From: a virus
Virus record (IMG/VR): IMGVR_UViG_3300045741_000034
Span: 1 to 27,666 of that record
Length of the DNA: 27,666 bases
Reading direction: 5' to 3' (one strand)
The translations under genes were made by a program, and so were the position numbers. Shown in pieces: positions 1 through 27,666 of the stretch. The notes below the pieces were generated by a model. The model was not told the origin of the DNA. It did not search any database and worked only from the letters and a program-made list of their open reading frames with translations. Every line of letters begins with the position of its first letter. Position 1 is the first letter of the stretch.

Positions 1-18
1 ACTTCATAATATGGCAGA

Positions 19-492
19 TTATCGCGAGATTAGGCTTATTCCAAGTTCTCCATATCTAATCTTAATAGTCTCAAACAATAAATCTTTATATTTAATCTTA
101 CCCTTTTCATAGTCAACATCACTGGTAGCGTAGAAGGCAGCATTGGCAGCAGCATGGGCAGCAGAGTAAGCAGCATAGGCAGCATCGGCAGCAGCATGGG
201 CAGCATTGGCAGCAGCATAGGTAGCAGCATAGGTAGCGGCACGGGCACCATAGGTAGTACGGGTACCAGCATTGACAGCAGCATTGGCTGTCTCAAGTAA
301 CTCTTGATTAGTTACGCTTTTATCGTCCTCTAACCATTTCTCTACTAATTCTATACACTTAAGAGCTTCTGCTGTAGGCTTATGCTCTTTCTTATTAACG
401 CTCTTAGCACAAGCTAGAGCATAAGAGACTACTAGCTTATGAGGGAGATTAAGCGATTTAATTAAGTTTTCTATTTCTTGTTGATAGGGCAT
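19..492 (-). CDS. Ala-rich repeat protein, resembles Imm-5-like putative immunity proteins
   Basis: 157 aa, last gene of the ibrBA accessory operon in this window. The N-terminal half (about residues 1-68) is helical and contains YALACAKSV and ELVEKWLEDDKSVTNQE. The middle (about 69-118) is a low-complexity run of Ala pairs and triplets separated by Y, N, H, D, T or S (for example AAANAAHAAADAAYAAY). The C-terminus is a normal globular-looking stretch ending in ELGISLISR. This layout, an ALACA helix, a short acidic helix, Ala repeats and then a tail, matches proteins annotated as putative immunity protein (Imm-5-like) in bacteria and phages. That match is from memory of the family and no function is proven. 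The start is supported by AAGGAG upstream (498-503). The gene lies 11 nt after the AAA+ ATPase gene. It could instead be just a phage low-complexity protein. Confidence 0.75.
   Translation of the reverse strand: MPYQQEIENLIKSLNLPHKLVVSYALACAKSVNKKEHKPTAEALKCIELVEKWLEDDKSVTNQELLETANAAVNAGTRTTYGARAATYAATYAAANAAHAAADAAYAAYSAAHAAANAAFYATSDVDYEKGKIKYKDLLFETIKIRYGELGISLISR
120..262. repeat. Imperfect GCAGC-type triplet-phased repeats encoding Ala runs
   Basis: Imperfect direct repeats built on ggcagcagcat and ggcagcat units lie inside the Ala-rich gene. Their spacing keeps the reading frame, and the third residue of each unit varies, so the array is a protein-level repeat. Such tracts can change length by slippage. 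It is not a CRISPR array because there are no constant repeats and no spacers. Confidence 0.6.
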
Positions 493-503
493 AAAAAACT
501 CCT

Positions 504-1610
504 TTATCTAGAGTTAATCTCTTCACTCAGCCGCAAGAGTCTCTTGTTAGCTTTTGATTTGTCATCCTTAGCTATGCTTAGGAATAAAGGATTGTCAGTA
601 CTCATTAGCTTACGCAGGAACGAAAACGCCACGTCTTTTGGTAGATACTCAATAAACGTGACAAAATTGTCAACCTGATCTTCCGTTAAATCCTTTATTT
701 CTGCTTTAGATTTATTAAGATGCTCTATCAAATTATCACAAGTTGTATTGATAAGAGCAGACTTAACGTCTTTTGGATTACACCAGGTTTTAAGTTGCTT
801 TTTACCAGTTCCGTCAAGTATCTGCTCAGGCGTCAGAGGACCGACTTCCCTTTGTAAGTACGCCTTATAAGCCACTAGTCGCTCTATGCCAATAATACCA
901 GCTGCCATTCCATACAGAAGCTCTCTGGGCGTTCCGACTTTAAACAGCTTATCTAGTCGCTCGACACTGCGTCTATCTACCTTGACTGGCAAGGTAAAGT
1001 CTTGTCTTTTTTCTTCTAAAAGATCTGGCTGTTCATTATAGAAACCAAGAAGACTCGGCTCAAAGTTCTTTAACTTGGCGTAATCGCTCCATTCTTTGAA
1101 TGACGGCTCAAGCTTAATGTGTACGAATCTGGCCATTAGCGCGGTCTCTTCCACATCGGTAGTAAAGTACTCGTCAGTCGGTGGGTTACCTGCTGCGACT
1201 ATATGGCAGTTCTTTGGTAGTTTAATTGTATGAAACGTCTTATCTAATGCCAACGAAAACATGCCGTTAAGGATGTCTCTTCTTGCGCGGTTAAATTCAT
1301 CTAGAAAGATTACTGCGCCTGATTCTGGGTTTTGTTCGCAGAATTCAATCATTTGCTTAAGCCACAAAGGTGTAGCAAATTGAGTCGCTATTTCACTACC
1401 GTTTTCGTCTTTAACGAACGAAGCAAGGCCCAGGATGTCACCTAGGTCAGACTGAGTGCCTAGGTAGAAGGGAAAGAACTTGTAGCCCTTCTCTTCTGCA
1501 TATTGTTTAATAGCCGTCGATTTACCGATACCTGCGTGTCCCCAGATAAAAGGTGTTAGCTCTGCTTTAAATAGGTACTCTAGGCTCGATTTAAGCTCAG
1601 TGATATTCAT
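504..1610 (-). CDS. MoxR-like AAA+ ATPase (AAA_5 type)
   Basis: 368 aa, single AAA+ module. Visible motifs are Walker A GHAGIGKST (residues 24-32), Walker B VIFLDEFNRA (about 100-109, D104/E105), sensor-1 VAAGNP with Asn at about 142, and a likely arginine-finger region ETALMARFVHI at about 155-165. This order and spacing fit the MoxR/dynein-related AAA_5 class, which remodels or activates partner proteins with ATP and often works with a VWA-domain partner. No VWA protein is encoded here. The start is set by AGGAG six bases before ATG. It follows the ibrA-like gene after a 62-nt gap with no obvious promoter or terminator, so it probably belongs to the same transcript. The partner may be an IbrA/IbrB protein or a protein encoded beyond the window. 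Confidence 0.9.
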   Translation of the reverse strand: MNITELKSSLEYLFKAELTPFIWGHAGIGKSTAIKQYAEEKGYKFFPFYLGTQSDLGDILGLASFVKDENGSEIATQFATPLWLKQMIEFCEQNPESGAVIFLDEFNRARRDILNGMFSLALDKTFHTIKLPKNCHIVAAGNPPTDEYFTTDVEETALMARFVHIKLEPSFKEWSDYAKLKNFEPSLLGFYNEQPDLLEEKRQDFTLPVKVDRRSVERLDKLFKVGTPRELLYGMAAGIIGIERLVAYKAYLQREVGPLTPEQILDGTGKKQLKTWCNPKDVKSALINTTCDNLIEHLNKSKAEIKDLTEDQVDNFVTFIEYLPKDVAFSFLRKLMSTDNPLFLSIAKDDKSKANKRLLRLSEEINSR

Positions 1611-1672
1611 GATATCTCCTTATTGTTTATTTAACTAGTGTCCCATGGATTTTATCAGGAATCAAGGATTAT

Positions 1673-2908
1673 TTATTCTTCTGTCTCATCATATTTCGGT
1701 CTTTTTAATAAAGTACCTGAATCTCTCATTTCGAGATACTTGCCGTACGCAGCCGACTTAGGCTGAGTAAATGCTAATCCTTTACACCAGTAATCATTCC
1801 TAAGTAACACTTTGCATAATCGTCTCCAGCTAGGAGCTATTCGTTTAGCCTCAAGAATAGCTGGTGCTTCATCTGGGATGCCTTCGCCGTATCCTCTAGC
1901 CTTCCACCATTTAATAAATGTCTTAAACTTAACTATATAATGGTCTTGAGTATTTTTAGGCAAGGAGCTAAGTAATAGATTACAAAAAGATTTCCAAGTA
2001 TGATTATCCGGTTTTGAGATTTTAGAATATCCAGTCATATTGCCCGATTCTTGGATATATAATGCGCCAGAATTAACACCATTGACTCTATTAACGACTT
2101 TATACCAGGTGGCTGGCTCTAGTATGTGATATAACCACAAGCCTCTACGCTGGTCATCGCCATAAGGTTGGCAAATACGCATCTGGCTAGGCGAAAGTCC
2201 TGCCTTATGCATCTGTTCATAAATCTGGTTAATAGGTAAGCTAGGGTTTAAGTAATGATAGTGCCAAAGATCTGAAGTGGTCCAGTCATATATAGGATAT
2301 ACATTATAGACATTCTCAGTGACTTTAGTGGTGTAGTTCTTATCTTTAAATTTAATTTTAGTTTTTAAAGCAATAGTTCTAAATCGGTTTAAACTCTCAT
2401 CGGTACGAATACCAACTAAGCAAGCACAAGCCTTGCCTTCCGCATACCACTCGCCGAATAATGGGACAAATTCCTCAAACTCCATTCCAGACTGAAAGAA
2501 GTTGAAAAACTTTTCATCTGTAACCGCAAATTCTGGTGCAGGTCTCACCCACATATCCTTAACACTCGGGTCCCAAGCAAGCCATTTAGGTTGATAATTG
2601 GATACTGCGTTTCTTAGTGCAATAGGTAAACTGCACCAATACAACTCAATATTGTCTTTATATAACTTGATACAGTTTTCAGCATGCTGCATTGTAAGCT
2701 TGTACTGAGCTTCGAGATCTACCAGTAAGATACCTATCTTACGATTACGACGCTTAGCTTCTGCCATAACCAAATGAAGCATAACAGTGCTGTCTTTACC
2801 TGCGCTAAAACTTAAATAAATCTTCTCAAAGTTATCGAATACAAAGTTAATACGTTCTTGACTGGCATCTAAGACATTAATGTTACTATACTTTTTTAGT
2901 GTGCTCAT
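1673..2908 (-). CDS. ibrA: IbrA-like PAPS-reductase-family protein (DUF3440 type)
   Basis: 411 aa. It has the PP-loop of the adenosine nucleotide alpha-hydrolase/PAPS reductase fold, SFSAGKDS at residues 33-40, followed by an acidic LLVDLEAQ strand and LVGIRTDES (about 164-172). The long C-terminal region (WTTSDLWHYHYL, RICQPYGDDQRRGLW, WWKARGYGEGIPDEAP) matches the DUF3440/IbrA layout rather than cysH. In Escherichia coli, ibrA and ibrB were described as activators of eib genes and lie in a phage-like region. Phages often carry the pair, and the biochemical activity is unsettled. PP-loop enzymes generally bind ATP and act on sulfur or modify nucleotides. The start has GGAG five bases upstream and the gene overlaps the 125-aa gene by 23 nt, indicating tight co-translation. 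Confidence 0.88.
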   Translation of the reverse strand: MSTLKKYSNINVLDASQERINFVFDNFEKIYLSFSAGKDSTVMLHLVMAEAKRRNRKIGILLVDLEAQYKLTMQHAENCIKLYKDNIELYWCSLPIALRNAVSNYQPKWLAWDPSVKDMWVRPAPEFAVTDEKFFNFFQSGMEFEEFVPLFGEWYAEGKACACLVGIRTDESLNRFRTIALKTKIKFKDKNYTTKVTENVYNVYPIYDWTTSDLWHYHYLNPSLPINQIYEQMHKAGLSPSQMRICQPYGDDQRRGLWLYHILEPATWYKVVNRVNGVNSGALYIQESGNMTGYSKISKPDNHTWKSFCNLLLSSLPKNTQDHYIVKFKTFIKWWKARGYGEGIPDEAPAILEAKRIAPSWRRLCKVLLRNDYWCKGLAFTQPKSAAYGKYLEMRDSGTLLKRPKYDETEE

Positions 2909-3263
2909 GTTTCTCCGACCATATGTTAAGATATTTTTCAGCTAAATCATCAGCAGCTTTACGTTCTTCTAATGATAACAGGTTATACCCTCCCACGCAA
3001 ACACTACTTGGAACATTATACACCAAGGCGCATGAAGCTTGTCCTAGATATGCTATACGATTCATAGCTTCGTTGGTTAGATTATGTTCACAGCTGTAAT
3101 GCCATTCGTTTATAATGGTCTTTAAAGCAGCTTCGAACTTAGGTAGATCTTTAAATAGACTTGCGCATAACTCTAAAGTCTTATCTTTAGGATAATCCAT
3201 GCCGCCATAGAAGCCGTGGCGATAGTCCTCCCATTTATCGTAAGGATGGAATATACGAGTCAT
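2886..3263 (-). CDS. Conserved hypothetical protein between ibrB and ibrA
   Basis: 125 aa, no recognised catalytic motif. It begins MTRIFHPYDKWEDY, is rich in aromatic residues and His near its N-terminus, has a helical centre, and contains Cys residues at about 33, 59, 78 and 89. Proteins starting with a similar (M)TR-hydrophobic-HP-x-x-KWE motif are, from memory, frequent neighbours of IbrA/IbrB in phages. It overlaps ibrB by 4 nt (ATGA) and ibrA by 23 nt, and has AGGA before its ATG. The three genes are therefore translated as a unit, which suggests a dedicated third component. Function is unknown. Confidence 0.8.
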   Translation of the reverse strand: MTRIFHPYDKWEDYRHGFYGGMDYPKDKTLELCASLFKDLPKFEAALKTIINEWHYSCEHNLTNEAMNRIAYLGQASCALVYNVPSSVCVGGYNLLSLEERKAADDLAEKYLNIWSEKHEHTKKV

Positions 3264-3943
3264 ATATCCTGCTCATCTAAATTTTCGAAGTCTTCTGTTT
3301 CAATAGCGTTATCAATGTCCCAACTCTTACTAAACTCACTATTACTGAACATTTCGACTAAACCAGAGACTTGGCATAATCTTAAGACCTCGTCTGCATC
3401 CATGCCAAGGTGTTTAGCTATCCAATCTTCGCTACGATTACGTTTCTTAAGGTCCACCACAATGTCAGACATCGAGTCTACACCATGTTTACCTCTAGCT
3501 CGATTATGACGTATAGTTGACGCCATCCTGTCAGATCTGTCAGTTCTATCTTGGTTAATTACAACTAAAGGTAGATAACCGTGAACACGTTTCTGAATAG
3601 GTTTACTTTCCTTACCAACGCGATGTCTGTGGAAGCCGTCAATTACAGTGTATTTACCTTCATCAGGCCAGGAGACGATAGGTTGTGTATAGCCGTCCTC
3701 TGAGATGGATAGCTCTAAGAGTTTCATTTCTGGAGGTGCTACGGTATTTGGGTTATAATCATTCGCTTTGACTTCTGTGTTAGCTATCCACTGGACGCAG
3801 TCAACTGGTTCTGACTTAAATGGCGAGTGATTATGAAGGGCTAACCGGATAGTATTAATTGTTTCGACTTTTTGTTTAAGTGGTAGATTGTCTAGTTCAT
3901 TGAAGATATTTGTTAGGTTTTCGAGTAGGTTCTTAAGGTTCAT
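3260..3943 (-). CDS. ibrB: IbrB-like ParB/sulfiredoxin-fold protein
   Basis: 227 aa. A helical leader (1-40) is followed by a ParB/Srx domain: VKANDYNPN (58-66), ISEDGYTQPIVSW (80-92), VIDGFHRHRVG (100-110) and ASTIRHNRARGKHGVDSMSD (141-160). A helix-turn-helix-like region (IAKHLGMDADEVLRLCQVSG) follows. The DGFHRHR box corresponds to the nucleotide/phosphate-binding GxHR or GxxR motif of sulfiredoxin and ParB. IbrB is the usual partner of the DUF3440 protein. The start is supported by GGAGG four bases before ATG, and a good sigma70-type promoter lies immediately upstream. It is first gene of the operon. Its role could be DNA-binding regulation or nucleotide/DNA modification, and the sequence does not decide between them. 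Confidence 0.88.
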   Translation of the reverse strand: MNLKNLLENLTNIFNELDNLPLKQKVETINTIRLALHNHSPFKSEPVDCVQWIANTEVKANDYNPNTVAPPEMKLLELSISEDGYTQPIVSWPDEGKYTVIDGFHRHRVGKESKPIQKRVHGYLPLVVINQDRTDRSDRMASTIRHNRARGKHGVDSMSDIVVDLKKRNRSEDWIAKHLGMDADEVLRLCQVSGLVEMFSNSEFSKSWDIDNAIETEDFENLDEQDI

Positions 3944-3959
3944 TTGTCCTCCGAAGATA

Positions 3960-3989
3960 AGTATACTATTGCTTTGTTCAATAAGTCAA
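3960..3989 (-). promoter_or_regulatory. Sigma70-type promoter of the ibrB-ibrA operon
   Basis: On the minus strand, TTGACT (3984-3989) is followed by an 18-bp spacer and TATACT (3960-3965). This lies just ahead of GGAGG and the ibrB ATG at 3943. Each box matches 5 of 6 consensus bases. Together with the terminator at 4044-4070 it makes the accessory operon transcriptionally independent of the capsid genes. Confidence 0.7.
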
Positions 3990-4043
3990 CACTATCTTTG
4001 AATCTTCCTAATCCATGAATGTCAATAGTTCTTCCACAAAAAG

Positions 4044-4070
4044 AAAAAGCCCCTAGAAGTTCCTAGAGGC
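4044..4070 (-). terminator. Rho-independent terminator after the capsid-tail peptide gene
   Basis: Minus strand: GCCTCTAG, loop GAACTT, CTAGGGGC (positions 4070-4049), an 8-bp stem with one G-U pair, followed by TTTTT (4048-4044) and more T-rich sequence. It closes the small cassette that starts with the promoter at 4417-4445. The CCTAG/CTAGG core resembles the terminator after the capsid gene, so it may be a related copy. Confidence 0.75.
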
Positions 4071-4102
4071 CATTAATTACTAATGTAATTTTAAGTACTT
4101 AA

Positions 4103-4204
4103 TTACGCCGACAAACTTACAACACAATTCCAGCCAGGGGCTGAACAAATGAGGTTACCATAGTAGCCAATTCGAATTTCTAACGCATCAGCATTAGATC
4201 TCAT
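4103..4204 (-). CDS. 33-aa peptide duplicating the major capsid C-terminus
   Basis: A short ORF whose ATG overlaps the TGA of the 65-aa gene (ATGA). After M-R-S it reads NADALEIRIGYYGNLI and on to VVSLSA-stop. Residues 4-33 match the last 30 residues of the capsid protein (4509-4601) at 29 of 30 positions, the exception being Ser for Gln. By hand count 18 of the 29 identical residues use a different synonymous codon, and nucleotide identity is only about 71%. Protein sequence was therefore conserved while DNA drifted. It has no strong Shine-Dalgarno site of its own, so translational coupling to the upstream ORF is likely. It could be a functional capsid-mimic peptide, or a leftover capsid 3' end from a recombination event with a related phage. 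Confidence 0.6.
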   Translation of the reverse strand: MRSNADALEIRIGYYGNLICSAPGWNCVVSLSA

Positions 4205-4398
4205 TTCTGGATTACTTTATATCCATTAACCGGTTCTAATTGTGCTCTGCATTGGCAGCAGCATACGGTACGGTAGAATCTATCATAATAGATGAATTTA
4301 TGATTACATGCAGCAATGATTGGAGCTCGCAGTATTTTTTCTTGTTCTACCTTTTTATCTAACCATTTGTCAAATTTAGCAATCAGACTCTTAATCAT
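4201..4398 (-). CDS. Small Cys-rich, possibly zinc-binding protein (moron candidate)
   Basis: 65 aa. The N-terminal half is an amphipathic, Lys-rich helix (SLIAKFDKWLDKKVEQEK). The second half holds C31-x-H33 and a C46-C47-C48-x-C50 cluster, a plausible C-x-H...C-x2-C metal site. No family was recognised with confidence. The start has a GAGGTGAG Shine-Dalgarno region and a perfect-looking promoter directly upstream. The gene sits between two terminators immediately downstream of the capsid gene, the classic position and organisation of a moron. Its stop overlaps the start of the capsid-tail peptide. Its small size, own promoter and metal-ligand pattern would suit a small host-takeover or anti-defence factor, which is inference only. 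Confidence 0.75.
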   Translation of the reverse strand: MIKSLIAKFDKWLDKKVEQEKILRAPIIAACNHKFIYYDRFYRTVCCCQCRAQLEPVNGYKVIQK

Positions 4399-4416
4399 GT
4401 CTCACCTCGTTTGTTA

Positions 4417-4445
4417 ATTATATCAAGTTCCTTCATTGAAGTCAA
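4417..4445 (-). promoter_or_regulatory. Consensus sigma70 promoter of the 65-aa/33-aa cassette
   Basis: Minus strand: TTGACT (4440-4445), exactly 17 bp, then TATAAT (4417-4422). This is the best sigma70 promoter in the window, matching 11 of 12 consensus bases with ideal spacing. It lies between the capsid terminator and the 65-aa gene and predicts a transcript starting around 4410. Such a promoter could be active without phage factors, as expected of genes expressed from a prophage or very early. Confidence 0.8.
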
Positions 4446-4452
4446 TATAAAT

Positions 4453-4483
4453 AAAAAAGCCCTAGTTTTTAGGCTAGGGCTTT
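4453..4483 (-). terminator. Rho-independent terminator after the major capsid gene
   Basis: A 10-bp perfect stem AAAGCCCTAG/CTAGGGCTTT (4474-4483 pairs with 4456-4465) with an 8-nt loop, followed on the minus strand by TTTTTT. It lies 25 nt after the capsid stop codon and ends the head-gene transcript. The flanking A and T tracts might allow function in both directions, but no plus-strand gene points at it. Confidence 0.85.
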
Positions 4484-4508
4484 CAGATTAACTAATAAAA
4501 TTAATTAG

Positions 4509-5804
4509 TTAGGCGCTAAGCTGGACCACACAGTTCCACCCCGGGGCGCTACAAATTAAATTTCCGTAATAGCCTATGCGAATTTCTAAAGCGTCAGCAT
4601 TACCGACGCGCAGTCCTTCCAAACCTTCCATCCCGTAAGTAAGGATGTGAGGAACTTTGCCCAAGCTTCTCAACTTCCATGTATTCATGGTAAGCAGGTA
4701 GCAAGTTTGAGGAGGGCAGCTACGGTCAGCCAATACAGTAACTCGGCCATAGGCAGATTGGAAGGTGATACCTTCGAATGCTACTTCGACTTCGTCGTGG
4801 TTAACTTGAACGTATTGTACCTTGGCTCCAAGAGCGTTAACAAGGCTAGCGTATGAAGCGAAGTCCATAATAGCTAGGTCTGGTTTTCCACCTTCTCGGT
4901 TTAGGAACGCCAAAGCGTTGGTCATGCCCTCTTCAATGGTGTAGGACTGTGCGTTAAAGCGACATCCTGCCAATCGAGTGGGATCTACAGAGCGGTTAAC
5001 TCCCCAAAAGCTGTCATTCGAAGCTGGAGTGGATACAGGAATCCAAGCAGCAAGTCCAGACAAGGCAACGTAAGGGATAGTGCTAGAGACGCTAGAAGCG
5101 CCTGAAACGATATCACCATAGACACCCATTTGGTTACCAGCAGTAGTCCAGCTAGCATCAGTACCAGCGTTAAGAACCCCAGTGATAATGCCGTTGGCTC
5201 GATCTACCGACAAAACCGACAACTGAGTCGAGGAGATTGCAGAGATAGTGCCAGCAGTGTTAACGAAGTTAACAAGTGTCATACCTACTTCAAACGCCAC
5301 AATTTGTTGTGGATTCGAGAGTGTAATCGAGTAGTTAGATCCAGAAGTATTAGTTCCAGAGCCAATGCTACCGCGAGATCCAGTACCGTCGCCGAACAAC
5401 TCAAAAGCGATGTTGTTAGTGATGTTACGGAATCCGCCGTCCATTTGGAGTTTTGAAGCGTCGACGAATGCGCCAGCATTAGTCTTGGTCTGTTCCATAA
5501 GGAGGTTAGTGATAGTAACAAGTTGATAATCTTCAATAACGTAAACAAAATAAGAGACTAGCGCAGTGGCAGTCTGTTGATTTTGAGCGTTAGAGAAGGT
5601 ATGCGAACGACCTTGCGGAGTTCCATACTCAAGGGGAACAGGGATGTACTTACCGGCAAAACCGTCAGGACTCTCATTCTTGGGGACTAGAGCAAGGAAA
5701 GGGTTTTCTTTGTAAACCAGATCCTTCATATATTCTTTATCGTCCGTGTAAAGCTCTTTTAGCGCGGCGATTTGGTTCGAACTGTTTGCATGTACTGCAG
5801 CCAT
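4509..5804 (-). CDS. Major capsid protein, HK97 fold
   Basis: 431 aa from ATG 5804; an in-frame TTG six bases earlier lacks good spacing, and AAAGGA precedes this ATG by seven bases. The protein follows scaffold and portal genes and has coat-like features. The N-terminal arm is ELYTDDKEYMKDLVYKENPF, then an extended loop region VPLEYGTPQGRSHTFSNA, then QLVTITNLLMEQTKTNAGAF. A beta-rich, Gly/Ser/Thr-rich insertion spans about residues 150-245, and the later part (RNITNNIAFELFGDGTG, NREGGKPDLAIMDFASYASL, RVTVLADRSCPPQTCYLL) resembles the P-domain. No N-terminal protease-cleaved delta domain is evident, since a separate scaffold gene precedes it. The last 30 residues recur in the cassette downstream. 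It ends before a strong terminator. Confidence 0.88.
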   Translation of the reverse strand: MAAVHANSSNQIAALKELYTDDKEYMKDLVYKENPFLALVPKNESPDGFAGKYIPVPLEYGTPQGRSHTFSNAQNQQTATALVSYFVYVIEDYQLVTITNLLMEQTKTNAGAFVDASKLQMDGGFRNITNNIAFELFGDGTGSRGSIGSGTNTSGSNYSITLSNPQQIVAFEVGMTLVNFVNTAGTISAISSTQLSVLSVDRANGIITGVLNAGTDASWTTAGNQMGVYGDIVSGASSVSSTIPYVALSGLAAWIPVSTPASNDSFWGVNRSVDPTRLAGCRFNAQSYTIEEGMTNALAFLNREGGKPDLAIMDFASYASLVNALGAKVQYVQVNHDEVEVAFEGITFQSAYGRVTVLADRSCPPQTCYLLTMNTWKLRSLGKVPHILTYGMEGLEGLRVGNADALEIRIGYYGNLICSAPGWNCVVQLSA

Positions 5805-5913
5805 GTTCAAATCCTTTCTTTAATTAAGTTAATTCAATAAGTTAGACCCTATGTCTAGCTTACTGTAACATCGATACACTTACTGCGTCTTTCGACGACT
5901 CACTGGTATCTAG
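5805..5913 (-). other. Spacer between scaffold and capsid genes, no clear promoter
   Basis: About 110 nt, the longest gap inside the head operon. It contains a minor CGTC-GAAA-GACG hairpin near 5890-5905, with a GNRA-type loop, and the capsid Shine-Dalgarno site. No convincing sigma70 promoter or U-tract terminator is visible. The gap may reflect an mRNA processing or leader element that raises capsid expression. Confidence 0.35.
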
Positions 5914-7026
5914 TTAAAATTTCTCACCTTTGAACTTCAGAATTGCTCTTTCTCTAGAGGTTAACGGCCTAGAGGAGCCATGACTGTTGGTCAAAGTTTT
6001 CATTGGCGGCGGGGTCTGCGGTGCCTTTGGTTGACTCTGAGGTGCGGCTGATGAGGGTTTGGCTTTCGGAGCGACCGATTCGCCATACTTTCTCACTGAG
6101 TCTAACCGGGAGAGCTTCCATGACTCCTCCCGTAAATATTTTTCTACTTCGTCAGCGGCTTCTTCAACCGACATGACGACTTTATCTTCTTTATATGTTC
6201 TTTCAATTAAGTCTACTACGTCCTTCTGTGACCTGGTATGTCTGATAGTTTCATAGTCAGGGCTATTCTTCACCAGGTTACTGACATCAGCTGTAATCTG
6301 TTGGATTGCCGCTTGATATTGCTGTTGCTCCTGTGTCTTAAATGTCTCTTGTACGCTAGAGTTAGCCTTTTCAAGCTCGGCTAGTTTAGCCTCAAGCCTA
6401 TCAATATGGGCTAGGATTCTAGGATCTGTGTTAGGAGTGTCTAGGATCTGTTGGGTAAGCTCATCGTAGCTAACACCAGTCTCGGCTAGCTTTCGCATTG
6501 TGTCTTTTTTGAGGTCAGCTTTAGAGATGTAATCGCGCTTAAATGACTCTCGTTCGGCTTGTATCGCTTGGCGCTCAGCTTCTAGCGCTTGTTTCTCAGC
6601 AGCTAGCTGTTTTGCCTGCTCTTGAGCCTTGGCACGAAGATTGCGCTCTTGACGAGCTAACTGTGCGAATTGACGAGACAAAGATTCGTCTTTTGGCTGC
6701 TCTACTTCTGGTTTAACCGAAAGATCTACATCGGGGGTAGGAACAGCCGTAGCCTCACTAATGCCGATTTTGGCGTCAATGGGCTCTTGAGTCGTCTGAC
6801 TAGGGGCGATAGCCGACAGTTCTTCCGGGGCGATATTAGTCTGATTTTGGACTACTTTAGTCTGCGGCTGTTGATAGGCGGGGACTGCGGGACTGCTAGG
6901 AGCGGCGTCATAAGAGCTCTGCCCTTTGTTGAATGCGGCTACTGCTTTAGCTGTTCGGACATGCTCTGGCGTTCCGTTTTGGGGGATGTTACCTGGATTG
7001 TTACCTGGCGCTGGAGTGATTTTCAT
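5914..7026 (-). CDS. Scaffolding protein (probable)
   Basis: 370 aa, located directly upstream of the coat gene and downstream of the portal gene, the standard place for scaffold. The N-terminal third is Pro/Gln/Ala-rich and likely disordered (PAPGNNPGNIPQNGT, VPAYQQPQTK). The middle (about 115-240) is a long charged coiled coil (ARQERNLRAKAQEQAKQLAA and following). The C-terminus carries a Pro-rich linker and a short basic helix SRERAILKFKGEKF, similar to the coat-binding C-terminal helix of known scaffolds. It has AAAGGA before ATG and a 4-nt ATGA overlap with the preceding gene. Assignment rests on position and composition, not on a family match. Confidence 0.75.
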   Translation of the reverse strand: MKITPAPGNNPGNIPQNGTPEHVRTAKAVAAFNKGQSSYDAAPSSPAVPAYQQPQTKVVQNQTNIAPEELSAIAPSQTTQEPIDAKIGISEATAVPTPDVDLSVKPEVEQPKDESLSRQFAQLARQERNLRAKAQEQAKQLAAEKQALEAERQAIQAERESFKRDYISKADLKKDTMRKLAETGVSYDELTQQILDTPNTDPRILAHIDRLEAKLAELEKANSSVQETFKTQEQQQYQAAIQQITADVSNLVKNSPDYETIRHTRSQKDVVDLIERTYKEDKVVMSVEEAADEVEKYLREESWKLSRLDSVRKYGESVAPKAKPSSAAPQSQPKAPQTPPPMKTLTNSHGSSRPLTSRERAILKFKGEKF

Positions 7027-7382
7027 TTTATTCCTTTGTTAAAAGCTTCTATAGCTTTCTGTCGTTTTTCTTCATAAGTTAAAGTAGATTGTTTATTTGG
7101 TAAATTCTTGTATTTATTACATAATTCTTCAAACTTAGAGTCTCTGTCTGGTTTTTGTCTAGCTACCCACTGCTCCGCGGCTGGTCCGCAAGCTTTTAGA
7201 TGCAAATATCGATTTACAATAGCATACCAAGTATTACGATATCTTTCTGGCCAAAGAGACTTACCTAAAGTAGTTTCAATAGGAGGATTGTAAACAAGTC
7301 CTCGATCGACTAGGTCGTAATACAAGTCTTTAACCTGCTTATCCGACATTTTGTGTGCCGGACTTGGAACGAATGTACTCAT
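7023..7382 (-). CDS. Hypothetical protein between portal and scaffold
   Basis: 119 aa, basic and helical, with KMSDKQVKDLYYDLVDRGLV, LWPERYRNTWYAIVNRYLHL and C-terminal YEEKRQKAIEAFNKGIK. No recognised domain. It starts six bases after the portal stop with AAGGAA upstream and ends in an ATGA overlap with the scaffold gene, so it is part of the head operon. A head-assembly or internal role is the simplest guess from context. Confidence 0.7.
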   Translation of the reverse strand: MSTFVPSPAHKMSDKQVKDLYYDLVDRGLVYNPPIETTLGKSLWPERYRNTWYAIVNRYLHLKACGPAAEQWVARQKPDRDSKFEELCNKYKNLPNKQSTLTYEEKRQKAIEAFNKGIK

Positions 7383-7388
7383 ACTTCC

Positions 7389-9284
7389 TTATGCGGCTGG
7401 GGCCGGTTGTGCTGGGTTTTGTGGAACTAGCGGGCTTGATTGTTGGGGCATAGGCGCCATGGTGGGCTGGATAGGCGCTGGCGGTTGAGCAGCCTGTATA
7501 ATAGTTTGACATTGTGTAAAGAAGTCTCTAAGCATTTGGCACTTAGACTCTTCTAGCTTAGCTGGCATATAAAGGTTTATGTATTGAACTGTGAGCGTCT
7601 GAGCTAGCTTTAGGTCTAGAAACGGATCTGGTTGGTTATACTTACCAGATTCGATAATATCGTCTAAGTAGCTGAATATACGCTCTTCACCTGCATTAGC
7701 AAGCTTCTCTATTTGGCCCAGATCTGGGAAGTCAAGAAGTCGTCGTCCTTCTTGGATTGAAATCATACCAGAGCCAATCATCTCGGTGACTTTAGCTAGG
7801 CGCCCAGCTGGATCTTTAGGGAGTGAACTTTGAGTAAAGCATTGGATGACAAATTCGTCCATCTTTAATGCCATTTTAGGGAAGTCTATCTCTTTAGTGC
7901 CGTTCTTGTTGGGGTATACTGTTGCGTATTCGCCGTCTCTAATTGCAATTTCCTTAGCAAGTTCAATCACTTGGTATGCAAGATCGATGAAGAAGTTATC
8001 ATACCTACGACTAAGCGCAGCAAAACGATCAGTGCTAATGTCATCATAGCTGCGAATAGCCTCACCCGAATCAAGTCCTTGCGGCTTTTGAGCGCTCGCT
8101 TGCATTGCAGACACACCAGATTGCTGGTATCCATATTGGATGAGTTTATCTCGCTCCGCGTACAACTCGGGAGCATTGCATGGAGCGACTTCATAACTAG
8201 GTTTTGTCCCTCTGAATTTTACGATGACGCCGATCTCATTATTATGAGCGGCGGACATTACTTTAGATCCGTCTTCCTGGAATACTCTTGGGACGCCTAC
8301 GAGCTTAATTGCCCTTGAAATTGTATGTAGGATGCTGTTTAATTCGAGTTGAGTCCCCATTAATTGCTCTGCCACACCTTGCGCCCAAAATCCTAGGAGT
8401 CTAGGGGCATAATGAAGGAAAGTAAATGGAAATGAGTCTTTATTGTACTCTTCGTCTACTAGGTATCCAGCGGAGCATGCTAGCATGTGGCGTCCGTCGC
8501 TGGCATGTTTGCCAGATCTAAGGTGCCAGGACTCAACTACCATAACTAAGTCAGAAACAGTTTTTGATGAATCAGCTGAGTTGTCTGGATAAGCTTTAGC
8601 GGCTAGCTTAAGCTTATCTTTCATTTGAGGGAAGTTGGTTAGGAGCACGTCTCTATCAACCAGCTTAAGCCGGTAAAGCTGTCTTGGTTCGCCGTACATT
8701 GCTTCGTTCGGGTCTACTAGTAATTCCGTCAGCAGAACGCGCTCAAGGCCTACCTTACGATCATAGGTCTCATAGGTGTGTATCACCCCGGTACCTGTGA
8801 CTAATGCGTCCCTGAGGGCTATAGCAGCTTTCTCGTGGGCTTTACACTGGTAGAACTCACCTTGGATGAAGTCATTAAGCTTTTGGCTTAATAGGCGTTG
8901 CTTGTAGTCTCCATTGTCAGTAAGGAAGACAGGAGCTGGTCTAGACTGCGATATACGAGATACCAGGGTATCGGTAACTGATTGAATTAGGTTGAATGTG
9001 GGGCGCTCATTAGGAACGCCGGTCATATGATCTAGTTTAGTAAGATTTTGTCCGGCAAACGAGAATAAGCTTTGGTTTCCATATAATCGGCTATAAATAG
9101 CAGTTTGGCGGTATCTATAGTTCTGAGACTCTTTAAGATAGGCGGCAGAAGTTAATAGCTGGCTTGCGGCTTTGTTCTTGTCCTTCTCTGTCCACCAAGG
9201 CATAAGAGCCATAGGACTACGGCTATCGGCCATAGTTTTCATGGTGATCTTATTCTTAGGCTTATCCGAAGGAGTTACTTTCAC
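7389..9284 (-). CDS. Portal protein
   Basis: 631 aa, the size usual for podovirus-type portals. Portal-like stretches include PNERPTFNLIQSVTDTLVSR (about 91-110), an Ala/Leu-rich helix ALRDALVTGTGVIHTYE (about 157-173), VLLTELLVDPNEAMYGEPR, FLHYAPRLLGFWAQGVAEQL followed by QLELNSILHTISRAIKL, and a stem-like helical region near 400-440. The C-terminus is Pro/Gln-rich and probably disordered. The start is GTG overlapping the upstream TGA (GTGA) with GAAGGA 8 nt before. An ATG at codon 15 (9242) lacks a Shine-Dalgarno site. Portal forms the dodecameric DNA channel at one capsid vertex. Order terminase, portal, scaffold, coat supports the call. Confidence 0.85.
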   Translation of the reverse strand: MKVTPSDKPKNKITMKTMADSRSPMALMPWWTEKDKNKAASQLLTSAAYLKESQNYRYRQTAIYSRLYGNQSLFSFAGQNLTKLDHMTGVPNERPTFNLIQSVTDTLVSRISQSRPAPVFLTDNGDYKQRLLSQKLNDFIQGEFYQCKAHEKAAIALRDALVTGTGVIHTYETYDRKVGLERVLLTELLVDPNEAMYGEPRQLYRLKLVDRDVLLTNFPQMKDKLKLAAKAYPDNSADSSKTVSDLVMVVESWHLRSGKHASDGRHMLACSAGYLVDEEYNKDSFPFTFLHYAPRLLGFWAQGVAEQLMGTQLELNSILHTISRAIKLVGVPRVFQEDGSKVMSAAHNNEIGVIVKFRGTKPSYEVAPCNAPELYAERDKLIQYGYQQSGVSAMQASAQKPQGLDSGEAIRSYDDISTDRFAALSRRYDNFFIDLAYQVIELAKEIAIRDGEYATVYPNKNGTKEIDFPKMALKMDEFVIQCFTQSSLPKDPAGRLAKVTEMIGSGMISIQEGRRLLDFPDLGQIEKLANAGEERIFSYLDDIIESGKYNQPDPFLDLKLAQTLTVQYINLYMPAKLEESKCQMLRDFFTQCQTIIQAAQPPAPIQPTMAPMPQQSSPLVPQNPAQPAPAA

Positions 9285-9568
9285 TGCTGCTGTCCTTCAC
9301 TTGACCAAAACATGGCCTGTTCTTCTGTTAGCTCGTCTGGAGTTTTGATGTCATCTTGAATGTATTGCATTTGAGGAATCTGTATCTCTTCCTCTAATGT
9401 AGGAGATTGTAATAGATCTTGTGGCTCGGCTACTTGCTTGTACTTCTTCGGCTTAATCGGCTGATCACCTAGTTCAATAGAAATGCCGTCTACTTGAATA
9501 GACTTGACGCCGTTCTTCATGCACATTTTAATCAATGATTCTAATTGTTTATGTGATTCTATTTTCAT
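9281..9568 (-). CDS. Conserved small phage protein upstream of portal
   Basis: 95 aa. The N-terminal motif LESLIKMCMKNGVKSIQVDG-ISIELGD and C-terminal LTEEQAMFWSSEGQ resemble small acidic proteins often encoded just before portal in related phages (recognised by pattern, no named family). The middle is Pro/Gln-rich and likely disordered. It overlaps both neighbours by 4 nt (ATGA and GTGA). Function unknown, with head or connector assembly possible from position. Confidence 0.65.
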   Translation of the reverse strand: MKIESHKQLESLIKMCMKNGVKSIQVDGISIELGDQPIKPKKYKQVAEPQDLLQSPTLEEEIQIPQMQYIQDDIKTPDELTEEQAMFWSSEGQQQ

Positions 9569-9861
9569 TCCATACCTACGAATATCAGACTCCTGGGACC
9601 ATAGAGATAAATTAAAGACTTATCAGGAACTAAAGACTTATCAGGAGCTGAAGAAGCATACCTAACCGTATTTCCAAGGGAGCAAATTAATTCGGCAAAA
9701 TCTGACTTATTTAATATAACTTTATTGAAATCTGACGAATAAGAACGATTGATGATATCTTCTTCTACGGTTAGGTTTACATTGCGAACGGGTAAATCAG
9801 GACCGGCCAACACTCGCTCTAACTCTGAAAATTCTTCTAGTCGTTTAATTCTTAGTGTCAT
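9565..9861 (-). CDS. Hypothetical protein with a duplicated 6-residue unit
   Basis: 98 aa with no recognised domain. It is moderately acidic, with helical N-terminus LRIKRLEEFSELERVL and a beta-rich C-terminus SLIYLYGPRSLIFVGME. Near residues 72-84 the protein repeats DKSLVP-DKSL, caused by an 18-bp tandem duplication in the DNA. Start ATG overlaps the previous stop (ATGA) and AAAGG lies upstream. Part of the head operon by spacing. Confidence 0.6.
   Translation of the reverse strand: MTLRIKRLEEFSELERVLAGPDLPVRNVNLTVEEDIINRSYSSDFNKVILNKSDFAELICSLGNTVRYASSAPDKSLVPDKSLIYLYGPRSLIFVGME
9613..9646. repeat. 18-bp in-frame tandem duplication
   Basis: The 16-base string taaagacttatcagga occurs at 9613-9628 and 9631-9646, a period of 18 bp, so the reading frame is kept and six residues are repeated. 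The two copies are identical over those bases, suggesting a recent slippage event. Confidence 0.85.
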
Positions 9862-10268
9862 AATGCCTTTAAGTGCTCTAGGACTTGAAAAGAGTTGCCT
9901 ATAAAATATCCATGGTTGTGAGCTCTCATGTAGTAGGTCTCGTTCCTAGTTAAATGTCCTTGTGGAATATCTTTCTTTTCTCTGTTGAAATATTGTTCAG
10001 CTATCTGCTTAGGAGTGTCGTAGATTATTACGGGCGTCACATCTAGTCCAGCTGCGTCTAATGGCTCTAGGATCTGTGACATTGAGAAGGGCGTTTCTAC
10101 TATAATAGGCTTTAAACTGGCTTTATCATACTCTATAATAGATCTAATGTAATTATTCGTGTTCTTAAAATCATCGTGGGCTAACACGCTATACTTGTCT
10201 TTCAATTGGTTGGCTACCCAGGTTTTACCTGATCCGGGGACGCCCACTAATAAATATATTTTAGCCAT
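9858..10268 (-). CDS. P-loop kinase-like protein (AAA_33 / polynucleotide kinase type)
   Basis: 136 aa. Walker A GVPGSGKTW is at residues 8-16, followed by an acidic strand LAHDDFKN (about 29-36) with the DD typical of polynucleotide-kinase/zeta-toxin-like small kinases, then PIIVETPF and YFNREKKDIPQGHLTRNETY, a likely lid with basic residues. It is short compared with T4 Pnkp and has no phosphatase domain. It may phosphorylate a nucleic-acid 5' end or a small substrate. Placement among head genes is unusual for an enzyme. Its start overlaps the preceding stop (TAATG). Confidence 0.75.
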   Translation of the reverse strand: MAKIYLLVGVPGSGKTWVANQLKDKYSVLAHDDFKNTNNYIRSIIEYDKASLKPIIVETPFSMSQILEPLDAAGLDVTPVIIYDTPKQIAEQYFNREKKDIPQGHLTRNETYYMRAHNHGYFIGNSFQVLEHLKAL

Positions 10269-10453
10269 TACTTTAATCCTAGTTTCTTAGCTTGTTTTTT
10301 AAGGTCTGATGCGGCGGCCACAAGCTCTGCTATCTCTTGCATAGCGCTAAGTCGATGCCAAGGACCTATTAGATTTCTTTCTAACGGCGATAACTTATCA
10401 TACTCTTTCAAAGTCATAAGTTTTCCGCCGGCAAAGCCGTAAGAGTTAGGCAC
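10268..10453 (-). CDS. Small hypothetical protein
   Basis: 61 aa beginning at a GTG codon with GAGG six bases upstream. Contains GKLMTLKEYDKLSPLERNLI and a helical, Lys-rich C-terminus SDLKKQAKKLGLK. No family recognised. It starts 3 nt after the stop of the 416-aa gene and shares one base with the kinase start, so it is co-translated with its neighbours. Confidence 0.55.
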   Translation of the reverse strand: MPNSYGFAGGKLMTLKEYDKLSPLERNLIGPWHRLSAMQEIAELVAAASDLKKQAKKLGLK

Positions 10454-10456
10454 GTT

Positions 10457-11707
10457 TTACCTCGAAATTGGTGATTTCTTGATTTTCTTGCGGATTTGGC
10501 TAACCATGTCGTGACTGTCCTCATCAGGAAGATCATGTCCTACAGATCTATCAGTATCATAGTCTAGGTCATCTAACCCTTCAGATTCGCTATAGTTTTC
10601 TTTCATTAGTGAATTATAAGAGGCTTGATCTTCTTCGTTAGCATCTTCGTCGGCGTTTCTGGACAAATCCGCTTGATCTGAGTCGTCTGAGTCCATACTT
10701 CCGTGGGACTTAATGTCTCGAGGAAAATGAAACAGGCTATCAGAATCTCCGATGCTTCCGCCTTCAGCCATTCTAGCGCGTCTGGCCATAATAGCTCCTG
10801 CGATTGAAGCGGCATGCTCTAATTCTGACTCTTCTTCTGGCTGCTCGTCCATTTCATGGGCAAGGCCGCCCTCAGCGTACATATCGTCATGTTCTTTGAC
10901 AATGACTTTTCCATAGCCTTTATCTAGTCGAGAAGCTGGTGAGGAAGCTGTTCCGCCCATAGCATAAGGCTTACGGTCATTAGAGTGTTCGTCTTCCATG
11001 TCGATTCGGCCAGAGTTGTGGCCCATTTCGTCTAGTTCGTTGCGAGAATGGGCGTCCATATCGCCCTCATCTTCACTAGGTTCGAGTTGAGACTGCATAT
11101 GCGCTTCATCTTCTCTCTCCATTAACTCATCGCCGTGATCTTTTGGCTGCATAATAGGTCCGCCCTTAGCATAAGGACGTCTTCGGTTACTATGCTCTCG
11201 TTCCATATCAGGAACTTCTGGACCTTGTCTATCTGGTCCTAGCTCGTTATCATGTTCAGGCGGTTGTCGTTGTGGTCCGTCGTTAACACCGGCTGAATCC
11301 TGCAGGTGATCTTCTTCGTCTCTAAGGCGGACTGAAAAAGAGTCTGTGGGGACCATTTTAGGATGCTTTAGAGGGTATGTACGACCTTTAAGAGATACCT
11401 TGTCGGGACGTGAGGTCCAGGAATCTTGTCCAGGAGGCTTATTTCCAGAGTTGCTTGAAACTTCTTTAGAATCGTTATACCTGTTATCAGGCATAGGGCG
11501 CTTCTCATTAGATGCTGAGACTTCTCCGCCTTTGGCGTAATTCATATCAGGAGAGCCTGATTGAACTGCCCCGCCAGAGGCTTTTTTAGCTTTACGTTTT
11601 ACGCTGTAAGCTATTGCGATTGCTTGTTTTTGAGGCTTGCCGGAGTCCATTTCTCGTTTAATATTTTCACCGAAGGCTTTTTTGGACTTTTTGTGGATAA
11701 GCGGCAT
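10457..11707 (-). CDS. Acidic low-complexity protein with GG-repeat motifs and conserved basic N-terminus
   Basis: 416 aa. The N-terminal 40 residues (KKAFGENIKREMDSGKPQKQ then AIAIAYSVKRKAKK) are basic and match a short module I recall in many environmental phage proteins. The rest is strongly acidic, Asp/Glu/Ser/His-rich and predicted disordered. It is punctuated by repeated motifs NYAKGGEV, PYAKGGPI, PYAMGGTA, MYAEGGLA and RMAEGGSI, two of them within longer repeats (EHSNRRRPYAKGG and EHSNDRKPYAMGG). No enzyme motif. GAGGAG precedes the ATG, which overlaps the preceding TAA. Position between terminase and portal suggests a virion or assembly protein, perhaps a DNA-mimic or scaffold-like molecule; unproven. 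Confidence 0.75.
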   Translation of the reverse strand: MPLIHKKSKKAFGENIKREMDSGKPQKQAIAIAYSVKRKAKKASGGAVQSGSPDMNYAKGGEVSASNEKRPMPDNRYNDSKEVSSNSGNKPPGQDSWTSRPDKVSLKGRTYPLKHPKMVPTDSFSVRLRDEEDHLQDSAGVNDGPQRQPPEHDNELGPDRQGPEVPDMEREHSNRRRPYAKGGPIMQPKDHGDELMEREDEAHMQSQLEPSEDEGDMDAHSRNELDEMGHNSGRIDMEDEHSNDRKPYAMGGTASSPASRLDKGYGKVIVKEHDDMYAEGGLAHEMDEQPEEESELEHAASIAGAIMARRARMAEGGSIGDSDSLFHFPRDIKSHGSMDSDDSDQADLSRNADEDANEEDQASYNSLMKENYSESEGLDDLDYDTDRSVGHDLPDEDSHDMVSQIRKKIKKSPISR

Positions 11708-11964
11708 TATTCGATCTCCTCAGATTCTTCTTCTATGTGTTCGCCCTCTTTGTGAGGTTGACTTTCCATCAATTCAAATGTATCTTTAAGTACTTGGGCC
11801 ATTTTCTTTATGTCTCTGCTGTGGACGGCATCGATCAAGTCTTTCGCGCATGCGTCTAAGTATGCGTCAGGACTATCATTTTCTTCTTTTTGATCTGGCT
11901 CTCTAAGTTTCATGATTAGGCCGGACTGTTGCTTATTTTGGGGTTTCAAAAAGGGTATGCTCAT
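11707..11964 (-). CDS. Small acidic hypothetical protein
   Basis: 85 aa, acidic C-terminus (KEGEHIEEESEEIE), central helix YLDACAKDLIDAVHSRDIKK. The motif DACAKDLIDAVHSRD-x10-LKDTFELMES resembles small phage proteins of unknown function. GAGG lies five bases before the ATG. It is the first minus-strand gene after the plus-strand 77-aa gene, so the head operon must either read through that antisense gene from terminase or start at an unrecognised promoter in 11965-12022. Confidence 0.65.
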   Translation of the reverse strand: MSIPFLKPQNKQQSGLIMKLREPDQKEENDSPDAYLDACAKDLIDAVHSRDIKKMAQVLKDTFELMESQPHKEGEHIEEESEEIE

Positions 11965-11988
11965 AGTACCTCAATAGTGCAGAAAATA

Positions 11989-12017
11989 TTGTGTTTTTGA
12001 TAAAAAACGCATATAAT
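11989..12017 (+). promoter_or_regulatory. Candidate plus-strand promoter for the 77-aa gene, possibly leaderless
   Basis: A perfect TATAAT lies at 12012-12017, only five bases before the ATG at 12023; a weak -35 (TTGTGT, 11989-11994) lies 17 bp upstream. Transcription would start at or next to the ATG, giving a leaderless message. An AT-rich inverted repeat GTTTTT-GATA-AAAAAC (11993-12008) covers the spacer and could be an operator. Confidence 0.45.
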
Positions 12018-12022
12018 TAGGT

Positions 12023-12256
12023 ATGAAAATCAAAAAAGGAGACTTATTTAAGGCAAAGGCTCCATTCACATGGACTATAGATTATCTCTTATGCGTAGAA
12101 GAGCGAGAAGCTCCGGGCCTCAGACATCTTTACTTGCGTCTTAACCAAAACTTTGTCTCAGACTGCACAATCCCGCTATCAAGTGGTAATCTTTTGGACA
12201 CACATAAATTTCTCAGAACATTAACTGATCTTGAGATGTCTCTACTGGGATATTAG
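12023..12256 (+). CDS. Plus-strand hypothetical protein, 77 aa
   Basis: MKIKKGDLFKAKAPFTWTID, then LCVEEREAPGLRHLYLRLNQ, then a Leu-rich C-terminus. Composition looks like a genuine small beta-rich protein with no known family. It runs against all neighbours. No useful Shine-Dalgarno site precedes the ATG (only AGG one base away), consistent with a leaderless message. The stop TAG overlaps the TAA stop of the terminase gene on the other strand (shared TTAG). No minus-strand gene fills 11965-12252, which supports this ORF being real. Might be an early or regulatory gene inserted in the late region. Confidence 0.65.
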   Translation: MKIKKGDLFKAKAPFTWTIDYLLCVEEREAPGLRHLYLRLNQNFVSDCTIPLSSGNLLDTHKFLRTLTDLEMSLLGY

Positions 12257-13701
12257 TCCTCATAGATTCCGTATAATCTATTATAATTAGATTGTTCTTG
12301 TTTCATGCCCTCAAGTTCAGCATCAAACATCTCAGTTGACTGTTGTTCTAGCCATTCTTTAGAGCCAGGCTTAGGTTTAGCTATCGGCTCTTCATAAGAA
12401 TAGGCGGGGGAGCATTTAAACGCATATAAGACGGCATCAGCTATGTCTGAGTGGAATCTGTCAGATACTACCATACGGTCAGGTTTAGACTTATCTTTAT
12501 CGATTTCAATCAGATAAGAGTCATTAGCAAAATGGCTGTTGTATCTGGCCTTAAATCTAGACGACCTTAAGGCGTCGTTTAGTAGCGCTATATTCTCCAT
12601 TTTTCTTGTTTTGTCCGCGGCCTCCACCGGGATTTGGTACCTGCGGATCATCTCCTCGCCAATCTTCTTGCCAAGAGCTCCCATATCCATAACCATCTTA
12701 GAGATATCATATCTCTTTTGAAACATCCTAACCTGGTCGACAAGCTCTGTAATACCTTGCTTGGGGGTTACTAGTTCGTCCACTAGGTAAGTGTCTTTAC
12801 TGTGGTCAGAGTAAGCTAATATGGCTATAGCGTCCGCGTCTTTAAAGCCAACGTCAATGCCCATTATGTAAGAATACTTGGAGTTACCGGGTAGCACAGG
12901 CAGTTGATTGAAGTCATTCTTATCTTTGTTATAGTGAATAACAAGAGAGCTATCGTCTAGTACCCACTTGCCGAACCACTCTCGCTGTACCGAGGGCTCC
13001 ATTATGTCTGTTATGCCTCTACGACGCATCTCCCTGTCGAACACTTCCTGGTGTGTTTTATTGGCTTTTATGGGGATATGCGGGTTATCCCAAAAGGTCC
13101 AGGCGTGCTTACTCCACTCCTCTGACTTCACAGCGCATTCATGAAAGTATCCTGAGGGTATCGGACCGGGGGTTCCTATAAGGCACAAGCTGCCAGCATA
13201 GTCCATCAGAGCAGGGCCTATGATGTCGTCGATGAGCTCCTTGATGTACTCTCTGAAGGACTGACACTCATCTATATACACCAGCTTCATGGCGAGCCCT
13301 CGAAATTTTTCAATTTCTGAGGTATCTTTGGCGCCAGCTATGTATATCACTGAATTGTTAGGGAATGTTATGGACAGTTCTATCTCATTGACTTTGCTGG
13401 GCAGTTGGAATTTCTTTAAGATATTCTTGAACTCTTTCCAGATAATACGCTTACCGCTGGTTCCTGACAAAGTTATGTATAAACTGGTAGAATCAGGAGT
13501 GTTTAACGCAGTATGTATAAGGTGCGCCGCGCAGGCTATAGTCTTACCTGCGCGGCGTGAGCATACTGCTACTTTGAAGGGACTAGGATCTTCTACGAAA
13601 GCTAATTGCTTGTCGAACAAGAAGCTAGTTACATTGAACTTACGCATCCAAAACTTATCTACGTCGGCCTTGGGTGTTTCTGGATGAACTATACGTTTCA
13701 A
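12253..13701 (-). CDS. terL: Terminase large subunit (ATPase and nuclease)
   Basis: 482 aa. The packaging ATPase domain shows Walker A CSRRAGKT (47-54), adenine/Walker A-follow-on helix, Walker B KLVYIDECQ (139-147) and coupling motif LIGTPGP (174-180). The RNase H-like nuclease domain has IMGIDVGFKDAD (279-290) with D283, MVMDMG with D339 and HSDIADAV with D419/D422. The start is a TTG overlapping the upstream stop (TTGA) with only a weak ribosome site. An ATG at codon 19 (13647) also lacks one, so the exact N-terminus is uncertain. The enzyme cuts concatemers and pumps DNA through portal. Confidence 0.93.
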   Translation of the reverse strand: MKRIVHPETPKADVDKFWMRKFNVTSFLFDKQLAFVEDPSPFKVAVCSRRAGKTIACAAHLIHTALNTPDSTSLYITLSGTSGKRIIWKEFKNILKKFQLPSKVNEIELSITFPNNSVIYIAGAKDTSEIEKFRGLAMKLVYIDECQSFREYIKELIDDIIGPALMDYAGSLCLIGTPGPIPSGYFHECAVKSEEWSKHAWTFWDNPHIPIKANKTHQEVFDREMRRRGITDIMEPSVQREWFGKWVLDDSSLVIHYNKDKNDFNQLPVLPGNSKYSYIMGIDVGFKDADAIAILAYSDHSKDTYLVDELVTPKQGITELVDQVRMFQKRYDISKMVMDMGALGKKIGEEMIRRYQIPVEAADKTRKMENIALLNDALRSSRFKARYNSHFANDSYLIEIDKDKSKPDRMVVSDRFHSDIADAVLYAFKCSPAYSYEEPIAKPKPGSKEWLEQQSTEMFDAELEGMKQEQSNYNRLYGIYED

Positions 13702-13982
13702 GCGGACTTACCGGCTCCTCCACCGCTTTCGATGGTGCTAAGTTTGGTAGTCGATGGAGTATCCTCAGGAGCAAAAGCTACAGTTTTGATATTAGCGTGG
13801 GGAACGCCAAAATCTCTACCGTTGATTTTAACAAATAGAACGTTCTCGCCCCATTCCATGGAAAGTGTTTTAACTGTTCCCATACCACCGGCAGTCTCGT
13901 TTAGGCTGTCTCTCAAATCCCCAATCCCTGGGAAAAAGAAGTTGGCATGCAATCTGGCGTTTGTGACTCGTCGATTAGCCAT
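13698..13982 (-). CDS. Hypothetical protein upstream of terL
   Basis: 94 aa starting at ATG 13982 (MANRRVTNARLHANFFFPGI), chosen over an upstream in-frame ATG because GAGG lies eight bases before and the overlap with the previous gene is then only 8 nt. It contains FPGIGDLRDSLNETAGG and LSMEWGENVLFVKINGRDFG followed by VPHANIKTVAF, a beta-strand-rich pattern. The C-terminus is Ser/Thr/Gly-rich. No family recognised. It overlaps terL by 4 nt. Confidence 0.7.
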   Translation of the reverse strand: MANRRVTNARLHANFFFPGIGDLRDSLNETAGGMGTVKTLSMEWGENVLFVKINGRDFGVPHANIKTVAFAPEDTPSTTKLSTIESGGGAGKSA

Positions 13983-14268
13983 TAGACGCCTCAGTTCCGG
14001 CCTCTTTAGGCGTCTGCGCTGCATCTAATACAGCCTTAGCCTTAGCTTCGTTGTCCAAAACATCTCTAGCTGTAGCTTCATTATACAGGCTGTCTAGGTT
14101 CTTGTACAACTCTTCCAGGCGGCGAGTGCTGCGTCGAATAGCATCTTCTAGCTGTCCGACTTCAAAACAAGCACGCGAATAGTCTTGCGTGATTATTTGT
14201 TTCTCTCGTGGCTCAACTGGTGTTGGCAGTTGAACCTGCTTCTTACGTTTGTCTTTAAAAAAGTTCAT
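13975..14268 (-). CDS. Small coiled-coil hypothetical protein
   Basis: 97 aa. Basic N-terminus NFFKDKRKKQ, then a long helix VGQLEDAIRRSTRRLEELYK with heptad-like Leu spacing, and an Ala-rich acidic tail. TAGGAG precedes the ATG, which overlaps the GNAT gene stop (ATGA). Function unknown; it is within the packaging cluster. Confidence 0.65.
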   Translation of the reverse strand: MNFFKDKRKKQVQLPTPVEPREKQIITQDYSRACFEVGQLEDAIRRSTRRLEELYKNLDSLYNEATARDVLDNEAKAKAVLDAAQTPKEAGTEASNG

Positions 14269-14735
14269 AGGGCTCCTACGAATGGGTTAAATAGTACTTC
14301 TGTACTAAATTTGGTTAAAAGTTTTTCGCCTTGGTTGGTGAGATGGGACACCTGCAAGGGTGTCAGCGCGCAGAGCGACTTGGCTATGCCCCGCCTACGC
14401 CACACCTTCTTTACATAGACGTAATGTAAAGTGCTAAGATCCTGACTAACAATGCTATATCCAATTATGACGTTAGGGTCATCCGGTAAACAGGCTATCT
14501 TCACCTTGTTTTTTACGCTATCGAACAGTGACTGCGCCATGATCTTATAGTTATCATAAAAAATTTTCATGGGGATACGAGTTATCCAGTTCACGGTGTG
14601 TTGTTTCTCCCCGCATCTGGTGCATTTGGGCTCAGCCTTATTACCGTAATAAAGGCTTTCTAGGAAAGAATGAATCACGAAATTCCTGTCCTCCGATACA
14701 GCGTCTCTAATGTGGTATAGGCCGTCAAATTTCAT
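14265..14735 (-). CDS. GNAT-family N-acetyltransferase
   Basis: 156 aa. The acetyl-CoA-binding core is visible as NVIIGYSIVS (beta 4), LHYVYVKKVWRRRGIAKSL (beta 4/5 and the R/Q-x-x-G-x-A loop, about 107-125). A CxxC pair (KCTRCGEK, 37-44) may bind a metal. Phage GNAT proteins are known near packaging genes of some podoviruses, but substrate cannot be read from sequence. It might acetylate host or virion proteins, or have a structural role. It overlaps genes on both sides by 4 nt. Confidence 0.75.
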   Translation of the reverse strand: MKFDGLYHIRDAVSEDRNFVIHSFLESLYYGNKAEPKCTRCGEKQHTVNWITRIPMKIFYDNYKIMAQSLFDSVKNKVKIACLPDDPNVIIGYSIVSQDLSTLHYVYVKKVWRRRGIAKSLCALTPLQVSHLTNQGEKLLTKFSTEVLFNPFVGAL

Positions 14736-15103
14736 TTAATGTACATTGCTTTCATTTTAGCTTTTAGCTGCTTTATCACAGTTTTTACTTCTTGTTCTTT
14801 GTTTTTCTTGTTCTTTCTCAAACCTTCCGCTATCTCTAAAACAGTTAGTCCGTCTGAGTGTCCGGACCAAATCTGTCTATTTCTTTCAGAATCGAACTCA
14901 AAATCATTCAAGAACATTCTCGCCATATAGTAATATTCTTCCCTTCCTACTGTCTCTTTTCTTGCCTGCTCTGCTCTAAGTTGACTATAGCGTTTTAGCT
15001 TATGGTCTTTTGTCTCTGCATCATCAAACCCAGAATCTTTTAGTTTTTTCTGCCACTTAGCGTTTAGTTTTTTAAATTTGTCAGTTTCCCAAAAATTAGA
15101 CAT
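14732..15103 (-). CDS. Candidate terminase small subunit
   Basis: 123 aa from ATG 15103, chosen because GGAG precedes it by three bases and overlap with the upstream gene drops from 74 to 8 nt. The N-terminus is Lys/Trp-rich (SNFWETDKFKKLNAKWQKKL). The middle is helical (EEYYYMARMFLNDFEFDSER). The C-terminal SDGLTVLEIAEGLRKNKKNK looks like a helix-turn-helix, followed by a basic helix. Size, DNA-binding-like motif and location upstream of terL fit a small terminase, but three genes intervene and no family match was recognised. Confidence 0.5.
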   Translation of the reverse strand: MSNFWETDKFKKLNAKWQKKLKDSGFDDAETKDHKLKRYSQLRAEQARKETVGREEYYYMARMFLNDFEFDSERNRQIWSGHSDGLTVLEIAEGLRKNKKNKEQEVKTVIKQLKAKMKAMYIK

Positions 15104-15473
15104 TTTCTCCTGGAGTGACGGCAGTAGCTTCAGCCTTAGCGGCCTCTTGAGCCTTCTTTTGGAGCTCAAGTTGCGCTTGTTTTATGTCATAAAAAACCTG
15201 TCCTGCCACCTGTTTGGAGGCCGACGCGTACAGTCCATTAACAAAGTGTCGCTTTGGTACAAACCCTAGCTGTGTTTGGTACTTATTCTTAGCGGGCCCT
15301 AGATGCTGAACCATGCTGGCCAATGCGAATTTCATGGAGGTCTCATCTGCCAAAGGTCCTGCTAATTCAATAACTTCTGCGGACCATTTATCAAATTGAG
15401 TCAGCCCTCTAGGTAAAGGACTAGGAAAGTAGCTTAAAATCTGGTTTAAAATAAGCGTTAATTTTTTAATCAT
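15096..15473 (-). CDS. Conserved phage hypothetical protein
   Basis: 125 aa. ATG 15473 is preferred because AGAGAGGA (15482-15489) sits eight bases upstream, while the ATG at 15482 overlaps that site. A hydrophobic N-terminal stretch (KKLTLILNQILSYF) is followed by LPRGLTQFDKWSAEVIELAG and KFALASMVQHLGP, a pattern I recall from small proteins of many podoviruses, then an Ala/Glu/Lys-rich coiled tail. First gene of the packaging cluster after the divergent intergenic region. No biochemical function known to me. Confidence 0.65.
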   Translation of the reverse strand: MIKKLTLILNQILSYFPSPLPRGLTQFDKWSAEVIELAGPLADETSMKFALASMVQHLGPAKNKYQTQLGFVPKRHFVNGLYASASKQVAGQVFYDIKQAQLELQKKAQEAAKAEATAVTPGENV

Positions 15474-15492
15474 GTAAAACATCCTCTCTACA

Positions 15493-15526
15493 GTGTTAAT
15501 ATTACCACGGTCGTATCAAAATGCAA
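15493..15526 (-). promoter_or_regulatory. Candidate minus-strand promoter with overlapping palindrome
   Basis: Minus-strand TTGCAT (15521-15526), 16-bp spacer, TAATAT (15499-15504), about 10 nt upstream of the Shine-Dalgarno of the packaging cluster. The boxes are weak. A near-perfect 16-bp inverted repeat GTGTTAATATTACCAC (15493-15508, 14 of 16 positions symmetric) covers the -10, as an operator would. Late-operon start is plausible here because the plus-strand cassette interrupts the minus-strand genes. Confidence 0.35.
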
Positions 15527-15534
15527 CAATTATT

Positions 15535-15563
15535 TTAACTATTTTATAAATATATGATATTAT
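15535..15563 (+). promoter_or_regulatory. Candidate plus-strand promoter of the three-gene cassette
   Basis: TTAACT (15535-15540), 17-bp spacer, TATTAT (15558-15563), upstream of the gene at 15625. The whole 15520-15620 stretch is very AT-rich, so other -10 choices (for example near 15584) cannot be excluded. Confidence 0.35.
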
Positions 15564-15624
15564 TAGTTATTTAGTCCTAAAGTTTATATAAAAAGTGTCG
15601 ATAAGTAATATATCAGGAGGACAT

Positions 15625-15765
15625 ATGGAATACATGATAACTTTTTTAAACTTTAATAACAAACTCTGTTCCTATATAATAGAGTCTAGGGATTTAAGCG
15701 AGGCTATGCAAGTAGCTAAGATTCTATCTGCGGGCAGACCTGTAACTATAGTGGAGGTTTTATGA
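15625..15765 (+). CDS. Small hypothetical protein, 46 aa
   Basis: MEYMITFLNFNNKLCSYIIE, then RDLSEAMQVAKILSAGRPVT and IVEVL. A beta-beta-alpha-beta-like small protein with no family match. A strong AGGAGG sits four bases before ATG, and the stop overlaps the next start (ATGA). The perfect ribosome site and coupling make it very likely real despite its size. First gene of a plus-strand cassette opposing all the replication and packaging genes. Confidence 0.65.
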   Translation: MEYMITFLNFNNKLCSYIIESRDLSEAMQVAKILSAGRPVTIVEVL

Positions 15766-15917
15766 ACGATCTTTTCTTACCAATCGTATTCGTTATCCTG
15801 GGCATGTTGGCTATTGTAGCTTTAAGCGCTTTGCTCTCATGGATCGCTGGACCCGCTGCAGCATTAGTTATCGCCATTTTATTCTGGAGCAACAGTTCTA
15901 AGGAGGACTCAAAATGA
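15762..15917 (+). CDS. Small membrane protein with two hydrophobic segments
   Basis: 51 aa. Hydrophobic segments run over about residues 4-24 (LFLPIVFVILGMLAIVALSA) and 27-42 (WIAGPAAALVIAILFW), joined by a very short turn, with a charged C-terminus SSKEDSK. GGAGG precedes the ATG, and both ends overlap neighbours by 4 nt. The shape, a tiny protein with two membrane spans, is shared by some holins and by phage early membrane proteins. No lysin is nearby, so holin is only one possibility. It acts presumably in the cytoplasmic membrane. Confidence 0.7.
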   Translation: MNDLFLPIVFVILGMLAIVALSALLSWIAGPAAALVIAILFWSNSSKEDSK

Positions 15918-16099
15918 AAGAAGTAATAAAGTTTGAATTGCAGTTGAGACGTTTAAACAAACAGATTAAATCTGCTATAAACAACAACGACGCGCATCTA
16001 GTGGCTGGTTTGTACAGAGCTAGAACAGAAGTCTTGCTAAGCCTAGTAGAGGCACAGAGAAAAGTAATCAACGGAAGATTCTCATGGCTAGCAGGATGA
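15914..16099 (+). CDS. Small helical hypothetical protein, 61 aa
   Basis: Begins MKEVIKFELQLRRLNKQIKS and continues as an almost continuous basic amphipathic helix or coiled coil ending NGRFSWLAG. AAGGAGG precedes ATG by seven bases, and the start overlaps the preceding stop (ATGA). The stop abuts the stop of the DNA polymerase gene on the other strand with no gap and no visible terminator. No family recognised. Confidence 0.7.
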   Translation: MKEVIKFELQLRRLNKQIKSAINNNDAHLVAGLYRARTEVLLSLVEAQRKVINGRFSWLAG

Positions 16100-18187
16100 T
16101 TATTTTAATCCACCAATTGATTTCGCAGTGTGAGGTATGGCTTCTAGGGACACTCCTGGAAGCTCTACCGCTGTTTCCATTGCATTCTGTAGTAATAGTT
16201 CTACTGAAGATGCATCAGATTCTTCGCACTCTACTATGATCTCATCGTGTATCTGCGACACTATGCTACAGACGATTCCGGCCTGCTTAGTGTCATTATA
16301 GAATTTAATCATAGCGCGATTGCATATAGAAGCAGCGGTACTCTGAATTCTGTGGTTAACTGACAAATTCAGTATATTCCTGGCCTCATACGGTAAATCC
16401 TCACACTTGCCGTATAGCTTATCAAACTTCTTAGCTTCCGGCAGCCTGCGAGGTCGTCCAAATATACTAGTCACATAACCTTGTTTTTTAACTTGAGCGT
16501 GCGACTCGTCTATCATGCTCTTAACTCCAGAGAATTTCTCAAAATACGCATCTATGATATCTTGTGTATCCGCCACACACTTTCCTATCATACTAGACAG
16601 CCTGCGCGCAGTGGCCCCGTAAGTACTAGCCAAGGCTATCTCTTTGGTCATTTTACGCTCCTTGGGATACTTAACGCCAAATGCATCAGGGCTGCCGTCT
16701 TTGTATGGCTTGGCGTCGTAGCAGTCGAACACTGGGATGCCGATGGCAGAATAGAAGTCCTGGTCTGATTTAAACGCTGCCAATAAGTTCTTGTCTCCGG
16801 ACACCGCTGCAAACACCCTGGGCTCTAGCTGGCTGAAGTCTGAGCCAACGAACACCTTGCCGGGCCTAGCTACGAAACAATTCTTAATACGCTTATCGTC
16901 ACGCGGGAGATTTTGGAAGTTAGGATTAACGCTGGAGTACCTACCTGCGGTAGTTCCGTGCTGTAGGAATCCCGGCTGGATGACGCCGTACCTGATCCTA
17001 GACTCTATACCTTCTATGTAAGTCGATAAGATCTTCTCGTTCTTTTTAAGCTTAAGGAGAGACGCTATCCATTTATATTGTGGCGCATGGTGCCCTAGTA
17101 TCTTATTATTGCACTCAATATACGCAAAGGGCGACTTATATTTTTGTGCGCTAATCTTCTTACCATTGTGGATGTAACCAGGTCGTCTAATTGTTCCTTC
17201 TCTTCTCTTGGCCTCATCTAAGAAGATATTTCTGGCTTTTTGATGATGTGGGAGGGGGAGGCCCATTTCTTTACACGCCTCCTTGCCGGCTTTGGTCAAT
17301 GATCCGAACTCCAGTTCCATCTCGCCGAACAGAAGCCAGCTTAGCTGTTGATTGGAATTTATATTGAACGTCGTCTTAGCTGAGGTGCCCGGGTACTTTG
17401 ATCTAATTTTGTGCTGGATTTCATTGTTTATGAAGGTCTTTAGTTCCTCGCACTCCGCCTCTAGCGTTTTTTTCAGCGTGGTCAGGCCTTCTACGTCGAC
17501 TTTCAGTCCAGTAGTATTGAGTTGGTATGTAGGACCTTTCAACAAAGGCATGCTCTCGTCTTCATAGAAGAACTTGTCTAGTTTTTGTTCATATAGCTCT
17601 GGTACCAGGTCTAGGAACAATCTATAAGTCAGCCACGCGTCTTTAGCGCCGTACTTAGCTAGTACGCTGCTGTTAGCCTTATACAGCTCAAAATGATCCT
17701 TAGTGATCAGACCGCCGTTCTCGGCTACTGAGACTTTCATCTCTTTAGCCTCTGCGTCGGCGCTCTCACCGTACATCTCGACAGCCAAAGACTTTAGGCC
17801 GCAAGATCGGTTCTCGTTAAGAATATGCGCTAAAATCATTGTATCAGTATGTAAACTGTCAATAAGATTAACCTTAAAAAAGTTCTCGGCTATCATACAG
17901 TCATAAACGGCATTATGCATTATAGTCTGTTTTTTAGATAATAAAACGACTAATTCCTTGACTTTATCCGTCAGGCCTAGTCTCAGTAAGGATTTAGACG
18001 TCTTATCCCATTCAGCCAACACGATGTAGTAGGCATGAGACTCCTCAGCGCACACCGAAACGCCGACTACCTCAGAATCTTTAGCTAAACCAGTCGTTTC
18101 ACAGTCATACGCAATGAAGTCTTTGTCTTGTAAGTACCGTATCAGATCATCAATGGCTTTTGGAGTCTTTATTGTTATCAGTTGCAC
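16100..18187 (-). CDS. polA: DNA polymerase, family A, with 3'-5' exonuclease
   Basis: 695 aa from GTG 18187, preferred because TTGGAGG lies six bases upstream; an ATG nine codons earlier has no ribosome site. The exonuclease domain shows Exo I YDCETTG (D28/E30), Exo II HNAVYD (about 91-96) and Exo III YGAKD (about 179-183). There is no 5' nuclease domain. The polymerase domain shows TTAGRYSS (about 412-419), motif A GSDFSQLEPRV (D450), motif B RKMTKEIALASTYG (K515, Y523) and motif C QIHDE (H647-E649). The position equivalent to E. coli Phe762 is Leu, and motif A has E-P-R in place of the usual E-L/I-R. It is the phage replicase, encoded after the helicase with a 38-nt overlap. Confidence 0.95.
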   Translation of the reverse strand: MQLITIKTPKAIDDLIRYLQDKDFIAYDCETTGLAKDSEVVGVSVCAEESHAYYIVLAEWDKTSKSLLRLGLTDKVKELVVLLSKKQTIMHNAVYDCMIAENFFKVNLIDSLHTDTMILAHILNENRSCGLKSLAVEMYGESADAEAKEMKVSVAENGGLITKDHFELYKANSSVLAKYGAKDAWLTYRLFLDLVPELYEQKLDKFFYEDESMPLLKGPTYQLNTTGLKVDVEGLTTLKKTLEAECEELKTFINNEIQHKIRSKYPGTSAKTTFNINSNQQLSWLLFGEMELEFGSLTKAGKEACKEMGLPLPHHQKARNIFLDEAKRREGTIRRPGYIHNGKKISAQKYKSPFAYIECNNKILGHHAPQYKWIASLLKLKKNEKILSTYIEGIESRIRYGVIQPGFLQHGTTAGRYSSVNPNFQNLPRDDKRIKNCFVARPGKVFVGSDFSQLEPRVFAAVSGDKNLLAAFKSDQDFYSAIGIPVFDCYDAKPYKDGSPDAFGVKYPKERKMTKEIALASTYGATARRLSSMIGKCVADTQDIIDAYFEKFSGVKSMIDESHAQVKKQGYVTSIFGRPRRLPEAKKFDKLYGKCEDLPYEARNILNLSVNHRIQSTAASICNRAMIKFYNDTKQAGIVCSIVSQIHDEIIVECEESDASSVELLLQNAMETAVELPGVSLEAIPHTAKSIGGLK

Positions 18188-19988
18188 TTTCAGCCTCCAA
18201 TCGTCTTGACTCATAAGGTACTATATCAGTTTTCTTGTCCGCTTTCCTTAAATTATTAGTCACGTTATAAAAGAATTCAGCTGACTTTTCCTCGTCTTGG
18301 GTCATCTCTCTTAGCCGCTCGGTTTCAGGATCAAAGAACAGCTGGTACCTTATGTCTTCTTTAATCACATCTTTATTCTGCTTCTTGTGACGTATCTTTA
18401 CAAACTTTAGCGCCATTATGGTAGGAGCGCCTTGGTTATAGGCGCGTTTTAAAGGTTGCCATAGACATAGGCAGTAGTCCACGAAGGACTCAAAGAACAC
18501 TGTTCCGTAGGCCGCGTCCTTATCTAGTTCCAGGTCGCCGATGCCAGCCTTGCCTCTGTTGGTCTGCGATAACATTATCAGCATTACGTTGAGTCTTACA
18601 GCCAATGACTTCATTTCACGACACACGCCTATCAGGCCGTCATTCTCTCCATTCTTAGTCTCCTTGGCCAGAACTCCGATGTGGTCAACTACACACGCTC
18701 CTACTTTTTTACTGGCTTGTTTCTCAAACGCAGTTATGTGGTCCTCTATGGTCTTTAGGCTGAAATTGTTATAGGTCCCGTCATCATTGTAATTAGATAT
18801 GATGTGGATTCTATCAAACAATGACGTATCCTCTCCACATATTGTTTTGATTCTTGACGCCACTTCTCCAGACGGCTGCTCTAGACTAAAGAAGAAATGA
18901 TGATAGTCTGGATTATTCCTAGAGAACCATAGGAACATATTCAAAGTCAAGGTAGTCTTACCAACTCCAGAGCCCCCGATTAGGCCGATCACCTGCCCTA
19001 GCCTAAATCCGTGCTCAGTGTCGTCTACCAGTCTATGACATGGAAATCTTTTGCCTTTTATCGTATCGTCCCCCTTGCTGAGGATCTCCCTAACTGTAGG
19101 AGACGTGCAGATTTTATTCTCTTCAAAGGTCCATATTTTCTCTACTATGTTATGGGCGTAGCTATACCTGTGGCCAGGGGCACGCTGCATAGCCTTATGG
19201 CTATTATAAAGCACGTTCATGGCTTCTTCTTTAGTGAAGTCATTGGCCAACATGATATGACCGAGCCTAAAGTCGCCTCCGCTTCTGTCGTCTCTCAATT
19301 CAGAGAATAACTTATTGACTTCTTTATTCTTTTTAAGAAGTTTGCCGAATTTATCTGGAAGTCTTCCAGAGATCTTAGGCAGGTCTTCTATATCATTTAT
19401 TCTATTGTAGTGGTGTTGACAAAATTGTTCGTCTTCTATTCTTATAGCAGGTATAAGCTTATCTAATTGTTCGGACGTATATTCTACGTTATCCTCATAC
19501 AAGAGCTCACAGGCTTTAGGCTCTTCTTGTTTATTATTCAAATATCCAGGGACTCGCATCAGCTGGCAGATCATGCCTGTAGCTTCATCCGTATTGAATA
19601 GCCGACATAATCTACGTTGGAATCTGAGATAGCTAATCGCATCTAAGTCCGTTACTTTCCAGTACGCATGTACCCCATTTCCAGAGTCTACTATCCTAGT
19701 TGGAGGCAAGTTTTCGTTCTTGAATAGCTCTTCTATGAAAGCCTCTTTGTTTACGTAGCCGGCGGCCTTGTGGTCACAGTCTACGAACACCCACTTGAAC
19801 GTGTCAATGTCTCGTCCCTCTACTGTGGAACCCGAGTAAACGCTTGGATAGTTTGGCCATGTGTATATATTATAGCCTTTAGAGTTTAGCTCGACGAGTT
19901 GCTCGTCTGAAAACTCTCCTTCTAAAACCTTCTTAGCTGTAGGATCTTTTAGCAGTAACCATTCAGGAGCAATTAAACGACAAAGCAT
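18150..19988 (-). CDS. Primase-helicase: AEP-type primase domain plus DnaB-type helicase
   Basis: 612 aa. The N-terminal part carries archaeo-eukaryotic primase motifs: FVDCD (D70/D72), DSGNGVHAYW (101-110, His107) and RVPGYLNNK (145-153), the last as in RepB/DUF3987-type primases. There is no TOPRIM or zinc-binding domain as in T7 gp4. The C-terminal part is a RecA-fold helicase: Walker A IGGSGVGKTT (337-346), an SLEQPSGEVASR helix, Walker B ACVVDHIG (D435) and LSQTNRGKAG with Gln475, then a DnaB-like C-terminus. It would unwind and prime DNA for the polymerase encoded next. AGGAGG lies three bases before ATG, and the leader contains two hairpins. Confidence 0.9.
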   Translation of the reverse strand: MLCRLIAPEWLLLKDPTAKKVLEGEFSDEQLVELNSKGYNIYTWPNYPSVYSGSTVEGRDIDTFKWVFVDCDHKAAGYVNKEAFIEELFKNENLPPTRIVDSGNGVHAYWKVTDLDAISYLRFQRRLCRLFNTDEATGMICQLMRVPGYLNNKQEEPKACELLYEDNVEYTSEQLDKLIPAIRIEDEQFCQHHYNRINDIEDLPKISGRLPDKFGKLLKKNKEVNKLFSELRDDRSGGDFRLGHIMLANDFTKEEAMNVLYNSHKAMQRAPGHRYSYAHNIVEKIWTFEENKICTSPTVREILSKGDDTIKGKRFPCHRLVDDTEHGFRLGQVIGLIGGSGVGKTTLTLNMFLWFSRNNPDYHHFFFSLEQPSGEVASRIKTICGEDTSLFDRIHIISNYNDDGTYNNFSLKTIEDHITAFEKQASKKVGACVVDHIGVLAKETKNGENDGLIGVCREMKSLAVRLNVMLIMLSQTNRGKAGIGDLELDKDAAYGTVFFESFVDYCLCLWQPLKRAYNQGAPTIMALKFVKIRHKKQNKDVIKEDIRYQLFFDPETERLREMTQDEEKSAEFFYNVTNNLRKADKKTDIVPYESRRLEAESATDNNKDSKSH

Positions 19989-20002
19989 GTTCCTCCTAAA
20001 AT

Positions 20003-20028
20003 GCCCCAGGGAAGGAGAGCCCCGGGGC
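20003..20028 (-). promoter_or_regulatory. Strong GC-rich hairpin in the primase-helicase leader
   Basis: Minus-strand GCCCCGGGG, 8-nt loop, CCCTGGGGC (9-bp stem with one G-U), followed by ATTTTAGGAGG. The short U-run is weak for a terminator, and the hairpin stands directly before the helicase ribosome site. It could be a leaky terminator, an attenuator or an RNA processing/stability element that sets the ratio of SSB to helicase. Confidence 0.6.
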
Positions 20029-20030
20029 CA

Positions 20031-20045
20031 AACCAGTGACTGGTT
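20031..20045 (-). repeat. Perfect inverted repeat at the SSB stop codon
   Basis: AACCAG-TCA-CTGGTT on the minus strand, a perfect 6-bp stem that includes the SSB stop codon region, immediately followed by the GC-rich hairpin. Together they form a tandem hairpin block of about 45 nt. A protein operator is an alternative reading. Confidence 0.6.
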
Positions 20046-20553
20046 AATTCTTTTTACCTTTTAGCAAAGCATTAACTTTAGCAGAACGTTCGGCAGCAGA
20101 CAGAGCCGGTCGGACAGTCTCTTCGGAAGAATCTCCATTGTCATATCCGCCCTCATAGTCATCGCCGCCGTCAAACTCTTCTTCAGAAGAAGAGGACTCG
20201 CTAGGAGCTAGGCTAGAAACGTCGATAACGTTGTCTGGATCTTGTTCGACATCGTATCTATACATATCGCCGTTTGGTGTTTTGGTCATACCCACGTGGG
20301 TAATACGAGTTATGGCACCAATCTGGGCACTGCTAAGCTTTCTGTCCATGTCCGTCTTGCCCCAAACTCCTAGGTTGCCCTGAGCGGTCTGGAGAAAGTG
20401 CAAATTGCTGTCACCTCGAGCGCCAGTAACAACTCGTTTTCCGAGATAGTAGCCTTCTACTTGGTTAGGGTTAGTTTTTCCTGTCTTCTTGTCTCTACCG
20501 CCTACTGCAGTAGTCTTGTCCGCGTCTAACGACTGAATCTTCTTGTACGACAT
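20044..20553 (-). CDS. ssb: Single-stranded DNA-binding protein (phage OB-fold type)
   Basis: 169 aa. Conserved phage SSB features: MSYKKIQSLDADKTTAVGG, NQVEGYYLGKRVV, LHFLQTAQGNLGVWGKTDMD (about 51-70) and ITRITHVGM, a five-strand OB-fold pattern. An acidic Ser/Glu/Asp-rich region (about 117-147) follows, but the protein ends in a basic tail (SAKVNALLKGKKN) rather than the acidic tip of bacterial SSB. It coats single strands during replication and recombination and probably contacts polymerase and helicase. GAGGAG precedes the ATG, which overlaps the HAD gene stop. Confidence 0.82.
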   Translation of the reverse strand: MSYKKIQSLDADKTTAVGGRDKKTGKTNPNQVEGYYLGKRVVTGARGDSNLHFLQTAQGNLGVWGKTDMDRKLSSAQIGAITRITHVGMTKTPNGDMYRYDVEQDPDNVIDVSSLAPSESSSSEEEFDGGDDYEGGYDNGDSSEETVRPALSAAERSAKVNALLKGKKN

Positions 20554-20945
20554 TATAACTCCTCTGTTATATGTTTATATTTAGTGTCGGGTCCGATATA
20601 GATCCGATCTTTAAGCCAAAGAGAAACATCTTTATCATCTAAATAAACTAAAGGTTTAGACATAATCTGACTAACGTAACTCTTAAGTCCAAGAGCTAAA
20701 ATTACAGCGGTAGCCCACTCATGCCCACCTCGGCTCCAGACTATAGTATAAGCGCCCCTGCTATATTCTTCTTTTAGAAGTCTGATCATAGCTAAATTCT
20801 TGCGCAATATGATTTTACGTCTAGACAGCGGATCATCGATCTCAATCAGTTCAGACTTAGGTACTGTGGCTGAACTGTAATCATGCATAACAAGCGTATC
20901 GTCGACGTCTACTGGAATGATTCTTTCACTCTGAACTACCCTCAT
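20553..20945 (-). CDS. HAD-superfamily hydrolase (phosphatase)
   Basis: 130 aa. Motif I is PVDVDDTLVMH (D13 nucleophile and D15 by the D-x-D-T pattern), motif II is IVWSRGG (about 68-74, Ser/Thr position) and motif IV-like KPLVYLDDKD (about 97-106), with Lys97 as a likely motif III lysine. A minimal cap-less HAD phosphatase of phage size. In a cluster with a dNTP diphosphohydrolase-like gene it may act on nucleotides, which is inference. It overlaps neighbours by 1 and 4 nt. Confidence 0.8.
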   Translation of the reverse strand: MRVVQSERIIPVDVDDTLVMHDYSSATVPKSELIEIDDPLSRRKIILRKNLAMIRLLKEEYSRGAYTIVWSRGGHEWATAVILALGLKSYVSQIMSKPLVYLDDKDVSLWLKDRIYIGPDTKYKHITEEL

Positions 20946-21277
20946 TTTAACTCCTGTCTATAGCGATCATCCAGCTCTTTATGAGTAGTCTCAAACTCTA
21001 ATAAAAACATCACACAGCATCCTAGATGCGCTAAATGTGACAGTCCTGTCTCGGGGTCTTTGTCCTCGCCACCGATGAAAGCAACTAAATGTCTCATGGC
21101 GGCGCTAAGTACTCGGGACCACATGAATCCGCCGCGCCAGTTATTGGCACTATACTTACGCTTTCCAAAGGTCATAACTTTAGCTATTTCTACTAAAGCT
21201 ATGGACGATAGTAGGGACATGTCTGGTTTTTCTTGATCGTGTTTTATTCCAGTAGGAATCGGTTGTGGGATGCTCAT
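20942..21277 (-). CDS. dATP/dGTP diphosphohydrolase-like protein (DUF5664)
   Basis: 111 aa. The motif series IKHDQEKPDMSLL, EIAKVMTFGKRKYSANNWRG, RVLSAAMRHLVAFIGGEDKD and DPETGLSHLAHLGCCVMFLL is the signature of the phage DUF5664 / dATP-dGTP diphosphohydrolase N-terminal family, an all-alpha MazG-like fold whose Glu/Asp residues bind magnesium. Some members trim purine dNTP pools, for example in phages with modified purines. AAGGAG precedes the ATG. No PurZ or other modified-base synthesis gene is seen here, so a simple pool-shaping role is as likely. Confidence 0.82.
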   Translation of the reverse strand: MSIPQPIPTGIKHDQEKPDMSLLSSIALVEIAKVMTFGKRKYSANNWRGGFMWSRVLSAAMRHLVAFIGGEDKDPETGLSHLAHLGCCVMFLLEFETTHKELDDRYRQELK

Positions 21278-21330
21278 CTTTATCTCCTTAAACTAAGATT
21301 AACATAGGTCTCATTTCGAGACAAATAAAA

Positions 21331-22056
21331 TTATAACTTTTTTATCCAACGTCCGCCTTTACCAAGCACCATCGGAACTATGTGCGGGACTCCGTTCTCG
21401 ATTACTAGAATCGAAACAATTGGTCTCTTAGGATTCACCTTGTTATATCCTAAGGCTAAACTTTTGTCGTCTGCCAAGCATCCTGTATGAGCATCGAACA
21501 TCAATTTTTCAGGAGTAGATATATAGTTTATTTGTGCCTTTTCGTGATAGTGACCCTGTACCGTAGACATGCCATATTGACTAGCTAGTTTACCTGGTTT
21601 AGCTGATTTACCGTGGCAAAAATATACTGGCCCTAGTGCTGTGTTTAAGATGACATCAAACACCCATTGCCAGCCTTTAGGAGCGTCTAGCACGTCATTA
21701 TACTTCTTAATGGCCTTAGAAGGAATCCCTCCAGTCAAACTTTTACGAAGGATCATGCTACCATGATTCGACTCGACTATCGTGCATTTAGGGAAGAGTT
21801 TGTAGATAGGTTTAAGTCCTTCTATGGCTTTTTCTAGTTCGTCGCCAGCGCTAGGTAGATCTGGATTAGACTCATGATAGCTTAAGGCATGAAAGTCCAC
21901 CTCGTCTCCAATACATACGACTTTATCCGGTCTATACTTTTGTTTTACTGCTGACAGAAATTCGTTGATATCAGGATGTGCGAATGGATGATGCATATCA
22001 GAAATTACTAAGATAGATCTATATTTCTTTTTGTCTTGTTTAACTGGTACGCTCAC
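21331..22056 (-). CDS. Calcineurin-like metallophosphoesterase
   Basis: 241 aa. Metal-binding signatures in order: ISDMHHP (D20, H22), CIGDEVDFH (D51), ESNHGS (N97, H98), FCHGKS (H148) and QGHYH (H169, H171). This is the phage metallophosphatase type often found in replication clusters; substrates are unassigned and could be nucleic acid or phosphoprotein. It is a second such enzyme besides SbcD and has no extra domain. GTG start with AAGGAG seven bases upstream, overlapping the HNH gene stop (GTGA). Confidence 0.85.
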   Translation of the reverse strand: MSVPVKQDKKKYRSILVISDMHHPFAHPDINEFLSAVKQKYRPDKVVCIGDEVDFHALSYHESNPDLPSAGDELEKAIEGLKPIYKLFPKCTIVESNHGSMILRKSLTGGIPSKAIKKYNDVLDAPKGWQWVFDVILNTALGPVYFCHGKSAKPGKLASQYGMSTVQGHYHEKAQINYISTPEKLMFDAHTGCLADDKSLALGYNKVNPKRPIVSILVIENGVPHIVPMVLGKGGRWIKKL

Positions 22057-22430
22057 TTTAAACTCCTTTTATATTCTCTTCGCTCTTTATTCTCTTTTTT
22101 AGTCTTAATCTTATGGCAGTCCTTACAGACAGGCGACAGGTTCCCTATATCACACCAGATGCGGCCGATAAGCTCATCCCAAGTTAAATCGTCCATAGTC
22201 TCATTCACCTCAATAACAGGCTTCTTGTGGTCCACTTCCATCTTATATGTAGGCTCTAGTATTCCGCACTCTCCGCACCACGACCATCTTGTAACTCTAG
22301 GTCTTAAAGGATCTGAGAAACTTATGTCGTGCTTAGCTAGTGCCTCTCTTCTAAGATTTGACCTTGAGAATACTCTCCGCAGCGCCCCCTTGATGAGATT
22401 CCGCTCTTTAGCATCTTTAGGATTCTTCAT
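22053..22430 (-). CDS. HNH endonuclease
   Basis: 125 aa from ATG 22430. Paired zinc ligands CGECG and CKDCH frame the catalytic KMEVDHKKPV (Asp-His) and the Asn of GNLSPVCKDCHKIKTKKENK, an HNH with ββα-metal topology. The N-terminal helix is basic. Its location between recombination genes sbcC and the phosphoesterase suggests a junction or branch nuclease role, though a homing endonuclease is possible. It overlaps sbcC by 14 nt and the next gene by 4 nt. An upstream TTG is a weaker start. Confidence 0.82.
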   Translation of the reverse strand: MKNPKDAKERNLIKGALRRVFSRSNLRREALAKHDISFSDPLRPRVTRWSWCGECGILEPTYKMEVDHKKPVIEVNETMDDLTWDELIGRIWCDIGNLSPVCKDCHKIKTKKENKERREYKRSLK

Positions 22431-24138
22431 CAATTATACTCGCTCCATCGATTAATCTTACATTAAATCTCTTATTGAAGCAAGACTTAAGTGCCTCAGA
22501 ATGCTCCACTAAGAAGATAGAAGCATAAGTTTTCTCTAAACTTTGTAAAAGATCAAATACTTTTAGTTTCATCTGTTCGTCTAAGCCGCTAGTGACCTCA
22601 TCCATAAACACACAATTGACATCAACGCCTGAATTGTTACTCACCTGCTTCATGACAGACACTCCGAAGCACAGCTTCAACAGCTGTCGTTGACCCTTAC
22701 TCAACTGAGTAAAATTGGCTTCGTTGCCATCCTTATAGATTAAGACGTCTAACTTGTCTGAGTCCTGGACTTCGAACTTAACTCTAATCTCTGCGTCAAA
22801 GTACTTAATAAGTAAGTTATTTGTGTTAGACTCTAGAAATCCGATAGTCTGACTTATAAGGCAGCTTCTAAAGTCCTCTAACACGTCAGACAACAATGAG
22901 GCATCCGACAGCTGTAACCTGCTCTCAAGGATGTCGTCTCTAAGACTCTTAGCCTCTTTACGTAGCTGTGCGCTTTCTGTACCCAGTTCTTTTAGAGTAA
23001 CCTCATGAGGATTTTCTTCTAATTTGATTAGCTCTAGTTGCTGCAACCACATGTTTTCACTAGCAGTTTCACGTTTAATTTGTTCTTCGTAAGGATTAGC
23101 TCGGGCTTTAGTACGGATCAACTGATTATTTAGACTTACTATATCTACTCTTAGTCGATTGTTTTCTGACTCTTGTTTATCTAAGCTATGAATATCTCTT
23201 TCTATTAACAGATATTTGTGTGAGTTCTTCTGCGCCCCGCATTCTTTACACTTGGTGTCGCCTAGGTCGACTTTGCGGCTAGCTAATATTTCTCTTTGTT
23301 CTAAGAAGTACGAATCTGGTTTAAGTTTCGTTCCTAACTGTTGAATTTGATTTATAATTTTAGACGTCTCGTAGTCTTTTTCTTGTTCAAACTCAGCGCG
23401 GTTGGTATTTAAAGACTCCAACGTTTTTTGTTTACTTGATTCGAAGTTAGTCACTTTACTGTGCAGATTATCAATCTGCTTTGCCTGCTTATCATACCAC
23501 TGGTCTTTTTTCGCTGACTCTTGCTGAATTTGTTTTTCTAAATTAGACAACGAATTTTCTTTTAAAATCAATTGCTTATCGATGACCCCTAACTCTTCCT
23601 TAAGCCCTTTTGTGTATTCTGTAAGATTTGTTTTGATTTTTACAGCCAAGCTTAGGTCAACTAGCTCTTCTGTAATAGTCCGGCGATTCCTAGCCGACGC
23701 CGTAAAGAAGTTAGATGTTTGACTGAACTCATGGAAGTAGGCGGCGGACAGATAGGTATCTGCGTCCATACCTAGGAGTTCATTTATAAGCTTCTGAGTG
23801 TCGTTTAAGTCTTTGCCTCGTTTAGGGTGCTCCCAAACTCCATCTATGACATAGTATAAATCGTTAGGATTTCTAGTTCTTGCTATCCATAGCGAATAAC
23901 TCCCCATATCTAATATGACGTGCCCATAAGTGGTCTCGGACACTCCCCAGCTGACTATGTCGTTAGCCGATCCATTCTTAGCGGTGATCCCGTACAGCAC
24001 CCACGGGACGATGTCACATAACGTGGACTTACCCGAGCCCGTTGGTCCTGAGATAAGCGTTAGGCCTAAGTCGTCAAACTCGAAGCTTAAATTCTTATAG
24101 CTACCAAAGTTTTGTACTTCAACTGTCATGATTTTCAT
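22417..24138 (-). CDS. SbcC/Rad50-like recombination ATPase (gp46 type)
   Basis: 573 aa, close to T4 gp46 and shorter than bacterial SbcC. The N-terminal ABC half has Walker A GPTGSGKST (31-39) and a Q-loop-like region near 140. Coiled coils (about 170-290 and 310-420) flank a zinc hook C297-K-E-C300. The C-terminal half has signature LSKGQRQ (479-485) and Walker B CVFMDEVTSGLD (509-520). It works with the SbcD-like nuclease to resect DNA ends for recombination-dependent replication. ATGA overlap with the preceding gene and TAAGG upstream support the start. Confidence 0.93.
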   Translation of the reverse strand: MKIMTVEVQNFGSYKNLSFEFDDLGLTLISGPTGSGKSTLCDIVPWVLYGITAKNGSANDIVSWGVSETTYGHVILDMGSYSLWIARTRNPNDLYYVIDGVWEHPKRGKDLNDTQKLINELLGMDADTYLSAAYFHEFSQTSNFFTASARNRRTITEELVDLSLAVKIKTNLTEYTKGLKEELGVIDKQLILKENSLSNLEKQIQQESAKKDQWYDKQAKQIDNLHSKVTNFESSKQKTLESLNTNRAEFEQEKDYETSKIINQIQQLGTKLKPDSYFLEQREILASRKVDLGDTKCKECGAQKNSHKYLLIERDIHSLDKQESENNRLRVDIVSLNNQLIRTKARANPYEEQIKRETASENMWLQQLELIKLEENPHEVTLKELGTESAQLRKEAKSLRDDILESRLQLSDASLLSDVLEDFRSCLISQTIGFLESNTNNLLIKYFDAEIRVKFEVQDSDKLDVLIYKDGNEANFTQLSKGQRQLLKLCFGVSVMKQVSNNSGVDVNCVFMDEVTSGLDEQMKLKVFDLLQSLEKTYASIFLVEHSEALKSCFNKRFNVRLIDGASIIDEES

Positions 24139-24386
24139 TTATGCCTTAATGTCGGACAATCAGACCAATGAAAATCTTTACAATCGCACAATAAGTCAAA
24201 TAACTTGTCTTTATTGACTTTATGTGCCGTTACATACGCGATTAGCTCTACGCCTCGCGCGTTTAGTCCGGCTCGATAAACAATTATATCTCCAATATTG
24301 CTATGTGTTGATATAACCTGCTCATCTTGTGGAGGACTAGATAAACTGTATAAAGAGCCGCCAGCGCCACCGAATATGTCTCCCAT
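24135..24386 (-). CDS. Small Cys/His-containing protein between sbcD and sbcC
   Basis: 83 aa starting at ATG 24386 with TTGGAGG four bases before; the ATG overlaps the sbcD stop (TGATG). It begins MGDIFGGAGGSLYSLSS (flexible), has a beta-rich core IGDIIVYRAGLNARGVELIA, and ends with CDCKDFHWSDC, a cluster of Cys and His that could bind zinc. No family recognised. Its strict placement between the two subunits of one complex, with overlaps on both sides, suggests a role with SbcCD. Confidence 0.65.
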   Translation of the reverse strand: MGDIFGGAGGSLYSLSSPPQDEQVISTHSNIGDIIVYRAGLNARGVELIAYVTAHKVNKDKLFDLLCDCKDFHWSDCPTLRHK

Positions 24387-25387
24387 CAATCCTCCAACTG
24401 TTTCCACAAGTCTTTGAGCCTGCTTTTTTGTTCGTCGTCTGTATTTGTCAGTGAGTCTATAAGAGTGTCTAACACCTCGAATTGAGGTTTGTTTGGGTCT
24501 TGTTTAGACGTGGTGATGTCAGTAGATATGAGGTCGAGTTTGAAGTCCCCCTCTATCTTCATACGATTAGCAATATCCTTCTTAGTAATGTTTAGATATT
24601 GTTTGTCTCCTGAGACTTTCACCCACAGCAAGTCGCCCCGTTTGTAGTCATGCTGCCATAAGTCTGGATGATCTATGTCTCCGATTCCGATATCAACCAC
24701 GACGTGTTTTCTTAAGTTAGTGGGTACGAATTCAAGACTACCGTCATCATATAGGATCTGATAGCCTTTAGGAGGGTCATCAGCTTCCGCATAGTTCAAA
24801 GTGAACGGGTTACCGACATAATCGAACTTACCGCCGTCCGGTAGGTCGAATGATTGGCGAGTATGGTAGTGTCCAGAGATGACTCTGAAGCCTGCTAGAT
24901 CTTCTTTATTGAGCGCGGATTTGTCTTGGTAGTAGTGACCTGCATTAGAGCTATTAATGCCTTGGTGCATGATTAGAGTAGATTTAGGAGGTAGGGTTTT
25001 AAGATATTGTCGTAGTTCGTTAGCATCATGATGGTAAGGTATTAGATGACATTCTAGGCGCTTACTATAGAAGGGCTCATCTATAATGATACAATTAGGC
25101 TTAAGAAAGGAAAGGCTATGTTCTTTTGATTTCTCATTAATAGAGTCGTGATTACCCCTCAGTACCACTGGGGAGGTTAGACTATATACTTCTAATGTCT
25201 TCTTCATTGCATTCATACATTCCCCTCGAATGTTAGCCTTGGTGTCGTGAAGATCCCCGCAAATTATCAAAGGAACTTCTAATCTATTCGCATGTTTAAA
25301 CGCCTTATTGACAGCTTTGTCCGCTATTTCTAGAGTTTGTAAGTTATAGTGAACATCACTAATGAGAACTGCTTTAGGCTTACTCAT
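24386..25387 (-). CDS. SbcD/Mre11-like nuclease (gp47 type)
   Basis: 333 aa from ATG 25387 (MSKPKAVLISDVHYNLQ); an in-frame ATG 12 codons upstream would lie deep in the HNH gene. Phosphoesterase motifs are ISDVHYN (D11, H13), ICGDLHDTK, LRGNHDS, MHQGIN and SGHYHTRQ, ordered as in SbcD/Mre11. The C-terminal part is the capping domain. Partner of the SbcC-like ATPase, forming a double-strand end-processing nuclease. The ribosome site is weak, so translation may depend on coupling. Confidence 0.93.
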   Translation of the reverse strand: MSKPKAVLISDVHYNLQTLEIADKAVNKAFKHANRLEVPLIICGDLHDTKANIRGECMNAMKKTLEVYSLTSPVVLRGNHDSINEKSKEHSLSFLKPNCIIIDEPFYSKRLECHLIPYHHDANELRQYLKTLPPKSTLIMHQGINSSNAGHYYQDKSALNKEDLAGFRVISGHYHTRQSFDLPDGGKFDYVGNPFTLNYAEADDPPKGYQILYDDGSLEFVPTNLRKHVVVDIGIGDIDHPDLWQHDYKRGDLLWVKVSGDKQYLNITKKDIANRMKIEGDFKLDLISTDITTSKQDPNKPQFEVLDTLIDSLTNTDDEQKSRLKDLWKQLED

Positions 25388-25964
25388 GTTCAAGTACCCA
25401 ACTGTTATTATCGTAAGTACCATCGAATGAATTTGATTTCTTACTATTAAGACTCTGTGTCAAGTACTGAAGGTTCCAGCTCACATGTAATCCACATACG
25501 TCTTTATTCTTAACTGGTATTATATGGTCTACGGTTAAGTTCTCAGGACAGTTTTCATAAAAAACTAGAGTCTCAAGCGCATGATATTTATTAAATATAT
25601 TTCTTAATGTTAATCTTCTCCCACTCTGGTACATTCTCTGATAGTCTCTGTATTTTTTAGGATTCAAGTGTTTAGCTTTGTTTGCCCTGGCAACCGCCCT
25701 AACTGAATATAGTGGGTTCTCCTTACGTTTTTTAAGCGCCTTTCCAGAGTTTACGTATTTAGCTTGGGCATTTTTAACCTTATCTGGATTGTTTGCTGAC
25801 CAAGCTGTTTGATTGTTATTTATCTGTTCTCTGTTATTGATTCTATATTCTTCATAATAGCAGGCCTTACATATTATACGGATGCCTTTTTTAATTCCCC
25901 TCCATAAACTGTTGGGTAGAATCGGGTATGACTTAGTGCAAGCTGGACATTCCCTAGTTGTCAT
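25380..25964 (-). CDS. Free-standing HNH endonuclease, homing-type candidate
   Basis: 194 aa. An N-terminal zinc-ribbon (ECPACTKSY ... CKACYYEE, two CxxC) is followed by a Lys/Asn-rich linker and a C-terminal HNH core LTVDHIIPVKNKDVCGLHVS then WNLQYLTQSLNSKKSNSF. This domain order is typical of phage stand-alone HNH nucleases that behave as homing elements. It is inserted between recA-like and sbcD-like genes with 4-nt and 8-nt overlaps and looks more AT-rich than its neighbours by eye. The nuclease would cut alleles lacking it. Confidence 0.85.
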   Translation of the reverse strand: MTTRECPACTKSYPILPNSLWRGIKKGIRIICKACYYEEYRINNREQINNNQTAWSANNPDKVKNAQAKYVNSGKALKKRKENPLYSVRAVARANKAKHLNPKKYRDYQRMYQSGRRLTLRNIFNKYHALETLVFYENCPENLTVDHIIPVKNKDVCGLHVSWNLQYLTQSLNSKKSNSFDGTYDNNSWVLEHE

Positions 25965-26839
25965 TCAGATTCTTCTCCGGAGCCCACTAATGCTATTCCT
26001 TCTTTTGTTATACTTAGCAATATATTTTTAGGTCCAGGATTGGTTTTATCAATATGATTCTTGAATAAAGTCCAGGAGACTATAGCTCCAACTCTTACTT
26101 TTTCTTTATTAACTGTTCTTTCAACCCAACTTTTTCTAGTAGTTTGATATGTCAAGCATGAGAAGAAATTTACAGCTTTACCGCCAGCATTAGTTTTGCC
26201 CGGGCTGCCGATATTTGAGTACGTGTAATTGATCATAAGAACAGCTACATCGCCTTCGTCTCGTTTGGCTATCAGCTTGTTGATACCTAGTCTATTGATC
26301 TGGCCCTTTCCACCTGGTTTCTGGTTACTAGTGGTTAGATCCATCTCAGAGTCGCGCTTAGAGACTACGTTACCTATAGAGTCGAACACCACGAGTAACT
26401 TCTCTTTAGGATAGTTTTTAAAGAATTCGTCCCACAGCTTAAACATTAGCTCAAACGCCTCTTCTGCGATTGAAGATTGCACCAGCATAACTTGGTCAGG
26501 ATCGACCCCCCAGTTTCTTAGGTCTTGCTCAGTGGTCTTGTTCTCAGTTTCAACGTATAGAACCACCACGCCTTGGGCCTGTGCGGCCTTCATCGCCTCT
26601 ATAGCGCACGAGGTTTTGCCTGAATCGGAGTCCCCTGCTATCATGACTAGCTTCCCAAAAGGAATGCCCTTGGTGTTAGTTCCTTTTTGCCACCATTGGG
26701 GCATTATTACGAAGTCCGAGTCTGCTGTTCCTCTGAGTTTAGACGCGAAACCAATAGCATTAGCTTTATTAGTATCTTTCGCGTACAGTTTTTGTACATC
26801 TTTCACTACTTTGGAGATATCGAATTTAGCCTTACTCAT
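25961..26839 (-). CDS. RecA/UvsX-like recombinase
   Basis: 292 aa from ATG 26839 (MSKAKFDISKV), chosen to reduce overlap with the preceding gene to 8 nt; its ribosome site is poor. Walker A is GDSDSGKTS (69-77), followed by LYVETENK with the catalytic-type Glu, Walker B LLVVFDSIG (D153), and INYTYSNIG then NAGGKAVNFFSCLTYQTTRK as the loop 2 region. Size and motif order fit phage RecA-like proteins rather than bacterial RecA. It drives strand exchange and, with SbcCD, feeds recombination-dependent replication. Confidence 0.85.
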   Translation of the reverse strand: MSKAKFDISKVVKDVQKLYAKDTNKANAIGFASKLRGTADSDFVIMPQWWQKGTNTKGIPFGKLVMIAGDSDSGKTSCAIEAMKAAQAQGVVVLYVETENKTTEQDLRNWGVDPDQVMLVQSSIAEEAFELMFKLWDEFFKNYPKEKLLVVFDSIGNVVSKRDSEMDLTTSNQKPGGKGQINRLGINKLIAKRDEGDVAVLMINYTYSNIGSPGKTNAGGKAVNFFSCLTYQTTRKSWVERTVNKEKVRVGAIVSWTLFKNHIDKTNPGPKNILLSITKEGIALVGSGEESE

Positions 26840-27440
26840 CGAACACCATGTCTGCTGCTTTCTCATATAGGTCTACAAAAGTCCATGCGCCTATATCTGT
26901 TTCAGGTTTGTAGTACATATAGACCATAGCAAGAAATTTCTTTTTTGTCAATATCTTTGGTAGGTGTCCCGTGAACAACACCATCATGAACCAATTGAGG
27001 CAGTCTCCAGATGGGAACATCAATAGTTTAATCTCTTGAAGAACAGAGAACAGTGGGAACAGCGCTCTTGGATATAAAGCAGCGAGCACCATAGGGTGTA
27101 TAGGCATATACGTCTGATCAAACTGCCAGCGCATATCGCTTACCCTGAAGTCGTCGATAACAGATAATATAAATCTTGGAGTCCATTGATCAGGACCAAA
27201 TCCCCAAGATGCTTTCGCCCGAGGATGTCTAATATATCCAAACAAACCTTCTGTATTTTTAAAATAATCCTCTACTCCAGCTGTGCTTACCTTACCGCTG
27301 ATCTCCTCTGTCAATGTTTTAGACTTGGTGTACAGCTTAAGTATCCAATACCTACCAGTCTCGGCGCAGGCGTCTCCTACCGAGGCCTCAACGGTCGTGT
27401 CATGCTCCATGCATAGTAATCCGTACTCGTCAAACTTCAT
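26832..27440 (-). CDS. Hypothetical protein upstream of recA-like gene
   Basis: 202 aa, no recognised motif. It has an N-terminal mixed region, aromatic-rich central stretches (RHPRAKASWGFGPDQWTPRF, DMRWQFDQTYMPIHPM) and hydrophobic helical parts (WFMMVLFTGHLPK) that look amphipathic rather than membrane-spanning. It starts in an ATGA overlap and overlaps recA by 8 nt, so it belongs to the replication operon. Unassigned. Confidence 0.7.
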   Translation of the reverse strand: MKFDEYGLLCMEHDTTVEASVGDACAETGRYWILKLYTKSKTLTEEISGKVSTAGVEDYFKNTEGLFGYIRHPRAKASWGFGPDQWTPRFILSVIDDFRVSDMRWQFDQTYMPIHPMVLAALYPRALFPLFSVLQEIKLLMFPSGDCLNWFMMVLFTGHLPKILTKKKFLAMVYMYYKPETDIGAWTFVDLYEKAADMVFDE

Positions 27441-27658
27441 ATTGATTTAGCCTGTTGTCTAAAAAAGACATGCGCGGATTCGCACACCTTGAACATGCGC
27501 TCTAAATATTCTGACTCCACTTCAGCTGAATCGAAGAGATCTTGTGCTTGGGATACCTCAGGTGTTGTTGTTATAATGGCATCCATATTAGACTCAGTGG
27601 GTTTTTTATCCGATTCTTTTAAGAGCTTAAGGTACACCGCCGAGCGTATTGCTTTCAT
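27437..27658 (-). CDS. Small hypothetical protein at the window edge
   Basis: 73 aa, MKAIRSAVYLKLLKESDKKP onward, acidic middle, helical C-terminus YLERMFKVCESAHVFFRQQA. The ATG lies 9 bases from the window end, so the ribosome site is mostly outside and a longer N-terminus cannot be excluded. Its stop overlaps the next start (ATGA). Confidence 0.6.
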   Translation of the reverse strand: MKAIRSAVYLKLLKESDKKPTESNMDAIITTTPEVSQAQDLFDSAEVESEYLERMFKVCESAHVFFRQQAKSI

Positions 27659-27666
27659 CCCAGCTT

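Follow-up and report, generated by a model that had tools for sequence, protein, structure and literature searches.

The major capsid protein (MCP) gene of this phage has two 3' ends. In the window, which is the whole stretch of 27,666 nucleotides analyzed from one IMG/VR virus record (IMGVR_UViG_3300045741_000034), the last 30 codons of the gene and its stop were present both in place, as tail A, and a second time downstream, as tail B. We consider that the locus is the scar of a 3'-end replacement resulting from recombination between two related phages (probability about 0.74). The replacement of the capsid 3' end itself is well supported; the proposed break and enzyme, as well as the donor and the direction, are inferred.

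Two Capsid 3' Ends and Their Surroundings

The MCP gene (4509..5810, minus strand) is uninterrupted and encodes 433 aa, with a probable ATG at 5804. It was identified based on its match to the PHROG major head protein (E=1.7e-13) and its position, shared with relatives, after genes for a portal and a putative scaffold protein; the match to the Pfam family SU10_MCP was just under the cut-off (E=1.3e-4). SU10 and other capsids gave weak matches only to the protein in structural comparison, and its AlphaFold model, with a mean pLDDT of 55, was too weak for placing the tail.

The capsid protein ends in ...LRVGNADALEIRIGYYGNLICSAPGWNCVVQLSA, and its codons 404–433 with the stop constitute tail A (4509..4601, minus), fused to the capsid body. 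The same codons occur again as tail B, the displaced second copy (4103..4195, minus), within a 33-aa ORF (4103..4204, minus, ATG start) whose product is MRSNADALEIRIGYYGNLICSAPGWNCVVSLSA. The tails are identical at 29 of 30 residues, the sole replacement between A and B being Q430S (Gln to Ser). Counting the stop, the two copies have the same codon at 12 of 31 positions, a synonymous one at 18 and a non-synonymous one at a single position. Nucleotide identity is 66/93, with the copies offset by 406 bp, and the match is well beyond chance (tblastn E about 5e-18). These values confirm to the base an earlier note on this DNA, which had reported that the capsid C-terminus is encoded twice. The homology ends abruptly at codon 404, as the DNA upstream gave a score of 17 compared to a shuffle 95% level of 21, and after the stops similarity was inside the shuffle range (score 19 versus 20).

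On the minus strand, the capsid body and tail A are followed by the stop, a terminator-like hairpin (4455..4484), a promoter-like site (4417..4445) and a 65-aa ORF (4201..4398). The stop of that ORF overlaps the start of the 33-aa ORF as ATGA, after which come the residues MRS, tail B, its stop, another terminator-like hairpin (4048..4071), a further promoter-like site (3960..3989) and a ParB-like gene (3260..3943; PHROG E=3.4e-72, and synteny). That is, a terminator-like hairpin and then a sigma-70-like promoter lie 3' of each tail. Both promoters are consensus matches only; the first (TTGACT-17-TATAAT, 11/12, with a TG before the second hexamer) belongs to a type found no more often than in shuffled sequences. 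The hairpins are of a type found at most 130 nt 3' of the MCP gene in 87/104 relatives, versus 0/104 shuffled sequences, and tail A and tail B each carry a complete MCP-type 3' end.

The 65-aa ORF appears to be a passenger gene. Its product is zinc-ribbon-like (CxH...CCCxxC) and had no Pfam match, and its PHROG matches were weak and to families of unknown function only (phrog_4865, E=0.0012). Searches with this protein for a lead to the donor returned no IMG/VR relatives and one sub-significant phage match (E=0.9), and neither an endonuclease gene nor a remnant of one was recognised in the insert. The insert was also considered as a degenerate intron and this was rejected, as there was no Rfam intron match at 2800–7000 and an intron-like core was not seen. 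At one end of the window (19–492), we noted an alanine-rich low-complexity protein with a DUF6931 match; in relatives L013 and L042, similar proteins occur as adjacent paralogues.

Divergence of the Two Tails

Relatives were gathered with an IMG/VR protein scan, which yielded 74 loci, and with a tail pattern, which yielded 113 stretches; together these supplied >100 distinct capsid-gene relatives. Among the 54 distinct tails of the protein-scan set, 225 pairs of relatives differed by at most one residue. Those pairs shared on average 70.0/93 nt (range 59–83) and had a mean of 18.1 synonymous codon differences (range 8–25), compared to 66/93 nt and 18 for tails A and B. Residue 430 is Ser in the capsid tails of 9 of the 54, and the Q-to-S change is thus a common capsid variant.

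The 27 nucleotide differences between tails A and B produce a single amino acid change. When 26 nt were changed at random to simulate neutral drift (2000 trials), a median of about 16 residues changed, with a minimum of 11. This difference, one residue versus at least 11, indicates divergence under capsid constraint, and both tails likely diverged as parts of real capsid proteins. Two histories fit such a pattern: either the tails diverged in different phages that later recombined, or a stand-alone peptide was under strong selection. The occurrence of the second copy in a single phage among 107 distinct 3' flanks favors the first.

Whether the tails group with particular capsid cores, a check proposed in the earlier note, was analyzed with similarity profiles over 100 relatives. 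The body-tail correlation was 0.61 for tail A and 0.66 for tail B, compared to a mean of 0.62 for a capsid's own tail and a median of 0.43 for other tails, with synonymous sites being saturated. A clear grouping with the capsid body was seen for neither tail.

The Capsid-ParB Slot in Relatives

A second tail was not observed within 3 kb in any of the 106 other distinct MCP 3' flanks (107 including the window), the highest score being 36 compared to 158 in the window. In syntenic relatives, the slot between the capsid gene and ParB is empty or occupied by endonuclease-like genes. The capsid gene is followed directly by ParB in L005, L006, L013 and L017/L060, and an HNH/EndoVII-like gene lies between them in L003/L095 and L030. 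Judged by motif, in 92 flanks the ORF directly 3' of the MCP gene resembled GIY-YIG proteins in 13 cases and zinc-finger/HNH/EndoVII proteins in 17. Pfam typing of ten such ORFs gave five GIY-YIG, two Endonuclease VII and three without an endonuclease match. With a GIY-YIG-like or HNH/EndoVII-like gene adjoining the capsid gene 3' end in about a third of relatives (e.g., L065:570-1148, L123:476-1075, L095:6896-7486, L128:3796-4254), the site represents a homing hotspot.

Displaced ends of other genes were sought among about 1,900 ORFs of 183 stretches, and no comparable case was found. A match in L012 (8180–8291 and 8497–8611) was rejected as a displaced gene end, as it involves two different adjacent ORFs sharing a C-terminal zinc-finger-like segment. 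That segment has about 80% amino acid identity and looks like a shared module. Close capsid relatives were not found among deposited phages, and no match was found in host genomes.

Introns and Endonucleases in the Capsid Genes of Relatives

The capsid gene of this clade is, judging from the sequences of the relatives, a hotspot for group I introns and homing endonucleases. Inserts were present in about 36/122 distinct capsid gene entries of relatives. Those of group I type, a label based on splice-site and guide pairing and core-like motifs in inserts that Rfam 15 missed, lie at codons 407/408 (L055, L067, L130), about 412 (L063, L072) and 424 (L063). At 407/408 in L055 and L067, there is a U at the 5' splice site, a G at the intron end and guide-exon pairing via a U-G pair. 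Tail B starts 3–4 codons ahead of this site; as intron sites are numerous, the closeness of the junction to an intron site is only suggestive.

The inserts unmatched by Rfam 15 that have group I-type splice sites and core-like motifs include L055:6060-6275, L067:6637-6842, L063:6893-7107, L072 near 6720-6940 and L042:5218-5826, and the large ones among them carry HNH-like ORFs. We also noted inserts of only 32–59 nt on the capsid strand (L026:121-157, L042:5070-5107, L044 near 4942, L055:3375-3421, L058 near 3930, L059 near 4961, L061 near 3562, L063 near 6818-6865, L068 near 4326, L069 near 5112 and L106 near 10284). Eleven of 13 tested combined a U at the 5' and a G at the 3' splice site with a guide sequence that pairs over 7–9 bp with the 5' exon, placing U-G at the splice site, and over 4–7 bp with the 3' exon, a combination matched by 0/200 interior shuffles for each. 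These mini-inserts are too short for a ribozyme core. Each precedes a larger insert in its own capsid gene, and in other phages full-size inserts occupy most of the sites. Possibly, they represent core-less group I mini-introns that are spliced by the core of a neighbor. Introns within phage capsid genes are already known, as are free-standing HNH genes in the vicinity of such genes (PMC3706429).

Probable Replacement of the Capsid 3' End and Alternative Explanations

We hypothesize that the capsid body became joined to the capsid 3' end of another lineage, comprising its tail, stop and terminator, together with that lineage's promoter and 65-aa gene. The pre-existing 3' end, severed from the body at codon 404, would remain beside ParB as tail B, still followed by its terminator. 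Retention of an MCP-type terminator by tail B is as expected for a displaced gene end. The trigger may have been a double-strand break made by a homing endonuclease in the recipient's capsid tail. The donor would then have been the template from which the body end gained a new tail, the terminator and the 65-aa gene, with the remaining broken end, from codon 404, attached behind them. Repair was potentially carried out by the phage's own machinery of the UvsX/SbcCD type. The earlier note had seen no recombinase gene; this holds for integrases, none being present among the proteins scanned in this 27.7-kb fragment, but the window does encode a UvsX-like recombinase (25961..26866, minus; PHROG E=2.5e-29) that may belong to such repair machinery, as well as SbcC- and SbcD-like homologues (22417..25423, minus, as 22417–24138 and 24386–25423; PHROGs E=1.2e-61 and 2.1e-35).

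As to direction, we lean towards an imported tail A and a native tail B, the latter being favored by its position beside ParB, with the reverse having a substantial chance. The 33-aa ORF is most likely a relic rather than the gene of a functional peptide, its ATG potentially being the start of a gene that formerly followed the 65-aa gene and that happened to be joined in frame to tail B. For a scar, it is slightly surprising to find an in-frame ATG three codons ahead of tail B that overlaps the preceding stop; the chance of an in-frame ATG within 10 codons is about 0.11. Overall, the evidence from >100 relatives supports the e14/icd-like option of the earlier note, that a divergent relative supplied the 3' end and the displaced end remained behind, and this option fits all of the evidence.

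In an unlikely alternative, the 33-aa ORF is a functional mimic of the capsid tail that modulates assembly, interferes with the capsid of a co-infecting relative or serves as a decoy for a capsid-sensing defence. The ORF is intact, retains 29/30 residues, overlaps the 65-aa gene in a manner that would permit translational coupling and has a promoter-like site upstream, and capsid-sensing defences are known (PMC9712102). A version in which the displaced tail, coupled to the 65-aa gene under its own promoter, interferes with the assembly of co-infecting relatives or occupies such a defence is rather improbable. The copy is private to the window phage among the 107 capsid 3' flanks, the divergence with a single Q-to-S change is what tails show as parts of capsids, the MCP-type terminator is one that a displaced gene end would have, and a clear Shine-Dalgarno sequence was not seen by eye. 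The selected peptide or capsid mimic offered as another option in the earlier note thus gained no positive support.

It is very unlikely that an assembler joined two co-occurring related phages and that the junction at 4196–4205 is not real. The locus is known from a single metagenomic virus record, and the junction word was absent from all other IMG/VR contigs. Against this, the longest exact word common to both regions is 11 nt, which is too short for ordinary k-mer joining, and gene order on both sides is normal for the clade. An old tandem duplication within the phage lineage followed by drift would account for copies that are close and in the same orientation, but is scarcely credible given 27 nt changes with one residue changed where neutral drift alters at least 11, no homology upstream (17 versus 21), none that is clear after the stop (19 versus 20) and no copy in any relative.

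Comparison with Known Systems

The prophage e14 integrates site-specifically into icd of E. coli by means of an integrase and provides the gene with a new 3' end whose differences are mostly synonymous. The window resembles that system in that the replacement 3' end is mainly synonymous and the displaced end lies beside the element; it differs in that about 400 bp only are involved and an integrase was not found.

The inserted unit also resembles the morons of lambdoid phages, as defined in PMC1524935. It is a short AT-rich unit (GC 0.34 versus 0.42) in which an ORF, a promoter-like site and a terminator lie between conserved genes, and it has its own promoter (consensus only) and terminator, a deviating composition and no counterpart in syntenic relatives. 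Unlike morons, the unit in the window lies between two versions of the neighboring gene's 3' end, and this arrangement shows how a moron-like unit may have entered. If our interpretation is right, the locus is a freeze-frame of small passenger genes entering a phage structural gene block via exchange of a neighbor's 3' end, an exchange that leaves the capsid protein almost unchanged.

Free-standing homing endonucleases mark boundaries of genetic exchange in phages, as in the co-conversion associated with T4 SegE and SegG (PMC10448857). Endonuclease-like genes adjoin the capsid gene in many relatives of the window phage, where exchange of flanking markers is to be expected. In contrast, no endonuclease was recognised in the slot of the window, where a second copy of a gene end persists, unlike in a clean co-conversion.

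The most detailed parallel is with fungal mitochondrial DNA. Beaudet et al. (2013) described hybrids of atp6, atp9, cox2 and nad3 in Glomus sp., and referred to atp6 of Allomyces macrogynus (PMC3630166). Such hybrids consist of a foreign C-terminus, an endonuclease ORF and the displaced native C-terminus, with the protein conserved; the Glomus foreign ends have about 64–81% nucleotide identity with a close relative's native end, and the atp6 ends 63.5% with each other (PMC3630166). The window likewise has an in-frame, putatively foreign, mostly synonymous C-terminal end, an inserted ORF next to it and a displaced C-terminus downstream, at 71% nucleotide identity. The fungal inserts encode LAGLIDADG or GIY-YIG endonucleases, whereas the 65-aa zinc-ribbon-like ORF has no endonuclease signature, and because of this we do not file the locus as a member of the fungal type. 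Further differences are that the window has a phage capsid gene with terminators at both ends, and that in fungi the native end was identified by close relatives. If the replacement occurred as we propose, the locus represents a phage parallel to the fungal mitochondrial gene hybrids, in a capsid gene repeatedly invaded by introns and homing endonucleases.
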